Assembly (NCBI RefSeq): GCF_020687205.1
Contig: NZ_JAJEQE010000012.1
Coordinates: 1-64,000, forward strand
Origin: Hominisplanchenecus faecis
GTDB lineage: Bacteria; Bacillota; Clostridia; Lachnospirales; Lachnospiraceae
Length of the DNA stretch: 64,000 bases
Direction: 5' to 3'
How positions within the stretch are numbered: position 1 is the stretch's first letter; each line of letters begins with the position of its first letter. This document shows positions 1 through 64,000 of this stretch, in pieces. A model generated the notes under the pieces. It ran no database searches, was not told the DNA's origin, and saw nothing but the letters and a program-made list of their open reading frames with translations. Both the position numbers and the translations under genes were made by a program.

Positions 1-40
1 ATTCCCAAGAAGGCACTTTTACGTGCCCTTCGGGGAATTC
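1..40. repeat. Imperfect foldback at window start
   Basis: GAAGGCAC (9-16) pairs with GTGCCCTTC (23-31, one bulged C), and ATTCCC (1-6) pairs with GGGGAAT (32-38). The loop is TTTTAC. There is no T-run on either side, so it is not a clear terminator. It lies downstream of the HTH stub on the minus strand and is cut by the window edge, so its full extent is unknown. Confidence 0.55.
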
Positions 41-131
41 GTTCATTTGCACATGCAATACTATTCTTTTGCAAACAGTATTTTAAAATGTGCGGCATTT
101 CAGTTCTTTACACCTGCCAGGAAACCAACGG

Positions 132-221
132 TCAATTTTTATTTTCTCGAAAGAACGTAACCTGCTCTTGCGTATAACCGCACTCTTCTCGCTTTGATCT
201 TATAACCTCTTTCATCTGCAT
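132..221 (-). pseudogene. Truncated XRE-type HTH regulator (29 aa stub)
   Basis: A short minus-strand reading frame starts at an ATG behind CGGAG. It encodes a typical XRE N-terminus (MKEVIRSKREECGYTQEQV), then diverges and stops after 29 residues. The recognition helix and the rest of the domain are missing, so it cannot fold as a repressor. The frame ends inside AAAATAAAAATTGACCG, a 17-mer that recurs after the Rpn gene at 2502-2518. I infer that foreign sequence replaced the 3' part of an HTH gene. Similarity is by motif recognition only. Confidence 0.5.
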
Positions 222-323
222 AGTCTTTTCTCCGTTTCAGATTCGAAAGCTTTCGTTACTTGTATTGTAACAGACAGATTCTGCCATTTTCATTGAATTG
301 TTGTTAAGCTGCAGGATTGTTTT

Positions 324-1277
324 TTAACTTCTGTTTAATACAAGAATGCCTCTGGTATATGGCACATGCGAGCCATATACATTTCCAAAGCTCAGGTTGA
401 TCGCAACAGGCTTCCCAAGTTCCATCGCTTTTCTGATCACGTAGTCCAGTGCCAGCATCAGTTCTACGGTCCCGGCAAACTCAGAGCCTGCTGTCCCGAT
501 CTTCACAACCAGAATATCGCTCTTCGATGCCACACCACGGTACTGTCCGCCGGATGCCTGACCATTTCCGGCTGCGATACCAAGTACTTCCGTTCCATGT
601 CCGCTCAGATCTCTTGACGGAACGATGCGATATCCTGCTTCTCTGTTTCCGGCAGCAAGTGCCTCATCAATCTGCTCTTTTGTATATTCCACACCCCGGA
701 TTTCTTCGCCGGTTCCTTCTTTGATTTTTCCTGTATCTTCTGTCCTTTCTTCCGATCTATTTTCTCCTTCGCCTGTTGTATCTGTCTCCATTGCATCATT
801 TCTTTTTGGTCTTTGGATTGTCTGATCCCAAAGTGCCACGATCCTGGTCGTGCCGTCTTCATTTCGAAAATCCGGATGAAAATAGTCTACGCCAGAATCG
901 ATCACCGCCACCAAAACGCCCTGGCCTCTCAGATCAAATGCCCCGGTCTGAAGTGGATTGATACAGGAGGCACTTCTGCCCTGTGCTGCTGAAAAAAACA
1001 GTCTTTTCGGCTTTTCGATGTATTCGACTTCCGGCTGCGAGGAAATCCAGTCAATCTCGCTCTCTTCTGCCGTAATGATCGCATAGCCGCCGGATAACAG
1101 GATAATCTCTTTTGTCCGCTCCCCAACCCCGGAAAGATCACCGTGATATCGCACGATCAGCTCCCAAATCCGATTCTGCCTGTCATACCCGAAATTCATG
1201 TTTAAAGATTTTTCCCGTTCTGCATCTGTAGCATCCAGTGCAAGATTTAGAAGATTTTCAAGCTTCTGATCATTCAT
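324..1277 (-). pseudogene. Truncated subtilisin-like (S8) serine protease
   Basis: This is a clostridial S8 peptidase of the CspA/CspB-like kind. The catalytic Asp is in VIDSGVDYFHPDF and the His in LSGHGTEVLGIAAGNG. The frame runs to INLSFGNVYGSH, then continues for only 13 unrelated residues and stops, so the half carrying the catalytic Ser (GTS motif) is absent. Family members are usually around 550-600 aa; about 317 remain. I chose the ATG at 1277 over the TTG at 1319. A charged Thr/Glu-rich insert lies between the Asp and His motifs. The truncation point coincides with a perfect inverted repeat (354-362 with 371-379). It is certainly inactive as a protease. Confidence 0.8.
354..379. repeat. 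Inverted repeat at the protease truncation point
   Basis: GTATATGGC and GCCATATAC pair perfectly around an 8-nt loop. The left-hand arm reads as the new C-terminal tail of the broken protease, and the right arm as the last conserved protease codons. It marks the rearrangement junction. Confidence 0.6.
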
Positions 1278-1319
1278 AAAATGCTGCTTTCTGTATTTTG
1301 TTTCTATACTATGTTGCAA

Positions 1320-1618
1320 AGTAAAAATTTGTATCCTTTTTTCTATACAGTCGTTGGAATCTTATTGCTTATGTTGACTTTAATTATCTTTTTAAAACAT
1401 ATTGAAATAATGAGAGCTATGTGGTAATATATTTTCAAAGCATATTTCTTAACGTTCTTGGCATCCTGCCATCTATATTTTCTAATTCACACTTCAGAAA
1501 TTCATGCTTTTCAATCAAACAAATCAATTTAAAAAGCAGGAGTTTCAAACTGTGAAAAAGAGTATAAACCGTATGGCTGTCGCATTTTGGTACACTCCTG
1601 CATAAGGAGGTACTGCCT
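1320..1618. other. Intergenic region with long-range stem before rpn
   Basis: This AT-rich gap separates the divergent protease stub and the Rpn gene. GCAGGAGT (1536-1543) is perfectly complementary to ACTCCTGC (1594-1601), with a loop of 50 nt, and the right arm ends a few bases before the AAGGAGG ribosome binding site. I see no ORF or RNA gene here. The stem may influence translation of the Rpn gene, which is inference. Confidence 0.4.
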
Positions 1619-2500
1619 ATGGCTCAAAAAGAACAAGCGACTGCAAATCGTAATTACAAGGATACGGTATTTCGCATGCTGTTTTCTGACCGTCAAAATT
1701 TATTGTCGCTTTATAATGCAGTTAGCGGTTCACATTATGATGATCCAGAAAAACTGAAAATCGTCACACTGGAAAATGCTATTTATATGGGAATGAAAAA
1801 TGATCTGGCTTTCATTATTGGAACTGACTTATTTCTATATGAACATCAGTCTACTTATAACCCGAATATGCCGCTGCGGGATTTATTCTATATTTCCAGC
1901 GAATATCAAAAATTAGTCGATCATAAATCACTTTACTCTTCCACACTGCTGAAAATCCCGGCACCACAGTTTATTGTATTTTATAATGGAACTGAAAAAA
2001 AGAAAGACCATTGGTTAAACCATTTGTCAGAATCTTTCGAAAATCTGTCCGGCGAACCGAAACTGGAGCTGGAAGTACTGACAATAAACATCAATGAAGG
2101 GCTTAATAAAGAGCTGATGGAACAATGCAAAACTTTAAGAGAATATGCACAGTATGTAAATTGTGTCCGTAAATATGCGAAGGAATTGGATTTGAACGAA
2201 GCAGTTAAGCTGGCGGTTGATGAATGTATCCGTAACGACATTCTTTCCGAATTTCTTCGTGCAAATAAATCGGAGGTGATCTCGATGAGTATATTCGAAT
2301 ACGACAAAGAAGAGGAAGAACGCAAACTCAGAAAAGCTGAGTATGAAGCTGGTGTAGCTGCTGGATTTAATAACGGCATCGATACTGCAAAAAAGGATGC
2401 TGCTATTGCTTTTGCAGAACTTCACGTTCCGGTTGAGCAAATTGCTTCGGCACTGCAAGTAAATGTCGAAATCGCAAAACAATGGATTGGCAATAAGTAG
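1619..2500 (+). CDS. Rpn family recombination-promoting nuclease / putative transposase
   Basis: This 293-aa protein belongs to the PD-(D/E)XK Rpn/transposase_31-like family, whose studied members cut DNA and raise RecA-independent recombination. The N-terminus NYKDTVFRMLFSDRQNLLSL is typical. The nuclease core is visible as KNDLAFIIG (Asp near residue 62) followed by LFLYEHQST, which supplies the E-x-Q pair. The C-terminal region is charged and helical (EEEERKLRKAEYEAG) and ends in a small HTH-like segment (VEQIASALQVNVEIAKQW). The start is fixed by AAGGAGG eight bases upstream. It stands alone, with a structured region on each side. It appears intact; its host role is unknown. Confidence 0.85.
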   Translation: MAQKEQATANRNYKDTVFRMLFSDRQNLLSLYNAVSGSHYDDPEKLKIVTLENAIYMGMKNDLAFIIGTDLFLYEHQSTYNPNMPLRDLFYISSEYQKLVDHKSLYSSTLLKIPAPQFIVFYNGTEKKKDHWLNHLSESFENLSGEPKLELEVLTININEGLNKELMEQCKTLREYAQYVNCVRKYAKELDLNEAVKLAVDECIRNDILSEFLRANKSEVISMSIFEYDKEEEERKLRKAEYEAGVAAGFNNGIDTAKKDAAIAFAELHVPVEQIASALQVNVEIAKQWIGNK

Positions 2501-2501
2501 C

Positions 2502-2629
2502 AAAATAAAAATTGACCGAGCTCTTTAGAGCGAGGGATGCTTCTTATCCGAAGGGCAAAAAGAAGTGTGAACTCCAGTTTTCGGAAGGTTCCCAAAAAGG
2601 GGGGGCCTTCCCGAGTGAAAAGCTGATTA
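2502..2629 (+). repeat. Structured non-coding element after rpn
   Basis: It begins with AAAATAAAAATTGACCG, the same 17-mer found at 129-145 (minus). Several foldbacks follow: GCTCTTTAGAGC near 2519, CTTCTT with AAGAAG near 2540-2565, and a strong stem in which CGGAAGG plus TTCCC pairs with GGGGG plus CCTTCCCG (2580-2614). A short forward ORF exists but has no ribosome binding site. I take this as a repeated structured element that may also end rpn transcription. Confidence 0.4.
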
Positions 2630-3871
2630 TCACAAGAATCTCCGTCGTATCAGCACCACTGCCACATCGTTTACATTTGTCCCGGTTGCTCCGGTGATGA
2701 TCAGTCCTCCTGTCTTTTTCAGTGCATGGTAGGTATCATTCTCTTTCAGCACTTCATAGACATCAAGTCCTGCCTGTTGCATTTTTTCTTTTGTATTTTC
2801 ATCGCAATAGCCACCGGCTGCATCGGTCGGTCCGTCAGTTCCGTCGCTTCCGACACTGAAAATGGCAGTATTTTTGCATGCGGCCAGTCCTTCTGCCGCC
2901 GAAAGTGCCAGCTCCTGGTTGCGTCCGCCGAGTCCTTTTCCTGTCACGTGGACGATCGTCTCGCCTCCCGCGATAAAAGCAAGGCTTTTGTCTGTATTTT
3001 GATGTGTTTTTGCGATCGCTGCTAAAAATGCTCCTGCTTCTTTTGCCTCACACTGCAGGGCATCTGTGAGGATCATGCTTTCGTAGCCAAGTTTTTCGCA
3101 GGCTTCTTTTGCTGCCAGGCACAGATTTCTGACGCTTCCGGTGATCCTGGTTTCCACATTTGTTACTGCTTTTGGTGTTTTCATCTCCAGTAATGTTCTT
3201 GCCTTCTCGCTGAGTTTTAAGTGATATTTTTCAACGATTGCGATTGCATCGGATGCGGTCGAAGAGTCTGCATATGCCGGTCCAGATGCGATCATATCAA
3301 GCGGATCTCCGACGATATCGCTCAGTACAATCGCAAATATGGCTGCCGGTTCACAGAGTCCGGCAAATTTTCCGCCTTTGACTGCGGACAGTCTTTTCCG
3401 TATGGTGTTCATTTCTACAATATCTGCCCCGCATGCAAGCAGCTGCTTTGTTATATCCGATAATTCTTCTGTACTTATCAATGGTTTTTCAAAAAGGGCG
3501 GAGCCGCCTCCGGAAAGCAGAAATAGTACCTGATCGTCTGCCTGCAATTCTTCTGTCAGCTCGATCACTTTCTGTGTGGCCGCAAAGGTATTTGTATCCG
3601 GAACCGGATGTCCTGCTTCAAAACATTCAATCCCCGGAATGTCTCCCTGAATATGTCCGTATTTCGTGATCACAATCCCTTTCTCAATCTGTCCATTCAG
3701 GATGTTTGCGGCTGCATTTGCCATCTGCCAGGCTGCTTTTCCAACCGCTACAAGGTAAAGTTTTCCTTTTACCGATTTTCTGCTTTTCAGTGCCTGTTTT
3801 ACTGCCTCATCCGGCAGTACTTTTGTGATCGCTTCTTTTATGATTTTATCTGCTTCTTCTCGTAGTGTCAT
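2630..3871 (-). CDS. Glycerate 2-kinase, MOFRL/DUF4147 type
   Basis: This 413-aa protein has the two-part organisation of type II glycerate kinases: an N-terminal DUF4147 domain and a C-terminal MOFRL domain. It would phosphorylate D-glycerate with ATP in the cytoplasm, feeding 2-phosphoglycerate into glycolysis. Recognisable pieces are LVAVGKAAWQMANAA, the phosphate-binding LFLLSGGGSALFEKP, IVLSDIVGDPLDMIASGPA, and the MOFRL motifs GGRNQELAL and GSDGTDGPTDAAGG. The ATG at 3871 has GAGGA upstream. The longer frame to 3982 would translate a dispersed repeat and is rejected as a start. No other glycerate-pathway gene is adjacent. Confidence 0.9.
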   Translation of the reverse strand: MTLREEADKIIKEAITKVLPDEAVKQALKSRKSVKGKLYLVAVGKAAWQMANAAANILNGQIEKGIVITKYGHIQGDIPGIECFEAGHPVPDTNTFAATQKVIELTEELQADDQVLFLLSGGGSALFEKPLISTEELSDITKQLLACGADIVEMNTIRKRLSAVKGGKFAGLCEPAAIFAIVLSDIVGDPLDMIASGPAYADSSTASDAIAIVEKYHLKLSEKARTLLEMKTPKAVTNVETRITGSVRNLCLAAKEACEKLGYESMILTDALQCEAKEAGAFLAAIAKTHQNTDKSLAFIAGGETIVHVTGKGLGGRNQELALSAAEGLAACKNTAIFSVGSDGTDGPTDAAGGYCDENTKEKMQQAGLDVYEVLKENDTYHALKKTGGLIITGATGTNVNDVAVVLIRRRFL

Positions 3872-3929
3872 ATTATCCTCTCCCCATAAATTTGACTCAA
3901 ACACACCTGTTCGTTGCCTGCTTCTTTTT

Positions 3930-3982
3930 AAGTCGAACGCACATGAGATCTGGCATGCAATTCTGGTCAACTCTGCTGACAT
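3930..3982 (-). repeat. 53-bp dispersed repeat, copy 1
   Basis: On the minus strand this reads ATGTCAGCAGAGTTGACC and onward to GTTCGACTT. It matches 36240-36292 (plus) at 43 of 53 positions, and all ten differences are transitions. GTCAGC and GTTGAC fold on themselves. It sits about 60 bases upstream of the glycerate kinase start. Confidence 0.65.
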
Positions 3983-4037
3983 TTACCCAACAGAATCGCT
4001 GTGCATTCTACACTTCGTTCCGGTCGGCCCAAAACCA

Positions 4038-4158
4038 TTGTCCACTGGACAATGTGTGCCCTCGCGGAGCGTTTATCTTAGTCGGAGATTGCACTCCCAC
4101 TAAGACAAATTTGTTGCTCGCCACTTATAGAAGTGGGACTCTTCTCCGACTAAGATAA
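4038..4158. repeat. Nested inverted repeats upstream of the glycerate kinase
   Basis: TTATCTTAGTCGGAGA (4073-4088) and TCTCCGACTAAGATAA (4143-4158) are perfect 16-bp inverted arms. Between them TCCCACT pairs with AGTGGGA, and ACAAATTTGT is palindromic. A separate hairpin, ATTGTCCA with GGACAAT, lies just to the left (4038-4053). There is no ORF. It resembles a small non-autonomous element with terminal inverted repeats, or a large structured leader. Confidence 0.6.
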
Positions 4159-4279
4159 AAAGTTTTCTTCAGCTAAGATGCAAAAACGACAGAGAAAGTT
4201 TCCTCTCCCTGCCGCATTCTTGCTTTATTTATGCAAGTATCTCACATCTGCTCCTGATACTTGCTGCATTGCTGGACGC

Positions 4280-4915
4280 TTATTCAAAAATATCTTCGCC
4301 AAATCTTACTTTTGCGTATGCCTTGATTGCTTCTACGCATTTGTCAAATCCAAGCTTGCTGCTGTCCAGACACAGATCGTAATTTCTCGCATCGTTCCAG
4401 GTGCGTCCGGTATAATAATGATAGAAATCACCTCGATACTTGTCTGTCTTTGCTATAAATCTTTCCATCTCTTTTTCCGTCATGGAGTTGCGTTCCATAC
4501 CACGTGCCAGGCAGTAATCCTGCGGTGCATGGATAAAGACGCTCATCACATCCGGGCGGTCTTTGAGAACAAAGTCTGCACAGCGTCCGATAAATACACA
4601 GGACTCTTTCTCTGCCAGTTCTTTGATCACTTTTGCCTGATAATTAAAGAGATTGTCTGCGGAGACAAATCCGCCATGATCTGGCTGGATCAGCCCGCCT
4701 TTGTAGATTCTTGTGGAATTTCCAAAGAGCGGATTATTGCGAAGTTTTTCATCTGCCTGATTGAACAGCTCTTCTTTGATTCCGCTGTCATCGGATGCCA
4801 TACGCAGAATTTCTCTGTTATAACAGTTTACACCCAGATTTTCTGCCAGCATCTGACCGATGGTTTTTCCACCGCTTCCATACTGTCTTGCGATCGTAAC
4901 GATCAGTTTTCCCAT
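4280..4915 (-). CDS. Cytidylate kinase-like family protein
   Basis: This 211-aa P-loop protein is of the cytidylate kinase-2 family (Pfam cytidylate_kin2). The N-terminus has TIARQYGSGGKTIGQML, a kinase P-loop. It is followed by NREILRMAS, a lid segment CVFIGRCADFVL and SVFIHAPQDYCLARGM. These proteins are common in Firmicutes, often beside transporters, and their true phosphate acceptor is not settled; nucleoside monophosphate is the family assumption. The gene lies 15 bp after livF on the same strand and may be cotranscribed with the liv operon. It starts with ATG at 4915 after a GGGGG-type ribosome site. Confidence 0.85.
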   Translation of the reverse strand: MGKLIVTIARQYGSGGKTIGQMLAENLGVNCYNREILRMASDDSGIKEELFNQADEKLRNNPLFGNSTRIYKGGLIQPDHGGFVSADNLFNYQAKVIKELAEKESCVFIGRCADFVLKDRPDVMSVFIHAPQDYCLARGMERNSMTEKEMERFIAKTDKYRGDFYHYYTGRTWNDARNYDLCLDSSKLGFDKCVEAIKAYAKVRFGEDIFE

Positions 4916-4930
4916 AGCACAAACCCCCTT

Positions 4931-5641
4931 TTATTCTCCAAGGTATGCTTTCTTGACAGACTCATCATTTAACAGCTTGTCTGCATCACCCTGTAAGATA
5001 ATTTTGCCTGTTTCCAGGACATATGCTCTGTCTGCGATGGAGAGTGCTTTCTTTGCATTCTGCTCTACCAGAAGTACGGTCGTGCCGGCTGCACTGACTT
5101 TCTTGATAATTTCGAAAATCTCATTTACAAAAATCGGTGAAAGTCCCATAGACGGTTCATCCATAAGGATGATCTTCGGATGAGACATCAGTGCACGTCC
5201 CATTGCAAGCATCTGCTGTTCACCACCGGAAAGCGTACCTGCCATCTGGTTCTTACGTTCTTCCAGACGCGGGAAATGCTCATATACCATATCAAGTGTC
5301 TGCCTGATCTCGTCTTTGTCTTTTCGTGTATAAGCACCCATTTTCAGGTTCTGATAAACACTGAGTTGTGCAAATACGCGTCGTCCCTCCGGAACGTGTG
5401 CCATTCCCATAGAAACGATCTTGTGAGCCGGCACTTTTGTAATATCTTTTCCTTCGAAGAAAATATGGCCTGATTTCACCGGTGTCAGCCCTGTGACTGC
5501 ATGAAGTGTTGTAGTCTTTCCGGCTCCGTTGGCACCGATCAGTGCGATGACTTCTCCCTGATTTACTTCAAAGGAAATCCCCTTGATCGCCTGAATCATA
5601 CCGTAATATACATTCAGATCTTTTACCTCAAGCATTGCCAT
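4931..5641 (-). CDS. livF: Branched-chain amino acid ABC transporter ATP-binding protein LivF
   Basis: This 236-aa protein is one of the two ATPases of a Liv transporter for leucine, isoleucine and valine. Visible motifs are Walker A GANGAGKTTTLHAV, the ABC signature LSGGEQQMLAMGRALM and Walker B KIILMDEPSMGL, followed by the switch His region LLVEQNAKKAL. The pattern GMAHVPEGRRVFAQLSV is typical of LivF rather than LivG. It is the last of the four contiguous genes livHMGF, separated from livG by 14 bp. It works at the cytoplasmic face of the membrane, paired with LivG. Confidence 0.93.
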   Translation of the reverse strand: MAMLEVKDLNVYYGMIQAIKGISFEVNQGEVIALIGANGAGKTTTLHAVTGLTPVKSGHIFFEGKDITKVPAHKIVSMGMAHVPEGRRVFAQLSVYQNLKMGAYTRKDKDEIRQTLDMVYEHFPRLEERKNQMAGTLSGGEQQMLAMGRALMSHPKIILMDEPSMGLSPIFVNEIFEIIKKVSAAGTTVLLVEQNAKKALSIADRAYVLETGKIILQGDADKLLNDESVKKAYLGE

Positions 5642-5655
5642 AAGTCCATTTCCTC

Positions 5656-6417
5656 CTATTCTCCCAGATATGCTGTGATAACCTGCGGATCATTCAGTAC
5701 TTCCGCAGTCGGTCCCTGTGCCAGTACTTTTCCGAAATTCAGTACGGTCAGCTCTTCACAGATACCGGAAACCAGTTTCATGTCGTGTTCAATCAGAAGG
5801 ATTGTCATATTAAAATGTTCACGCACAAAGCTGATCGTTTCCATCAGTTCTTTTGTCTCGTTCGGATTCATGCCGGCTGCCGGCTCATCCAGAAGCAGAA
5901 GCTTCGGATCAGTTGCAAGTGCTCTGGCGATCTCCAGTTTTCTCTGCTGTCCATATGGCAGATTAGAAGCCAGATACTCGGCATCTTTCTCAAGGTCGAA
6001 CACTTTCAAAAGCTCCATCGCACGTTCATTCATCTCTTTTTCCACCTTACGGTAACGCGGCAGACGCAGAATCCCTTCGAGCGTATTGTAATGATAATGA
6101 TTGTGCAGTCCTACTTTTACATTGTCCAGTACGGACATCTGTGAGAACAGGCGGATATTCTGGAAAGTACGGGCGATACCTGCTTTGTTGATATCAATGG
6201 TCTTCTTTCCGGTAATGTCCTGTCCATCTAATTTTACAATACCTTCATCCGGTTTGTAAACACCTGTCAGCAAGTTAAATATGGTTGTTTTTCCGGCACC
6301 GTTCGGTCCGATCAGGCCATAGAGCTGACCTTTCCCGATATTCATATCAAATTCGGATACGGCACGCAGTCCTCCGAATGAAATGCTCAGATTCTTTACC
6401 TCTAACATGTTCTCCAT
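5656..6417 (-). CDS. livG: Branched-chain amino acid ABC transporter ATP-binding protein LivG
   Basis: This 253-aa ATPase pairs with LivF. Walker A is GPNGAGKTTIFNLL. The signature is degenerate, LPYGQQRKLEIARAL, which is normal for LivG. Walker B reads LLLLDEPAAGMNP. IARTFQNIRLFSQMSVLDNV and the C-terminal LNFGKVLAQGPTAEVL are also LivG-specific. The ATG at 6417 is preceded by AAGGAGG and lies 1 bp from the livM stop, so translation is probably coupled. The 12 extra upstream codons of the open frame are not needed. Confidence 0.93.
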   Translation of the reverse strand: MENMLEVKNLSISFGGLRAVSEFDMNIGKGQLYGLIGPNGAGKTTIFNLLTGVYKPDEGIVKLDGQDITGKKTIDINKAGIARTFQNIRLFSQMSVLDNVKVGLHNHYHYNTLEGILRLPRYRKVEKEMNERAMELLKVFDLEKDAEYLASNLPYGQQRKLEIARALATDPKLLLLDEPAAGMNPNETKELMETISFVREHFNMTILLIEHDMKLVSGICEELTVLNFGKVLAQGPTAEVLNDPQVITAYLGE

Positions 6418-6418
6418 A

Positions 6419-7489
6419 TTATTTCGCCTCCTTTGCTTCTTTTCTCTTTGCAAGCAGACGCTTCGGTGAATAACGTTCTCTCATTTCCAGTGCTTTCGGG
6501 CTCCAGTTCAGAAGCATCATCACGATCAGGACGATTGCATAGATCAGCATACGGTAGTCATTCAGTCCGCGCAGAAGCTCCGGAAGCAGTGTCAGTACAA
6601 CGGCTGCGATCATAGAACCTCTTGTGCTTCCGATACCGCCAAGTACAACAAATACCAGGATCATGATCGACTGGTTATAACCAAAGTTTTTCGGCAGTGC
6701 AGTCAGGGTAGCCAGGTTATGTGCATACAGAACACCGGCAACTCCGGCAAGGGCTGCTGAAATAATAAATGCCATCAGTTTGTATTTTGTAATATTGATA
6801 CCGACAGACTCAGCTGCGATACGGTTGTCACGAATAGACATGATCGCACGTCCGTCTCTGGAATTGATCAGATGCAGTACGATAACCAGTGTGATCAGTA
6901 CCAGGATCACGCCGATGGTAAACGTAGAATCATTTGGCGTTCCGGTGATTCCCTGCGGTCCGTTAATGATAACATCTCCTCCGTCCATGTTCAGCGACAT
7001 GGCATCCTTCATGGAAAAATGGAAACCATTTGCATCTTTTCCGATAAAGAATACGTTGATCAGGTTCTTGATGATCTCACCAAATGCCAGGGTAACGATC
7101 GCCAGGTAGTCACCTTTCAGTCGCAGTACCGGGATTCCAATAATCAGTCCGAACAGAGCCGCAATAGCAGCTCCAATCAGCAGTGCCAGAAAGAAACGAA
7201 GTCCATCCGGCATCATTCCTGCGGTGCATTTTGAGAAGAATGCACTGGAGAATGCACCCACACACATAAATCCTGCATGTCCAAGACTCAGCTCACCTAA
7301 AATACCTACCACAAGATTCAAAGATACAGCCAGAATCACATAAACACAGAGTGGAACTAAAAGTCCCTTCATCAGACTGGAGATCTGACCTCCTGCCAGC
7401 ATTGCTTCTACGATGATATAAGCGAGGATGACGATTCCGTATGTGATCAGATTGTTTTTTGTCGTTTTGTTTAATTTTAATTTTTTCAT
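6419..7489 (-). CDS. livM: Branched-chain amino acid ABC transporter permease LivM
   Basis: This 356-aa integral membrane permease has many hydrophobic helices. LivM hallmarks are LGHAGFMCVGAF in an early helix and GDYLAIVTLAFGEII in the cytoplasmic loop that contacts the ATPases. Near the end, FVVLGGIGSTRGSMIAAVVL gives the conserved GGIGS motif. It forms the channel with LivH. A GTG at 7498 is possible, but the ATG at 7489 has AGGTGG at proper spacing. The livH stop lies immediately upstream, so the genes are coupled. Confidence 0.92.
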   Translation of the reverse strand: MKKLKLNKTTKNNLITYGIVILAYIIVEAMLAGGQISSLMKGLLVPLCVYVILAVSLNLVVGILGELSLGHAGFMCVGAFSSAFFSKCTAGMMPDGLRFFLALLIGAAIAALFGLIIGIPVLRLKGDYLAIVTLAFGEIIKNLINVFFIGKDANGFHFSMKDAMSLNMDGGDVIINGPQGITGTPNDSTFTIGVILVLITLVIVLHLINSRDGRAIMSIRDNRIAAESVGINITKYKLMAFIISAALAGVAGVLYAHNLATLTALPKNFGYNQSIMILVFVVLGGIGSTRGSMIAAVVLTLLPELLRGLNDYRMLIYAIVLIVMMLLNWSPKALEMRERYSPKRLLAKRKEAKEAK

Positions 7490-7498
7490 CGCTGCCAC

Positions 7499-8383
7499 CT
7501 ACACTTTCTCCTGAATCTGCTTTCCAAGCAATCCGCTTGGTTTTACCAGAAGTACAACGATCAGAACTCCGAATACGATCGCATCTGCCATCTGAGAGGA
7601 AATATATGCTTTGCCGAGAATTTCAATAATACCAAGCAAAATACCTCCGATCAATGCTCCCGGAATCGATCCGATACCACCAAATACAGCGGCTACGAAT
7701 GCTTTGATACCAGGCATGGCTCCGGTGTACGGTGTCAGGGAAGGATAAGCAGAACACAGCAGAACCGCTGCAATTGCTGCCAGTGCGGAACCGATCGCAA
7801 AGGTAAGGGCAATTGTTCCATTTACATTGATGCCCATCAGCTGTGCAGCACCCCGGTCTTCCGAAACTGCCAGCATTGCCTGACCTGCTTTTGTCTTGTT
7901 GATGAACAGTGTCAGACCGATCATGATGATCATACATGCAAGAACAGTAACGATCGTCTCACCGGAGATCGTCAGTTTTCCGCCTGCCAGCACAACTGCC
8001 GGAACTGTTACAACAGATGTAAAAGATTTTGTATCTGCACCGAACATCAGAAGTGCAAGGTTCTGAAGCAGATAGCTGACACCGATCGCTGTGATCAGAA
8101 CAGCCAGCGGTGAAGATGCATTTCGAAGCGGACGGTAAGCAACACGCTCAATAACCAGTCCGAGAATCGTACAGATGACAACCGATAATATAACTGCCAG
8201 AATTGGATTCACGCCTAAAGAATTCATGGAGATAAAAGCTGCATAACCGCCTACCATGATGATATCACCATGTGCAAAATTCAGCATCTTTGCGATACCG
8301 TATACCATTGTATAGCCAAGTGCTATGATTGCATAGACACTTCCAAGGCTGATACCGTTGATCAGATAAGAAATAAAACTCAT
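7499..8383 (-). CDS. livH: Branched-chain amino acid ABC transporter permease LivH
   Basis: This permease of about 294 aa begins ISYLINGISLGSVYAIIALG, the classical LivH start. KMLNFAHGDIIMVGGY is the conserved loop after the second helix. FVAAVFGGIGSIPGALIGG is the GGIGS coupling motif. The ATG at 8383 has AAGGGGTG upstream and is preferred over the GTG at 8389. It opens the livHMGF cluster, separated from livJ by a terminator and a long hairpin, so it is probably expressed at a lower level than the binding protein. Confidence 0.92.
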   Translation of the reverse strand: MSFISYLINGISLGSVYAIIALGYTMVYGIAKMLNFAHGDIIMVGGYAAFISMNSLGVNPILAVILSVVICTILGLVIERVAYRPLRNASSPLAVLITAIGVSYLLQNLALLMFGADTKSFTSVVTVPAVVLAGGKLTISGETIVTVLACMIIMIGLTLFINKTKAGQAMLAVSEDRGAAQLMGINVNGTIALTFAIGSALAAIAAVLLCSAYPSLTPYTGAMPGIKAFVAAVFGGIGSIPGALIGGILLGIIEILGKAYISSQMADAIVFGVLIVVLLVKPSGLLGKQIQEKV

Positions 8384-8443
8384 ACGCACACCCCTTGTCG
8401 TATTTTTAATATAACCATCGTTTTCTTAAAAATAAGAATACCA

Positions 8444-8490
8444 CACAGATATCAAAAACAGACTTTACAAGTCTACCTTTGATATCTGTG
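8444..8490 (-). other. 13-bp perfect inverted repeat between livJ and livH
   Basis: CACAGATATCAAA (8444-8456) and TTTGATATCTGTG (8478-8490) are exact complements, with an inner AGACTT/AAGTCT hairpin in the loop. It sits in the livH leader, about 60 bases before the start codon. It could stabilise or attenuate the message. No ORF is present. Confidence 0.6.
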
Positions 8491-8544
8491 TATGGTTGTT
8501 TTCTGTGTTTGCCTACTTATTCAATAGGATTCGCTTATAACAGG

Positions 8545-8568
8545 AAAAAGGGCTGCCCATGGCAGCCC
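8545..8568 (-). terminator. Rho-independent terminator after livJ
   Basis: On the minus strand GGGCTGCC pairs with GGCAGCCC around a 3-nt loop and is followed by TTTTT. It separates the binding-protein gene from the permease and ATPase genes, and partial read-through would set their ratio. Confidence 0.85.
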
Positions 8569-8618
8569 TCCTCTGGGCTTCCTTACCGAACTGTAAGTGC
8601 CTCTTCATTTTTATTACG

Positions 8619-8700
8619 ATGATGTTGGGGGCAAAAATCCCCACCTGACATGCCTGTGGATGTTCCGTGCTTCGCACTCCCACAATCGACACCGGCATCA
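8619..8700 (-). repeat. Dispersed hairpin element, copy A
   Basis: The minus-strand core is GATTGTGGGAGTGCGAAGCA, continuing CGGAACATCC. The inner stem is GTGC-GAA-GCAC instead of GTAC-GAA-GTAC in other copies, a compensatory change. The core ends (GATGCC and GGCAT) are in inverted orientation. It directly abuts the livJ stop codon and lies before the terminator. Confidence 0.65.
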
Positions 8701-9894
8701 TTACATTGCTACGTAAGCACCATCTTTGATCACGACAGCTTTTGGTGCCTTGTCCGGCTCACCGTCTGCTGTCCAGGTCATACCTTCACCGGTCAGACCA
8801 TCGTAGCTGATCTCTGTCATGGCAGTTTTCATTGCATCACAGATGTCGCTTACGCTCATATCAGCTGTCACACCTGCTTTTTCTGCTGCTGCTTTCATGA
8901 TATAGATTGCATCGTAAGTATCCGCTGCGAACTGGTTCGGTGTATCGCCGTAAGCTTCTTTGTAAGCAGAAACAAATGCCTGTGTCTTTTCATCATCTGC
9001 ATCAGCTGCAAACGGTGTCAGAAGCATAACGCCATCAGCCAGTTTTGTATCGAAGTTCTTAACTGCCAGCAGACCATCCAGACCGTCACATCCGAAGAAT
9101 GTCGGAGCATAACCCATGGAGTTTGCCTGTGTCAGGATCAGAGAAGCTTCTGTATAGTAGATCGGCAGGAATACCATGTCAGCACCTGCATCCTTTGCTT
9201 TCTGCAGCTGTACTGAGAAGTCTGTCTTGCTGTCTTCGGTAAATGCTTCAGCAGAAACAACTTCGAAGTCCTGATTTTTTGCCTCTTCTGCAAATTTCTG
9301 ATAAATACCGGAAGAATATACATCAGAGCTGTTGTAGATAACGGCTACTTTTGATGCCAGCTTATTCTCACCGATGTATTTTGCAGATGCAGTACCCTGA
9401 CCCGGGTCAGAAAAGCATACACGGAACGCATTGTCATATTTAATAGATTCAACAGCGGAACCTGACGGTGTCAGCTGGAACATATTGTCTTCATGTGTTT
9501 TTTCAACAACTGCTGTACAAGGTGTGGATGTAACAGTACCCATCAGCATCTGCATACCCCAGTCTTTCAGGGAGTTGTAAGCGTTTACCGATTTCTCTGC
9601 ATCATGCTCATCATCTTCAAATTTAAATTCAACCTGCATGCCGTTGATACCGCCTGCTTCGTTGATCTCTTTTACTGCCAGCTCTGCTGCATTTTTAACA
9701 GCCAGTCCATATACGGCTGCTCCTCCGGTGATCGGTCCGATTCCGCCAATCTTCAGTGTATCACCTGCTGTTGCTGAATCAGCAGTTGTGTCTGTGCTTG
9801 CTGTGTTGTCAGATTTACTTCCACATCCTGTCAAAGAAGCAGCTACCATAGAGACTGCTGCAACGGTAGCAAAAAATCTTGTGAATTTTTTCAT
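8701..9894 (-). CDS. livJ: Branched-chain amino acid ABC transporter substrate-binding lipoprotein
   Basis: This 397-aa periplasmic-binding-protein-type receptor of the Liv family (Peripla_BP_6) would be anchored to the outer face of the membrane. A signal peptide ends in the lipobox SLTGC at about residue 25, followed by an Asp/Thr/Ser-rich linker. The mature domain has TLKIGGIGPITGGAAVYGL, the usual start of this fold, KEINEAGGINGMQVE and NAFRVCFSDPGQGTASAKYI. It is the first gene of the transporter locus, with its own strong promoter. A hairpin element and terminator follow it. Exact ligand choice cannot be read from sequence. Confidence 0.92.
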   Translation of the reverse strand: MKKFTRFFATVAAVSMVAASLTGCGSKSDNTASTDTTADSATAGDTLKIGGIGPITGGAAVYGLAVKNAAELAVKEINEAGGINGMQVEFKFEDDEHDAEKSVNAYNSLKDWGMQMLMGTVTSTPCTAVVEKTHEDNMFQLTPSGSAVESIKYDNAFRVCFSDPGQGTASAKYIGENKLASKVAVIYNSSDVYSSGIYQKFAEEAKNQDFEVVSAEAFTEDSKTDFSVQLQKAKDAGADMVFLPIYYTEASLILTQANSMGYAPTFFGCDGLDGLLAVKNFDTKLADGVMLLTPFAADADDEKTQAFVSAYKEAYGDTPNQFAADTYDAIYIMKAAAEKAGVTADMSVSDICDAMKTAMTEISYDGLTGEGMTWTADGEPDKAPKAVVIKDGAYVAM

Positions 9895-9972
9895 AATATT
9901 TTTCCTCCTTCTAAAACTTCACTTTACAGATTTTTTATCTTTATTATATTTTAATAAAAAATCTTGTGTTCT

Positions 9973-10001
9973 ATAATACCGCCGGGTTTTGTGCTTGTCA
10001 A
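9973..10001 (-). promoter_or_regulatory. Sigma-A promoter of livJ
   Basis: On the minus strand TTGACA (9996-10001) and TATTAT (9973-9978) are separated by exactly 17 bp. The start codon is about 75 bases downstream, giving an AT-rich leader. Confidence 0.8.
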
Positions 10002-10220
10002 TTATTTTTTATGTTTTTACCTCGTTTGTACGAGATTCCGTAAATTTTTCGGTCGGTTTCTTTGACTTTTCCTGAATATTTCCAAAAATATTCTGAAAAA
10101 GTAATGGATGAAACAGAGAGAATTATTTTTAGAATTTCCCGCGATTCATAATAGTTTTTTTTCAGGAAATGTAGTAAAATAGAAAGGAATGCCAAAAAGA
10201 AGCTGAAAGGAGCTTAACTT

Positions 10221-11444
10221 GTGAAAAATTTAATTGTAGGACAGTCCGGCGGACCGACCGCCGTTATCAACAGCAGTCTTTACGGTGTGATCCGTGAAGG
10301 TTTTAACCGCAGCGAAGAGATTGAACATGTCTACGGCATGATCAACGGCATCCAGGGATTTTTAGACGGACGCTTTATGGATATGAAAGAACTGGATAAC
10401 GATACACTGGAAGCTCTGCGTACAACTCCAGGAGCTTACCTTGGTTCCTGCCGTTTCAAACTTCCGGATGATTTAAATGATGCGATCTATCCTCTGCTGT
10501 TTCAGAAATTTGAAGAGATGAACATCGGTTACTTCTTTTATATAGGAGGAAACGATTCTATGGATACGGTCAGCAAACTTTCCCGCTATGCTGCTGCCCA
10601 CAACATTGATGTACGTATCATGGGTATTCCGAAAACGATCGACAACGACCTAATCCTCACCGACCACACACCGGGATTCGGCAGTGCCGCAAAATATGTG
10701 GCTGCTTCCGTCTGTGAAATCGGACTGGACGCTTCTGTTTATAATACAAAATCTGTTACCATCATTGAGATCATGGGCCGCCATGCCGGCTGGCTGACCG
10801 CAGCATCCGTACTTGCCCGCAAATTCGAGCAGGACAACCCGGTGCTGATTTATCTGCCGGAGGCGGATTTTGACCAGGAATCTTTCCTTGCTTCTCTGGA
10901 AGAATGTTTTAAGACAAAAAACAACCTGATCGTCTGTGTATCCGAAGGCATTCATGACAAGGATGGCACCTTTATCTGTGAATATGCAGCCTCTGCAGGT
11001 GTCGATGCATTTGGACACAAAATGCTGACCGGCTGCGGCAAATATCTGGAAAATCTGGTGCGTGACCGCCTCGGTGTAAAAGTTCGCTCGGTCGAGCTGA
11101 ATGTCAATCAGAGATGTTCTGCCTTCCTGCAGTCTGAAACGGATGCACTGGAAGCTGCACAGGCCGGAGCTTTCGGCGTGACTTCTGCCATCAGCGGTGA
11201 AACCGGAAAGATGGTCAGCTTTGTCCGTAAATCTGACAAACCATACGTGATGGAATGTGGCCTTGAGGATGTCAACCTGATCTGCAATCAGGAAAAGACG
11301 GTTCCTGTTGAATGGATCACAAAAGATGGAACTGATATTGCTCAGGCATTTATTGATTATGCACTTCCGCTGATTCAGGGATCTCCGAAACTTCCTATGA
11401 AAGACGGACTGGCTGTGTACGCATACCGCAAGCCTGAGAAATAA
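10221..11444 (+). CDS. pfp: PPi-type 6-phosphofructokinase
   Basis: This 407-aa enzyme of the phosphofructokinase A superfamily converts fructose 6-phosphate and a phosphoryl donor to fructose 1,6-bisphosphate in glycolysis. Two residues argue for pyrophosphate as donor. The nucleotide loop reads GGNDSMDT, with Asp where ATP enzymes have Gly, and the catalytic loop reads PKTIDND, with Lys in place of the Gly of ATP-PFKs. IEIMGRHAGWLTA is the substrate motif. The start is GTG with AAAGGAG upstream. It is divergent from livJ and convergent with proS. The donor should be tested, since motif calls are usually but not always right. Confidence 0.88.
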   Translation: MKNLIVGQSGGPTAVINSSLYGVIREGFNRSEEIEHVYGMINGIQGFLDGRFMDMKELDNDTLEALRTTPGAYLGSCRFKLPDDLNDAIYPLLFQKFEEMNIGYFFYIGGNDSMDTVSKLSRYAAAHNIDVRIMGIPKTIDNDLILTDHTPGFGSAAKYVAASVCEIGLDASVYNTKSVTIIEIMGRHAGWLTAASVLARKFEQDNPVLIYLPEADFDQESFLASLEECFKTKNNLIVCVSEGIHDKDGTFICEYAASAGVDAFGHKMLTGCGKYLENLVRDRLGVKVRSVELNVNQRCSAFLQSETDALEAAQAGAFGVTSAISGETGKMVSFVRKSDKPYVMECGLEDVNLICNQEKTVPVEWITKDGTDIAQAFIDYALPLIQGSPKLPMKDGLAVYAYRKPEK

Positions 11445-11490
11445 ATTTTCACTTTCCCTTCGGCAGCCCGGAAAACATAATAAATGATGC

Positions 11491-11551
11491 AAAAAGACAG
11501 AGCACATAACGCATTGTATTTCACCTGCGTCACTGTGGCTCTGTCTCTTTA
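11491..11551. terminator. Bidirectional terminator between pfp and proS
   Basis: AAAGACAGAGC (11493-11503) pairs with GCTCTGTCTCTTT (11538-11550), with A-rich and T-rich edges serving both convergent genes. A second small hairpin, TTACATCA with TGATGTAA, lies nearer to proS at about 11585-11610. Confidence 0.7.
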
Positions 11552-11631
11552 TATATCATATCATCTGATATCAGAATTCAGATTTTACATCAACGTTTCT
11601 CCTGATGTAATCTCACTGCAAGAAACTGTTT

Positions 11632-13071
11632 TTAGTATGCTTTGCCCCAGTATACCATTTTTTTCGCCGGTTTTCCGCAGCATACGCATACGTCGGAAAT
11701 GGTTTCCTGTTCAAACGGCATACAGCGTGATGTGATTCCTGCATCTTCTTTTAATTTATCTTCACATTCACGTTCACCGCACCACATTGCCTTGATAAAT
11801 CCTGGTTTGTTGTCTGCGATGTCTTTTAACTCTTCCATGTTATGAGCAACATAAGTATGTGCATCTCTGTGTTTGCGTGCTCTCTCCAGCATATCTTTCT
11901 GCATGCTATCCAGGATCTTCGGCAATTCTGCTGCCAGTTCGTCGATTGCTACGGTGATCTTTTCACGAGTGTCACGGCGTACGACAACAGCCTGACCTGC
12001 TTCGATATCTTTTGGTCCCATCTCCACACGAACCGGAATACCACGCATCTCCTGCTCGGAGAATTTCCATCCCGGGCTTCTGTCAGTATCATCTGTTTTC
12101 ACTCTTAATCCAGCCGCTTTCAGTGTTGCTTCCACTTCTGCTGCTTTCTCCAGGATGCCTGCCTTTTTCTGCTGGATCGGGATGATATCTACCTGTACCG
12201 GAGCGATTCTCGGCGGCAGCACCAGACCGCTGTTATCTCCATGTACCATGATGATCGCACCGATCATACGTGTGGTCATACCCCAGGATGTCTGGTGAAC
12301 ATATTTCAGTTTGTTGTCACGGTCTGTAAACTGGATATCATAAGCTTTTGCAAATCCATCACCGAAATTGTGGCTTGTTCCGGACTGCAGTGCTTTTCCG
12401 TCGTGCATCAGGGATTCAATCGTGTAAGTTGCTTCTGCTCCGGCAAATTTTTCTTTATCGGTCTTTCTTCCTTTTACAACCGGAATCGCCAGAACTTCTT
12501 CACAGAAATCTGCATAAACATTCAGCATCTGGATCGTACGTGCTTCTGCTTCTTCTGCTGTTGCGTGTGCGGTATGTCCTTCCTGCCATAAGAACTCTCT
12601 AGAACGCAAAAACGGTCTTGTTGTCTTCTCCCAACGCATAACAGAACACCACTGATTGTATACTTTCGGCAGATCACGGTAAGAATGAATATCTCTGGAG
12701 TAGAAATCGCAGAACAGTGTCTCAGAAGTTGGACGTACACACATACGCTCCTGAAGCGGCTCCAGTCCTCCGTGTGTTACCCATGCTACTTCCGGTGCAA
12801 AACCTTCTACATGATCTTTTTCTTTCTGAAGCAGACTTTCCGGGATCAGCATCGGCATGTATACATTCTGTACGCCGGTCTCTTTGAATCTGCGATCCAG
12901 CTCATGCTGGATATTCTCCCAGATTGCATAGCCTGCCGGTTTAATCGCCATACATCCTTTTACGCTGGTATAATCGATCAGCTCTGCTTTTTTTACCACA
13001 TCGGTATACCACTGTGCAAAATCTTCATCCATAGATGTGATTGCTTCAACTAATTTCTTTTCTTTTGCCAT
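11632..13071 (-). CDS. proS: Prolyl-tRNA synthetase (short, archaeal/eukaryotic-type)
   Basis: This 479-aa class II synthetase charges tRNA-Pro. The length and the sequence [22 protein letters not shown] mark the short ProS type 3 that lacks the editing insertion of long bacterial enzymes. Motif 2 is visible around [24 protein letters not shown], and motif 3 around [30 protein letters not shown]. The anticodon-binding domain follows, then a C-terminal Cys-containing zinc-like domain with [14 protein letters not shown]. It is expressed from a T-box leader. A dispersed hairpin element lies between the leader terminator and the ATG at 13071. Confidence 0.95.
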
Positions 13072-13110
13072 CGTTTTCTCCTTTTCTTGCTGAAAATATT
13101 AAAGCCAGAA

Positions 13111-13166
13111 GATGCCATACAAATCGTTTCATACATGGTACTCTCACAATTCTCCTCTTTGGCACC
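13111..13166 (-). repeat. Dispersed hairpin element, copy B (in the proS leader)
   Basis: Minus strand: GGTGCC, then AATTGTGAGAGTACCATGTA, then TATGGCATC. The arms GGTGCCA and TGGCATC pair with one G-U. The inner stem GTAC-CAT-GTAT keeps pairing through a G-U. It is transcribed only when the T-box antiterminates, and it ends 40 bases upstream of the proS start. Confidence 0.65.
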
Positions 13167-13170
13167 TAAT

Positions 13171-13438
13171 AAAAAAGCCCCGGTCTCTGCGTGAACGCAG
13201 GAACCAAGGACTTGTCATCTCTTCGGCGGTACCACCCTGATTAGCACTGTTAAAAACAGTACTCACTCATTTTCCGTTATCGCCGGAACTACGCTGTATT
13301 TTCATACAGGACTCCAAGGCAGGTTCCATCTCTTCCGCACAGGAATCTCGCACCAGTGATCCCCTCTCTGTAGATTGTCCGAAATGTACTATCCCTTTTC
13401 TTCGTCTTGCCCCTATAACGAGCTGTCAGCTCTGTTTC
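13171..13438 (-). ncRNA. T-box riboswitch, proline specificity
   Basis: The leader carries the T-box sequence AGGGTGGTACCGCCG (minus strand of 13224-13238), which pairs with the uncharged tRNA acceptor end. A stem-I region with AGAGAGGGGATCACTGGTGC precedes a specifier loop in which CCT, a proline codon (13321-13323), precedes GCCTTGGAG. A terminator with CCTGCG-TTCA-CGCAG and a long lower stem ends in TTTTTT (13171-13215). Binding of uncharged tRNA-Pro would favour the antiterminator and turn on proS. Confidence 0.93.
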
Positions 13439-13445
13439 ATTCATC

Positions 13446-13474
13446 AGTTTATGGCAAAATCCTGCGTTTGTCAA
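13446..13474 (-). promoter_or_regulatory. Promoter of the proS T-box transcript
   Basis: TTGACA (13469-13474) and TAAACT (13446-13451) are spaced 17 bp on the minus strand, just upstream of the T-box stem I. Confidence 0.7.
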
Positions 13475-13635
13475 TAAGAAACGGCAATTTTTCATTTCTT
13501 GCTTTTTGTCCGGGTCTATATTAAAATACTGATGATTCAAGGGACAAATGGACACAAAACGGATGCTTGCATACATATTTGTGTCTATGAGGACCGACAA
13601 AACATGAGGGTGCAGCTATTTACGCAGTAAATATG

Positions 13636-13700
13636 CGAATTCCGAATGTTTTCGTGATTTTGAGAGTACAAAGTACGGAAAAATCACGTATGGCTCATTG
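13636..13700 (+). repeat. Dispersed hairpin element, copy C
   Basis: Core GTGATTTTGAGAGTACAAAG continues TACGGAAAAATCAC. The outer stem GTGATTTT/AAAATCAC replaces ATTGT/ACAAT of other copies with pairing kept. It lies 30-90 bases upstream of the DUF4317 gene in the sense direction. Confidence 0.65.
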
Positions 13701-13729
13701 ATATAGACAAACCACAGGGGAGGATACCT

Positions 13730-14866
13730 ATGAATAAAAAAGAGATTTCTGAGTTAAAGAAGCAATTCACACCGGACAACTGTACGATTTCCCGAATCTG
13801 CGGCTGTTATGTCGATTCGGAAAAGGAAAAACGTCTGGAGATGCGTGAATCATTTCTTTCGCTTTCTGATGAAGAAATGTTTAAATATTTTGAAATTTTC
13901 AAGAAGACACTTTCCGGAACGATCGGCAAAAATCTGCTGAATCTGGAATTTCCACTGAAAGCAGAGGCGGAAGGCGGCGAGCAGGAATTTCTGCTGCGTT
14001 TAAAAAACAGCCGTCTGACGGATGATGCTCTTGTCGATGAATGTTATGACAAGATCATCGAACATTATTACAATGCGGAAAATTATTTTATCATTCTCGT
14101 ACATGCTGCCTACGATGTTCCTGGAAAGGCCAAAGATAATACAGAGATGTTCGATTCTTCCGATGAGGTTTACGAATACATCCTGTGCTGCATCTGCCCG
14201 GTCAGGCTCTCCAAAGCCGGACTGTGCTACAACGAAGCGGAAAACCGCATCCGTGACCGTATCCGTGACTGGATCGTGGAACTTCCGGAACGCGGTTTCC
14301 TGTTCCCGGCATTTCATGATCGCAGCACTGACCTGCATGCGATGCTCTACTATTCAAAAAAGCCGGAAGAACTTCAGGCAGAATTTGTGGAAAATATGTT
14401 TGGCTGTGAAGCTTCCCTTACTGCCGGGGAACAGAAGGAATCATTCCAGGCTGTTATTTCCGACACTCTCGGTGAAGAATGTAATTATGAAACAGTCAAA
14501 AATATCCATGACAATCTGACTATGCTGATGGAGGAACACAAAGATGATCCGGAACCGGTCATGCTGGATAAAAGGGAAGTAAAGCAGCTTCTGGAGCGAA
14601 GCGGTGTGGAAGATGAAAAGCTTTCTGATTTTAATGCTGCCTATGACAATGCAGTCGGTGAAGATACTTCCCTTATGGCTTCCAACCTTGTAAACACCAG
14701 ACGTTTTGAGATCAAAACCCCTCTGATCACAATTCAGGTCAGCCCGGAGTATGCTGATCTTGTGGAGACACGTATTGTGGATGGCAAAAAATGTCTTGTT
14801 ATCACGGTGGATGATAATGTAACCGTCAACGGAATTTCGGCCAAAACAATGGATCTTGATGAATAA
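13730..14866 (+). CDS. DUF4317 domain-containing protein
   Basis: This 378-aa protein belongs to a family widespread in Lachnospiraceae and other Clostridia and of unknown function. It begins MNKKEISELKKQFTPDNCTI and has ISRICGCYVDSEKEKR, the usual conserved start of DUF4317. It has no signal peptide or membrane helix and looks cytoplasmic and acidic. SGTIGKNLLNLEFPL and FLFPAFHDRSTDLHAMLYYS are further family-like stretches. It has GGGGAGG-like spacing to the ATG at 13730 and stands alone, with a hairpin element in its leader and the broken amt gene downstream. No function can be assigned. Confidence 0.85.
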   Translation: MNKKEISELKKQFTPDNCTISRICGCYVDSEKEKRLEMRESFLSLSDEEMFKYFEIFKKTLSGTIGKNLLNLEFPLKAEAEGGEQEFLLRLKNSRLTDDALVDECYDKIIEHYYNAENYFIILVHAAYDVPGKAKDNTEMFDSSDEVYEYILCCICPVRLSKAGLCYNEAENRIRDRIRDWIVELPERGFLFPAFHDRSTDLHAMLYYSKKPEELQAEFVENMFGCEASLTAGEQKESFQAVISDTLGEECNYETVKNIHDNLTMLMEEHKDDPEPVMLDKREVKQLLERSGVEDEKLSDFNAAYDNAVGEDTSLMASNLVNTRRFEIKTPLITIQVSPEYADLVETRIVDGKKCLVITVDDNVTVNGISAKTMDLDE

Positions 14867-14916
14867 ATGCTCCGGATCAGGTATCGTTTCTGTTTGATTA
14901 CGATTCTGAACTAAAA

Positions 14917-16441
14917 ATGGATTCTGCTTTATTTTTATAATTTTTCATCTGTTGATGTCATCTGGACATTACTTGGAGCCGCACTTGTTTATTTTATGTA
15001 GGCTGGTTTTGCAATGTGTGAGGCCGGACTTACGCGTGCCAAAAATACCGGCAATATTCTTATGAAGAATATGATGGATTTCTGTATCGGAACTTCCGCA
15101 TTCTGGCTGGTCGGATTTGGCCTGATGTTCGGCGGAAGCGGTGCTTTTATCGGAAAACTCGATCCGCTGATCCGCGGAAGTTATCAGTTTGGATCTCTGC
15201 CGACCTGGTGTTTCGTCATTTTTCAGACAGTTTTCTGTGCAACATCTGCCACGATCGTTTCCGGTTCCATGGCAGAACGGACAAATTTCAAAGCTTACTG
15301 TTTATATAGTGCCATGATCTCTCTGATCGTCTATCCGATCTCCGGTCACTGGATCTGGGGCGGCGGCTGGCTTTCTCAGCTTGGCTTCCATGATTTTGCC
15401 GGAAGTACTGCCGTACATATGGTCGGCGGTGTCACCGCATGCATCGGTGCAAAAATCCTTGATCCTCGTATCGGAAAATATGACAGGGACGGAAAACCAA
15501 AAGCAATCCCCGGTCATAATCTCACCGTTGCCGCACTCGGTGTTTTCATTCTTTGGTTCTGCTGGTTCGGATTTAACGGAGCAAGCACAACTGCAATGTC
15601 AACTGACGCCGATCTTACAAAAGCCAGTCTGGTATACATGAACACAAACCTTTCCGCTGCTATCGCAACCTGTACTGCCATGATCTTTACCTGGGTTCGT
15701 TACGGTAAGCCGGATGTTTCCATGACATTAAACGGTGCCCTTGCCGGTCTGGTTTACGGCGGAGGTATCCATTATTTCCTGATCCAGCTGCTCGGTGTTG
15801 CCTCTGTTATGCTCTTGGTTATCATTACCATGACCATTATTTTCAAGGTCATCGACAAACTTGTTGGTCTGCGTGTTCCGGCTGATATCGAAATCGAGGG
15901 CCTGGACTATCACGAGCATGGCCTGGCAAGTGCTTATGCCGGATTCAACATTTCTGATATTACTGCTACGATGGATGTGAATGAAAATACAGATCTTGGT
16001 GAATCTGATTATACGAAAGCAAGCGATTCACAGAAAAATGCCGCCGTCAAAGTAGCCGGTGAAGAACTGGTTGCTGCCAATCCAACCGGCATGTACAAAG
16101 TTTCCATCCTTGTAAAACTTTCCCGGTATGACAAACTCCGCAAAGCTCTCAATGAACTTGGTGTCACCGGTATGACCGTTACACAGGTTATGGGCTGCGG
16201 TATCCAGAAAGGTTCCGGCGAAAAATACCGTGGTGCCGAAGTTGACGCTACACTCCTCCCAAAAGTTAAAGTAGAAGTCATCGGTGGCAATATCCCGGTG
16301 GAAAAAGTCATCAAAACTGCCAAAAAATGTCTCTATACCGGTCACATCGGCGATGGCAAGATCTTTGTATATGACGTACGGCATGTTGTAAAAGTCCGTA
16401 CCGGCGAAGAAGATCTGGCGGCTCTGAAAGATGTAGAATAA
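14917..16441 (+). pseudogene. amt: Ammonium transporter fused to a P-II domain, with a broken 5' end
   Basis: The open frame from ATG 15014 (475 aa) holds an Amt channel and a C-terminal P-II (GlnK-like) domain starting near MYKVSILVKLSRYDKLRKAL. The P-II T-loop is YRGAEVDATLLPKVKVEV. Amt motifs include WIWGGGWLSQLG, AGSTAVHMVGGV and LWFCWFGFNGAS. The family normally continues upstream: the same frame reads WTLLGAALVYFM, then TAG at 14999-15001 where relatives have Gln, then AGFAMCEAGL. Further up, the plausible start ATG at 14917 (MDSALFL) is in another frame. Two lesions therefore remove the start of helix 1. Either the gene is dead, or translation restarts at 15014 with a weak AGGCTGG site. 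Confidence 0.82.
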
Positions 16442-16520
16442 TCGTTTCAGAAAATACAGGATTTTGCAGCTTCAAAGATCTAAGGAATCTCATCTTGAAG
16501 TATAACACTCTGCTTTTAAA

Positions 16521-16600
16521 AACAGGACATTGGGTCTCATCCCCCATTGTCCTGCTTCTTTTCATTGTCATCTCCCATTGTTCTGCTTCTTTTCATTTTT
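16521..16600 (+). terminator. Terminator after amt with imperfect tandem repeat
   Basis: CAGGACA plus TGGG (16523-16534) pairs with CCCA plus TGTCCTG. The right arm and its tail (CCCATTGTCCTGCTTCTTTTCATT) are then repeated imperfectly at about 16572-16600. The T-rich tail supports termination. Confidence 0.6.
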
Positions 16601-16706
16601 CCCAGTTTGAAACTGTTTGTCGTGTCACATGAAATAACGCCCCAAATTGCTCTTGTGTTAATTGCTGTTCTTTTCGAATTGTTGATATTTGATTTCCAAT
16701 ATTCAT
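16593..16706 (-). pseudogene. Truncated XRE-type HTH regulator (37 aa stub)
   Basis: ATG at 16706 sits behind a strong AAGGAGG. The product starts MNIGNQISTIRKEQQLTQEQ and reaches the recognition helix (FGALFHVTRQTVSNWEK) but stops immediately after it. Intact relatives have at least 25 more residues to close the domain. CTGTCC-N10-GGACAG overlaps the likely -10 box TATAAT upstream, as an autoregulatory operator would. I infer a 3'-truncated regulator of a lost element. Function is doubtful. Confidence 0.6.
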
Positions 16707-16724
16707 AATAATAAGTTCCTCCTT

Positions 16725-16746
16725 CTGTCCAAATTATATAGGACAG
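16725..16746 (-). promoter_or_regulatory. Palindromic operator over the HTH-stub promoter
   Basis: CTGTCC (16725-16730) and GGACAG (16741-16746) are perfect inverted half-sites around TATATAATTT, which contains the -10 box. This is the arrangement expected of a self-repressing regulator. Confidence 0.5.
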
Positions 16747-16859
16747 TTGTATATTAAGTAAAGCAAGGATCTGTTTACAGTGCGTGTATTATAATGCAAA
16801 GATTCTTTGACATACGTTTTTTTGAAAATTCCGATTGAGATTTCATCTGTTTTAAGAGT

Positions 16860-17162
16860 TCAGACTTTTCTGAAAGCTATACCTCTTTTAGAATTAACTC
16901 GATATCCGACAGACAAAATCATATCCAAATTATAAATTTTGGGTTTTCGTCCCCCTGTACTTCTGTCGGAAAAACCGACAGAAGTCTCATCCAGTTCTCC
17001 TGAAGCAAGAATATTTGAAATATGTTCGCTTACTGTAGCGTGCTTAACATCAAACAACACTTCCATTTGTTTTTGCGTCAGCCAAACTGTCTCCTGCTCA
17101 GGATTGATTTGAACTTCTATATTGACATCACCATCTGTAAATAATACGATTTCATTCTTCAT
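16860..17162 (-). pseudogene. RhuM-family protein, N-terminal fragment
   Basis: This 100-aa frame begins MKNEIVLFTDGDVNIEVQIN and contains WLTQKQMEVLFDVKHATVSE, then GRKPKIYNLDMILSVGYRVN. These are the opening motifs of RhuM (virulence RhuM family) proteins, found on islands near restriction and toxin loci. Full proteins are over 300 aa. This frame ends right after GIAFRKV, where relatives go on (FRKWAT). It overlaps the stop of a short degraded frame upstream by 4-6 bases. It is part of a decayed mobile remnant. Confidence 0.75.
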
Positions 17163-17395
17163 CTTTTAGTTCCCCTCCACGAATATTTCCCGATAACATT
17201 TCTAATGTAGATTTTACTGTATTTTTCAGATTCAGTCCATCTTTTAGTCCCAACCGGTAGAAAAACATTTCTGCACATACACCCATGTAGCTATACCACT
17301 GGCCTCAGAGATGATTCCTGTTATGATTTTACGCATGATATCCTCAAATTCTGCTATTTCCTCTTTGGAAACGGTGTCATAGACATCAGGGTATA
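17157..17395 (-). pseudogene. Frameshifted small protein remnant upstream of the RhuM stub
   Basis: Two minus-strand frames join to one plausible protein. One reads YDTVSKEEIAEFEDIMRKII (about 17370-17310). The other reads SYMGVCAEMFFYRLGLKDGL and on to GNIRGGELKDEE, with stop at 17157, overlapping the RhuM ATG. A one- or two-base shift near 17305 separates them. I do not recognise the family with confidence. It looks like a small accessory protein typical of conjugative or phage elements. Confidence 0.35.
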
Positions 17396-17405
17396 GTGGT
17401 TATCG

Positions 17406-17495
17406 GAAGCTGGTGCTCAGGATACAACCATCAAGAAAATTGTGGGACACTCCGGCACTATGACTTTGACCAAAAAAGCTTCACCACATATCTAG
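17406..17495 (+). pseudogene. Tyrosine recombinase C-terminal fragment
   Basis: The plus-strand frame reads EAGAQDTTIKKIVGHSG, then TMTLTKKASPHI and a stop. The pattern of a residue run ending in IVGHSG followed by MTLT is the catalytic His region of phage or ICE tyrosine integrases. The N-terminal 300 or so residues and the active-site Tyr context are missing or altered. It marks the scar of an element that once lay between rpsI and amt. Confidence 0.65.
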
Positions 17496-17520
17496 ACATT
17501 TCACCAAGAGTTAAGGGTAA

Positions 17521-17555
17521 AGAAAAACCCCAGAAACACAAGGTTTCTGAGGTTT
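17521..17555 (-). terminator. Rho-independent terminator after rpsI
   Basis: On the minus strand AACCTCAGAAAC pairs with GTTTCTGGGGTT around CTTGT and is followed by TTTCTTT. It ends the rplM-rpsI operon. Confidence 0.85.
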
Positions 17556-17592
17556 GATATACTTTTTCGTATTCTCTTTTTGATAATCGAGA

Positions 17593-17988
17593 TTAACGTT
17601 TTGAGAACTGTGGTGCACGTCTAGCTGCTTTGAGACCGTATTTCTTACGTTCTTTCATTCTCGGGTCACGTGTCAGGAATCCTGCTTTTTTCAGGACTGG
17701 TCTGAACTCGCCATCTACGTGAAGCAGTGCTCTTGAAAGACCATGTCTGATAGCACCGGCCTGACCTGTTGTACCACCACCGCGTACATTTACCAGTACG
17801 TCGTATTTATCAGCTGTCTCTGTTGCTACTAACGGCTGACGAACGATTACTTTCAGTGTTTCCAGACCAAAGTACTCGTCGATATCTCTTTTATTGATTG
17901 TGATCTTACCTGTACCAGGTACTACATATACTCTTGCGATAGATTTTTTTCTTCTTCCTGTACCGTAGAATTTGTTAGCCACTGTCAT
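17593..17988 (-). CDS. rpsI: 30S ribosomal protein S9
   Basis: This 131-aa protein has the full S9 layout: [19 protein letters not shown] at the start, [20 protein letters not shown] in the middle, and the highly basic tail [17 protein letters not shown] that reaches the ribosomal P site. The ATG at 17988 has AGGAGG directly upstream. It is cotranscribed with rplM, 10 bp apart, as in nearly all bacteria. Confidence 0.98.
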
Positions 17989-17998
17989 TTACCTCCTG

Positions 17999-18427
17999 TT
18001 AAAATGTTAATACTTCTGGCTTCTGAGCTGCATGTTTGTGATCCGGACCAGCATATACAAAAAGTTTTTTGTACATTTCTCTTCCCAGAGGTCCTTTTGG
18101 AAGCATACCTTTAACTGCCAGTTCGATAACTCTTTCCGGTTTCTTGTTTAACATTTCTTTCAGAGTTGTCTCTTTCATTCCTCCAACGTAGTCGGAATGT
18201 CTGTAGTAAACTTTCTGTTCCAGTTTTTTACCTGTTACTTTGATTTTGTCTGCGTTTGTGATGATTACATAATCACCTGTATCGATAAACGGAGTAAAGA
18301 TCGGTTTGTTTTTACCTCTTAAGATCTTTGCTACTTCTGATGCTAATCTACCTAATGTATATCCTGTTGCGTCCACTACATACCATTTTCTTTCGATTGT
18401 TGCTGGACTAGCCATATAACTTTTCAT
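17999..18427 (-). CDS. rplM: 50S ribosomal protein L13
   Basis: L13 is an early assembly protein of the large subunit (142 aa). Characteristic segments are [36 protein letters not shown] and [21 protein letters not shown] start it at the ATG at 18427, seven bases after AGGAGG; the longer frame to 18454 runs through the leader. It is the first gene of rplM-rpsI. The leader can fold over the ribosome binding site, consistent with L13 feedback. Confidence 0.98.
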
Positions 18428-18520
18428 GGGGTAACCTCCTGATTGATATTCCATTATGAGTTTCTATAGTAAAATGTCGTTACCGGGGCTTGGATCAGAC
18501 ATTTACATACTTCGTCACAT
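18428..18520 (-). ncRNA. L13-type ribosomal protein leader
   Basis: On the minus strand AAATGTC pairs with GACATTT to close a hairpin. GGTAAC (minus strand of 18479-18484) is complementary to GTTACC (minus strand of 18430-18435), which is part of the Shine-Dalgarno region AGGAGGTTACC. This would hide the ribosome site when formed. Known Firmicute L13 leaders act this way; the specific fold here is my inference. Confidence 0.55.
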
Positions 18521-18526
18521 TGCTTA

Positions 18527-18555
18527 ATTATATTATACAGACCCGTGTGTGTCAA
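18527..18555 (-). promoter_or_regulatory. Consensus sigma-A promoter of rplM-rpsI
   Basis: TTGACA (18550-18555) and TATAAT (18527-18532) are both perfect and spaced exactly 17 bp on the minus strand. A second overlapping TATAAT is at 18532-18537. Confidence 0.9.
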
Positions 18556-18597
18556 CCTTTTTTTACATTTTTTACGATTCTTATGAACCTTTTTTAC

Positions 18598-18640
18598 GAT
18601 TGTGAGTCTGCAAAGCACGGAATGATCCACCGGTATCGCA
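18598..18640 (+). repeat. Dispersed hairpin element, copy D (degenerate)
   Basis: GATTGTGAGTCTGCAAAGCA continues CGGAATGATCCACCGG. It aligns best with copy A. The inner stem is weakened (CTGC against GCAC), so this is probably an old copy. It lies between the rplM promoter and the 3' end of rseP. Confidence 0.45.
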
Positions 18641-18671
18641 GTTTTAATTTTTAACCTCAACATCTTAACAC

Positions 18672-19706
18672 TTAAAAGAAGATTTTCCTCACATCATTGA
18701 ACATCACCACTACCATCAAAAGCATCAGAAGCATCAGTCCGACAAAATGTACCATTCCTTCTTTCTCGGGATCGATCCGTTTCCCACGGATCAGCTCAAT
18801 GATCAGAAAGACCAGTCTGCCGCCGTCCAGTGCCGGGATTGGCAGAAGGTTCATGACACCCAGGTTTGCTGTCAGAAGGATCGATATGTTCAGCATATTC
18901 AGCCATACATAGAAACCTCCGGAGGACTGTGACTCCTGATACGTCTCTCCGATGTAACTCACAACACCGACCGGACCGGACATATCATTGATGCTCGCCT
19001 GACCGGTAAAGAGCATTTTAATACTCTCGATTGTCAGCTGAATCCAATATTTTACTTCATAGGCACTGTATTTCAAGGTGCCGAGGATACCGCATTTTTC
19101 GCGGTAATTGGAACTGCAGCTGATACCGAAAATGTAACGACCGCTCTCATTTGCAACCGGATCCATCTGAACGGTGATATCTTTGCCGTCGCGTTCTACC
19201 GTCATCGTCACGGACTGTTTCTGATGAAAGGTCACATAGTTGGTTACTTCTCTTGCCACATGGATATTGCTGTGATTGATCTTTTTAACAATATCGCCTT
19301 CTTTCAGGCCTGCTTCTGCTGCCGGGTATCCGTCACTCACCTGCAGGATCACCGGTTTATCGTACCCGATACTTCCTATAATAAACAGGGACAGTACAAA
19401 TGCCAGGATAAAGTTAAATACCGGACCTGCTGCAATAACTGAAATCCTTGCCCATACGGATGCCGCTGCAAATGCTCCCGGTTCCATCGTTCCTTCATCT
19501 TCTCCAAGCATCATGCAGGAACCGCCAAACGGCAGAAGTTTCCAGGAATATTTTGTTCCTCCTTTGTCAAAGCTTAACAGTCTCGGTCCCATTCCCAGAG
19601 AAAATTCCACAACCGTAATGCCATTTTTCTTCGCCAGCAGGAAATGTCCGAATTCGTGAAAAAGAACAATCAGGCTGAAGATCAACAATGCTATAATTAT
19701 GCTCAA
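18672..19706 (-). CDS. rseP: RIP metalloprotease RseP (site-2 protease)
   Basis: This membrane zinc protease of about 344 aa cuts transmembrane segments of anti-sigma factors or signal peptides. The zinc motif HEFGH is in the first helix (LIVLFHEFGHFLLAKKNG). A PDZ domain follows (AAEAGLKEGDIVKKINHSNI), and the second zinc motif is NLLPIPALDGGRL. The likely start is the TTG at 19706, one base after the dxr stop, with GCAGGTGG upstream. It is the last gene of pyrH-frr-uppS-cdsA-dxr-rseP, the standard Firmicute order. Confidence 0.94.
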   Translation of the reverse strand: MSIIIALLIFSLIVLFHEFGHFLLAKKNGITVVEFSLGMGPRLLSFDKGGTKYSWKLLPFGGSCMMLGEDEGTMEPGAFAAASVWARISVIAAGPVFNFILAFVLSLFIIGSIGYDKPVILQVSDGYPAAEAGLKEGDIVKKINHSNIHVAREVTNYVTFHQKQSVTMTVERDGKDITVQMDPVANESGRYIFGISCSSNYREKCGILGTLKYSAYEVKYWIQLTIESIKMLFTGQASINDMSGPVGVVSYIGETYQESQSSGGFYVWLNMLNISILLTANLGVMNLLPIPALDGGRLVFLIIELIRGKRIDPEKEGMVHFVGLMLLMLLMVVVMFNDVRKIFF

Positions 19707-19707
19707 T

Positions 19708-20853
19708 TTACCACCTGCTTTCAATCATTTCATAAGTTTCCTGTTCACACTGCAGGATCTGTTCCACCGTTGGAGCTTCAATCACTTTGTGTGCATCCAT
19801 ACAGGTTTTGATGATCTCGTAAATATCCAGAAAACCGATCTTGCGGTTCAAAAATTTGCTGACTGCACGCTCGTTTGCCGCATTAAATACAGTCGGCATG
19901 GAGCCGCCTGCTTTTGCCGCTGCAAAGGCCAGCGGAAGTCCTTCGAAATTCTCCATATCCGGTTTTTCGAAGGTGATCTGTGACAGGCTCCAGAAATCCA
20001 GACGTTCTCCGGCCAGATATTCCCGATCTGGATAGAACAGTGCATACTGGATCGGAAGCTTCATATCCGGGGTTCCAAGCTGGGCGATCACCGCACCGTC
20101 TTTGTACTGCACCATGGAATGGATGATGCTCTGCGGCTGGATCACAACCTGGATCTGATCCAGTTCCACATCAAACAGCCATTTTGCCTCCATCACTTCC
20201 AGTCCTTTGTTTACCATACTCGCAGAATCAATCGTGATCTTATGTCCCATCGACCAGTTTGGATGTTTCAGTGCATCCTCAAGCTGCACATGTTTCAGAA
20301 ATGCTTTATCTTTTCCGCGGAACGGACCGCCGGATGCTGTCAGCAGGATTTTGTCGATCTGTGTTTTCTTTTCTCCGTTTAAGGACTGGAAAATCGCACT
20401 GTGCTCGCTGTCCACCGGAAGGATCTTTACGTTGTATTCTTTTGCCAGAGGCATAATGATATGACCGGCAGTTACAAGTGTCTCTTTGTTTGCAAGTGCA
20501 ATATCCTTTCCTGCTTTTATTGCTGCAATGGTCGGGCGTATCCCGATCATGCCAACGATCGCTGTCACCAGCACTTCTGCTTCTTCCATTTGTGCGATCT
20601 CAAGAAGTCCCTCCATGCCGGAAACGATCTTCACCGGAAGGTCTGCGGTACAGATCCGCAGCTCCTTTGCTTTTTCTTCGTCCCAGACAGCTGCAATCTG
20701 CGGATGAAACTCGCGGATCTGGCTCTCCAGCTGTGTAATATTATGACCTGCTGCCAGTGCTTTTACGCAGAGCCTTTCCGGATTGGCACGCACCACATCC
20801 AGCGTCTGCGTTCCGATCGATCCGGTTGAACCCAAAACTGCTATATTTTTCAT
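19708..20853 (-). CDS. dxr: 1-deoxy-D-xylulose 5-phosphate reductoisomerase
   Basis: Dxr makes MEP from DXP with NADPH, the committed step of non-mevalonate isoprenoid synthesis (381 aa). The NADPH loop is LGSTGSIGTQTLDVV. The metal and substrate region includes ILPVDSEHSAIFQSL and LTASGGPFRG, with NWSMGHKITIDSASMVNKGLEVMEA (first 20 residues quoted separately in relatives) following. The gene overlaps almost directly with rseP and follows cdsA by 10 bp. IspG, a later pathway enzyme, is also encoded in this window at 35.2-36.2 kb. Confidence 0.97.
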   Translation of the reverse strand: MKNIAVLGSTGSIGTQTLDVVRANPERLCVKALAAGHNITQLESQIREFHPQIAAVWDEEKAKELRICTADLPVKIVSGMEGLLEIAQMEEAEVLVTAIVGMIGIRPTIAAIKAGKDIALANKETLVTAGHIIMPLAKEYNVKILPVDSEHSAIFQSLNGEKKTQIDKILLTASGGPFRGKDKAFLKHVQLEDALKHPNWSMGHKITIDSASMVNKGLEVMEAKWLFDVELDQIQVVIQPQSIIHSMVQYKDGAVIAQLGTPDMKLPIQYALFYPDREYLAGERLDFWSLSQITFEKPDMENFEGLPLAFAAAKAGGSMPTVFNAANERAVSKFLNRKIGFLDIYEIIKTCMDAHKVIEAPTVEQILQCEQETYEMIESRW

Positions 20854-20863
20854 TTGTTCCTCC

Positions 20864-21673
20864 TTATCTCATCATAAACATGGAAAGATAATAAATAACC
20901 GGTGCAGTAAAGATCACACTGTCAAAACGATCCATGATCCCGCCATGTCCCGGTATCAGTGTACCGTAGTCTTTGATGTTGTGATTACGCTTGATCGCTG
21001 ATGCTGCCAGATCTCCGACCATGGAGATCAGTGCTCCGACTGCACAGATGATCGCATAGGTGATCACCGGATTTTCTGCCTCCAGATGACTGCCTACGAC
21101 TGCCGCATAGATGGCTCCCAGAAGTGCCGCACCGACAACACCGCCGACGGCTCCTTCCACGGATTTCTTCGGGCTTAAAACCGGAGACATTTTGTGTTTC
21201 CCGATCAGCATGCCGACACAGTAAGCACAGGTATCACATCCCCAGGAACACAGAAAGATCAGCCATACAAGAAATGCTCCGTCGCGGATCATCCTGGTCT
21301 GATAAATGTAGGACAGCATGACACCCACATAGACCACACCGAAAAAGGCTGCCATCACCTGTTCTGCATGATATTTTGGATAAGAAAACACATAGACAAA
21401 CATCATGGCGATCAGCACAATGATCAGGTTCATCATCGCATACTCCGAATATCCGAGACTCAGCAGAATATAATGTAAGATCACGCCCAGATATCCCACC
21501 ACTGCCAGCAGGTTTTCACCCTGTTTCTGTACCTTCACTGCACGGTACAGTTCAAACATACCGATCAGCGATACGATGGTCAGTGTTCCGTACAAAATCC
21601 AGCCTCCGCTGCAGATTGTCAGAAGTGCCACTGCCACCAGAACGATACCGCTGATAAGTCTTGTCACAAACAT
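20864..21673 (-). CDS. cdsA: Phosphatidate cytidylyltransferase
   Basis: This 269-aa multi-pass membrane enzyme makes CDP-diacylglycerol from phosphatidate and CTP, the gateway to acidic phospholipids. The C-terminal signature is clear: SMVGDLAASAIKRNHNIKDY then GTLIPGHGGIMDRFDS. The central segment SPKKSVEGAVGG is also typical. It lies between uppS (4-bp gap) and dxr, consistent with a lipid and envelope operon. ATG at 21673 follows an AGGAGAA-type ribosome site. Confidence 0.96.
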   Translation of the reverse strand: MFVTRLISGIVLVAVALLTICSGGWILYGTLTIVSLIGMFELYRAVKVQKQGENLLAVVGYLGVILHYILLSLGYSEYAMMNLIIVLIAMMFVYVFSYPKYHAEQVMAAFFGVVYVGVMLSYIYQTRMIRDGAFLVWLIFLCSWGCDTCAYCVGMLIGKHKMSPVLSPKKSVEGAVGGVVGAALLGAIYAAVVGSHLEAENPVITYAIICAVGALISMVGDLAASAIKRNHNIKDYGTLIPGHGGIMDRFDSVIFTAPVIYYLSMFMMR

Positions 21674-21676
21674 ATC

Positions 21677-22384
21677 TTATTCTCCTTTCACACCGCCATA
21701 TCTGCGTTCTCTTCCATTATATTTCTCAATGGCCTTTAACAGTTCTTCTTTATTGAATGCCGGCCACGGAACTTCCGTGAAATAGAACTCCGAATAAGCC
21801 AGCTGCCACAGCAGATAGTTGGACAGACGCAGCTCACCGCTGGTGCGAATCAGAAGATCCGGATCCGGTATCTCTCTCGTATCCAGATATGCAGAGAAAA
21901 GATCTTCTGTGATGTCTTCCGGTTTTACTGCCCCGTCTACGCAGTCCTGGCTGAGCTGACGGATCGCACGCACGATCTCATCACGGCTTCCATAGTTGAT
22001 CGCAAGGTTAAAATTCAGCCCGGTATTGTTTTTGGAAGACTCAACCAATTCTTTTAAGCTCTCCTGCAGATCATCTGCAAGTGCCGTCGGATCTCCGAGA
22101 ACACGGACTTTCATATTATTTTCCCTTGCTGTCTTGATACAGGTCTTTGTATAGCTTCGGAAAAGCTTCATCAGCCCGTCAACTTCTTCTCTGGAACGTT
22201 TCCAGTTCTCAGTCGAAAACAGATAGACCGTCAGATATTTGATGCCGATATCATAAGCGTCACGGCAGATTTTTTCCAGATTCTTGGCACCGCGTACATG
22301 CCCGTAATTACGCGGCATCCCTTTGCTCTTTGCCCAGCGTCCGTTGCCGTCCAGAATGATTGCTACATGTTGTGGAATATTCAT
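21677..22384 (-). CDS. uppS: Undecaprenyl diphosphate synthase (isoprenyl transferase)
   Basis: This cis-prenyltransferase of about 235 aa extends farnesyl diphosphate to the C55 carrier of cell-wall synthesis. It begins NIPQHVAIILDGNGRWAKSK, with the catalytic Asp, and contains YLTVYLFSTENWKRS and RTSGELRLSNYLLWQLAYSE. The ATG at 22384 has CAGGAGG. Just upstream a terminator hairpin separates it from frr, so its expression may depend on read-through. Confidence 0.97.
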   Translation of the reverse strand: MNIPQHVAIILDGNGRWAKSKGMPRNYGHVRGAKNLEKICRDAYDIGIKYLTVYLFSTENWKRSREEVDGLMKLFRSYTKTCIKTARENNMKVRVLGDPTALADDLQESLKELVESSKNNTGLNFNLAINYGSRDEIVRAIRQLSQDCVDGAVKPEDITEDLFSAYLDTREIPDPDLLIRTSGELRLSNYLLWQLAYSEFYFTEVPWPAFNKEELLKAIEKYNGRERRYGGVKGE

Positions 22385-22404
22385 ACACAAAACCTCCTGT
22401 GTGC

Positions 22405-22440
22405 AAAAAAGCAGGGATGCCACACTGCAACATCCCTGTA
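22405..22440 (-). terminator. Terminator/attenuator between frr and uppS
   Basis: Minus strand CAGGGATG, an 11-nt loop, CATCCCTG, then CTTTTTTG. The T-run ends only about 8 bases before the uppS ribosome binding site. Confidence 0.8.
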
Positions 22441-22465
22441 TTTACCCAATATTTACCTTCTAAGA

Positions 22466-23020
22466 CTACACGGTCATGATCTCTTTTGATTTCTCCTCGA
22501 TAGCCTTGTCGATATCCTTGATGTACTTGTCTGTCAGCTTCTGGACATTTTCTTCCAGCTCTTTGACTTCGTCCTCGGATACCTCTTTTCCCTTTCCAAG
22601 TTTCTTGAATGCATCGTTTGCGTCACGTCTGATATTGCGAACAGCAACTTTTGCACCCTCGCCTTTTTTCTTCACTTCTTTTACCAGATCTTTTCTTCGT
22701 TCCTCTGTCAGTTCCGGGAATACCAGACGGATCACTTTTCCGTCGGTATTCGGATTGATGCCAAGGTCGGATGTCTGGATCGCTTTGCAGATCTCTTTGA
22801 TCAGAGATGCATCCCACGGCTGGATCTGGATCATACGCGGCTCCGGAACGGTAACGTTTCCTACCTGCTGAAGTGGCGTCGGTGTTCCGTAGTACTCTAC
22901 GGTGATACGATCCAGTACGTGCGGATTGGCACGACCTGCACGGATCGCTCCGAACTCTTCGAGCAGATTGTTATATGATTTTGTCATTTTGACATCGTAT
23001 GCTTTGATTCTTTCATCCAT
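22466..23020 (-). CDS. frr: Ribosome recycling factor
   Basis: This 184-aa protein frees ribosomes from mRNA after termination together with EF-G. The family pattern is complete: [39 protein letters not shown] and [18 protein letters not shown]. The C-terminal helix [18 protein letters not shown] is regular. The start ATG 23020 has AGGAGGAAT. It is 25 bp after pyrH, in the usual pyrH-frr pair. Confidence 0.98.
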
Positions 23021-23045
23021 TTCTGATTCCTCCTGTATTCTGGTA

Positions 23046-23741
23046 TTATACGGTAACTTTTGTTCCGTTGAATTTGCCGTTTACGGTATTGACTATGCTG
23101 TTCTCTTCGTTCAGCCCGAAAACAAGCATCGGCATCTTGTTTTCCATGCAGAGAATGGACGCTGCCATATCTACTACGCCCAGTTTGCGGTCGATGACTT
23201 CCTGAATAGAGATTTCATCGTATTTTTTTGCATCTGGGTTGGTCTTCGGATCACTGTCATATACACCATCAATGGATTTTGCGAGCAGGATCACATCTGC
23301 CTCAATCTCAATGGCACGAAGCACGGTTGCTGTATCGGTGGAAAAATACGGATGTCCGGTACCTCCTGCAAAGAAAGATACAATCCCTTTTTCAAAATAT
23401 TTATTGACACGGTCTTTTGAGAAAAGTTTTGTAAACGCTCCGCATGCAAACGGTGTCAGGATCTGTGTTTTCATTCCGACAGAACGGAAGATCTCCGATA
23501 CATAAATGCAGTTCATGACCGTTGCCAGCATTCCGATCTGATCCGCTTTTGTGCGGTCGATATTCTCACTGGAGCGGCCTCTCCAGAAGTTACCGCCGCC
23601 GATCACGATGCTGACTTCCAGACCTGCATCGACAATCTCTTTTACCTGTTTTGCTACTTTTGTAACGGTCGGCTCATCAAAGCCCATATGTTTATCACCT
23701 GCAAGTGCTTCGCCGCTTAATTTCAATAATACTCTTTTCAT
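23046..23741 (-). CDS. pyrH: Uridylate kinase
   Basis: This hexameric bacterial UMP kinase of about 231 aa (amino acid kinase fold) makes UDP. Motifs: [27 protein letters not shown], and [19 protein letters not shown], the region that binds UMP and [22 protein letters not shown] is also conserved. I start at the ATG at 23741 with GAGGTG upstream. No rpsB or tsf precedes it here, although those often do; instead the strand changes at about 23.8 kb. Confidence 0.97.
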
Positions 23742-23924
23742 TCTGCACCTCAATCTGTTTTTTTGTTTCGAGACAGTTTATGTGTCTGTTTACCTGAAAC
23801 TTTCTGCTGAGAGTATATCATATTTCCTTTGAAACTACAACTAAGAATTCTCCGAGTACTTCCACGGTTTTTTCCTTCGGTCGGCATATTTTTTTGCACC
23901 GGAAGAGAACCTCCGCAAATTTTG

Positions 23925-24041
23925 CTATACTTTTTCCCGCGTTTTTGTTATAATCACGCTTGGTATCCGCACAGCATACGATCTGTTGCCCGTCGGATAC
24001 CCGGTAACTCAGAAACATAACCTGAATATGGGAGATATCAT
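23925..24041 (+). promoter_or_regulatory. Promoter and structured leader of the metal-exporter-like gene
   Basis: A -10 box TTATAAT lies at about 23947-23953 with TTGCTA upstream. The leader then has GGTATCCG (23962-23969) perfectly paired with CGGATACC (23994-24001) around a 24-nt loop, about 40 bases before the start codon. I do not recognise a known riboswitch class in it. Confidence 0.5.
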
Positions 24042-24890
24042 ATGAATGCAACTTTATTTCTGGATGCTGCACTGGACGCACTGCTTGACAGTCTTCGCAT
24101 GCTTCCCTTTTTATTTGTAGCTTTTCTGATCCTGGAAGCCCTCGAACACTATTCCAGTAACCGGCTGACGCATTTCTTTCAGCACAAAAAAGGCGGACCG
24201 GCCATCGCATCCCTGCTTGGCTGCATCCCTCAGTGTGGATTTTCCACTCTGATCTCAAGCCTTTACTGCGGAGGCATTGTCACAGTCGGAACCTTGATCG
24301 CTGTATACTTATCCACTTCGGATGAAGCGATTCTGATCCTTCTTGCACATCCGGATCGGGCCGGTGTGGTCGGAAAGCTTCTGCTCGCCAAACTGATCAT
24401 CGCCATTCCTGCCGGATATCTGGTTGATTTTATCTGGAACAGATGGAGACATCCTCAGAAACACGTCGAGGATCTCTGTGACCACTGCGGATGTCACGAT
24501 CATCACGGTATTATAAGGCCGGCACTGAATCACACGTTAAAGCTTTTTGCTTTTATCCTTGTGTTCAATGCCGTTCTGAATCTCCTGCTCGAAGGGATCG
24601 GGCTGGAATCACTCTCGAAAGCCCTGCTTGGCGGGACTGTCTTCCAGCCGTTTCTGACTGCACTGCTTGGGCTGATTCCGAACTGTGCAGCTTCTATCCT
24701 GATCACGCAGCTCTTCCTGGAAGGTGCGATTAGTTTTGGTTCTGCCGTTGCCGGTCTGTGCACCGGTGCCGGAATTGGACTTGTAGTCTTGTTTAAAACC
24801 AGTCGGAATAAAAAAGAATGTTTTGCCATTACCGGTATTCTCTATCTGATCGCTGTGATCGCCGGAATGATCCTGCAGCTGATCGGATAA
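24042..24890 (+). CDS. Putative 10-TM heavy-metal/manganese exporter (ArsP_2-like)
   Basis: This 282-aa membrane protein is made of two related halves. GCIPQCGFSTLISSLYCGGI in the first half resembles GLIPNCAASILITQLFLEGA in the second; both have the P-x-C motif. A His/Cys-rich loop between the halves (LCDHCGCHDHHG) would bind metal. This matches the family called putative 10TM heavy-metal exporter, often annotated as arsenic efflux or manganese transporter; substrate is unproved. It is transcribed alone, with a structured leader. Convergent topB begins 33 bp downstream. Confidence 0.75.
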   Translation: MNATLFLDAALDALLDSLRMLPFLFVAFLILEALEHYSSNRLTHFFQHKKGGPAIASLLGCIPQCGFSTLISSLYCGGIVTVGTLIAVYLSTSDEAILILLAHPDRAGVVGKLLLAKLIIAIPAGYLVDFIWNRWRHPQKHVEDLCDHCGCHDHHGIIRPALNHTLKLFAFILVFNAVLNLLLEGIGLESLSKALLGGTVFQPFLTALLGLIPNCAASILITQLFLEGAISFGSAVAGLCTGAGIGLVVLFKTSRNKKECFAITGILYLIAVIAGMILQLIG

Positions 24891-24923
24891 AACATCCGCA
24901 TCCGCTTACAGGCACTCTGGCTT

Positions 24924-27143
24924 CTATTTGATGTCCAGTTTGGCAAAAGCCGCCGCAAACGCGTTATTTAACGGTTCGGCGGCTTCTTTTTGCTGTTTTT
25001 TCAGATAACTCTGCACATCCCGTTTGCTGACACCTGCTCCTTCCTTTTCTCTTCGGTTTTTAAATGCTGAAAGTTTCTCTTTGTATCCGCATTTGCAGAT
25101 AAATGTCTGATCTTCTCCTTTTCCGTACAGTTCCATCTTTTTATGGCATTTCGGGCATCTCGCATTGGATGTTCTGGAAAGAGTTTCCCGATAGCCGCAT
25201 TCCCTGTCCTGACATACCAGCATTTTGCTGTTCTTTCCATTGACCGCAAGCAGTCTTTTGCCGCACTGCGGGCATTTCTTGTTGGTCAGGTTATCGTGGC
25301 GGAAGGTCTGTGTGCCTGCCTTGATCTCACGGATCAGTTCTTCGGTATAATCGCTGATTTCTTCAATAAATGCTTTTTCCTGTAAGTTTCCTTTTGCAAT
25401 GCCGGAAAGTTTCATTTCCCAGGCTGCCGTCAGCTCCGGTTTCTTCAGTTCGGACGGAACAAGCTCCAGCAGCTGTTTTCCTTTTCCGGTCACATGGATC
25501 TCATTTCCCTTTTTCTCCATCAGGAAAGAGTTAAACAATTTATCAATGATATCGGCTCTTGTCGCTACCGTACCAAGTCCGCCCGTCTCACCCAGTGTTT
25601 TTGCCGCTTTTGCATCTTTGCTTTCCATGTAGCGGACCGGATTTTCCATGGCGGAGAGCAGCGTTGCCTCCGTAAAATAAGCCGGCGGCGTTGTCTTTCC
25701 GGTTGTAACTGTCACTTTTGCGACCGGCATACTATCGCCCTTTTTCACGGACGGCAGCGTCTGTTCTTTCGGTGCCGCTGCCAAATCGTCCGCTTCTTCC
25801 CATTCTTCATCCGTTTCAAGATTTTCATAGGCTTCTTTCCAGCCCTGGCTCTTCACAACCTTACCTTTTGCCGTAAAACTCTCTCCTGCCAGCCCGCCGG
25901 TAAATACGGTCTGATCATACTCAAATGCCGGAAGCAGTACTGCCAGGAATCTACGTACTACCAGATCATAGACCTTACGCTCTTCGTTTGTCATCGTCTG
26001 CAGATCCACAAACTGCTCGGTCGGAATGATCGCATGGTGATCCGTCACTTTTTTATTGTCCACAAAAGAAGCATTTTTGCGGATCGGACGCATGGAAAGG
26101 CTTCCTGCCAGTTTACGGTAAGGTCCGACGCTGCATGCTTTTAAACGTTCTTTTAAGGTATCTGCCACATCGGTTGTGATATATCTGGAATCGGTTCGCG
26201 GATAGGTCAGCACTTTATGGCTTTCATAGAGACGCTGCATGATATTTAAGGTCTCTTTTGCCGAATATCCAAAACGTTTGTTGGCATCTCTTTGCAGCTC
26301 CGTCAGATCATAAAGCCCCGGTGCAAATGTTTTCTTTGCTGTTGTTTTCACCTCTTTGATGATCATTTTTTTGCCGCTTTTGATCTCTGCTTTTACTTTT
26401 TTCTCAATTTCATCCATTCTCTGTTTCTGAAATGTGCAGTAACCGGAGCTTTTTGCATCTTTCCAGGTGAAACGCACGCCGCCGGATAAAATCTGCATGC
26501 CATAATATTCCTTCGGTACAAAACTGCGGATCTCTTTCTCGCGGTGTGCCACCATCGCAAGCGTCGGTGTCTGGACACGGCCGCAGGACAACTGTGCATT
26601 GTATTTGCAGGTCATCGCTCTGGTAGCGTTGATGCCGACCAGCCAGTCCGCTTCTGCCCTGGCTTTTGCCGCATGGTAAAGATTGTTGTACGCTCTGCCG
26701 TCACGCAGGTTTGCAAATCCTTCGCGGATGGCTTTGTCTGTGACTGAGGAGATCCACAGACGTTTGATCGGCTTTTTGCATTCTGATTTTTCCAAAATCC
26801 AGCGTGCTACCAACTCTCCTTCTCTTCCGGCATCGGTCGCAATGATAATCTGATTTACATCCTTGCGGAACAGCTGCTTTTTCACAAGCCCATATTGCTT
26901 TGCCGTCTGTCTGATAACAACAAGCTGCATTTTTTCCGGCATCATCGGCAGTGTTTCCATGTCCCATTTGCTGTATTTTTTATCGTATTCTTCCGGATCT
27001 GCAAGCGTCACCAGATGTCCCAGTGCCCAGGTTACAATGTACTTGTCCCCCTCGAGTGCTCCCGGAATGTTTTTGCTGCAATGTAAAACTCTTGCAATAT
27101 CTCTTGCCACAGAAGGTTTTTCTGCGATCACTAATGATTTCAT
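24924..27143 (-). CDS. topB: DNA topoisomerase III
   Basis: This 739-aa type IA topoisomerase decatenates and relaxes negatively supercoiled DNA. The Toprim domain starts LVIAEKPSVARDIARVL and has ATDAGREGELVARWIL. The active-site Tyr is in VLTYPRTDSRYITTDV. GLGTVATRADIIDKLFNS is another conserved block. The C-terminus has zinc-ribbon Cys sets (CPQCGKRLLAVNGK and CPKCHKKMELYG). TopB genes of this size occur both in chromosomes and on conjugative elements. No conjugation gene is adjacent, so I take it as chromosomal, though acquisition is possible. Confidence 0.95.
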   Translation of the reverse strand: MKSLVIAEKPSVARDIARVLHCSKNIPGALEGDKYIVTWALGHLVTLADPEEYDKKYSKWDMETLPMMPEKMQLVVIRQTAKQYGLVKKQLFRKDVNQIIIATDAGREGELVARWILEKSECKKPIKRLWISSVTDKAIREGFANLRDGRAYNNLYHAAKARAEADWLVGINATRAMTCKYNAQLSCGRVQTPTLAMVAHREKEIRSFVPKEYYGMQILSGGVRFTWKDAKSSGYCTFQKQRMDEIEKKVKAEIKSGKKMIIKEVKTTAKKTFAPGLYDLTELQRDANKRFGYSAKETLNIMQRLYESHKVLTYPRTDSRYITTDVADTLKERLKACSVGPYRKLAGSLSMRPIRKNASFVDNKKVTDHHAIIPTEQFVDLQTMTNEERKVYDLVVRRFLAVLLPAFEYDQTVFTGGLAGESFTAKGKVVKSQGWKEAYENLETDEEWEEADDLAAAPKEQTLPSVKKGDSMPVAKVTVTTGKTTPPAYFTEATLLSAMENPVRYMESKDAKAAKTLGETGGLGTVATRADIIDKLFNSFLMEKKGNEIHVTGKGKQLLELVPSELKKPELTAAWEMKLSGIAKGNLQEKAFIEEISDYTEELIREIKAGTQTFRHDNLTNKKCPQCGKRLLAVNGKNSKMLVCQDRECGYRETLSRTSNARCPKCHKKMELYGKGEDQTFICKCGYKEKLSAFKNRREKEGAGVSKRDVQSYLKKQQKEAAEPLNNAFAAAFAKLDIK

Positions 27144-27288
27144 ATGCTTCTTCCTCTTTTCTTCTATTTTGTTTTGGGTTTTATCTGATGATCAGTCGCT
27201 GTGTATGATATCTGAACTTGTTTGCTTTGTTCCTTGTGCGGATCTGAAATCTATTGTAAACGAAATTTTCGCTCATGTCACGAAGTTT

Positions 27289-27300
27289 AAGTCGAACATA
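27289..27300 (+). repeat. Possible fragment of the 53-bp dispersed repeat
   Basis: AAGTCGAACATA matches the end of the 53-bp repeat at 3930 and 36240 (GTTCGACTT end). Only 12 bases match, so this may be chance or an old remnant. Confidence 0.25.
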
Positions 27301-27414
27301 TTTTAATCGGAGAGTCAAGCGGATACTCTCAATGAAAGCAGAGAACTTGCCTGATTTGATCAAATATCTGACTGTGATATATTTCAGCCTGTTTTCAGTT
27401 TTTTATGCTATACT

Positions 27415-27477
27415 GATGATGCCAGGGTTACAGAATTTCGCAAGTACGCAGTACAGAGCAATTCGTATGGCATCATC
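27415..27477 (+). repeat. Dispersed hairpin element, copy E
   Basis: The complete 63-bp element has perfect 10-bp terminal inverted repeats GATGATGCCA and TGGCATCATC. The core is GAATTTCGCAAGTACGCAGT, continuing ACAGAGCAATTC. The inner stem is GTAC-GCA-GTAC. It lies directly upstream of the response regulator remnant and is the cleanest minimal copy. Confidence 0.75.
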
Positions 27478-27519
27478 AATTATAATATTCATTCGCAGGC
27501 ACTGTTTGCAATGTCTGAT

Positions 27520-27658
27520 CTTATCTGCTGCCGAAAGCAACAATGTGGAGGCTTATATTTCGTTCTTACGCAAGAAATTCCACTATCTGGATTCGAAAGT
27601 CACGATCGGAACTGTCCGCAAAGTCTGCTACCGGCTGGAAAGTGAGGAAACATCATGA
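27520..27658 (+). pseudogene. OmpR-type response regulator, C-terminal remnant
   Basis: Only the last 35 or so residues of the winged-helix domain remain: SNNVEAYISFLRKKFHYLDS, then VTIGTVRKVCYRLE. That is the recognition-helix and wing part of OmpR/PhoB regulators. The receiver domain and the rest of the DNA-binding domain are gone. The stop codon overlaps the ATG of the next frame (ATGA), the original coupling to the kinase gene. The upstream open frame runs through a hairpin element and has no meaning. Confidence 0.75.
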
Positions 27659-28029
27659 TCAAAAAACTGCGTCGCAAATTTGTGATCATCAACATGTCCC
27701 TGGTTGCCGTGATCCTCTGTGTGGTGCTTGGCATGTTCTGTTTCACCCGTGTACACGCTTTTCGTGCAGAAAGTGAAATAGTAATCCGGCATTCTGTCCA
27801 CAATATCGGAAAGGCCATCCCGGAAGAAGACCTGCCACATCTGTTTGAACGCTTTTACCGCACCGACAAATCGCGAGCCCGCACGGACGGCGGTTATGGA
27901 CTTGGTCTTGCCATCGCTCAGACCATAGCAAAAAACCACCGTGCTAAGATCACGGTGGTCAGTGCCAAAAATCTCGGTACTTCTTTTACGGTCACATTTC
28001 CTGTGTCAAAAGAAAAAGAATCTGCCTGA
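27655..28029 (+). pseudogene. Sensor histidine kinase with large internal deletion
   Basis: The 124-aa frame fuses the start of a kinase (MIKKLRRKFVIINMSLVAVI, one membrane helix) directly to its ATP-binding end. That end begins HNIGKAIPEEDLPHLFERFY and has the G2 box DGGYGLGLAIAQTIAKNHR. The periplasmic loop, HAMP, His box and N box are missing. The junction is in frame, near residue 45, so a short membrane-tethered protein may still be made. It cannot phosphorylate itself because the His box is absent. The paired regulator is also a remnant. Confidence 0.8.
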
Positions 28030-28039
28030 TTTCTGATAT

Positions 28040-29137
28040 TTATTTCTCATGTTTAGCTGCAAAACGCTCTGACTGTTCCTGGATCAGTGCTGCATCTTCA
28101 AAATAATTGATACGCATCGCACGCTTCACTTCAGCCATCGTTTCTGCTGCTGCTTTTCTTGCTTCTTCGCTTCCTTTTTTCAGGATCTCATAGATCTCCG
28201 GAATGTGCTGTTCCAGCTCTTTTCTTTTTGCACGGATCGGTCCCAGCTCTTCCTGCATCACAGCATTGAGGAAACGTTTTACTTTTACATCTCCAAGTCC
28301 GCCCCTCTGATAATGTGCTTTCAGCTCATCCAGATTTTTATAGTCCGGCAGGTAACGCTCAAAATGTTCCGGTCTGCTGAATGCATCCAGATAAGTAAAG
28401 ACTGCGTTTCCTTCTACGCTACCCGGATCAGACACTTTGATATGGTTCGGATCGGTGTACATACTCATGATCTTCTGGCGAACTTCTTCTTCTGTATCGG
28501 ACAGATAGATGCAGTTGCCAAGAGACTTGCTCATCTTCGCCTTACCGTCCGTACCCGGCAGGCGGCAGCATACTTCATTCTCCGGGATCAGTGCGGTCGG
28601 CTCTACCAGTGTCTCGCCGTATACGCTGTTGAATTTGCGGACGATCTCTCTTGCCTGCTCGATCATCGGCAGCTGATCTTCTCCTACCGGAACAGTCGTT
28701 GCCTTGAAAGCTGTGATATCGGATGCCTGGCTGATCGGGTAGGTGAAAAATCCTACCGGGATGCTTGTCTCAAAATTACGCATCTGAATCTCAGTCTTAA
28801 CGGTTGGGTTTCTCTGCAGTCTGGAAACAGTAACCAGATTCATATAGAAAAAGGAGAGCTCTGCCAGCTCCGGAACCTGTGACTGAATAAAAATCGTACA
28901 TTTTTCCGGATCCAGTCCGCAGGAAAGATAATCCAGTGCTACCTCAATAATATTCTGACGGATCTTCTCCGGATTGTCTGCATTGTCCGTCAGTGCCTGT
29001 GCATCTGCGATCATGATAAAAATCTTGTCGTACTCTCCGGAATTCTGCAGCTCAACTCTGCGTTTCAGAGATCCAACATAATGTCCTACGTGAAGTCTGC
29101 CGGTCGGTCTGTCGCCGGTCAAAATGATCTTTTCCAT
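28040..29137 (-). CDS. trpS: Tryptophanyl-tRNA synthetase
   Basis: This class I synthetase of about 365 aa charges tRNA-Trp. The HIGH-type motif is in [17 protein letters not shown], and the KMSKS loop is [16 protein letters not shown]. It begins [20 protein letters not shown], and the ATG at 29137 has AGGAGG 8 bases upstream. The leader is only about 60 nt, too short for a T-box, unlike proS. This is a longer TrpS form with a C-terminal helical region. Confidence 0.96.
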
Positions 29138-29199
29138 CTTTATTCCTCCTGAAATGCAGCCTGAAAACCGCATTTAATCATCTGATTTCTCTGTCCTCT

Positions 29200-29229
29200 A
29201 GTATAGAACAGACGAGGCTGCAACGTCAA
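29200..29229 (-). promoter_or_regulatory. Promoter of trpS
   Basis: TTGACG (29224-29229) and TATACT (29200-29205) are spaced 18 bp on the minus strand, about 60 bases upstream of the start codon. Confidence 0.65.
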
Positions 29230-29249
29230 TCCTTTTTTCCACTCTGCCA

Positions 29250-29294
29250 AAAAACAGACTCCTGTATTCTTTCTTGATACAGGAGTCTGTTTTC
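29250..29294 (-). terminator. Terminator of the ispG-polC-rlmI transcript
   Basis: AACAGACTCCTGTAT (29253-29267) and ATACAGGAGTCTGTT (29277-29291) form a perfect 15-bp stem with a 9-nt loop. T-rich tails on both sides allow termination either way. Confidence 0.88.
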
Positions 29295-29404
29295 ATTACT
29301 TTAATTTGAGAATATCCGTCTTCGGCGGATTTCACTTAACATGCTGCCAGGATTTTCCCATTTGGATTATTTTCGAATCATTATGGCGTGACTATTTTAC
29401 AAAA

Positions 29405-30607
29405 TCACTTCTCATCCACCACCTGGAACACATAAAACTTCAGATAATAGGACTCTTCTGCCGCCCACAAAATCGGGTGATCCGGTGCCTGGGTGCGGTA
29501 CTCGACCTGACGCAGGCGTTTGTGGACATTTCTTGCCGCCTGATGGATGGTCTGTGTGAACAGTTCATAGGTCATAAAGTGTGAGCAGGAACACGTTGCC
29601 AGGAAACCTCCGTCACGCACCAGTTTCATCGCACGCAGGTTGATCTCACGGTAGCCTTTCACGGCATTTTTTACGGAATTTCTGGACTTGGTGAAAGCCG
29701 GCGGATCGAGGATGACCACATCGAATTTCTCCCCTTTTTCTTCCAGTTCCGGGAGAAGCTCAAAGACATCTCGGCAGATAAATTTCACGCGGTCCTCCAT
29801 GCCGTTTAACTTGGAGTTCAGTATTGCCTGCTCTACGGCAAGTTCGGAAGCATCAACTCCGGTCACTTCTTTTGCCCCGCCGTATCCGGCATTTAAGGCA
29901 AAGGATCCGGTGTGTGTAAAGCAGTCGAGCACTTTTGCATCTTTGCAGAGATGCTGGATCGCTTTTCGGTTGTATTTCTGATCGAGGAAGAATCCTGTTT
30001 TCTGTCCGTCTTTGACATCGACCATGTAGCGGACACCGTTTTCTTCGATCTCCACGTTGGTATCAAACGCCTCTCCGATAAATCCCTTGTACAGCTCCAT
30101 GCCTTCCTGACGGCGTACTTTTGCATCGCTTCGCTCATAGACACCGCGGATCTTGATGCCGTCTGCTGCCAGGACTTCTTTTAGCAGCTCCACGATCTGA
30201 TCTTTCAGGCGGTCAATCCCAAGTGCCAGGGACTGTACGACCAGCACATCGGAAAATTTATCTACCACCAGTCCCGGCAGAAAGTCTGCCTCGCCGAAGA
30301 TCACACGGCAGCTTCCGGTATCGCTGACTTTTTTGCGGTAATCCCATGCCTCCTGCACACGCATCTTCAGAAACGCCTCATCAATCTCCTGATGACGGTT
30401 TCTTGTCATCATCCGCACACGGATTTTGGAATTGCGGTTGATAAAGCCTTTGCCAAGTCCGTAGCCGTCAAAATCATGTACTGCCACGATATCTCCGTCC
30501 TCAAAGCTTCCGAGGATACTTGCGATCTCATTGTCAAAGATCCACAGTCCTCCTGATTTCAACATTCTTCCTTCGCCCTTTTTCAGGGTAACGATTGCTT
30601 CGCTCAT
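29405..30607 (-). CDS. rlmI: Class I SAM-dependent rRNA methyltransferase (RlmI-like)
   Basis: This 400-aa protein has an N-terminal PUA-like domain (VTLKKGEGRMLKSGGLWIFD), an EEHP-type middle and a Rossmann methyltransferase. KVLDCFTHTGSFALNAGYGG is the SAM-binding motif I, and DVVILDPPAFTKSR is the catalytic DPP motif. E. coli RlmI methylates C1962 of 23S rRNA to m5C; orthology here is by overall layout. It follows polC by 17 bp. A strong terminator lies beyond its stop. Confidence 0.85.
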   Translation of the reverse strand: MSEAIVTLKKGEGRMLKSGGLWIFDNEIASILGSFEDGDIVAVHDFDGYGLGKGFINRNSKIRVRMMTRNRHQEIDEAFLKMRVQEAWDYRKKVSDTGSCRVIFGEADFLPGLVVDKFSDVLVVQSLALGIDRLKDQIVELLKEVLAADGIKIRGVYERSDAKVRRQEGMELYKGFIGEAFDTNVEIEENGVRYMVDVKDGQKTGFFLDQKYNRKAIQHLCKDAKVLDCFTHTGSFALNAGYGGAKEVTGVDASELAVEQAILNSKLNGMEDRVKFICRDVFELLPELEEKGEKFDVVILDPPAFTKSRNSVKNAVKGYREINLRAMKLVRDGGFLATCSCSHFMTYELFTQTIHQAARNVHKRLRQVEYRTQAPDHPILWAAEESYYLKFYVFQVVDEK

Positions 30608-30624
30608 TCTTTTTTTCTCCTTAT

Positions 30625-33600
30625 CTATCCTACCAGGTCAAACAGCGACAGCTGGTTGCTCTCCGGCAGATCGCCCAGAATTCCCAGATCATCCATCAGG
30701 TCGATGACTGTCTTGCTGACTTTTGTCCGGTCTCTGAAATCATCTTTTGATAAAAATTTTCCTTCTTTTGCCGCATCCATAACGGCATCCGCAGCCTTCT
30801 CTCCAAGACCTTCGATCGTACTTAACGCCGGCATCAACTTGCCGTCGATGATCTTAAAACGTCTCGCATCTGCCTGATAGAGATCAAGCGGCAGAAAATC
30901 ATAACCTCTGGCATACATTTCCTGCACGATCTTCATGTCTTTCATGGAATCCTGCTCTTTTTTGGAGAGTGCATCGCCTTTTTTGCGATATTCGTCCATG
31001 TAGTGAAGCAGTTTTTCCTGTCCCTGACACATCAGCTCATAGCTGAATGCAGAAGCTCGTATACTGAAATATGCCGCATAATATGCCAGCGGATAAAAAA
31101 TCTTGTACCAGGCAATGCGGAATGCCATCATAACATAAGCTGCCGCATGTGCTTTCGGGAACATGTATTTGATCTTTTTGCACGACCAGATATACCAGTC
31201 CGGCACATCGTGTGCCAGCATCTCCTCTTCCCACTCCGGTTTCAGTCCTTTCCCCTTTCGCACGCTCTCCATGATCGTGAAGGACTGCTCGCTGTCCAGC
31301 CCTTTTCCGATCAGATAAGTCATGATGTCATCTCGTGTACAGATTGCCGTGGAAATGGTTGCCTTGCCTTCTTCGATCAGGGTCTGTGCATTTCCAAGCC
31401 ATACGTCTGTTCCATGGGACAGACCGGAAATGCGGACCAAATCTGAAAAGCTCTGCGGTTTGGTATCCACAAGCATCTGGATAACGAAATCGGTTCCAAA
31501 CTCCGGAATACCAAGCGAACCGAGCGGACACCCTCCAAGCTGCTCCGGTGTAACGCCAAGTGCCTCCGTGCTGACAAAAAGCGACATGACTTCTTTATTG
31601 TCCAGCGGAATGTCCTGTGCATTGATGTCTGTTAAATCCTCCAGCATACGGATCATCGTCGGATCATCGTGTCCGAGAATATCGAGCTTCAAGAGGTTGT
31701 GGTCGATGGAATGGTAGTCGAAATGTGTCGTTATAATATCCGTTGTCATATCGTTTGCCGGGTGCTGCACCGGTGTGAACGAATCAATCTCCTCGCCAAG
31801 AGGCAGAACGATAATACCGCCCGGATGCTGCCCCGTTGTCCTTCGCACTCCGGTACATCCTTTTACGATACGGTTGATCTCGCAGGTACGCTTCCGCTCG
31901 CCGCGTTCTTCGTAATAATTTTTCACGTAACCAAATGCCGTCTTCTCGGCAAGCGTACCGATTGTTCCGGCACGGTAAGTCTGGCCTTTTCCGAAAATAA
32001 CCTCGGTATAGCGGTGAGCATTTCCCTGATAATCACCGGAGAAATTCAGGTCGATATCCGGCTCTTTGTTTCCCTTAAATCCAAGGAATGTTTCAAATGG
32101 AATATCAAATCCTTCTTTTCGAAGCTTCGCTCCGCAGACCGGGCAGGTCTTATCCGGCATGTCACATCCGGCTCTTCCTGCATAGGCTTTCACATCCTCG
32201 GAATCAAAATCGCTGTAGTGGCATTTCTCACAATAATAATGCGGACGCAGCGGATTTACCTCGGTGATCCCCGCCATCGTCGCTACGAACGAAGATCCGA
32301 CCGAACCTCGTGATCCTACCAGATAGCCGTCCTCGTTCGACTTCCACACTAGTTTCTGTGCGATGATGTACATAACGGCAAACCCATTGGAAATGATGGA
32401 GTTCAACTCTCTCTCCAGTCGCTCGACAACGACTTCCGGAAGATCCTCGCCATAAATCTCATGGGCACGGTTGTAGCAGATCTCACGCAGACTTTTGTCC
32501 GAATCCGGGATGACCGGCGGACATTTATCCGGTCTTACCGGCGATATTTTTTCGCACATATCGGCGATCTTGTTCGGGTTTGTGATCACGACCTCTTCTG
32601 CTTTTTCACTGCCAAGATATTCAAACTCTTTGAGCATCTCTTCTGTGGTACGCAGGTAAAGCGGTGCCTGTTCGTCGGCATCGGTAAATCCTTTGCCCGC
32701 CATAATAATGCGGCGGTAAACTTCATCCTCCGGATTTAAGAAATGCACATCGCAGGTCGCCACGACCATTTTGTTGAACTGTTCTCCGAGTTTTACGATC
32801 TTGCGGTTGATCTCCTGAAGATCTTCGATCGTCTCCACATCGGTCTTGTCGCTTCGAAGCATAAAAGCATTGTTGCCGATCGGCTGGATCTCCAGATAAT
32901 CATAGAAATTGACCAGCCTTGCGATCTCCTGATCCGAGCGATGGTTTAACACAGCCTGATACAGTTCGCCCGCTTCACAGGCAGAACCAAGCAATAGTCC
33001 CTCTCTGTGACGCACAAATTCGCTCTTCGGGATCAGCGGTCTTCGGTTATAATATTTCAAATGTGAACAGGAAACCAGGCGGTAGAGATTGATACGTCCA
33101 AGATCGTTTGTCGCCAGCAAAATTGCATGGTGCGACGGACTCTTGCGGATCTTATCCACGGAAGTACGCCCCAGCTCATTGACTCCATCCAGCGTTGTAA
33201 TATCTCTCTGCTGAAGTATTTCAATAAATTTCACAAAAATCTCTGCCGTACATCCGGCATCATCAACGGCTCGATGATGGTTCTCCAGTGATACTTTCAG
33301 TGCCTTTGCAACCGTATCCAGCTTAAAACGGTTCAGTTGCGGCATCAACACCCTTGCAAGTGCTACGGTATCGACAATCGTAAATTCTTTTTCAATGCCC
33401 TGCCGTTTGCAGTTTGCTTCGATAAATCCCATGTCAAACGATGCATTGTGTGCGACCATCACGCATCCTTCCGAAAATTCCAGGAACTTCGGCAGGATTT
33501 CTTCGATTGTCGGAGCGTCGAGCACCATGTTGTCGTTGATGCTGGTCAGCTCCTCGATTCGATAAGGGATCGGCACTTCCGGGTTGACAAAGGTGCTGAA

Positions 33601-35166
33601 TTTATCCGTGATCTTACCATTTACCACTTTGACGGCACCGATCTCGATGATCTTGTTTGCCACCGTACTGAAACCGGTCGTCTCCAGGTCAAAGACTACA
33701 TAGGCATCCTCCAGGCTTTGATTTCTGGAATTGACAACGAGGTCCTGCAGGTCATCCACCAGATAAGCCTCACATCCGTAAATAATCTTAAAGTCCTCAT
33801 CCGGCGAAACCGCGTGGTTCGCATCCGGGAAAGCCTGCACAACACCGTGATCTGTGATGGCGATCGCCTTATGTCCCCAGGATTTTGCCCGGTTTATGAT
33901 GTCTTTTACATCGGAAACGCCATCCATATCACTCATTTTTGTGTGACAGTGCAGTTCCACACGTTTCTCCGGCCAGGTGTCCACCCTCTGTTTGCGGAAA
34001 TCCTGGATTTTTTTGATACCAAACACCGAACCGATACTGAGCTGTCCGTCAAACCGGTCGATTGTCGTCACGCCGCGGATTTTCAGAAACGCACCGGTTT
34101 TGATATCTTTTAAAATCTCCGGCACCTGCTCTGTCTGTGCAAAAATCTTGATCACAATGGTATCTGTAAAGTCGGTCACTTCCATCATAATAATTGTTTT
34201 ATTATTACGGATGTCACGCGTCTCCAGCGTCTGTACCTGTCCGCGGATCGTCACTTCACCCATCTCGCCCTGGATCTGCTCGATCGCCAGAGATTCACTT
34301 TCAAAGTCACGTCCGTAAAGCACATCCGGATTGTCCGAGCGACGCACGCTGCGAGATCCGTCTCCTCTGGAAAATCCGGAACGGAATCCTCCTTTTCCCT
34401 GGAAATTTCCTCTGCTTTTTGGCATATCTGCTGTTTGTTTCTCGACTTTTTTCTCGCTCTTTCCGTCGTTTTTCTTTTCTGGTTTTGCTTTCTCTTTTTT
34501 CGCCGCTTCTGCCTTTCCTTCCGCTTTTGCAGACTCCACCTGTCCGTTTTCTTCCGGCAGATTCTGAGGCTCTTCCGGATTACCAAGCACGGCATTTTGC
34601 AGGATCGCATCGACTTCCTGCTGAATACGCAGCTCGCTGTTTTTATGCGACTTGCTCTCCACCGGCTCTTTGAAAACAGTCTGCACCTTAAAATGCATGC
34701 CACAGCGTTCGCAGAAAATTTTCTCCAGGATCTGCAAAAGCTCCTCAAGACGCTCTTCCGCTATCACATTCTTTTCGATGGTCAGCGTCATCTCATCGTC
34801 CGCTGTGAAAGTACATTCTGCCTGACGCAGGATGCTGTAAAGGAAGATATTATAATCTCTGATTTCAGATAGAATACTGCTTTCATACTCCTGCATCAGC
34901 GTTCTTGGCGTATATTGTCTGGATAACTGAAATTTGACAATGATCTTTACGTCCATCGATGCATTGCCAAAAATCTGTCTTCGTATCTCATGCTCCGTAT
35001 CCTGCACGGACTGCCAGTACAAAAGCCTCGGGCTTTCCAGATATACCCTCATTCTGTCTCTTGCAGAAGTGACGGTTACTCTCGTAACCGTCGCCTGAGA
35101 AAGTAATCCTCTTAAGTTGTCATTTACCTTTAAAGTCGGAAATACATCAAAAAACTCTTTAGGCAT
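30625..35166 (-). CDS. polC: DNA polymerase III alpha subunit, PolC type
   Basis: This is the main replicative polymerase of low-GC Gram-positives (about 1513 aa). The order is an N-terminal region, a Lys/Glu-rich linker, an OB fold (GEVTIRGQVQTLETRDIRNN), a PHP domain (VELHCHTKMSDMDG), an inserted DEDDh proofreading exonuclease (YVVFDLETTGFSTVANKII), then the polymerase core with EPDIDLNFSGDYQ. The HhH and C-terminal parts follow (TIEGLGEKAADAVMDAA). I start at the ATG at 35166, which overlaps the ispG stop by 8 bases. The extra 17 upstream codons belong to ispG's other frame. Confidence 0.97.
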   Translation of the reverse strand: MPKEFFDVFPTLKVNDNLRGLLSQATVTRVTVTSARDRMRVYLESPRLLYWQSVQDTEHEIRRQIFGNASMDVKIIVKFQLSRQYTPRTLMQEYESSILSEIRDYNIFLYSILRQAECTFTADDEMTLTIEKNVIAEERLEELLQILEKIFCERCGMHFKVQTVFKEPVESKSHKNSELRIQQEVDAILQNAVLGNPEEPQNLPEENGQVESAKAEGKAEAAKKEKAKPEKKNDGKSEKKVEKQTADMPKSRGNFQGKGGFRSGFSRGDGSRSVRRSDNPDVLYGRDFESESLAIEQIQGEMGEVTIRGQVQTLETRDIRNNKTIIMMEVTDFTDTIVIKIFAQTEQVPEILKDIKTGAFLKIRGVTTIDRFDGQLSIGSVFGIKKIQDFRKQRVDTWPEKRVELHCHTKMSDMDGVSDVKDIINRAKSWGHKAIAITDHGVVQAFPDANHAVSPDEDFKIIYGCEAYLVDDLQDLVVNSRNQSLEDAYVVFDLETTGFSTVANKIIEIGAVKVVNGKITDKFSTFVNPEVPIPYRIEELTSINDNMVLDAPTIEEILPKFLEFSEGCVMVAHNASFDMGFIEANCKRQGIEKEFTIVDTVALARVLMPQLNRFKLDTVAKALKVSLENHHRAVDDAGCTAEIFVKFIEILQQRDITTLDGVNELGRTSVDKIRKSPSHHAILLATNDLGRINLYRLVSCSHLKYYNRRPLIPKSEFVRHREGLLLGSACEAGELYQAVLNHRSDQEIARLVNFYDYLEIQPIGNNAFMLRSDKTDVETIEDLQEINRKIVKLGEQFNKMVVATCDVHFLNPEDEVYRRIIMAGKGFTDADEQAPLYLRTTEEMLKEFEYLGSEKAEEVVITNPNKIADMCEKISPVRPDKCPPVIPDSDKSLREICYNRAHEIYGEDLPEVVVERLERELNSIISNGFAVMYIIAQKLVWKSNEDGYLVGSRGSVGSSFVATMAGITEVNPLRPHYYCEKCHYSDFDSEDVKAYAGRAGCDMPDKTCPVCGAKLRKEGFDIPFETFLGFKGNKEPDIDLNFSGDYQGNAHRYTEVIFGKGQTYRAGTIGTLAEKTAFGYVKNYYEERGERKRTCEINRIVKGCTGVRRTTGQHPGGIIVLPLGEEIDSFTPVQHPANDMTTDIITTHFDYHSIDHNLLKLDILGHDDPTMIRMLEDLTDINAQDIPLDNKEVMSLFVSTEALGVTPEQLGGCPLGSLGIPEFGTDFVIQMLVDTKPQSFSDLVRISGLSHGTDVWLGNAQTLIEEGKATISTAICTRDDIMTYLIGKGLDSEQSFTIMESVRKGKGLKPEWEEEMLAHDVPDWYIWSCKKIKYMFPKAHAAAYVMMAFRIAWYKIFYPLAYYAAYFSIRASAFSYELMCQGQEKLLHYMDEYRKKGDALSKKEQDSMKDMKIVQEMYARGYDFLPLDLYQADARRFKIIDGKLMPALSTIEGLGEKAADAVMDAAKEGKFLSKDDFRDRTKVSKTVIDLMDDLGILGDLPESNQLSLFDLVG

Positions 35167-36223
35167 GAATCTCATTCCAGTGAAGAAGCTCTTCTCTGAG
35201 AGCATCCAGAAGTTCACTCTCAGGCACTTTCTTCACCACTTCCCCCTTCCTGATCAAAAGACCTTCGCCTTTTCCGCCGGCGATCCCGATATCCGCTTCT
35301 TTCGCTTCGCCAGGTCCGTTTACCACGCAGCCCATGACCGCAACTTTGATATCCAGTGGAATATCTTCTACCATATTTTCAACTTTGTTTGCCAGACCGA
35401 TCAGATCGATCTGTGTACGTCCGCAGGTCGGACAGGACACAACCTCAATGCCTCCTTTTCGCAGCCCCAGCGTACGCAGGATCAGCTTGGCAGATTTGAT
35501 CTCTTCTTTCGGGTCTCCGGTCAGAGATACACGGATCGTATCACCGATGCCCTGCGAAAGAATGATACCAAGTCCGACAGCGGATTTGATGTTTCCAGAT
35601 AAAACTGTTCCGGACTCTGTGATACCGACATGGAGCGGATGAGCGGTCTTTGGTGCGATCAGCTCATGTGCTTTTGCACACATCAGTACATCGGAAGATT
35701 TGATGCTGATGACCAGATTGTCATAGCCCATATCTTCGATCATATGCACTTTATCCAGGGCACTCTCCACGATCCCTTCTGCCGTCACGCCGCCGTATTT
35801 TTTCACCAGGTCTTTTTCCAGAGAACCACTGTTTACACCGACACGAATCGGAATGTTTCGCTCTTTGGCCGCATCAACTACAGCCTGCACACGCTCCCTG
35901 CTGCCGATATTTCCCGGATTGATACGAATCTTGTCGGCACCGTTTTCAATTGCGGCAATTGCCAGTTTATAATCAAAATGAATATCCGCTACCAGTGGGA
36001 TCGTAATCTGTTTTTTGATCTCTTTCAATGCACTCGCAGCTTCCTGTGTCGGAACTGCACATCTTATAATATCGCATCCTGCTGCCGTCAAAGCCTGGAT
36101 CTGTGCCACAGTTGCCCGCACATCTTCTGTTTTTGTATTTGTCATGGACTGGATCAGGATCGGATTTCCGCCTCCGATCACCCGGTTGCCGATCTTTACC
36201 ACTTTTGTATGTTCTCTGTACAT
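35159..36223 (-). CDS. ispG: 4-hydroxy-3-methylbut-2-enyl diphosphate synthase
   Basis: IspG is a 354-aa [4Fe-4S] enzyme of the MEP isoprenoid pathway. The TIM barrel starts TKVVKIGNRVIGGGNPILIQ, then SMTNTKTEDV. Cluster ligands appear in SCPTCGRTQ (C-x-x-C) and VMGCVVNGPGEAKEADIGI. It overlaps polC and would be translated just before it. Many clostridia place ispG right after rseP; here the two blocks are 15 kb apart, so a rearrangement separated rseP from ispG-polC. Confidence 0.97.
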   Translation of the reverse strand: MYREHTKVVKIGNRVIGGGNPILIQSMTNTKTEDVRATVAQIQALTAAGCDIIRCAVPTQEAASALKEIKKQITIPLVADIHFDYKLAIAAIENGADKIRINPGNIGSRERVQAVVDAAKERNIPIRVGVNSGSLEKDLVKKYGGVTAEGIVESALDKVHMIEDMGYDNLVISIKSSDVLMCAKAHELIAPKTAHPLHVGITESGTVLSGNIKSAVGLGIILSQGIGDTIRVSLTGDPKEEIKSAKLILRTLGLRKGGIEVVSCPTCGRTQIDLIGLANKVENMVEDIPLDIKVAVMGCVVNGPGEAKEADIGIAGGKGEGLLIRKGEVVKKVPESELLDALREELLHWNEIHA

Positions 36224-36239
36224 AAATCAGACCTCCCTA

Positions 36240-36292
36240 ATGTCAGCAAAGCTGACCAAAATCGCATACCAAGTCTCACGTATGTTCGACTT
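36240..36292 (+). repeat. 53-bp dispersed repeat, copy 2
   Basis: ATGTCAGCAAAGCTGACC and onward to TATGTTCGACTT. GTCAGC-AAA-GCTGAC is a perfect hairpin. It matches 3930-3982 (minus) with transitions only. It fills the dfrA-ispG gap in antisense orientation to both genes. Confidence 0.65.
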
Positions 36293-36296
36293 GACT

Positions 36297-36791
36297 TCAC
36301 TGTACCTGTTTTTCATATTTCACAAAATAATATTCCAGATCAAAATACGTCTGCTCATCGCTCGTCGCCGTGATTTTCCATTCTTCCTTCTCATCCAGAT
36401 TTGGAAAATAAGCATCAGCCTCATATGCATGGTCAATCTTTGTCATATGAGCCGTATCGCAGTATGGAAGCATCTGACGGTAGATCTGCTCTCCGCCGAT
36501 CACATAGACATCCTCACTGTCATATTTTTTCAGCTCTTCCAGCACTTCCTCGACACTGTGCACGATGATGGCACCTTTGACCTGATAATTCTGATTTTTT
36601 GTCAGGACAATGTTGACTCTGTTTTTGAGCGGCAGTCCGTTCGGAAAACTCTCCAGTGTCTTTCTGCCCATCACAACTACTTTTCCGGTTGTCATCTGAC
36701 GGAACATTTTCATATCGTTCGGAATACTGACCAGCAGTTCATTGTTCTTGCCGATCGCCCAGTTCTTATCCACAGCAGCAATCAAATTCAT
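36297..36791 (-). CDS. dfrA: Dihydrofolate reductase
   Basis: DHFR reduces dihydrofolate with NADPH, regenerating the cofactor spent by thymidylate synthase (164 aa). It begins MNLIAAVDKNWAIGKNNELL, then IPNDMKMFRQMTTGKVVVMG, the usual folate and NADPH contacts, and has VYVIGGEQIYRQMLPYCDTA. It sits 71 bp downstream of thyA on the same strand, a functional pair. No changes specific to trimethoprim resistance can be judged by eye. Confidence 0.96.
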   Translation of the reverse strand: MNLIAAVDKNWAIGKNNELLVSIPNDMKMFRQMTTGKVVVMGRKTLESFPNGLPLKNRVNIVLTKNQNYQVKGAIIVHSVEEVLEELKKYDSEDVYVIGGEQIYRQMLPYCDTAHMTKIDHAYEADAYFPNLDEKEEWKITATSDEQTYFDLEYYFVKYEKQVQ

Positions 36792-36862
36792 CTTACTTAT
36801 CCTCCTCTTTTCTCATTCTTTACACTTTTTTATCCGGTAAATGTATTCTGTCATGCCAGCTT

Positions 36863-37714
36863 TTACACTGCAACCGGTATATGTTTGATCTGCGGTCCGG
36901 TTACGTAATCTACTACATGCAGATCATCCACGGTAAATTCATAGAAATCTTTTTTCTCCGGGTTCAGCCATACTTTCGGAGCCGGATGCTCTTCTCTTGT
37001 GATCAGTTCCTCGATCAGCGGAATATGTCGGTCATAAATATGGGCATCTGCGATCACATGCACCAGCTCGCCGACGTACATATCACACACCTGTGCCAGC
37101 ATATGCACAAGCAGGGCATACTGTGCCACATTCCAGTTGTTTGCCGTCAGCACATCGTTCGATCTCTGGTTTAAAATGGCATTGAGCGTCAGCTTATCCT
37201 CGCCCTTTTTCTGTGTCACATTGAACGTCATGCTGTAGGCACAAGGATAAAGATTCATCTCATGCAGATCCTGATGCACATAAATATTGGTCATGATCCG
37301 GCGGCTGTACGGATTATTCTTCAGATCGTAGATTACACGGTCCACCTGATCCATCTCGCCTTCTTTGTACTGATGCTTCACGCCGAGCTGATAGCCGTAA
37401 GCCTTTCCGATCGAGCCGTCCTCATCTGCCCATGCGTCCCAGATGTGAGAATTCAGGTCATGCACATTGTTGGACTTTTTCTGCCAGATCCACAGAAGTT
37501 CATCAAACGCATTTTTCAATGCCGTTCTTCGAAGCGTCAGTGCCGGAAATTCTTTTCGCAGATCGTAACGGTTGACCACGCCGAATTTCTTGATCGTGTA
37601 CGCCGACTCATTCGTGTCCTCCCAGACTGGACGCACCTTTTCTCCTTCTGTGCTCACTCCGTTATCCAGAATATCTCTGCACATTCCCTTAAATACTTTA
37701 TCTGCATAGCTCAT
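36863..37714 (-). CDS. thyA: Thymidylate synthase (ThyA type)
   Basis: ThyA methylates dUMP to dTMP using methylene-tetrahydrofolate (about 283 aa). The catalytic Cys is in LYPCAYSMTFNV, and the dUMP-binding region follows as LNAILNQRSNDVLTANNWNV. IYDRHIPLIEELITREEHPA is the conserved C-terminal block. The ATG at 37714 has AGGAGG, so the 14 extra upstream codons are excluded. It is followed by dfrA. Confidence 0.95.
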   Translation of the reverse strand: MSYADKVFKGMCRDILDNGVSTEGEKVRPVWEDTNESAYTIKKFGVVNRYDLRKEFPALTLRRTALKNAFDELLWIWQKKSNNVHDLNSHIWDAWADEDGSIGKAYGYQLGVKHQYKEGEMDQVDRVIYDLKNNPYSRRIMTNIYVHQDLHEMNLYPCAYSMTFNVTQKKGEDKLTLNAILNQRSNDVLTANNWNVAQYALLVHMLAQVCDMYVGELVHVIADAHIYDRHIPLIEELITREEHPAPKVWLNPEKKDFYEFTVDDLHVVDYVTGPQIKHIPVAV

Positions 37715-37745
37715 GCCATTTCCTCCTGTCTTTTTTACCCCGTTT

Positions 37746-38888
37746 TCAGTTTCCAAGTTTGATCAGACTGTTGTCCTCTGCAAATCCGGCCGCATTATAC
37801 AGAAACAGAACATCCGTATAATCGCCCTTTTCCATATATTCTTTGAGACTTTCGCTGTAATAGCGAAGATCCACAAAATCGACTTCTTTAAAATCATGCA
37901 GCGTAAACGGAATAAAACAGTGTGCGTAAGAATCCTGCACGACCAGAAGCTTCCGTTTGCTCTTGCTGTCTGTCTTTACTTCCACCAGACTCTGATTTCC
38001 GCCAAAATAAACGCTGTATTTGTCTCTTGTTTTCAGATAATCATACTGATAAATATCATCTGCCGTCTCGTTTTTCGCCACATAATTTACCTGATATTTT
38101 TCCTTTTTCTTCGGAATATAAACATGGATCGTATCGCTGCGGTTGCGTCCGCCGACCTTGGCATCAACCGTGCCGAAGAATCCATCTGTGAGCGTCTTCT
38201 TTTTATAATCAGACAGTGCAAGTGGAGAAAGTCCCTTTTCTTCTGCCCATGCCGCATACACATAATATGCTGCTTCCGTGGTCCAGTGGTGGTCTGTGCG
38301 GTAATAAAGCTGAATATCCTTATGCTCACGCAGAACACTTCCGCTGTCAAACCAGGTGCCTTCCGGCATTGCATCCGCAACTTTCTGAAGGTAGACTTCT
38401 TCATCGTACGGAGATGCATATTTCGGCAGATGATCTCTCAGAATGTCCACCGCATTCGGCACAACCATCGCTGTTGCATGGTCTTTGCCGTATGTTTCCA
38501 CACACGTTTCCATGAAATTCTTCAGGTAACCGATATTGGCATTTGCACTCGGTGCCGTAAAGCTTTTGGAATGTGCCTCGATCAGATAATCATCGTCTGC
38601 AAAATATATATCCTTGCTCTCTGTTTTAAAAGTTGCCTTCTCGATCGCAGTCTTTGCACTGATCCAGCCATCCCGCATCGGGAACTGATCCGTCAGATAC
38701 GTTTCAAAATCTTTTTCAAATTTTCCGGAAAAGCAGCTTTCAACCGATGGTTCCGGCATCTGTGCCAGTGCTCTGTTCTCCCTCTCCGAAAATTCTCTGG
38801 AAGGCATGACCATCGTCCAGATTGTCATTCCGAAGACCATGCACAGAAACACAGCGATCACTGCTATATTCTGCTTTTTTGTAGTCAT
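37746..38888 (-). CDS. DHHW family protein (AlgX/AlgJ-like SGNH hydrolase)
   Basis: This protein of about 380 aa has one N-terminal membrane helix (NIAVIAVFLCMVFGMTIW), followed by an extracytoplasmic domain. The name-giving motif is YYRTDHHWTTEAAYYVYA, with the catalytic Asp-His pair of the AlgX/AlgJ group. LLVVQDSYAHCFIPFTLHDF supplies the nucleophile Ser region (QDSY). These proteins transfer acyl groups to polysaccharide outside the cell after a MBOAT partner moves them across, and that partner is immediately upstream. The polymer acted on is unknown. Confidence 0.82.
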   Translation of the reverse strand: MTTKKQNIAVIAVFLCMVFGMTIWTMVMPSREFSERENRALAQMPEPSVESCFSGKFEKDFETYLTDQFPMRDGWISAKTAIEKATFKTESKDIYFADDDYLIEAHSKSFTAPSANANIGYLKNFMETCVETYGKDHATAMVVPNAVDILRDHLPKYASPYDEEVYLQKVADAMPEGTWFDSGSVLREHKDIQLYYRTDHHWTTEAAYYVYAAWAEEKGLSPLALSDYKKKTLTDGFFGTVDAKVGGRNRSDTIHVYIPKKKEKYQVNYVAKNETADDIYQYDYLKTRDKYSVYFGGNQSLVEVKTDSKSKRKLLVVQDSYAHCFIPFTLHDFKEVDFVDLRYYSESLKEYMEKGDYTDVLFLYNAAGFAEDNSLIKLGN

Positions 38889-38940
38889 ATATTCTCTCCA
38901 TTCTGTTTCCCTGTTTAAAGATGTTATGTTAATGTACAAA

Positions 38941-38991
38941 GATGCCTACGAATTGTTCCGTACTTCGTACTCTCACAATTCTATAAACATC
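38941..38991 (-). repeat. Dispersed hairpin element, copy F
   Basis: Minus strand GAATTGTGAGAGTACGAAGT continues ACGGAACAATTC. The outer stem GAATTGT/ACAATTC and the inner stem GTAC-GAA-GTAC are both perfect. It lies between the MBOAT and DHHW genes, sense to both, and ends in GGCATC. I use it as the reference core. Confidence 0.75.
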
Positions 38992-38992
38992 A

Positions 38993-40411
38993 TTAAAATC
39001 TAAAATATAAAAACGGATTGTACGTTGCATCTACCAGATAAGCGACTGACACAAAGAAGATCACCGCATAAAATGCAATGTAGATCACATTTTCCGCCCA
39101 GGTCCGCTTTCTGCCGCCAAGCACAACGCCGGCTGCTTTCTTTGGCAACATCGTCGAACCGAGGATCGCCAGAACAAACAGGACGGCATAATTACCAAGC
39201 AGGTAGAGTGTCTCGTTATTCCACAGGCCCTGTCCGAATCCGCCAAACATGGCTTTCAGATACGAGATCCCATATGCCATATCTTCGCATTTGAAAATGA
39301 TCCAGCCGATCACCACAAAAAACATGGTGTAAATCCGCTGAATGATTCCAGGAAGACGGTTCAGCACCTTTTTCAGCACCAGCTTTTCGATCAGCAGAAG
39401 TGCTCCGTAGTAGCAGCCCCAGAGAACATAATTCCAGTTCGCCCCGTGCCAGATTCCGGTCAGCATCCAGACAACCAGAATGTTGCGGATCTGCTTTGCG
39501 ATCTTACAGCGGTTGCCGCCAAGCGGAATGTAAACGTATTCTTTAAACCAGGAACTTAGGGAAATATGCCATCTTCTCCAGAATTCCGTGATACTCTTTG
39601 AAATATACGGATAATTGAAGTTCTCAAGGAAATGGAAACCGAACATCTTTCCAAGCCCGATCGCCATATCCGAATATCCGGAGAAATCAAAGTAGATCTG
39701 GAACGTATAAGCCAGTGCCCCAAGCCATGCCGTACCTGCTGCCAGTCCATCGACCGGAAGTACTGCAATGGCATCCCAGAGTGCACCGATGTTGTTCGCG
39801 ATCAGGACTTTTTTGCCAAGTCCGATCATAAAACGATGAATACCTTCTGAAAAATCGGAAGTATTTTCCTTTCTGTGCTCCATCTGCTCTGCGATCGTCT
39901 TGTACTGCACGATCGGTCCTGCGATCAGCTGCGGAAACATGGAAACATAAGTGCCATACTTGATCCAGTTTTTCTGAACCTCCGTGCTTCCCTTGTATAC
40001 ATCAATCGTGTATGACATTGTCTGAAACGTAAAAAAAGAAATACCGATCGGCAGCGGTATCCCAAGCAGTGGTATTCCCGCACCGGTTAATGTATTGACC
40101 GTCCCGATGAGGAAGTCCGCATATTTAAAAAATCCAAGGATGGAAAGATCCACAAGGATTGAAGTCATAAGAAAACGCTTCGCCTTTTTCTGATTGCCTT
40201 CCTTTTTCGCTTTGTCGATCCCTTTTCCGATGCAGAAATCCATGGTGATCGTAAAAAGCATCAGAAATACATACTTCGGTTCGCCCCACGCATAAAAAAA
40301 CAGGCTGAAGAGCAGCAGAATGACATTCCGAAGCTTTCGCGGTGCTATATAGTAGAGGATCAGTACTGCCGGCAGAAACCGGAACAGAAACAACAGACTG
40401 CTGAAAACCAT
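38993..40411 (-). CDS. MBOAT family O-acyltransferase (AlgI/DltB-like)
   Basis: This membrane-bound O-acyltransferase of about 472 aa has many hydrophobic helices. The active-site His is in MLTGIWHGANWNYVLWGCYY. LLGIPLPIGISFFTFQTMSY and DFSGYSDMAIGLGKMFGF are typical of AlgI/PatA-like members. It would move acyl groups, often acetyl, from the cytoplasm to a carrier or enzyme outside. It is followed on the same strand by the DHHW gene and faces a divergent SGNH hydrolase. The ATG at 40411 with GGGAG is chosen over an upstream frame start at 40486. Confidence 0.88.
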   Translation of the reverse strand: MVFSSLLFLFRFLPAVLILYYIAPRKLRNVILLLFSLFFYAWGEPKYVFLMLFTITMDFCIGKGIDKAKKEGNQKKAKRFLMTSILVDLSILGFFKYADFLIGTVNTLTGAGIPLLGIPLPIGISFFTFQTMSYTIDVYKGSTEVQKNWIKYGTYVSMFPQLIAGPIVQYKTIAEQMEHRKENTSDFSEGIHRFMIGLGKKVLIANNIGALWDAIAVLPVDGLAAGTAWLGALAYTFQIYFDFSGYSDMAIGLGKMFGFHFLENFNYPYISKSITEFWRRWHISLSSWFKEYVYIPLGGNRCKIAKQIRNILVVWMLTGIWHGANWNYVLWGCYYGALLLIEKLVLKKVLNRLPGIIQRIYTMFFVVIGWIIFKCEDMAYGISYLKAMFGGFGQGLWNNETLYLLGNYAVLFVLAILGSTMLPKKAAGVVLGGRKRTWAENVIYIAFYAVIFFVSVAYLVDATYNPFLYFRF

Positions 40412-40534
40412 AATTAAAAACTCCCGTCTAAAAAAACTATTTACAATTATCGGGTTTATTATATAATATAGGAGGAGAAAAGACAATATTATTATTTTAC
40501 AATACTTTATACTTTAAGATTAAGAGGGGACATT

Positions 40535-41521
40535 ATGGTACAGCAGAAAAGACGAAAGCCGCGTAAAACCGCCCGCTTTCTTAATATGCTCCTGCTTGTC
40601 TTTGCGTTTTTAGTTGTTTTTGAAGGTCGTCTGATCATCAATATCGCTTCCAAAGGCGGCATAAACAAGCAGGTAGATGAGCAACTCAACGAAATATTCT
40701 CTTCCAGTGATTTTCAGAATCAGGACGAAGCTACGGCAGAAAGTGAGACTTCATCGGAAACCGCTTCCAAATATCCTGCCAACGTCACACCATTTGCAAA
40801 CGGAGCCGGATCTACCTCCACTTCTTCCGTTGCTGTGGACGACAGATGCATTGTAAAAAAACAGGCAACGCCGGTGGATGATTCTTACTTTTCTGATGCT
40901 GTGTTTATCGGTGATTCCAGAGTCGAGGGATTCCATATGCAGTCCGGCATTACGCAGGGAACGTTCCTGACCGGTGTTGGCATGAACTGCACGGATATTT
41001 TTGAGACACCGTACATATCTACTGCCAGTGGAAATGTAACCGTAATACAGGCACTGAAAAACAATTCTTTCAAAAAAATGTACATCATGATCGGTACCAA
41101 CGACCTTGGTTATCCGGATTTTGAAGAATTCCGCAAGAATTATACAAAATGTCTTGCAGAACTCCGCAAACTGATGCCGAATGCCATTTTTTATGTCAGT
41201 GCCGTGCCATACGTGGAGGAAGCCAAAGTTCAGACCGGCGACTATGTAAACAACACGAACATTGACACGGTCAACCAGATTATCCTTGAAATCTGCAGTG
41301 CCAATGGTTATTATTATCTGAATCCAAACGAAGTGTTATCCAACGGAAACGGTGCACTTGCCGCCGATGCTACCAGCGACGGTATCCATATGTATCCGGA
41401 ATACTGTGCAAAATGGCTGGATTATCTGCACACGCATTATGTGACAGCTGACAGCAGTTCCAGTGATTCTGAAAGCGAAACTGCATCTGAGAGTGAAACT
41501 GCTTCCGGTGCTTCTTTGTAA
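40535..41521 (+). CDS. Membrane-anchored SGNH/GDSL hydrolase-like protein
   Basis: This 328-aa protein has a short basic N-terminus, one membrane helix (FLNMLLLVFAFLVVFEG), a Ser/Thr-rich linker, then an extracellular SGNH domain. Block I is VFIGDSRVEGFHMQSG. Block III is MIGTNDLGYPDFEEF. The last block with the catalytic Asp-x-x-His is TSDGIHMYPEYCAKW. The C-terminus is rich in Ser/Glu repeats. It is divergent from the MBOAT/DHHW pair and may edit or add acyl groups on the same surface polymer, which is inference from location. Confidence 0.85.
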   Translation: MVQQKRRKPRKTARFLNMLLLVFAFLVVFEGRLIINIASKGGINKQVDEQLNEIFSSSDFQNQDEATAESETSSETASKYPANVTPFANGAGSTSTSSVAVDDRCIVKKQATPVDDSYFSDAVFIGDSRVEGFHMQSGITQGTFLTGVGMNCTDIFETPYISTASGNVTVIQALKNNSFKKMYIMIGTNDLGYPDFEEFRKNYTKCLAELRKLMPNAIFYVSAVPYVEEAKVQTGDYVNNTNIDTVNQIILEICSANGYYYLNPNEVLSNGNGALAADATSDGIHMYPEYCAKWLDYLHTHYVTADSSSSDSESETASESETASGASL

Positions 41522-41540
41522 CCTGGCAGAGCATACAGAA

Positions 41541-41592
41541 ATCATGTTTCCGAAACGGTATGATTTTTTCAGGTTGTCCGTTTTCGGAACAT
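41541..41592 (+). terminator. Terminator after the SGNH gene with alternative pairing
   Basis: AATCAT pairs with ATGATT just before TTTTTT. The loop (GTTTCCGAAACGG) can instead pair with CCGTTTTCGGAAC downstream. The two folds exclude each other. Confidence 0.5.
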
Positions 41593-41657
41593 TATTTGAG
41601 GCAGATGAAAGTCTGTTCTCACATTAATAAAATATAAAACAAAGGAGATTAGAAACC

Positions 41658-42125
41658 ATGAAAAAACTCATCACACTTCTTGTGACCATCGCTATGATCG
41701 GTGTCATGCTGACCGGATGCGGCGGTTCCGGCAAAGAAGTCACAGCAGACCCTGCAAAACTTGCAGAAGATCTTTCCAAAACAGCAAGCGGAGACACCCT
41801 TTCTTCTATTTCCGAAGATATCCTGGCTTCCACTTACCTGGTAGACACTTCCAAAATTGATTCCTGTGCTGCTTACGTCGGTACCGGTGCTACTGCATGC
41901 GAAGCTGTTGTCATCAAATGCAGCGACAGCTCTTATGTTTCAGAAGTAAAAGGACTTTTTGAAACACGTGTAAAAAATCAGTCCGATCTTTACTCTTCCT
42001 ACAACGCAGATGAAGTAAAGAACCTGGACAATGCGATCATCAAGACTTCCGGAAACTACGCTGTTCTGTGTGTTACCAACGACACCGCAGCAGCTGAGAA
42101 AGTGCTCAAAGAAGCAGGTTTCTAA
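41658..42125 (+). CDS. DUF4358 domain-containing lipoprotein
   Basis: This 155-aa secreted lipoprotein has an N-terminus MKKLITLLVTIAMIGVMLTG followed by the lipobox Cys at about residue 21 and a short Gly/Ser linker. The domain matches DUF4358 (DTLSSISEDILASTYLV and AVVIKCSDSSYVSEVK). Members are small extracytoplasmic proteins of unknown function, frequent in Lachnospiraceae. It has AAAGGAG and stands 136 bp after the SGNH gene, which itself ends in a terminator, so it probably has its own promoter. Confidence 0.82.
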   Translation: MKKLITLLVTIAMIGVMLTGCGGSGKEVTADPAKLAEDLSKTASGDTLSSISEDILASTYLVDTSKIDSCAAYVGTGATACEAVVIKCSDSSYVSEVKGLFETRVKNQSDLYSSYNADEVKNLDNAIIKTSGNYAVLCVTNDTAAAEKVLKEAGF

Positions 42126-42236
42126 ATCATACCTCAAATGTGCACAGAAAAATATATCATGTGATGTATAGACGTGCACCTCACAGTAAGTATGCCAGAT
42201 ACATTCTTAAACAGGTATACGGTATTTACAGGTAAA

Positions 42237-42290
42237 AAACAACAAGAAGCAGGGATCTCAGATCGAGAAACCTGCTTCTTCTTGTTTATA
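42237..42290. terminator. Bidirectional terminator between DUF4358 gene and hydF
   Basis: AACAAGAAGCAGG (42241-42253) pairs with CCTGCTTCTTCTTGTT (42271-42286), flanked by A-rich and T-rich tracts. It serves both convergent genes. Confidence 0.85.
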
Positions 42291-42308
42291 AAATACTTAT
42301 CTCTATTA

Positions 42309-43556
42309 CTATAGTGTTTTCCATATTTCCGGAAAAACTTCCACACTTCTTTTCAAAATCCCATTCATATAAGCGATCGCCACGCCATAATTGGTGATTG
42401 GAATACCAGCATCCTGTGCACAGGCGATCCGGTATTTCATTTCCCGCTCGTTGAGCATGCAGCCGCCGCAGTGAATGATCATTCTGTATTCTGACAGATC
42501 CATCGGAAACTCCGTGCCGCTTGTAAAATGAAACTCTATCTCCTGCCCGGTGTGTTTGCGAATCCAGTTCGGAAGCTTCTCTGTCCCGATATCACCACAC
42601 TGGCGATGATGCGTACATCCCTCACAGATCAGCACTTTATCACCATTTTTCAGATGATCCAGAGCTTTTGCTCCACGTACCTGTACTTCCAGCTCGCCTT
42701 TGTAACGTGCAAAAAGAATGGAAAATGAAGTCAACATTACATCTGACGGTATTTCTTTTGCCACTTTGCCAAACACCTGACTGTCCGTGATCACAAGCTT
42801 TGGCTTTTTTCCAAGATTCTGGAGCGTATCACAAAGCTCATCGTCTCTTACCACAACCGCTGTTGCACCTGCTTCCAGCACGCCGCGAATTGTCTGCTGT
42901 TGCGGCAGGATCAGCCTGCCTTTTGGAGCCGCCTTATCAATCGGCACAACCAGGACTGCAAAATCTCCCATCTCAAGTAGATCCTCTACCAAAGGATATT
43001 CTGGTTTTTTCTGTTCTATTCCGGAAGCAATCTTTTCTTTCAGTTCACGGATCTGAAGATTTTTTGCAGCACTGACCCACAATACCGGAATCTTCTGTCC
43101 TCTCACAGATGCAGCATTTTCTGCTCTCTCTTTGAACTGCTGCCCTTTTTGACACTCTTCCAGCAGATCCGCCTTATTCATGACAAGGATACAGGGTATC
43201 TGCTTTTTTTCGATCTGCTTCAGTAATTTCTGCTCTTCTTCTGTAATCCCCTCAACTGCACTGCACACAAGGAGTACAATATCTGTCTTATTTAATACCT
43301 GATAACTTTTCTTTACGCGAAGCTTTCCAAGCTCACCTTCATCATCGATTCCCGGCGTGTCGATCAGTACCACCGGACCTAACGGCAGAAGCTCCATCGC
43401 TTTATAAACCGGATCTGTCGTTGTCCCGGAAACATCGGATACGATTGCCAGATTCTGTCCGGTCAGTGCATTGATCAGGCTTGATTTTCCGGCATTTCGT
43501 TTGCCGAAAATCCCGATATGGATACGTTCTGACGCCGGCGTTGCATTCAGACTCAT
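42309..43556 (-). CDS. hydF: [FeFe]-hydrogenase H-cluster maturation GTPase HydF
   Basis: HydF (415 aa) is the scaffold that assembles and delivers the 2Fe subcluster to HydA. The GTPase part has IGIFGKRNAGKSSLINALTG and LIDTPGIDDEG. The C-terminal cluster domain has CEGCTHHRQCG and MIIHCGGCMLN, the Cys/His ligands. NYGVAIAYMNGIL is the conserved end. It follows hydG by 27 bp in one operon. HydE and the hydrogenase itself are not in this window. Confidence 0.95.
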   Translation of the reverse strand: MSLNATPASERIHIGIFGKRNAGKSSLINALTGQNLAIVSDVSGTTTDPVYKAMELLPLGPVVLIDTPGIDDEGELGKLRVKKSYQVLNKTDIVLLVCSAVEGITEEEQKLLKQIEKKQIPCILVMNKADLLEECQKGQQFKERAENAASVRGQKIPVLWVSAAKNLQIRELKEKIASGIEQKKPEYPLVEDLLEMGDFAVLVVPIDKAAPKGRLILPQQQTIRGVLEAGATAVVVRDDELCDTLQNLGKKPKLVITDSQVFGKVAKEIPSDVMLTSFSILFARYKGELEVQVRGAKALDHLKNGDKVLICEGCTHHRQCGDIGTEKLPNWIRKHTGQEIEFHFTSGTEFPMDLSEYRMIIHCGGCMLNEREMKYRIACAQDAGIPITNYGVAIAYMNGILKRSVEVFPEIWKTL

Positions 43557-43583
43557 AGGCTTCTTCCTCCCGACACTCTTGCA

Positions 43584-45008
43584 TTAAAAACGAAAATCTC
43601 TCTGACCGTCTTCAATCTCTTTTAAGTGGTACTCCAGTATCTCTCTTGTCTTTTCTCTTGGTACATTCGGAATCTCTTTCTCGATCAGTTTCAGACCGAT
43701 TTTTCTGGTATCTTCTGATGCATAATCCATCAGATATTCTTTTAATGTCATCAATGCATTCGGATGACAGCAGTTCTGGATCTGACCGCTCTTGCACAGG
43801 CTCATAAAACGGTCTCCCGTTCTTCCTTCGCGATAACATGCGGTACAGAAACTCGGAATATAACCAAGGTGCATCAGCCAGTTTACAACCTCATCCAGGG
43901 ATCGATTATCACTGACATCAAACTGTGCAGAATTATCATCTTCCGCTTCCGGTTCTACATAACCGCCAACGCTCGTTCTGGAACCGCCGCTGATCTGTGA
44001 TACACCAAGATGCAGCACCCGTTCACGACAGGCCTGACTTTCTCTCGTAGAGACGATCATTCCGGTGTACGGAACAGAAATACGGATACATGCCACAATC
44101 TTTGCAAACGTATCATCGTCAATGCCATTATCAAAGGTCTCCGGATCAATGTCATCGGCTCTGCGGATACGCGGCACGCTGATCGTATGCGGTCCCACAC
44201 CATGTACCGCCTCAAGGTGTTCTGCGTGCATCAGAAGTCCTGCAAATTCATAACGGTACAATTCCAGCCCAAACAGTACACCGATGCCTACATCGTCAAT
44301 CCCCCCCTCCATGGCACGGTCCATCGCCTCAGTATGGTAAGCGTAATTGTGCTTCGGTCCGGTCGGATGCAGTTTTTCATAACTTTCTTTATGATAGGTC
44401 TCCTGAAAAAGAATATAAGTTCCGATTCCTGCCTCTTTCAGTTTCCGGTAATTTTCCACCGTTGTCGCAGCAATGTTTACATTCACTCGGCGGATCGCTC
44501 CGTTTTTATGTTTGATGCTGTAAATCGTCTTGATACTTTCCAGCACATATTCGATCGGATTGTTGACCGGATCCTCCCCGGTCTCCAGTGCCAGACGCTT
44601 ATGCCCCATATCCTGGAGTGCGATCACTTCTTTTCGGATCTCTTCCTGTGTCAGCTTTTTGCGGCTGATATGCTTATTCTTTGCATGATATGGACAGTAT
44701 ACGCATCCATTCACACAATAATTTGATAAATACAGCGGTGCGAACATAACAATTCGATTGCCGTAAAAATCCTTCTTGATCTGCTCTGCAAGAGCGTAGA
44801 TCTCCTGATTTTTCTCCTCGATATCACAGTCCAGAAGCACCATCGCCTCCCTGTGTTCCAGTCCCTTTCTCTTTTTTGCTTTCTCAAGGATCTGAGCGAT
44901 CAGAGCTTCATTATGCTTATTTTCTTCCGCATAGCGAAGCGTCTCAAGAATCTCCTCGTGATTGATAAATTCTTCCGCTTTTTTTGATTCTCTGTCATAC
45001 TGACACAT
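43584..45008 (-). CDS. hydG: [FeFe]-hydrogenase maturation radical SAM enzyme HydG
   Basis: HydG splits tyrosine to give the CO and CN ligands of the H-cluster (about 474 aa). The radical SAM cluster motif is SNYCVNGCVYCPYHAKNK (C-x3-C-x2-C). Downstream blocks are HKRLALETGEDPVNNPIEY and LFGLELYRYEFAGLLMHAEH. The C-terminal auxiliary cluster region is FCTACYREGRTGDRFM and CHPNALMTLKEYL. Two ATGs (45014 and 45008) are possible; AGGAG lies best for 45008. hydF follows directly. Confidence 0.95.
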   Translation of the reverse strand: MCQYDRESKKAEEFINHEEILETLRYAEENKHNEALIAQILEKAKKRKGLEHREAMVLLDCDIEEKNQEIYALAEQIKKDFYGNRIVMFAPLYLSNYCVNGCVYCPYHAKNKHISRKKLTQEEIRKEVIALQDMGHKRLALETGEDPVNNPIEYVLESIKTIYSIKHKNGAIRRVNVNIAATTVENYRKLKEAGIGTYILFQETYHKESYEKLHPTGPKHNYAYHTEAMDRAMEGGIDDVGIGVLFGLELYRYEFAGLLMHAEHLEAVHGVGPHTISVPRIRRADDIDPETFDNGIDDDTFAKIVACIRISVPYTGMIVSTRESQACRERVLHLGVSQISGGSRTSVGGYVEPEAEDDNSAQFDVSDNRSLDEVVNWLMHLGYIPSFCTACYREGRTGDRFMSLCKSGQIQNCCHPNALMTLKEYLMDYASEDTRKIGLKLIEKEIPNVPREKTREILEYHLKEIEDGQRDFRF

Positions 45009-45205
45009 TTTCATCTCCTGCCTTTCTTCTCCATAGTCTGACACATTCCCCAGGCTTTTTATCATTTAGCAGAACCTGTCGATATAAAAATGGATGCATC
45101 CATTTTTTCTCCATTTGTTCCCTGATTTATTTTATTATACCGACTCTGGATATGAATTGCAATCGTTGACTTTTTCTCATTTATAAGGTAAGGTTTTGTT
45201 ATTCC

Positions 45206-45373
45206 ATGATGCCAGAATTTTGAAAGTGCGAAGTACAGAACAATCCACCTCAGTATTCGCATATCGTGGGATTATCATCCCACTTTTATGCTCATATAGG
45301 GGCGGGTCCCAAGGTCTTTCATCCACCTATGAGCAAGCTCATGTGGATTTAGACCTTTTGACCCTGGCATCAT
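45206..45373 (+). repeat. Dispersed hairpin element, copy G (composite, 168 bp)
   Basis: Perfect 9-bp terminal inverted repeats ATGATGCCA (45206-45214) and TGGCATCAT (45365-45373) bound three stems. The first is the family core (GTGC-GAA-GTAC). The second is GTGGGAT-TATC-ATCCCAC (45266-45283). The third is a hairpin of 24 bp in four segments (45304-45364) with loop AA. No transposase is present. It occupies the ttcA leader region, sense to ttcA, ending 39 bases before the start codon. Confidence 0.75.
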
Positions 45374-45411
45374 ATCATATTATTTCAGTCGAATATTGAA
45401 GGAGTATAGCT

Positions 45412-46149
45412 ATGAAATACCAGAAATTATTAAGTCTCACCCGTCAGGCAGTCGATACTTACCAGATGATCGACGAAGGAGACCACATCGCAGTCGGCAT
45501 TTCCGGAGGAAAAGACAGCCTGACGCTTCTGTGTGCACTCTATGGCCTGAAACGCTTTTATCCGAAATCGTTTGATCTGACTGCCATCACCGTGAACCTT
45601 GGTTTCCAGAATCTTGATTTGGAGCCAATCAAAAGAATATGCCGGACGCTTGAAATTCCCTATAAAATCGTGGATACACAGATTGCCCGGATCATTTTTG
45701 AAGAACGCCGTGAAAACAACCCATGTTCTTTGTGTGCTAAAATGAGAAAAGGCGCTCTCAATGCTGCCATTAAAGAACTTGGCTGCAATAAGATCGCCTA
45801 CGCACATCATAAGGATGATGTGATCGAGACTATGCTTCTGTCTCTTCTTTATGAAGGACGCTTTTACTCGTTCCCACCGAAAACATATTTAGATCAAATG
45901 GATCTGACTGTGATCCGTCCGCTGTTTTTTGTCGATGAAGCGGATGTGATCGGATTCTGGCATAAATATCAGCTCCCGGTTGCCAAAAGTCCCTGTCCGG
46001 CTGACGGACATACACGCCGCGAGTACAGCAAACAGCTTCTGCGTCAGTTGAACCTAGAAAATCCTGGTGTCAAAAACCGGATGTTTACTGCCATTCTCAA
46101 TGCGGAACTTTCTGACTGGCCGGATCGTATAATCCCTGACCGCCACTGA
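45412..46149 (+). CDS. ttcA: TtcA-family tRNA thiolation ATPase
   Basis: This 245-aa PP-loop enzyme resembles TtcA, which adds sulfur to C32 of tRNA. The PP-loop is VGISGGKDSLTLLCALYGL. A C-x-x-C pair lies in NPCSLCAKMRKGALN, and the third Cys candidate is in AKSPCPADGHTRREY. NKIAYAHHKDDVIETMLLSL is the usual adenylation-domain block. In TtcA the Cys residues hold an Fe-S cluster. AAGGAG precedes the ATG. The gene ends 53 bp inside the convergent PHP gene. Confidence 0.85.
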   Translation: MKYQKLLSLTRQAVDTYQMIDEGDHIAVGISGGKDSLTLLCALYGLKRFYPKSFDLTAITVNLGFQNLDLEPIKRICRTLEIPYKIVDTQIARIIFEERRENNPCSLCAKMRKGALNAAIKELGCNKIAYAHHKDDVIETMLLSLLYEGRFYSFPPKTYLDQMDLTVIRPLFFVDEADVIGFWHKYQLPVAKSPCPADGHTRREYSKQLLRQLNLENPGVKNRMFTAILNAELSDWPDRIIPDRH

Positions 46150-46927
46150 TGGAAAGCGGAAGATATTTTCGCTGCTTTCTGCGTTTGTTGTATTTGGCAA
46201 AACCGGCCACTTTGTTGTAGACCCAGAAAGAATACAACAGCAGATCGTTCGCCTTGCCGATTTTTTCTTTGGTCGTACCATGATAATACGTGCCGCCTGC
46301 CTTGATCGGTGCTCTGCGTTTCACTTGCTCGATCAGATCGGATTCTGTATGGATCGGTTCACGAAATTCTGTATATGCCGTTCCAATGCAGTCCGCTTTG
46401 TGAGAATCACTGCCGCCAAACTCTGCCAGAAAGTACTTTCTGGCCGCCTTCTTTGCTTCCTGATTCCGTTCTTCCACTTCACAGGAATTGTATGCCTCAA
46501 GGAAATCAAACTCCTGCATGATCTTCGGATTTCGCTGATATTTCTTAGAACTTCCAAAACTTAAATATTTCTCTCCAAACGGATGTGCCGGTCCGAGAAT
46601 TCCTCCGTAAGCATGTACGACCCTGGTCAGCAATTCTACCGGCATCCCCCGCATTTCCAAAATACGCGGCTTTACACCTTCCGGCAGAATTACCAGAAAA
46701 TGTCCTGCATTGTTTGTATCATACTCAATTCCCTTCAGCACTACGAAGTCCGTATACTTTTTTCCTTTGATGTGATCTCTCCAGTATCTGTAACCATTAT
46801 AAGAATTATGGTCAGATACCAACATTCCCTGATAACCTTTTTCCTTCAAAATGCGAATATATTCTTCAATTCCGACTTTTCCATCCAAAGATCCCTCTTT
46901 TGTATGGCAATGCATATCAAATTTCAC
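46097..46927 (-). CDS. PHP domain phosphoesterase
   Basis: This metal-dependent phosphoesterase of about 276 aa belongs to the PHP superfamily. The motifs are KFDMHCHTKEGSLDG, VSDHNSYNGY, LGPAHPFGEKY and EFGGSDSHKAD, giving the His/Asp metal ligands. Substrate cannot be read from sequence; relatives cleave nucleotides or 3',5'-bisphosphates. The start is GTG at 46927, since AAGGAG is correctly placed there. The longer frame to 46975 lacks a site. Its 3' end overlaps the 3' end of ttcA by 53 bp, tail to tail. Confidence 0.82.
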   Translation of the reverse strand: MKFDMHCHTKEGSLDGKVGIEEYIRILKEKGYQGMLVSDHNSYNGYRYWRDHIKGKKYTDFVVLKGIEYDTNNAGHFLVILPEGVKPRILEMRGMPVELLTRVVHAYGGILGPAHPFGEKYLSFGSSKKYQRNPKIMQEFDFLEAYNSCEVEERNQEAKKAARKYFLAEFGGSDSHKADCIGTAYTEFREPIHTESDLIEQVKRRAPIKAGGTYYHGTTKEKIGKANDLLLYSFWVYNKVAGFAKYNKRRKQRKYLPLSISGGQGLYDPASQKVPH

Positions 46928-46989
46928 AAGAAACTCCTTCCTGAAACGCTCTTTGTACTGAAAAACCACATTCACAGAACGCTGGTTTT

Positions 46990-47439
46990 TCAGCTTCTTT
47001 CCTGTCTGCGACGTGCATGACGTTCCTTCTGTTCATCTGCTTCTCTTTTTCTGTGACTTTTTTTCTCTCTCTTATCTTTTCCCTTTTCTTCTGTGACATC
47101 CGATGTCTCTGAAATATTTTCTGCCGGTTTTTCAAGCAGAAAAACACTGTAGCCTGCTGCCAGTGCCGCAAGTGATGAAACCGGATATACCCACCAGTCT
47201 TCCCGGTGCAGCAGCGTCTTTATAACAAAAAACATCAGTACTGCACAGACCAGAAACAGCCCCGACCGGTAAAACCGAAAAGCCAGTATACCCAGGATCA
47301 CCGCACAGACTGCACCGATTCCGAGACACAGTCTCACATTTGCGAACAGTACACGGCTCAGCTGATATCCGACAACCATTCCCGTACATGCTGCTATTAC
47401 ACAGAACAGCAGCTTTCGAAATCCCTGAAATATGTTCAT
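46990..47439 (-). CDS. Small membrane protein with basic tail
   Basis: I do not recognise a family. The 149-aa product has about four hydrophobic segments in residues 8-105 (KLLFCVIAACTGMVVGYQLS and LGIGAVCAVILGILAF among them). A highly charged tail follows, rich in Lys, Arg and Glu (KGKDKREKKSHRKREADEQK). Such tails often touch RNA or the membrane face. It is 62 bp upstream of the PHP gene on the same strand. GGAGG lies 12 bases before the ATG, a long spacing. Confidence 0.6.
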   Translation of the reverse strand: MNIFQGFRKLLFCVIAACTGMVVGYQLSRVLFANVRLCLGIGAVCAVILGILAFRFYRSGLFLVCAVLMFFVIKTLLHREDWWVYPVSSLAALAAGYSVFLLEKPAENISETSDVTEEKGKDKREKKSHRKREADEQKERHARRRQERS

Positions 47440-47650
47440 TGTATGTTTTATTCCTCCGTTCTTCTGACACTTCCCTTTTCTCTTGATTGAATAAGCTTCC
47501 CATTTCTATATCACAGCAGAAAATCCATCCAACCGAAATTTTTGTTTTCTACTATTCTTCTCCTGCTAAGAGTATAGCACAGCTGCCTGCTTTTTGCTAC
47601 CTCAATCCCTCAAAAAGCATCTGGACTCTTTTCCCTTCTTTTTCAAGCAA

Positions 47651-47702
47651 AAAAACATCCGTTCTTTCTTCAGATTTTCTCTGATTCTTAAGAACGGATG
47701 CC
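47651..47702 (-). terminator. Terminator after rplY
   Basis: Minus strand GGCATCCGTTCTT pairs with AAGAACGGATG across a 24-nt loop and is followed by TTTTTTTG. Confidence 0.8.
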
Positions 47703-47735
47703 TTTCGCTTTTTATTTCTTATACCACTTTTTATT

Positions 47736-48320
47736 TTATTCTTCTGCTGTCTCTTCTGTCTCTGTCTCCGGTACAACATTATGTACGGCTGTTACCGTTG
47801 CCACAACTGCTTCCGGATCGGTTGACAGATCAATCTCTTTATCTTTTGCAATCTCCAGATCCTTTACACGGATCGTATCGCCGACTTTCATATTTCCAAC
47901 ATCTACTTTTACTTTATCAACCAGTGCTGCCGGCAATGCTTTGTATGCGATCTCACTTAAACCTTCCTGTACAACACCGCTTGCAACTTTCTCTGCATTT
48001 ACCAGAATGACTTCTGCAACGGAATGAACTTTTTCATTGCTTACCAGAGCCTGGAAATCAATCTCATCCACTCTTCTTGCCATTGCATTGTACTGAATGT
48101 CTTTGATCAGGGCATCATACTGTTTGCCGTCTACTTCCAGCATAACCTGACTACCTTTGTTATCTACTTTGAGCAACTGCTCTACATCTTTCTTACTCAG
48201 CTTCAGCATGATAGAATTTTCTATCTCTCTGCCAAATAAGTTACCAGTAACAAATCCTTCTCTTCTCAGTTTCTTTGCTTTTTCATCTGTGCTTCTTTTT
48301 TCAGCTTTTAAAGTATTCAT
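47736..48320 (-). CDS. rplY: 50S ribosomal protein L25 / general stress protein Ctc
   Basis: This is a two-domain L25 (CTC) form of 194 aa that binds 5S rRNA. The N-terminal domain has STDEKAKKLRREGFVTGNLF and MLEVDGKQYDALIKDIQYNA. The TL5-type C-terminal domain has GLSEIAYKALPAALVDKVKV and ends in an acidic tail (TETEETAEE). In B. subtilis Ctc is stress induced; regulation here is not evident. It stands alone, with GGAGG before the ATG and a terminator after the stop. Confidence 0.93.
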   Translation of the reverse strand: MNTLKAEKRSTDEKAKKLRREGFVTGNLFGREIENSIMLKLSKKDVEQLLKVDNKGSQVMLEVDGKQYDALIKDIQYNAMARRVDEIDFQALVSNEKVHSVAEVILVNAEKVASGVVQEGLSEIAYKALPAALVDKVKVDVGNMKVGDTIRVKDLEIAKDKEIDLSTDPEAVVATVTAVHNVVPETETEETAEE

Positions 48321-48519
48321 TTATCTTTTCCTCCAAAAATCTGATTTCTTAGCAGCCTTCAACAAAGAGGTTTTGTTAAGTTCTTTCTTGTTACGCCTAT
48401 ATTATAATCGTTATATAACAAAACGATTAACCAAAAATCAAATTCTTTTCGGCTCTTATTTGTGCATTTTTTTCGTATTTTCTGTAAAGCGGACATTCAC
48501 AATCCGCTTCGCTACTTGC

Positions 48520-49665
48520 TCACCGCTTAGTGCTCTGCACACTTGAAGCGGGGGAATGGTTCTCTGCGTTCAAAAAATAGTACAATTCTTCGGAAGCATC
48601 CGGATTTATTTCTCTTTTCTGAGCCTCCAGCATCCGTTTTACCTTTTTTTCATCGTGGATCAGACGCACACCGCTTACCACCTGACCAATCGCTGTCTTT
48701 CCGGAAACGCTCATTCCAAGCATCCGGAAAAATCTCCTGTTTTCCGTCTCACATCCCGGAATCGGCCGGATATGCACGATTGGGATACCACTGACTGCCG
48801 CTTCGGTAGAAGTCAGTCCTCCCGGTTTCGTAAAGATCACATCACAGGCTTTCAGATAAAGAGGCATCTTTTTTGTGTAACCGACAAGCGTTACCTCTTT
48901 TCTGTTTTTATATTTCTGCTGAAGCTTTTTCTTTAACTTCTGGTTGCTTCCACAGATGACCACAAGATTTTCCTTTTTGCTTCGCATTGCCAGCAAAAGT
49001 TCCAGGATATGCACGATTGCTTTTGTTCCCATACTTCCTGCCGCCAGCAGAAAATATTTCTTTTCCTGCTCCAGTCCAAGCATATCGCGTGCCTGTTCTC
49101 TGGAAATATCCTCCCGGCACTGCCTGGATACCGGAATACCAAACGCTTTCAGTTTATATGCTGGAATTCCTCTTTTTATGATCTCCGGATGCAGTTTTTT
49201 ATGCGGTGTAATATAATAGTCGCAGTCGGTTTCTTCCCAGAACGGGATACAGGTGTAGTCTGTCATCACGGCCACCGTAAGCGGCAAAGCAAACCCATTT
49301 CTTCGCATATAAGTAATCGTTTCTGCCGGATAAAGATGTGGCATAACGATCGCATCCACCGGATTTTCCTGAAGATATTCTTCCAGATAGCGTGCCATTC
49401 TGGCATTTGCATAATACACCGGAGATTTTTTCATCAGTCGACTTACCACCATTCCAAGTTTATACGCCACGCCAAACATGGCCGGTGCTTTTTTAACAAC
49501 CTTCACATAACCATCCCCGACCAGTTTTGATACTCCTTTTCCGGCAAGAGACAGATAATCCAGCACTTCTGCACATTCACCATGCTCGCGGATTGCTTCT
49601 GCGATCGCCTGTGCCGCCGCATTATGTCCGCCGCCTGTATTACAGGATAAGATTAGCACTTTCAT
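48520..49665 (-). CDS. Diacylglycerol/polyprenol glycosyltransferase (MGDG synthase-like, GT28)
   Basis: This 381-aa GT-B glycosyltransferase resembles MGDG synthases and UgtP. The N-terminus KVLILSCNTGGGHNAAAQAI and AVMTDYTCIPFWEETDCDYY are family marks. The donor-binding site is in FTKPGGLTSTEAAVSGIPIV. It probably adds sugar to diacylglycerol for glycolipid or lipoteichoic acid anchors. It overlaps the 3' end of plsY by 26 bp, so lipid synthesis genes are coupled. The last 16 residues (AENHSPASSVQSTKR) lie in a GC-rich foldback and may be a recent extension. Confidence 0.85.
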   Translation of the reverse strand: MKVLILSCNTGGGHNAAAQAIAEAIREHGECAEVLDYLSLAGKGVSKLVGDGYVKVVKKAPAMFGVAYKLGMVVSRLMKKSPVYYANARMARYLEEYLQENPVDAIVMPHLYPAETITYMRRNGFALPLTVAVMTDYTCIPFWEETDCDYYITPHKKLHPEIIKRGIPAYKLKAFGIPVSRQCREDISREQARDMLGLEQEKKYFLLAAGSMGTKAIVHILELLLAMRSKKENLVVICGSNQKLKKKLQQKYKNRKEVTLVGYTKKMPLYLKACDVIFTKPGGLTSTEAAVSGIPIVHIRPIPGCETENRRFFRMLGMSVSGKTAIGQVVSGVRLIHDEKKVKRMLEAQKREINPDASEELYYFLNAENHSPASSVQSTKR

Positions 49666-50233
49666 TTGATTTCTCCTCCATCAGATGATGCTTATAGATC
49701 ACAATACACGAAATCAGGACACATCCTAAAAGAATCGCAGGTATGGGAACCAGAGACAGGCAGCCGACACAAAAACAGCCAAAAGTCACAATTGAACGTC
49801 TGCGATGTGAACGGATCTTAAAAACCACCGAAAATAAGATATAAAAAAACGCCAGCAAAAGCACCGGTTTCCAGATTGGAAACAACGCCAGCAGTACCCC
49901 AAAAGAAACTGCAATTCCCTTTCCACCTTTTCTTCCGTGAAAAATTGAGAAGGCATGTCCAAACACCGGTGCCGCCATCACAAGAGCAAAGATCAGCTCC
50001 TCTGTACTATAATTCTGACGATACAGTATCACCGGCAAATATCCCTTGCCCATATCCGCCAGCAATGTCAGAATCCCGCACCAGAATCCGCCAAACACAA
50101 ATGCATTATACGTTCCCGGATTTTCATCCTCTGCAAGTTTTCTGATATCAACGCCCTTCAACAGCCATGTGATGCGATATCCAAACAACATGCTCCCCAA
50201 AAAATATCCAAGAAAAACATATGCCAGTTGCAT
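49640..50233 (-). CDS. plsY: Glycerol-3-phosphate acyltransferase PlsY
   Basis: This 197-aa membrane enzyme transfers acyl from acyl-phosphate to glycerol 3-phosphate, the first step of phospholipid synthesis. Motif 1 appears as FLGYFLGSMLFGYRITWLLK, and motif 2 as GRKGGKGIAVSFGVLLALFP. The loop with ENPGTYNAFVFGG is less canonical than the usual GSGNxGATN motif (DENPGTYN here), so activity or substrate may be altered. It is followed by an overlapping glycosyltransferase gene. Confidence 0.82.
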   Translation of the reverse strand: MQLAYVFLGYFLGSMLFGYRITWLLKGVDIRKLAEDENPGTYNAFVFGGFWCGILTLLADMGKGYLPVILYRQNYSTEELIFALVMAAPVFGHAFSIFHGRKGGKGIAVSFGVLLALFPIWKPVLLLAFFYILFSVVFKIRSHRRRSIVTFGCFCVGCLSLVPIPAILLGCVLISCIVIYKHHLMEEKSNESANLIL

Positions 50234-50259
50234 CCTTCTTTTCCTCCAGCCTCTTTTTC

Positions 50260-50940
50260 TTATTCGAAAGGCAGTTCAAAAGAAATATCGCTTTCCATAT
50301 CTTCCGAATATCCCTCTAACTCCTGTTCGTATTTCTGCAGAGCTTCCGTAACTGCCATCCGCTCCTTTTCCTTTCCGTTTACAAGATACAGATCAGCCGC
50401 CGCCATAAACAGAATATCATTCTCATCTGTACAAGGCGTATCTTCTGAAATATATTTTCTTACAACGTCCTCCGCCCCTTCCAGATCTTTCAGGGTCATT
50501 TTTGCGTACACAAGAGCTGTTGCAGCCATCTCATGCTGATCTTCTGCATACCATTTCTCACAGAATTTCAGTGCTTCTTCCTTTTTATCTTCCGCAGCCA
50601 GAGCTGAAGCGATCCGAAACTTCAAATCTCCCGGATATACTTCCTGCCACTGGAACAGATTCAACAGTTCCTCACATCTTTCCATTAATTTTTCATGTTC
50701 TTCCCTTGCATCCAGCTCGTCCAGATAATCCTCGATCCAGTCTGCCACACCATACGCAAAATCCGTAGCATCATCCATTTTCAGGATCTCAGCTGCATAC
50801 TGCGGATCTTTTTCTCTTCCCTGTGCAACAAGTTGTTTGAAGACGTCATAAGCCTCATCCCACTGAGGACAGTTATCCTCCAGCTCACTCATATAACAAA
50901 TTTCCGTCAATTTATCAAATTTTTTCCATAATTGCTTCAT
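50260..50940 (-). CDS. TPR-like helical protein of unknown function
   Basis: This is a 226-aa acidic, all-helical product with no membrane segment. Repeating helix pairs such as EALKFCEKWYAEDQHEMAAT and ALVYAKMTLKDLEGAEDVVR suggest a tetratricopeptide-like fold. I do not recognise a named family. AGGAG precedes the ATG at 50940. It is 26 bp upstream of plsY and may be in the same transcript. It is the last clear host gene before the integrated element. Confidence 0.6.
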   Translation of the reverse strand: MKQLWKKFDKLTEICYMSELEDNCPQWDEAYDVFKQLVAQGREKDPQYAAEILKMDDATDFAYGVADWIEDYLDELDAREEHEKLMERCEELLNLFQWQEVYPGDLKFRIASALAAEDKKEEALKFCEKWYAEDQHEMAATALVYAKMTLKDLEGAEDVVRKYISEDTPCTDENDILFMAAADLYLVNGKEKERMAVTEALQKYEQELEGYSEDMESDISFELPFE

Positions 50941-51123
50941 TTTCTTCTCCTGTTCTTTTTCATAGTTTGTTTTTATGTTTTATTCACGTTTCCATTTTCT
51001 TCATTTTACACATACAGTATTTTTACGTCAAGAATATTCGCCGTATATTTCTTAACAAATCTATCTTTCTTTTTACTTTTATCTCTCATCTTCCTACAAG
51101 GCGATTTTTATCAGCATAAGTAT
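50941..51123. other. AT-rich junction region between host and integrated element
   Basis: I see no ORF and no RNA gene. The stretch is pyrimidine-rich. The left attachment site of the integrated element should lie here or nearby, but the matching right end is outside the window, so the core cannot be identified. Confidence 0.4.
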
Positions 51124-51149
51124 AAAAATAGCACGCATCTCTGCGTACT
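51124..51149 (-). terminator. Hairpin repeat at the left end of the cassette region
   Basis: AAAAATAGCACGCAT, then CTCTGCGTACT. It matches 52813-52838 at 24 of 26 positions. GCACGCA and TGCGT(A)C pair, and on the minus strand the tail is TATTTTTATA. Confidence 0.65.
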
Positions 51150-51161
51150 ATACTCCTTTAA

Positions 51162-51402
51162 TCAAATACAGTTATTTTCATAAATTCTATCATATACTTT
51201 CTGAGCTTCTCGTCCAAACTCATTGTAATCATAATAATCTGGTGGTGCAAATCCTTTTCTATCAATACAATCCCCAATAGCATCCAATATTTGTCTGACC
51301 TTCCCCTGAAGAATCCATCGGTGTATAGCAGTCGTCTGTCGTTTTCTTCGGTTTGAATTTTTCAACAAATTCTTCATAAGTTTTGCTTTTTATGTTTCTC
51401 AC
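51162..51402 (-). pseudogene. Chimeric phage gene remnant (adenine-methylase-like start)
   Basis: One minus-strand frame from 51402 reads KSKTYEEFVEKFKPKKTTDD followed by CYTP. I recognise this as the start of phage DNA adenine-methylase-like proteins, which continue with a Pro and VY; here it runs out of frame and stops at 51262. A second frame (to 51162) ends GFAPPDYYDYNEFGREAQKV. The join looks like two gene ends stuck together. It shares its upstream leader with the toxin fragment at 52.8 kb. It is not functional as a methylase. Confidence 0.5.
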
Positions 51403-51427
51403 CTCCTTAAAAAAGGGTACAAAAATA
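51394..51427. repeat. 34-bp junction repeat, copy 1
   Basis: GTTTCTCACCTCCTT, then AAAAAAGGGTACAAAAATA. It is identical to 52786-52819 except for one base. On the minus strand it contains AAGGAGGTGAGAAAC, a ribosome-site-like leader, and it follows a hairpin (51427-51450). Confidence 0.8.
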
Positions 51428-51454
51428 CCACCAGTCGAAAGACCAGTGGTAAAA

Positions 51455-51769
51455 CTACGGAACTAATTCCGTTATTCCCTTTGCTGCTTTATATAACCTT
51501 TGCATAATGCTGTTTTCGCTCAGATATTCAAGACCTTTTAAAGTGATACGGATGTCATCGATATCCACACTGGTTCCACCTGCTACATATTTCTGTATCT
51601 TTACCCCTTTTATATATCCTGCATCCAACAACATTTCCATGTATTTATTCCAACGTTCATCAGAAATCTTCAATGCTTCCGGGCTGATGCTGTCCGGATT
51701 AAACTTCTCCAGATCCATGGACCTTTCCAGTGTAAAAAGTATTTTGTAAATGATTTTGAAATTGTCCAT
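51455..51769 (-). CDS. YjcQ family phage protein
   Basis: This protein of about 104 aa is of the YjcQ type, a winged-helix fold common in prophages. It begins MDNFKIIYKILFTLERSMDL and has DERWNKYMEMLLDAGYIKGV and RITLKGLEYLSENSIMQRL, the helix and wing that recall PadR/DUF2513-like proteins. Its role is unknown. The upstream gene's TGA overlaps the first codons, so it is translationally coupled. A hairpin follows the stop. Confidence 0.7.
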   Translation of the reverse strand: MDNFKIIYKILFTLERSMDLEKFNPDSISPEALKISDERWNKYMEMLLDAGYIKGVKIQKYVAGGTSVDIDDIRITLKGLEYLSENSIMQRLYKAAKGITELVP

Positions 51770-51774
51770 AAGCA

Positions 51775-52134
51775 TCACCCATCATAGCTTTTCAGCTTCC
51801 ACAATTCGACTTTCGAGCGGATAAATGCAATATCCTTCTCCAGAAGCTCTCTTTCTTCCGGCGTGATGTCGTTGTATTTTCCCATCTCATAGCGTGGGAT
51901 ATGATACGACAACTGCTCCAGTACTCTCTCCTCCAGAATGTCATGCTCCACTTCATAAGCTCCAATAGAAATGATCCAGAGTGCTTCTGATGTGCCAATA
52001 AGCAGCTCATTATCTTCTTCTGTCATCCAGTCTGTGACCTGTCTCGGTGTCCAGCCATAAAATTCTATTAAATTCATGGCATCATGAACTCTGTCTTTAT
52101 ATTCCTGATATGTAAGATCATCTTCTGCTCTCAT
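51775..52134 (-). CDS. Immunity-like acidic protein of the toxin cassette
   Basis: This 119-aa acidic protein has EYKDRVHDAMNLIEFYGWTP and then RQVTDWMTEEDNELLIGTSE. I do not recognise a named family. Its size, low pI and location two genes after a toxin-like fragment suggest an immunity protein. GAGGTG lies 7 bases before the ATG at 52134. It overlaps the YjcQ gene by the stop/start region. Alternatively it is a plain phage protein. Confidence 0.5.
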   Translation of the reverse strand: MRAEDDLTYQEYKDRVHDAMNLIEFYGWTPRQVTDWMTEEDNELLIGTSEALWIISIGAYEVEHDILEERVLEQLSYHIPRYEMGKYNDITPEERELLEKDIAFIRSKVELWKLKSYDG

Positions 52135-52156
52135 ACTTCATCACCTCAAGCATCAT

Positions 52157-52408
52157 CTAATTCGTCTGATAAAAAATGTCATCCCTTATTGATTCCAACA
52201 TGTATGTCTTCGGAGATGCTTCATAGTTTGCGTCCATCCAATATACGGATTCGTCTTCAATATACTCCATGAAATCAATCTCTGTATCAACATCTATTTC
52301 AAAGTTGCCATTCTTCTCTGATTTTAGCACACGCTGAACAAGTTCATTATCCGGATACATTTTTTTAAGAAATTCAATTTGATCACTTTTGAGTTTAAAC
52401 TTTCGCAT
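52157..52408 (-). CDS. Small acidic protein, candidate cognate immunity protein
   Basis: This 83-aa protein begins MRKFKLKSDQIEFLKKMYPD and has a strongly acidic middle (FEIDVDTEIDFMEYIEDESV). It starts 11 bases after the toxin fragment's stop codon, and its ribosome site (TTTAGGAG) overlaps that stop. Tight coupling of this kind is the rule for toxin and immunity pairs. No database family is recalled. Function is inferred from position only. Confidence 0.5.
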   Translation of the reverse strand: MRKFKLKSDQIEFLKKMYPDNELVQRVLKSEKNGNFEIDVDTEIDFMEYIEDESVYWMDANYEASPKTYMLESIRDDIFYQTN

Positions 52409-52419
52409 TTTTTATTCTC

Positions 52420-52827
52420 CTAAATATAGTCGGCGTCTGTTGGATTACATTGTAGCAGTATACCGCTGTCTGGATTTACTGTCACAGTTGCGTATTTTCC
52501 GATATACTTCTGACTTCTTCGCCCCTGCCTGTCGGTCTTCACAGTTCTGACATCTAACAGCGTTTTTAATGCTTCGGATATATCGTCCACTGTTACTCCT
52601 GATCTTAGTTTTCCTGTTTTAGGATCGCTCATGTTTCCAAATTTTTCAGGCTCATTATACTTCATCTGCCTGAAATCCGCAAGGCTTCCTGCATCTTCTT
52701 TCAGGACTTCCCTGTACCGTTCGTACTGGTTCGAATCAATCTTAGCATTTCGCATCATCTCCGGCGTATAGCGTACGTTCTGCTGGTTTCTCACCTCCTT
52801 AAAAATGGGTACAAAAATAGCACGCAT
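52420..52827 (-). CDS. C-terminal piece of a phage minor-head-like protein with toxin-like domain
   Basis: This open frame of up to 135 aa lacks the large N-terminal part of such proteins. The first half (DSNQYERYREVLKEDAGSLA, then DFRQMKYNEPEKF) resembles the linker before the variable tail of phage Mu gpF-like minor head proteins. The second half (SQKYIGKYATVTVNPDSGIL, then LQCNPTDADYI) resembles BECR-fold nuclease domains (barnase, EndoU, colicin E5/D, RelE) carried as phage toxins. That fold call is inference. Start is unclear: the ATG at 52827 lies in a hairpin, and the GTG after AAGGAG is too close to it. A downstream ATG near 52758 is possible. Confidence 0.5.
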   Translation of the reverse strand: MRAIFVPIFKEVRNQQNVRYTPEMMRNAKIDSNQYERYREVLKEDAGSLADFRQMKYNEPEKFGNMSDPKTGKLRSGVTVDDISEALKTLLDVRTVKTDRQGRRSQKYIGKYATVTVNPDSGILLQCNPTDADYI

Positions 52828-52838
52828 TTCTGCGTGCT
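52786..52838. repeat. Junction repeat, copy 2 (complete form)
   Basis: It combines the 34-bp leader repeat (52786-52819) with the hairpin repeat (52813-52838; GCACGCA paired with TGCGTGC). On the minus strand it reads hairpin, TATTTTTGTACC, then AAGGAGGTGAGAAAC. At the other end of the cassette the two halves occur separately, at 51394 and 51124. Confidence 0.75.
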
Positions 52839-53099
52839 TAGGCTATTTCATGAATCATCTGATTTTGAAGGGGCAAAAAAGGGGTAGGATTTTGCCGTTC
52901 TGTTCCGGCACAGAAAAACAAAAAACGACTGAAATCCTTGATTTTACAGGGTTTTCAGTCGTTTTCCTATATATGCATATTGCAAAAAATGCCGCAGACC
53001 GGACTTTCTGAGAAAACCCGGAAAGCCGCATAAACACTGTATTCTTGCTGTTTTCCCTCTCCAAATTTCTCGAAAAGGGGCAGAAAAGGGGCGAAATAA
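52839..53099. other. Gap with a strong terminator and GGGGCA direct repeats
   Basis: AAACGACTGAAA (52935-52946) pairs with TTTTCAGTCGTTTT (about 52964-52977), giving a bidirectional terminator after the sigma factor. AAGGGGCAAAAAAGGGG (about 52869) and AAAGGGGCAGAAAAGGGG (about 53074) are direct repeats on either side. There is no convincing ORF. This is where a phage would carry its terminase and head genes. Confidence 0.5.
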
Positions 53100-53990
53100 T
53101 TACAATCCTTGTAACGCTTCCCTTTCCGTGGCACTTGTCCAAGAATGTTCGAAGCTGGTCAAGCCGGTGCCGCTGATCGCCCTGGAATAGATCCGCTGCC
53201 GGTCAGCTTCCGGAAAGAACGGCTTGAGCTTCTTCGCCCTTGACGGCTTTCTAAGCTCCCTGAGTGCCTTTCTTTCATGCGTCCTTGCCATCTCAACCGA
53301 GCATCCCAGCTCCTCGCCTATCTGTTTGAGTGTGCGGCTCTGCCGGTACCGCATCCGGATAGTTTCTGCCTGTTTCTCCGGCAGTGTGTCCACCGTTCCC
53401 CACAGTACCGCCCTAAGCTCTTCCTGCTCTACCCTGTCCAGCACGTCCCCCTCAACGTCAGCCGTCCCCGGCAGCAGGTCACCCACCGTGCAGTCGTCCC
53501 CCTCTCCCACGCTCATGTCAAGGCTCTGTATCCTGCCCGTGCTGGCACTTCTGGCGAGTTCTATGGTATTGCTCTGTATATCACCAAAATACCGCCGTAG
53601 CTGGTCATTTGCTGGCTTACAGCCGTATTCTTTCCGGTGATCGTCCACTATTTTTTCATACTGGTGAGCCTTTGCCCTGGCATGGGATGGCACACGTACC
53701 ACAGAACTACAGTTCTCCACATATCTCTGCATCTGCTGCCGGATCCAGTAACCGGCATAGGTCATAAAAGCTACGCCCTCCTGCGGTTTATACTCATCTA
53801 CCGCCCTGCAAAGCCCTATATACCCCTCCTGTTTCAAGTCCTCGATGTCCTCAAATGCCTGGTAATTCTTTGCTATCAGTCCAATATATCCCTGATTCTG
53901 CTGCCAGAGCCTCAGCATATTGTCTGGAACGTCTATGCTTGCCTGGATCCGTGCCACAAGCTGCTCGTTTGTCACGTTTTCCTCTCCCAT
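53100..53990 (-). CDS. Phage-type sigma-70 family RNA polymerase sigma factor
   Basis: This sigma factor of about 296 aa has region 2 (LIAKNYQAFEDIEDLKQEGY, then IGLCRAVDEYKPQEGVAFMT), a region 3 part (VVRVPSHARAKAHQYEKI) and region 4 with an HTH (SRTLKQIGEELGCSVEMART). A tail after region 4 (GTGLTSFEHSWTSATEREAL) is typical of sigma factors in clostridial prophages. It may turn on late or element genes. The ATG at 53990 has GGAGG at 8 bases; the GTG at 53999 lies inside that site. It is the last regulatory gene before the lost late region. Confidence 0.85.
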   Translation of the reverse strand: MGEENVTNEQLVARIQASIDVPDNMLRLWQQNQGYIGLIAKNYQAFEDIEDLKQEGYIGLCRAVDEYKPQEGVAFMTYAGYWIRQQMQRYVENCSSVVRVPSHARAKAHQYEKIVDDHRKEYGCKPANDQLRRYFGDIQSNTIELARSASTGRIQSLDMSVGEGDDCTVGDLLPGTADVEGDVLDRVEQEELRAVLWGTVDTLPEKQAETIRMRYRQSRTLKQIGEELGCSVEMARTHERKALRELRKPSRAKKLKPFFPEADRQRIYSRAISGTGLTSFEHSWTSATEREALQGL

Positions 53991-54010
53991 GTTCGCCACC
54001 TCCGCATATA

Positions 54011-54042
54011 AAGAAAGCCCCGGAACTTCTGTCCGGAGCTGT
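54011..54042 (-). terminator. Terminator upstream of the sigma factor gene
   Basis: Minus strand AGCTCCGG pairs with CCGGGGCT around ACAGAAGTT, followed by TTCTTTAT. It would limit read-through from the preceding gene into the sigma factor. Confidence 0.65.
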
Positions 54043-54060
54043 TCTGCAGTTCTGATCGGC

Positions 54061-54720
54061 TTATAAACCGGCTGCCTCTCTCATAATCAAGTTGACGATA
54101 TCGCCATAATCTGCACCAAGATAAGTGTCTGCCGCATCCCCGATCTCATGCCCATATGCTTCGCACAGCTTCACCAGGTCATTTTTTACTTCCGGCAACA
54201 GGTGCAGCGTTTTCGGGTAGCCGTCTGCCAGCATATCAAACTTATTTCTTATCTGTTTGACCGCTCCTGTTCCATCCACGGCTTTTCCTTCCAGGAAGCT
54301 CTTGTTATTCTCCTTTGCGACTGCTGCCAATGCCAGGAGTGCAAGCCTGTTACCCTTGAACTTCTCCGCTACGCTTCCGATCAGCTCCAAAGACAGTGCT
54401 TCCGGACTGTTTGCCAGGAGTCCCACGCACGGCATGAGCTCCGGATCCGCAACACTGAGTGTCTGATCCAGACTGTTCACGGTGTCTTCAAGGCTTTCAA
54501 GCTGAATCTTGATTGTGTTGCACGTTCCGGCGGTCTTTCTGACAAGATTCTCTCTTGCCGTCTGTGCACATTTCTCTTTATATTCTTTCGTGTATTCGAT
54601 CTGTTTCTGTACTGCTGCCAGTGTCTCCGTATACTCTTTATATGCACTTACTAGCTTACCCAGTCCACTAAGCACATCTGTTGAAATGTTCGCTACTTCG
54701 GTAAATCTCTCTTTCATCAT
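54061..54720 (-). CDS. Coiled-coil phage protein of unknown function
   Basis: This 219-aa protein has a long N-terminal helical stretch (LVSAYKEYTETLAAVQKQIE, then YTKEYKEKCAQTARENLV) with coiled-coil character, and a second half that is predicted soluble. I do not recognise the family. It starts 13 bp after the next gene's stop on the same strand and seems paired with it. No catalytic motif is visible. Confidence 0.55.
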   Translation of the reverse strand: MMKERFTEVANISTDVLSGLGKLVSAYKEYTETLAAVQKQIEYTKEYKEKCAQTARENLVRKTAGTCNTIKIQLESLEDTVNSLDQTLSVADPELMPCVGLLANSPEALSLELIGSVAEKFKGNRLALLALAAVAKENNKSFLEGKAVDGTGAVKQIRNKFDMLADGYPKTLHLLPEVKNDLVKLCEAYGHEIGDAADTYLGADYGDIVNLIMREAAGL

Positions 54721-54733
54721 TCAGCTGTTCCCC

Positions 54734-55381
54734 TTACTCCACCAGTGATAAGTCATCATTTAATTTTGTCTGCAAGAACTGCGTCATGCTGTCCATGCTG
54801 CTGGATACGTCCGTCAATCCCTGGTTGAATGCATTCCAGGACTTTGACGCCGCCTGTACTGCGTTGATCGTGATATACTTATCAATATTCGCTTTCAACT
54901 GCTCCAGCAGGCTTATATTGCGGCTCCTGTTGTCACCTGGTACTTCTGACGCATAGGCTCTGATATTTGCATCATCGCTCTTTAACAGCTTCTGGCGGAC
55001 CAGTTCAAGTGCTGCATGATCGCCTCGGTATGTTTCAACAACTGCCCGCATATCTTCCGGGCGGCTGATCGCTTTATTTTCAATCATCACAAGCACGTTC
55101 TGCAATCCGATCTGGTAGCCTGCGTCTGTGATCTTGCCTTTTAATGTGCTCACCCATTTCTCATTCAAGCCTGCGATGCCATTATTTACCGCCTCAGCGG
55201 CTTTGTCGTGGTATCCCTGGACAGTTGCCTTATATCTGTTAAAAAGCTCCTGCATCCGGGTTTCTTTGCCCGCTGGCGTAGTGTAAGGATCACTGTCAAT
55301 CTGCTGCTTTTCTCTCTGCATCGTTTCATATGCCGCTTTGTATCTGGCAAAAATATCAATTAACTGTCGTTTTGGTGTCAT
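54734..55381 (-). CDS. Helical phage protein of unknown function
   Basis: This protein of about 215 aa starts at the ATG at 55381 (TPKRQLIDIFARYKAAYETM) with AAGG-type site upstream. Residues 1-60 are strongly helical and charged, and residues 165-215 again look helical (KSWNAFNQGLTDVSSSMDSM). It could be structural or scaffold-like, but no homology is recalled. A strong terminator separates it from hicB. It is probably read with the coiled-coil gene after it. Confidence 0.55.
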   Translation of the reverse strand: MTPKRQLIDIFARYKAAYETMQREKQQIDSDPYTTPAGKETRMQELFNRYKATVQGYHDKAAEAVNNGIAGLNEKWVSTLKGKITDAGYQIGLQNVLVMIENKAISRPEDMRAVVETYRGDHAALELVRQKLLKSDDANIRAYASEVPGDNRSRNISLLEQLKANIDKYITINAVQAASKSWNAFNQGLTDVSSSMDSMTQFLQTKLNDDLSLVE

Positions 55382-55429
55382 AGTCTTTACCTTGTCCTTT
55401 CTGATCCGTAATATTGCCCCGGCACGGGA

Positions 55430-55492
55430 ACAAAAAAAACGCAGGAACAAACCGACTCTGTTTGAGTCCTGTTCATTCCCACGCTTGTTAAG
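55430..55492 (-). terminator. Terminator after hicAB
   Basis: Minus strand GGACTC-AAACA-GAGTC is extended by GAACA paired with TGTTC and by outer GC pairs, then TTTTTTTT. It isolates hicAB from the downstream helical-protein gene. Confidence 0.75.
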
Positions 55493-55572
55493 CTTCCGTT
55501 TATGGCTCTGTGCCGTATAACCGGGGTACTTCTGCCCCTATTATAACGTACTCTGTGGCTCTGTACAAGCTT

Positions 55573-55977
55573 TTATTGCCTTGCCTGTGCCATTTTTCCA
55601 AGAGCTTCTTGCAGTACCTTAGAACAGCTTATGCCGTTCTGCTCTACGAAAGTGTTAAGCCATGCCGGAATTGTAAGGGTTTTCTTTACGGCATTACTGC
55701 CGTATTTTGCTGCGTATGCGTCCATATCCAGAGCAACCAGGCTGACAAACTGCCCCGGTTCGGCTGTTACGTCCTGGATCAACGAAGCATGAGGCACCGG
55801 GTTGCCGTCTTCCAGCTCGGTCAGAACCCAGCCACTCGCCGCATCTTCTGCCATGAATAAGGCTTCTGCCATGTCCTCGCCCTCGGTCACGCATCCCGGA
55901 AGGTCTGGAAATTCAACCGTATAGCCGCCGCTGCCATCCTCAAAAGGTGTAAATAATGCCGGGTAAACTAATTTCAT
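55573..55977 (-). CDS. hicB: HicB-family antitoxin
   Basis: This 134-aa antitoxin has the HicB partial-RNase-H fold (VYPALFTPFEDGSGGYTVEF, then PDLPGCVTEGEDMAEAL) and a ribbon-helix-helix DNA-binding C-terminus (KKTLTIPAWLNTFVEQNGIS). It neutralises HicA and represses the operon. AAAGGAG precedes the ATG at 55977. The gene follows hicA by 35 bp. The pair may stabilise the element in the host. Confidence 0.93.
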   Translation of the reverse strand: MKLVYPALFTPFEDGSGGYTVEFPDLPGCVTEGEDMAEALFMAEDAASGWVLTELEDGNPVPHASLIQDVTAEPGQFVSLVALDMDAYAAKYGSNAVKKTLTIPAWLNTFVEQNGISCSKVLQEALGKMAQARQ

Positions 55978-56012
55978 CTATCATCACTCCTTTTCTTGGG
56001 GAGGCTGGGGCT

Positions 56013-56198
56013 TTATGCCAGCCCCACCTGTTTCAAGATTGATTTTACTGTTGTCGGGTTCAGGTCTTTCCCTGCGTGTCCTGGGACAGTTACCTTACCC
56101 GGTTTCGCTGGGTGCTTATACTGGTGATGTGATCCAACTTGTTTCACTTCATACCAACCATCAGCCCTCAGTATCTTGTCAATTTCTCTGTAACGCAT
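56013..56198 (-). CDS. hicA: HicA-family toxin
   Basis: This is a 61-aa mRNA interferase with the dsRBD-like fold. The key His is in VKQVGSHHQYKHPAKPGKVT, and VPGHAGKDLNPTTVKSILKQ completes the domain. The ATG at 56198 has GGGAGG 6 bases upstream. The longer frame to 56249 would cover the promoter. Toxin-first order is the usual one for hicAB. Confidence 0.93.
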   Translation of the reverse strand: MRYREIDKILRADGWYEVKQVGSHHQYKHPAKPGKVTVPGHAGKDLNPTTVKSILKQVGLA

Positions 56199-56220
56199 GT
56201 GCACCTCCCTTACATTGTCT

Positions 56221-56249
56221 ATTATAGTACGTGTTGCACGTATTGTCAA
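56221..56249 (-). promoter_or_regulatory. hicAB promoter with operator in the spacer
   Basis: Minus strand TTGACA and TATAAT are both perfect, with 17 bp between them. The spacer holds the palindrome TACGTGCAACACGTA, a likely HicB operator. Related half-sites (ATACGTATAATAAGTATA) lie just upstream. Confidence 0.85.
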
Positions 56250-56320
56250 GGTATTTTATACTTATTATACGTATTATTTTACAAAAAAGAAAGCAGCTTT
56301 TCCGGCTGCTCTCCTGTTTA

Positions 56321-56497
56321 TTATTCGCTTTCCTGCGGCATCTTATCCGCTATGCCCTCTATTTCCACATAAGCCTTTTTATAACGTCCCTGCTGCCCTT
56401 TTGCGACCTTGCAGGAACGCATGACAGGTGACAGCATACCGACAATCTGCTTCAACTCTTCCGGCTTCTCGTAGCTGATTTTTATTTTTGCACTCAT
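56321..56497 (-). CDS. Small phage protein of unknown function
   Basis: This 58-aa product starts at the ATG at 56497 behind AAAGGAG: MSAKIKISYEKPEELKQIVG. A Cys and a basic stretch follow (SCKVAKGQQGRYKKAYVEIE). Similar short proteins are frequent in clostridial phages and plasmids, but I know of no function. The longer upstream frame is rejected because it lacks a site. Confidence 0.6.
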   Translation of the reverse strand: MSAKIKISYEKPEELKQIVGMLSPVMRSCKVAKGQQGRYKKAYVEIEGIADKMPQESE

Positions 56498-57095
56498 TAG
56501 CCTCTCCTTTCCGGTCCTGGGATCTCCCGTCAGAACCTTAGCACTTCCCAACTTTCCAGTGCGTCAAACTGATCTGCTCCCCTGCAAAGGTGTGCCCGTT
56601 TCGTTACCCCCTTCTTGCTTCCGATCAGTGGCAAGGGGATAGCGATTTGCGACCCCCATTATATTTTCAACGTTAGCATTTGTTAGCATCCTGCAAGGTG
56701 TCACCATTCTGGTGACCCCTTTTGATGGTCTGACATTCCGGACAATCCCGGCAAGTCTCCACCATTTCTGCCAGTCCCTTTCGTTTGCTATCCTGCTGCC
56801 GTCCGTCTGCCTCTGGTAACGGTTTCAGGAAGGGCAGCAGCTCTATTCGTGGTTTTGGAACGTTGCAACGCTGAGTCGGTGTTTTACCTGGTCAGCATCC
56901 GGGATCTGCAACGCCTGCCCCCTTTTGTTTCGTCCTGGGACATTGCGAACGCTCGTTATTGTTTCCGAACGCTCGCATACGACCGTGAACCTTTTCACTC
57001 TTGTTCTTGTCTTTTCTCGACTTCCCCTCGACTTCAATAGCTCCGGTGCGTCCTGATCGCCCCGCCAAAGGCTCCCAGGAAGGCACCTGCATGAA
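56498..57095. other. 598-bp gap without a clear gene
   Basis: No long frame has both a ribosome site and convincing sequence. One minus frame without a normal start runs about 56868-56685. It includes LLPFLKPLPEADGRQQ and KGLAEMVETCRDCPECQTIK, with a C-x-x-C-x-x-C-like patch that recalls a small zinc ribbon; a start at its internal ATG would give a 30-aa peptide. Another frame (56892-57092) is probably a shadow. The region may hold a decayed gene. Confidence 0.35.
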
Positions 57096-57434
57096 TTACT
57101 CTGTCTGTTCCTGCGTGTTACCGTGTTCACTAATTGCCAGAGACTCCAATACTTTTATGATATTGTAATATTGCCCCCCCATTTCTCTGACGCTAAGGAG
57201 TGCATCTCGTGCGTAATCAGCAATAATGTTGCTGCTGATCCGGTTACGGTTGTATTCATGTTTTTTCATGTAATCTTCTTTTGTCTCTGCCATTCTCTCG
57301 CTTAAGTCACTCGCCATCAGTTCCCCGTTCTCTGTTGCAATTTCTGCCGCTGAAAGTGAATTCTCAAACGCTCTTGCCAGCTTCAGAAGCTCTTGTAATT
57401 TCTCTGTGTCTACGATCGTCTTACCCTTCATCAT
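57096..57434 (-). CDS. Phage protein of unknown function
   Basis: This 112-aa product is helical and charged (KLQELLKLARAFENSLSAAE and RNRISSNIIADYARDALLSV). It has two ATGs at the start; AAGGA lies about 8 bases before them. No family is recalled. It is part of the leftward early operon. Coding potential is moderate, from length and codon regularity. Confidence 0.5.
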   Translation of the reverse strand: MMKGKTIVDTEKLQELLKLARAFENSLSAAEIATENGELMASDLSERMAETKEDYMKKHEYNRNRISSNIIADYARDALLSVREMGGQYYNIIKVLESLAISEHGNTQEQTE

Positions 57435-57501
57435 CTTTTTTGTCCTTGCCCTTTCCGCCGCCCTGTGCTATTCTGGCAGCAGGACGGCTATTCTGTGTTT
57501 A

Positions 57502-57738
57502 CTATTCCTTGTCCAACAGAACGTCCCCAGCGATGCAGAACGCTCCACTGCTGCCGATACAGCTTGTAAGGCGGCTGAGGTGTCCGCTAATGCCTTCGAG
57601 AGCGTCTGCAATTCGCTCAAGCTGTTCAATTTCCATTGCTTTCTCTGCCTGTTCCAGGCTGATCGTGCACCCTCCTGCGGCGTCCGCACATTCTTTGATA
57701 ATTTCCAGCGTTCTCACGCTTCCCTCTCGCTTCATCAT
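57502..57738 (-). CDS. Phage protein of unknown function
   Basis: This protein of about 78 aa starts MMKREGSVRTLEIIKECADA. The later stretch MEIEQLERIADALEGISGHL is a typical amphipathic helix found in small clostridial phage proteins. AAAAAGGAG lies upstream, inside the end of the previous gene, and the ATG overlaps its TGA. No function is known. Confidence 0.5.
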   Translation of the reverse strand: MMKREGSVRTLEIIKECADAAGGCTISLEQAEKAMEIEQLERIADALEGISGHLSRLTSCIGSSGAFCIAGDVLLDKE

Positions 57739-58032
57739 GCTTTCTTCACTCCTTTTTCTAACTCTACGGTTCTGTAAGTAGCTTCCTTGAGCCACAACAC
57801 ATTCACAAGTTTATAAATCTTTTCCCATGCTTCCGGGTTCTCAATGTGCTGCAACATGGTAAGCGTGCTGTCTTTGTGCTGTTCCGGTTTCTGCTTCGTC
57901 AGCAGTCCCCCCGGCAAATGCCATTGAATACATAAAACGGATATTTTCGCCGCTCGCTTTGCTCATTGCTCTAAAAAGTTTTACCGTCATGTCTGTTGCT
58001 GGCATCGGTAACGGTGTTTCTCTGTTCTCCAT
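57735..58032 (-). pseudogene. Small phage gene split by a frameshift at a G6 tract
   Basis: Two overlapping frames make one plausible protein. The first (58032 down) reads MENRETPLPMPATDMTVKLF and GENIRFMYSMAFAGG, then goes out of frame. The second (to 57735) reads LLTKQKPEQHKDSTLTMLQH and then ENPEAWEKIYKLVNVLW. They meet at GCCGGGGGGACTGC (about 57912-57925). Removing one G joins them as AFAGGLLTKQKPEQ. No proper start exists for the second part alone. It is a frameshift mutation, slippage site or sequencing error. The joined protein would be about 98 aa. Confidence 0.55.
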
Positions 58033-58068
58033 GTTATCCTCCTTGTTCCGGTATCCTGCCCGGTTCTC

Positions 58069-58090
58069 TTTGTTCGTTCTTTGTTCGTTG
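58069..58090. repeat. 11-bp tandem direct repeat
   Basis: TTTGTTCGTTC (58069-58079) is followed by TTTGTTCGTTG (58080-58090). It lies in the short gap between two small phage genes and could be a further protein-binding repeat. Confidence 0.5.
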
Positions 58091-58125
58091 CCCTTTTAGG
58101 GACTCAGAAAATGAATATAATGCTG

Positions 58126-58458
58126 CTACTCTTCCAACTGGCTTACCGGTACAAGCTTGAGCAGATCTGGTCTCCTGTTCTCCATAAGCTTTTTGACGCT
58201 TCGTGTTGAAACATTGTAAATCAAACTTGTGTAATGCTCGTCTGTATATGATGTATCTGCATAGAATCCGCAGCGTGCCATAGCCTGTTTAAATTCTTCG
58301 TGGTCAATGTCTGCAAGACGCTCGTCATTTTCCTTTGCAAGTCTTAACAAAGTTCTGGAATCACCATAATACATATTAAAGCGTTTGATCGGCTTCAAGT
58401 TTCTGCTGATCCAGTTACGCAGCATAAACTGTCTGTCAACTCTTGTTAAAAATGTCAT
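58126..58458 (-). CDS. Phage protein of unknown function
   Basis: This 110-aa product starts at the ATG at 58458 (TFLTRVDRQFMLRNWISRNL) with GAGGGG upstream. KPIKRFNMYYGDSRTLLRLA and EFKQAMARCGFYADTSYTDE suggest a folded basic protein. No family is recalled. It is the first gene downstream of the replication protein, right after the iteron-bearing spacer, so it may take part in replication; this is only positional. Confidence 0.5.
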   Translation of the reverse strand: MTFLTRVDRQFMLRNWISRNLKPIKRFNMYYGDSRTLLRLAKENDERLADIDHEEFKQAMARCGFYADTSYTDEHYTSLIYNVSTRSVKKLMENRRPDLLKLVPVSQLEE

Positions 58459-58487
58459 ATTATCCCCTCTCTTTCTCCCCAAAGGGT

Positions 58488-58576
58488 AGTTTTGCTAGTT
58501 TTGCTATTCTGCTCTTTGGGGTAATTTTGTCATTTTTGTCATTTTGACTTTTTTGGTATTTTTGGTATTTTGTCCC
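58488..58576 (-). repeat. 9-bp iteron array downstream of the DUF3987 gene
   Basis: Nine or ten units with a 9-bp period. On the plus strand they are AGTTTTGCT twice, ATTCTGCT, AATTTTGTC, ATTTTTGTC, ATTTTGACT, TTTTTGGTA twice, and TTTTGTCCC. Read on the minus strand each unit centres on CAAAA. AGCAAAACT is the exact unit found at 60062-60088 in the other orientation. CCCCAAAG (58477-58484) and CTTTGGGG (58514-58521) also pair. Confidence 0.75.
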
Positions 58577-58582
58577 GTGTCC

Positions 58583-60301
58583 TTATTTCCTCTGCTCTTC
58601 TTTCCACTGGTAGTAAGCCGGGTTTATGTAAATCTGCTCACTGACTCTTCCACCTCTAGCCGGTTTCTCCTTTTTGATGGCAATATAGCCATGCTCAACC
58701 AGCACTTGTAAACCGGGTTCCATCTCTTCCACCGTTGAAAACTGCCGACATAATCGCAACAAGTCACGTTTTGTTATTGTTTTGTCACGTTTGTCACATT
58801 TGTCACGTGTCTCTATACGTGAAATTATGTATTTTGCGTCCTTTACGTCTTGTGGATCAGATAACCCCATCATGTCAAATGCTGCCTTAGAGTGCTCAAG
58901 ATAGTACTGACCTACTTTTATAGCTCCTGCCAGTGTTTCGGCTTCCAGAGGTACGTTCACAGCGTCCCATCCATACTTTACTATATGGAATATAGCAGCT
59001 ATACGCATAGTGTTGCCGTGAAGCTTCCCCGCCCATTCTTCTATCTGTTCCAGATCATCCGTTAAACGTCTCTCAATCTGCTGGTTGTATATCTCACTTT
59101 GTAAGTCTGCTTCCTCACTGAGGTGTATAGTTCTTTCAAAGTCCATTTCATTCGTCTTAAACAGATCCTTAATCAAGTTGTTATAATCTTCCTTAAGAGC
59201 TTTATTTACTGGTTCTGTGCGGTATTTCCTGCTACCAACTAAAGAGTTGGGTATACTGTACAGGAATCTTGCAAGTAATCCTCTGCCAGAGAACTCTTTA
59301 TTATCCATAATGTCACATATAACTTGAGGTTGTACCGCAAGTACAATAGTGATAAGTGGGTGCTTTAAGGTATTTCCCTGTCTGCCTATCCTTGCAGTAG
59401 AGTAGTATTCACCAGAATAACCTTTTAGAAAGATATCTATGTTTGTATGATCGTTGTATCTTCCTGCCATAGTACCGAAAATACCGCCCTCAGCCGATAC
59501 AATACCAATTCTGTCGTCATTCTCTTTCATGGTACTTACAAGTGCTTCCGGTGTTACATCATCTACGATTAACTTTAATTCTTTTAATCCTTCTTCCTCC
59601 AACTTCCTCAGTTCTTCCTGACACTCCAGCAAATCACTCATAGTATATTCACTATCTTTCTTCTTGTAACTACCAGCTATTTTCCTGGAAATATTAGTTA
59701 TTTGACCGGTTAAGATCTTCTTTTTTGTTTCGTTCTCTGATATCTCCGGCTGTCTGCGTTCGTTTTCTTCTTCCATGTATTCGAATACCGGTGCGGATAC
59801 CATCTTAAGTGTTGGTGATTTCCTCTCTGATGGTCTCATAACTACCACCGCATAGAGGTTTACAGGTTCCTCCCAGTCCGGTTTTACCTGTATTCTATAC
59901 TTACCCTGTACACATAAAGAGATGATTGCAATCACAAACGTTGCTACCATGTCAACAGAGACTTGTAAGGATTCTGCTGTTGCTTGTATGTATGGGCGGA
60001 TCTTATCCGGTAACGCATCCACCGGGAACTCACACAGTTGTTTTTGTGTTCGCACCATAGGAGCAAAACTAGCAAAACTAGCAGAACTACTGTTTCCACC
60101 CTCTGTGACAGCGTGACAAACGTGACTTTCGTGACAAAACTCTCTGTTGTGCTCCGTTTCTTCCCGGTTCAATCGTTCTTGCTCTGCTGCAAGTTCTGCC
60201 TCTGCTTCTGCAAGTGCTTCTCTTTCTGCTCTAAGAGTTCGCTCTCTTTCCTCAAGCTCCGCTGCTTCTGCTTCAAGATCTCTGCTTTCTTCTGTCTCCA
60301 T
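58583..60301 (-). CDS. DUF3987 domain protein, phage replication (primase/helicase-like)
   Basis: This 572-aa protein has an N-terminal coiled coil of Glu/Arg/Ala (residues 1-55), then the DUF3987 domain, common in prophage replication modules and related to YfjI. Visible blocks are LPDKIRPYIQATAESLQVSV, LYAVVVMRPSERKSPTLKMV and VSAEGGIFGTMAGRYNDHTN. A C-terminal winged-helix-like part follows (KRDLLRLCRQFSTVEEMEPG). GGAAGGAGG precedes the ATG at 60301. Its first 133 bp overlap the previous gene in another frame. Iteron arrays lie inside both ends and just beyond the stop. Confidence 0.82.
   Translation of the reverse strand: METEESRDLEAEAAELEERERTLRAEREALAEAEAELAAEQERLNREETEHNREFCHESHVCHAVTEGGNSSSASFASFAPMVRTQKQLCEFPVDALPDKIRPYIQATAESLQVSVDMVATFVIAIISLCVQGKYRIQVKPDWEEPVNLYAVVVMRPSERKSPTLKMVSAPVFEYMEEENERRQPEISENETKKKILTGQITNISRKIAGSYKKKDSEYTMSDLLECQEELRKLEEEGLKELKLIVDDVTPEALVSTMKENDDRIGIVSAEGGIFGTMAGRYNDHTNIDIFLKGYSGEYYSTARIGRQGNTLKHPLITIVLAVQPQVICDIMDNKEFSGRGLLARFLYSIPNSLVGSRKYRTEPVNKALKEDYNNLIKDLFKTNEMDFERTIHLSEEADLQSEIYNQQIERRLTDDLEQIEEWAGKLHGNTMRIAAIFHIVKYGWDAVNVPLEAETLAGAIKVGQYYLEHSKAAFDMMGLSDPQDVKDAKYIISRIETRDKCDKRDKTITKRDLLRLCRQFSTVEEMEPGLQVLVEHGYIAIKKEKPARGGRVSEQIYINPAYYQWKEEQRK
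58781..58807 (-). repeat. 9-bp iterons inside the 3' part of the DUF3987 gene
   Basis: Three perfect-period units TTTGTCACG, TTTGTCACA, TTTGTCACG (plus strand). On the minus strand they read GTGACAAA, matching the units at 60113-60139, which are on the plus strand. A related GTCAC lies at 58763. Confidence 0.7.
60062..60139 (+). repeat. 9-bp iterons inside the 5' part of the DUF3987 gene
   Basis: First block: AGCAAAACT, AGCAAAACT, AGCAGAACT (60062-60088). Second block: TGTGACAGC, GTGACAAAC, GTGACTTTC, GTGACAAAA (60104-60139). All have a 9-bp period. Both blocks recur in inverse orientation at 58488-58513 and 58781-58807. Confidence 0.75.
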
Positions 60302-60552
60302 GCTTCCTCCTTCCTTTTTCTGCTGATCCAGTCTGTCAGGTCTGTGAGATCTGGACGGAAATAGTTACAATACGCACGATCAAAGGCTTCGTATTCTTCC
60401 GGCAGCAGTTCCCTTCTTAAGGTGTTGAAGATATCGCCGCCCGGATAGTACAAGATCGCCTCTGTGCGTTTAAATACTTCCGGTGTCCACTCGTGCCGCT
60501 TGACTGCTGCCGTGATCGCCTTAACTTCTGATCTGATTTCCTGAGCCGTCAT
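60169..60552 (-). CDS. Phage protein with C-terminal coiled coil, overlapping the DUF3987 gene
   Basis: This protein of about 127 aa has an N-terminal part that includes ITAAVKRHEWTPEVFKRTEA and AFDRAYCNYFRPDLTDLTDW. The last 45 residues are a Lys/Gln/Glu coiled coil (KQKQRSLRKESELLEQKEKH). Those codons overlap the first 133 bp of the DUF3987 gene, which also encodes a coiled coil in a different frame. The start may be ATG 60552 or GTG 60561. No family is recalled. Confidence 0.55.
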   Translation of the reverse strand: MTAQEIRSEVKAITAAVKRHEWTPEVFKRTEAILYYPGGDIFNTLRRELLPEEYEAFDRAYCNYFRPDLTDLTDWISRKRKEEAWRQKKAEILKQKQRSLRKESELLEQKEKHLQKQRQNLQQSKND

Positions 60553-60853
60553 AAGTTTCACCGCCGTAAAAGCCTAAACTTCTTGCTACCTTCTGCGGAC
60601 TGTATACTGGTACGTGCTTGCGTGCGTTCTTGTCCTGGAGCATTTTTCTAAACTGCCAGTAGTCCGTGAACGCCAGGAAATTGACACGCTTCAATGCTCC
60701 ATCACCCAGCACGGTGTAATCTCCGTATCTGCCTCGCTCCTGTTCCAACTCTTTAACGATCATTCTGGCTGTTCGGTCTGAAATCTGGTAATGCTCGCAG
60801 ATACCCTTAATGGATGCTACCGGGTTGCCGTATGTGACTTTTAAAATTGTCAT
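60521..60853 (-). CDS. Phage HTH DNA-binding protein
   Basis: This 110-aa protein starts at the ATG at 60853 with AAAGGAG upstream. Residues 10-45 form a helix-turn-helix: VASIKGICEHYQISDRTARM, then IVKELEQERGRYGDY. The C-terminal part has YSPQKVARSLGFYGGETYDG. It could be the initiator that binds the iterons, or an excisionase-like factor. The gene overlaps the start of the next one by about 32 bp. Confidence 0.6.
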   Translation of the reverse strand: MTILKVTYGNPVASIKGICEHYQISDRTARMIVKELEQERGRYGDYTVLGDGALKRVNFLAFTDYWQFRKMLQDKNARKHVPVYSPQKVARSLGFYGGETYDGSGNQIRS

Positions 60854-60915
60854 GTGCTTGTTCTCCTTTCTGTTATGCCTCTGCAAAGCTTTATTTTGCC
60901 CTGTGAGGTGTTTGT

Positions 60916-61113
60916 CTATGCTACGTGTGTATTTCTGCGGTTTGCCCATGTAAGAAGCTTACAGGCTACCCAAAGCCACAAAAACGCCGCTATAACGATC
61001 ATGTCCGCTTCTTTCAGTACGGTATATCTGACCATCCAGCAGAACGCACCTGCTGCCACTGCTGCCGATGTGATCCCCACAAGGGTCTCAATCAGTAATG
61101 CTCTTGCTCTCAT
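60916..61113 (-). CDS. Small phage membrane protein
   Basis: This 65-aa product has two hydrophobic helices: LIETLVGITSAAVAAGAFCW and DMIVIAAFLWLWVACKLLTW. AGGAGAG lies upstream of the ATG at 61113, which overlaps the previous gene's stop (ATGA). Similar two-helix proteins are common in phage early regions and have no known role. Confidence 0.55.
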   Translation of the reverse strand: MRARALLIETLVGITSAAVAAGAFCWMVRYTVLKEADMIVIAAFLWLWVACKLLTWANRRNTHVA

Positions 61114-61298
61114 GCTTTCACTCTCCTTTCTCTTGCCCTGTGTGCTGCTTCTTTTACCTCTGACAGCTCTTTTAATTCCTGGTCGATGCTTTTAAGCTCT
61201 GTTTCATATTCCGGCAACCAGGACGCACCAGAGTGCAACAGAATGTCCATTCTACGCTTGCACAGTTGCGTGTATCTCAATACCTGCTGATCTGTCAT
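61110..61298 (-). CDS. Small phage protein of unknown function
   Basis: This 62-aa helical protein begins MTDQQVLRYTQLCKRRMDIL and ends in a charged stretch (KSIDQELKELSEVKEAAHRA). AAAGGAG is present. It is the first gene of the leftward operon beyond the Cro-like gene and lies behind an operator and a 28-bp repeat. No function is known. Confidence 0.5.
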   Translation of the reverse strand: MTDQQVLRYTQLCKRRMDILLHSGASWLPEYETELKSIDQELKELSEVKEAAHRARERRVKA

Positions 61299-61315
61299 GC
61301 TTCTGCTCCTTTCCG

Positions 61316-61343
61316 GTCTTAGACCTCACCCACGCACCGCCAC
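61316..61343. repeat. 28-bp repeat, copy 1
   Basis: GTCTTAGACCTCACC, then CACGCACCGCCAC. It matches 63027-63054 at 25 of 28 positions (transitions only). It lies beside the operator at 61355, in the leader of the early operon. Confidence 0.7.
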
Positions 61344-61354
61344 AGTACTTTTAG

Positions 61355-61367
61355 TGATTTAAAATCA
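61355..61367. promoter_or_regulatory. Repressor operator 1
   Basis: TGATTTAAAATCA, the reverse complement of TGATTTTAAATCA at 61599 and 61679. It lies between the Cro-like gene and the next leftward gene. Confidence 0.7.
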
Positions 61368-61369
61368 AC

Positions 61370-61579
61370 TTACTTTTTAAAAAAAATCGCTTCTTTATCG
61401 CTGAGTTTTGTTATTCCTAACAATTCACACAACATTGTTATTTCTCCGGCTTTAAATTCCTTTTTATTGCCAATTTTCAACGCAAATCCGTACTCGGAAA
61501 GTCCTAAATAATTAGCAACATACTTAAGTTTTAAGCCTTTTTCTTTGATAATATTTCTTAACTTTTCTGTATCTGTCAT
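61370..61579 (-). CDS. Cro-like phage regulator (DUF739-type HTH)
   Basis: This 69-aa protein has a short HTH domain: KLRNIIKEKGLKLKYVANYL, then GLSEYGFALKIGNKKEF. Size, position and divergence from the repressor gene fit a Cro or early antirepressor. AGGAGGAG precedes the ATG. Operators lie on both sides of the gene. It is expected to shut off the repressor promoter. Confidence 0.78.
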   Translation of the reverse strand: MTDTEKLRNIIKEKGLKLKYVANYLGLSEYGFALKIGNKKEFKAGEITMLCELLGITKLSDKEAIFFKK

Positions 61580-61598
61580 TGCTTCTCCTCCTTTCTGA

Positions 61599-61691
61599 TG
61601 ATTTTAAATCATCTGTTTAAACCTTATCACTTTGATGATTATAAGTCAACTATTTTTTTCTTTTTTTACAAAAAAGATTGATTTTAAATCA
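61599..61691. promoter_or_regulatory. Repressor operators 2-4 between the divergent regulators
   Basis: TGATTTTAAATCA at 61599-61611 (extended dyad ATGATTTTAAATCAT), a variant TGATTATAAGTCA at 61636-61648, and TGATTTTAAATCA at 61679-61691. The last one overlaps the likely promoter of the repressor gene. Spacings are 37 and 43 bp. Confidence 0.75.
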
Positions 61692-61733
61692 CTTTTTTGT
61701 TATGATAAGATGGGAAGAAAGGAAGGAAAATTT

Positions 61734-62510
61734 ATGGCAAACATAGGAAAACGAATCAAAGCCAGGCGAGAAGAATTGGGAATGACGCAAGCGGAACTTG
61801 CGAAAAGATTGGGTTATAAAAGTAAAACCACTATCGCCAAAATAGAAAGCGGTGTAAATGATATCGTACAAAGTAAAGTGGTTTCTTTTGCTGAAGCTCT
61901 TAACACCACACCGGCTTATTTGATGGGATGGGAAGAAAAAGAAAGTTTAGGGAGTATATTATCAAAAAACCTTAAAATGTATCGGGAAACATTCGGGCTT
62001 TCTATATCGGTAGTTGCTTCTGCTCTCGACTCGTCTCCTGATTATGTAGAGGCATTAGAAAATAATACGTTGACACCAACCCCCGAGGAACTTCGAGCAC
62101 TTGCAGATTTATATTGCATACCGGTTCAGGATTTTTGGAGCACTCAGGAAAAGGAACGCCCCAACCCTAAAGCCGAATATATTATGAATTTGCTATATGA
62201 AAACGGTTATGAGATACGAAAATGTTGGTACTTAGGTGACCCCGGTTATCATGTCCTAAATAAAAACAAAATGCTGGGCTATTTTGTTGACCCCGAAACC
62301 CTTAACACTTTTTTACATTCCGTAAATGATTTTGCTTTATACAACTTTGATAAAATGCTCTCTAATTTCAAAGCGAACGAGGTAACGCACATGCTTTTAT
62401 CCGATCGGGACGAACCGAAAGCCATGAACGCCGCCAATGACCGAGGGGCAACACCGGAAGAAAAGAAAAACGCTGATGATATTATGCACAATCCGGATGA
62501 ATGGGAATAG
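61734..62510 (+). CDS. Two-HTH phage repressor (CI/XRE-like)
   Basis: This repressor of about 258 aa starts at the ATG at 61734 after GGAAGG. The first XRE domain is NIGKRIKARREELGMTQAEL, then AKRLGYKSKTTIAKIESG. A second HTH follows (LSISVVASALDSSPDYVEAL, then ENNTLTPTPEELRAL). The rest has no visible LexA-type Ser/Lys protease dyad, so induction is probably not by RecA autocleavage. Tandem HTH domains are unusual for phage repressors. It faces the Cro-like gene. Confidence 0.82.
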   Translation: MANIGKRIKARREELGMTQAELAKRLGYKSKTTIAKIESGVNDIVQSKVVSFAEALNTTPAYLMGWEEKESLGSILSKNLKMYRETFGLSISVVASALDSSPDYVEALENNTLTPTPEELRALADLYCIPVQDFWSTQEKERPNPKAEYIMNLLYENGYEIRKCWYLGDPGYHVLNKNKMLGYFVDPETLNTFLHSVNDFALYNFDKMLSNFKANEVTHMLLSDRDEPKAMNAANDRGATPEEKKNADDIMHNPDEWE

Positions 62511-63078
62511 CTGATCTACTTTCTTCCGGAAATGAAAAAAAGCTGACGGGATAAACACCCCATCACCTGCAGATCTATTCCTGATCAGGATGGTATAACA
62601 AAATGTTCTGCCAGATGCTTTTGCTCAAAAATGAGCAGAACACGATCCCAGGTCTTTTACTCAAAAATGAGTAAAACCGCTTCCCATTTTTGGGAAGTAA
62701 ACCTTATACGTGCGTATCGTGTCAACAAAAATGAGGTCGCAAAACTCGACCCCATGCAGTAACAAACTACACTCTCATTATTTTCATGGAAAAAATGTGG
62801 ATTGGAAAAGGGTGTATCAAAAATGTTCCACCGTTTCGCCGGCGAAAAAGGCAACAAAAAAGCCCCAGCCCTTCGGGTACAGGGTCGAAGCTTCTTTGAT
62901 CGTTTTGGTTATGCACTATTACCAGAATAGTTTACTATAATTTCAAACTTACGTCAACTAATTGCTAGTATCTGTAACTTTTTGAACTATGATCAGACCG
63001 GCAGCAGTTGAAAAACACCGGAAAATGTCTTAAACTTCACTCACGCACCGCCACGCAAAGAGGAAGGAAGATGTTTTT
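62511..63078. other. Gap between repressor and integrase with four hairpins
   Basis: There is no convincing ORF. The stems are GCTCA-AAAA-TGAGC (62623-62636), TTTTACTCA-AAAA-TGAGTAAAA (62655-62676), CTTCCCA-TTTT-TGGGAAG (62680-62697) and GGTCG/CGACC (62735-62751). The first two share CTCAAAAATGAG at a 36-bp spacing. The second copy of the 28-bp repeat (63027-63054) stands just before integrase. This may include a terminator, integrase regulation sites or a small RNA. Confidence 0.5.
63027..63054. repeat. 28-bp repeat, copy 2
   Basis: GTCTTAAACTTCACT, then CACGCACCGCCAC. It lies 25 bases before the integrase start codon. Copy 1 is at 61316. Confidence 0.7.
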
Positions 63079-64000
63079 ATGTGGGTAGAGAAAACCAAAA
63101 CAGGAAAGTACAAGTACACGGAGCGTTACACTGACTACATGACCGGGAAAATACGGCGTGTAAGCGTAACTATGGACAAGAACAACCCCAGTACAAAGAA
63201 GCTCGCACAGCAGGCACTGCTGCGAATCATTGAAGAAAGACAGAACGAACAACCGGAAGAAGTGCAACCGCTCACCCTCTGGCAGCTTGTGGAACACTAC
63301 AGAGCCTACCAAAAGCAAAGTGTTAAGGAATCCACTTACCGCCGGAACTTCTACCAGTGCAAGGCTTTACTGGGAATCTTAGGGGCTGACGTCCTCGTTG
63401 AGAACCTGACAGCGAACTACATCAAAGAGCGGTTCTTGCACACAGGGGAGGCTTTCAGCACACTGAATGAACGCAGAATAAGGCTCATTGCCCTGCTTAA
63501 CTGGGGATATGAAAACGATTATATCGCAGACGTTGCCTATCTCCGCAAGTTCAAACCGTTCAAGGATACCACACACCGGGAAAAGATCCAGGATAAATAC
63601 TTGGAATCTAAAGAGCTTACAACGCTGATCCGGGGTATTGAGATTAAAAAATGGCAGCAGCTTACCCGGTTTCTCGTCCTGTCCGGTCTCCGGATCGGTG
63701 AGGCTCTGGCTCTGACTGCTGCCGACCTGGATATGTATAACAAAGTCATTCACGTAAATAAGACTTATGATGCAAATAACAGGAGCGTGGGGACTCCAAA
63801 GACATTGTGCTCTATCCGGGATGTATATATACAGCCGGAGCTTGAGCCGATCTGCAGAGACCTGCTTTTAACTGCCAAGCTTGAAAGCATGGCGTATGGT
63901 GTCCGTACTCCGCTCTTGTTCTTCAACCGGAACGGCAACCATATAAACCCATTCAGTTACAACAAGTATCTGCGTGAACGATCTGAGAAGCTTATAGGGC
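63079..64000 (+). CDS. int: Tyrosine integrase (partial, runs off the window)
   Basis: The 307 residues seen include an N-terminal AP2-like or arm-binding part (GKYKYTERYTDYMTGKIRRV), the SAM-like core-binding domain (LTLWQLVEHYRAYQKQSVKE) and the start of the catalytic domain. The catalytic Arg is in LVLSGLRIGEALALTAADLD. The His-x-x-Arg and Tyr motifs should lie beyond 64000. The ATG at 63079 is behind GGAAGG; an earlier ATG at 63071 is out of frame. It would integrate and excise the element; the right attachment site is expected just after it. Confidence 0.92.
   Translation, partial: MWVEKTKTGKYKYTERYTDYMTGKIRRVSVTMDKNNPSTKKLAQQALLRIIEERQNEQPEEVQPLTLWQLVEHYRAYQKQSVKESTYRRNFYQCKALLGILGADVLVENLTANYIKERFLHTGEAFSTLNERRIRLIALLNWGYENDYIADVAYLRKFKPFKDTTHREKIQDKYLESKELTTLIRGIEIKKWQQLTRFLVLSGLRIGEALALTAADLDMYNKVIHVNKTYDANNRSVGTPKTLCSIRDVYIQPELEPICRDLLLTAKLESMAYGVRTPLLFFNRNGNHINPFSYNKYLRERSEKLIG

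Follow-up and report, generated by a model that had tools for sequence, protein, structure and literature searches.

Results

Copy G lies upstream of ttcA and matches the Clostridiales-1 RNA model

The element studied here, copy G, lies in the spacer between hydG and ttcA in a 64-kb stretch of DNA from a member of the Lachnospiraceae (the window, by which we mean this whole stretch). It is placed between a −35-like box and the ribosome-binding site and start of the TtcA-like gene and, judged from this place in the sequence, is probably transcribed within the ttcA leader. The names hydG, hydF and ttcA were assigned by eye from the translations and are putative.

Copy G is a member of RF01699 (“Clostridiales-1 RNA”), with a score over the curated cut-off of 48 bits of the Rfam model. 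RF01699 was predicted in 2010 as a structured RNA candidate and has no known function; Weinberg et al. (2010) list it in a table, as Clostridiales, human gut (y, n, n), and their main text, in the form accessible to us, uses none of the terms transposon, inverted repeat or MITE (PMC2864571). Rfam files the family as an sRNA, and we found no paper in the open-licence literature that describes RF01699 as a transposon or as mobile.

Table 1. Copies of RF01699 in the window and parts of copy G (bit scores are those of the Rfam model).
Feature	Position	Strand	Evidence
Second RF01699 copy, degenerate ends GATTC...GGCTC	13533..13697	+	87.2 bits
Copy E: 5' end, normally oriented module 3, inner 3' end	27417..27475	+	19.8 bits, weak; read directly
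Short copy, convincing only in module 3 and 3' end	38940..39032	−	37 bits, below cut-off
Copy G	45207..45372	−	Full-length RF01699 match, 98.7 bits (cut-off 48), model positions 1-166 of 166
Copy G, 5' terminus of full-length part, GATGCCAGGGTCAAAAG	45355..45371	−	Among 51 exact termini in genome; reversed control 0
Copy G, module 1, long first hairpin	45304..45364	−	Fold; covarying helix 2 of family alignment
Copy G, module 2, ATATGAGC...GCGAATACT, inner GTGGGAT/ATCCCAC hairpin	45252..45297	−	Fold; covarying helices 3 and 4
Copy G, inverted piece, best read as 5' terminus and module 3 of a short copy joined head-to-head	45208..45247	+	32/40 identity; orientation test

The ends and the fold of copy G are largely as the preliminary description had them. 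The terminal sequences 45206-45215 (ATGATGCCAG) and 45364-45373 (CTGGCATCAT) form a perfect 10-bp inverted repeat, the hairpin at 45304-45364 contains four pairing segments, and TGCTCATA (45289) can pair alternatively with TATGAGCA (45328). The fold was better than that of any of 200 shuffled sequences (z = −6.4 for the + strand and −7.6 for the − strand). The exact terminal 10-mer occurs three times in the window, twice in copy G and once in copy E. Comparison with other copies places the element proper at ~45208-45371, with the outer AT/AT outside it. The further claim that copies G and E have the same ends holds for the 5' end, which is common to both, and not for the inner 3' end, which is CGTATGGCATC in E and TTCTGGCATC in G.

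In the short copy at 38940..39032, the model match owes its 5' part to flanking sequence, and comparison of filled and empty sites gave no clear contrast. Elsewhere in the window, a T-box leader (13203-13411, − strand; 88.9 bits, just below its cut-off of 93) is adjoined by a short RF01699-like piece (13110-13220).

The orthologous site is empty in a sister species

The other genome of the genus that we compared (G001) is 74-80% identical in large aligned blocks of the region. Its hydG-ttcA spacer, of 662 bp, contains neither an RF01699 match nor a terminus, and the flanks of copy G, when joined, align to this spacer; the alignment passes through TTGACTTTT and, across the junction, the ribosome-binding site. 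The empty site that the preliminary description had proposed to look for is thus present in a sister species, with a boundary that is approximate at ~74-80% identity. An RF01699 match was also absent from the 20 ttcA loci tested, out of 80 fetched (these were picked by ttcA, with or without a neighbouring hydG). Copy G itself showed no clear target duplication, as its flanks (ATGATAT and ATGGAAT) agree at 5 of 7 positions, compared to ~3.6 by chance.

Copies in the host genome have fixed ends and a modular interior

The host genome (3.27 Mb, 104 contigs) yielded 99 RF01699 matches at E ≤ 10, 40 of which scored over the cut-off, some of them partial copies at contig ends. Exact matches to the terminus GATGNNNGGGTCAAAAG number 51, and the reversed control pattern has none, which rules out chance as the source of the matching ends. 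Read in the RNA orientation, a complete element runs from GATGCCAGGGTCAAAAG to CTTTTGACCCCAACATC (or a variant), is ~182-194 bp long in this genome, contains three conserved hairpin modules and encodes no protein. The Rfam model stops inside the element, at an inner GGCATC; in the commonest form the outer 3' end lies ~28 nt past it.

The family shows several of the features by which MITEs are recognised. GATGCCAGGGTCAAAAG and CTTTTGACCCCAACATC are terminal inverted repeats common to its copies, which are short (36-245 bp), carry no transposase gene and are numerous (the 40 matches over the cut-off). All of the 30 copies tested were intergenic, in mixed orientation to the genes.

Many contigs end inside the first hairpin of the element (C7, C20, C24, C31, C42, C62, C64, C67, C69, C72 and others). 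The assembly is therefore broken up by the repeat, and copy numbers counted from it are approximate.

Copies fall into size classes of 36/37, 66-69, 75-81, 182-194 and 234-245 bp. The 36/37-bp copies are just the two ends, and those of 75-81 bp contain only the first or the third hairpin. The longest (234-245 bp) have an extra hairpin followed by GACCGAAGCGGAGCGTAGA, inserted at either of two places. For the short copies, internal deletion is the better reading. For the family, then, the suggestion that modules are inserted between fixed ends was borne out in part, given the fixed ends, the variable modular interior and a true extra module; it fails for copy G, as described below.

The hairpin of the GACCGAAGCGGAGCGTAGA module varies in sequence while its tail is constant. 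In the host genome, copies of the module occur at L053, L055, L057, L059 and L063, and in part at L064, L068, L069, L071-L073, L077, L094, L101, L103 and L105, and the module may be mobile in its own right. Units of module 2 plus module 3 (ACATGAGAAAG...CGAATGTTT...) also form head-to-tail runs outside full elements (flanks of L042, L043, L049, L050 and L061). At one place in the host genome (L075, C46:4039-4209), a module-3 copy lies directly behind the apparent start of an integrase-like gene, and its GAAGCGGAGCGTAGA tail seems to extend the integrase-like reading frame.

Copies are flanked by 7-8 bp duplications

A script collected 17 copies in the host genome with both outer ends. Their 7-bp flanks matched at 82% of positions, compared to 52% for mismatched pairs of copies, and 7 of the 17 had a perfect 7-bp duplication where 0.12 were expected, a value that none of 20,000 permutations reached. 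Other duplication lengths gave no comparable excess, except for one copy with a perfect match at 8 bp. In one full copy, on contig C77 (L026/L041), the flanking direct repeat is perfect over 12 bp (ATTGTATTATAT) rather than 7 bp.

The same was seen in other genomes. A foreign set of 60 copies was chosen from 34 genomes among the RF01699-positive genomes listed. Both outer ends were recognised in 44 of them (20 genomes); the remaining 16 were dropped because they had no GAT start, an outer end that our rule did not recognise, or a contig end. Perfect duplications flanked 32 of the 44 (7 bp in 23, 8 bp in 8 and 6 bp in 1), and 12 had none. The 23 perfect 7-bp cases compare with ~0.9 expected, and again none of 20,000 permutations reached the observed value. 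Twelve of the 44 copies came from a single genome, G038, each with its own flanks. Exact termini number 125 in G038, whose 183-bp copies are nearly identical and carry intact 7-bp duplications.

Even the shortest forms can be flanked in this way: one 36-bp copy had a perfect 8-bp duplication and one 37-bp copy a perfect 7-bp duplication. As duplications survive internal deletion, these cases do not establish that the shortest forms are mobile on their own.

Search for a transposase with the same ends

Searches of transposase loci and of end pairs found no autonomous copy and no transposase with these ends. At loci of PF01609 (13), PF01610 (6) and PF00872 (10) in 8-10 genomes there were no paired ends; one end with two mismatches, in L369, had no partner. 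Facing pairs of exact ends 1-3 kb apart were absent among the places listed in the host genome, and from the listed part of the 125 termini in G038, where 20 stretches were read. Multi-copy insertion sequences often end up in small contigs. The readable small contigs of the host genome contained no ends, those below 3 kb being read as N. A terminus match in a viral contig (L221) was rejected as a chance match, lying inside an apparent regulator gene, presumably of the MarR type.

Copy G is best read as a head-to-head chimera

The preliminary description had proposed comparing the interior of copy G with those of other long copies. The three-module interior proved to be standard, and the third hairpin of copy G proved not to be. 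It had the same orientation in 89 of 90 full-length copies (30 from the host genome and 60 foreign), and copy G was the sole inverted one (1/90). Read inward from the 5' terminus, short copies matched the right 40 nt of copy G (45208-45247, + strand) at 32 of 40 positions (L089, L096) or 31 of 40 (L088, L074). Nine candidate places were picked for this comparison, and all were tabulated. Five normal 3' ends matched at 10-15 of 40 positions, and the best of 2000 shuffles that kept the 8-nt end reached 27 of 40. From these sequence comparisons, copy G is best read as a full-length element joined head-to-head to the inverted 5' half of a short copy. The junction would lie at the palindromic third hairpin shared by the two, and would leave two outward-facing 5' ends. 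Joining two 5' ends would account for the perfect 10-bp inverted repeat of copy G, and a chimeric origin for its missing target duplication. Lacking that duplication, copy G by itself proves nothing.

Could the third hairpin simply have flipped in place, with no second copy joined? In favour of this, the hairpin has inverted-repeat arms, and copy G alone has the loop region inverted. However, a flip should leave the normal inner 3' end, CGTAGGCATC, in place, and copy G ends instead in TTCTGGCATC, the complement of a 5' terminus, GATGCCAGAA, as in short copies. We therefore consider a flip unlikely. The original proposal, in which copy G corresponds to the 63-bp element E after insertion of two hairpin modules between fixed ends, draws on size classes with common ends and on the true module insertions in other copies, but it is very improbable, as the three-module form is the widespread, standard one, module 3 has opposite orientations in E and G, and the right end of G is a 5' end.

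The fold is conserved across genera of one family

RF01699 scored over the cut-off in 87 of 200 genomes (199 genera) of the family to which the window belongs, identified as Lachnospiraceae from named hits. In a draw across the phylum it did so in 4 of 299 genomes, all of the same family as the window, and in none of 14 control genomes. In an alignment of 29 copies (27 foreign genomes and two copies from the host genome), 96.3% of cells were paired, compared to 29-46% in slid controls, and 26 of 37 pairs had changed on both sides, compared to 13.6 in shuffles. Consensus folding (alifold, 31 genomes) gave −40.8 for the RF01699 strand and −30.5 for the opposite strand, and G-U cells outnumbered A-C cells by 34 to 6, with one pair giving 13 of the 34; as the fold was chosen on the RF01699 strand, which biases both figures in its favour, they are no more than suggestive of an RNA on that strand.

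Discussion

We conclude that copy G is very probably an old, rearranged copy of a MITE-like mobile element of the Lachnospiraceae, and that the body of this family is the Clostridiales-1 RNA. This conclusion rests on the fixed ends, the many copies, the 7-8 bp duplications, the intergenic placement, the patchy spread, the empty orthologous site and the size classes. Parent element apart, the family has the testable features of a MITE; copy G, taken alone, lacks the duplication. A transposase supplied in trans would recognise the ends, a staggered cut of 7 (sometimes 8) bp would lead to insertion of the element, and internal deletions and inserts would then generate the size classes.

Against a MITE-like element stand the 12 of 44 foreign copies that have no perfect duplication, the lack of any transposase or autonomous copy with these ends in our searches, and above all an interior that is conserved across genera beyond the need of a passenger element. 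Conservation of the fold exceeds what two transposase-binding ends require, and is the main unexplained point. It suggests that the folded strand may matter, for mobility or for tolerance by the host. One rather doubtful extension is that the fold is part of the mobility mechanism, such that a trans-acting protein would need the folded RNA or single strand, and not the ends only. If so, Clostridiales-1 would be a passenger transposon that depends on its structure to move. A comparable partnership of fold and mobility exists in RNA-guided systems (HEARO/omega-RNA, for instance); we know of none for elements that make 7-bp target duplications.

What if RF01699 is a multi-copy family of small-RNA genes with a cellular function, and the repeats and duplications are by-products of its spread? 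Its filing as an sRNA in Rfam, the strong covariation (26 of 37 pairs changed on both sides), and the energies and G-U excess noted above, albeit for a fold chosen on the RF01699 strand, all speak for such genes. On the other hand, they would be expected neither in copy numbers of tens per genome, oriented both ways relative to genes and patchy in their presence, nor with 7-8 bp target duplications and forms reduced to the terminal inverted repeats or to one hairpin. We regard this explanation as improbable, and note that a cellular RNA function and mobility need not exclude one another. RAYT (Y1) transposases act by cutting single-stranded hairpins, and the copies might be palindromes of the REP type mobilised by such an enzyme. 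This is hardly credible: the short palindromic intergenic modules, high copy number and occasional head-to-tail runs fit, but the IS200/IS605-type (Y1) mechanism is not known to make a target duplication, and the 7-8 bp duplications do not fit it.

Reading the family as a MITE-like element gives an orphan Rfam RNA family an identity, as a mobile element whose ends are fixed, whose target duplications can be measured and which is present in many genera of one bacterial family. It also carries a warning, that covariation alone is no mark of a stand-alone RNA gene, and poses a testable question: why would a fold this elaborate persist across genera in a passenger transposon that should need only its two ends? 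Copy G, read as a chimera, shows in addition that palindromic modules allow copies to fuse head-to-head.

How does the family compare with known systems? REP/BIME elements with RAYT transposases are similar in their short palindromic intergenic modules, high copy number and composite arrangements; they differ in that target duplications and long terminal repeats are found here. RF01699, as far as its original account could be consulted, has the same sequence, fold and host group as copy G, but is described there as a candidate structured RNA (PMC2864571), and the Rfam model falls ~28 nt short of the outer 3' end. Prokaryotic MITEs such as QMITE2 of Coxiella, in the portion of the account available, share terminal inverted repeats, intergenic AT-rich sites, stable stem-loops and the lack of a gene, and QMITE2 has direct repeats of 7-9 bp; here, in contrast, no parent insertion sequence was found, and the interior fold covaries across genera (PMC10969869). 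The bcr1 repeats of Bacillus cereus, as portrayed in the accessible parts of two papers, occur in the B. cereus group alone and are associated with TTTAT motifs (PMC3446304, PMC6542083), whereas our family has variable 7-8 bp duplications and belongs to another host family, the Lachnospiraceae. Nevertheless, bcr1 is the nearest working parallel: on the same partial evidence, these are likewise short, MITE-like intergenic repeats with mobile features, and are often transcribed within UTRs (PMC3446304, PMC6542083).
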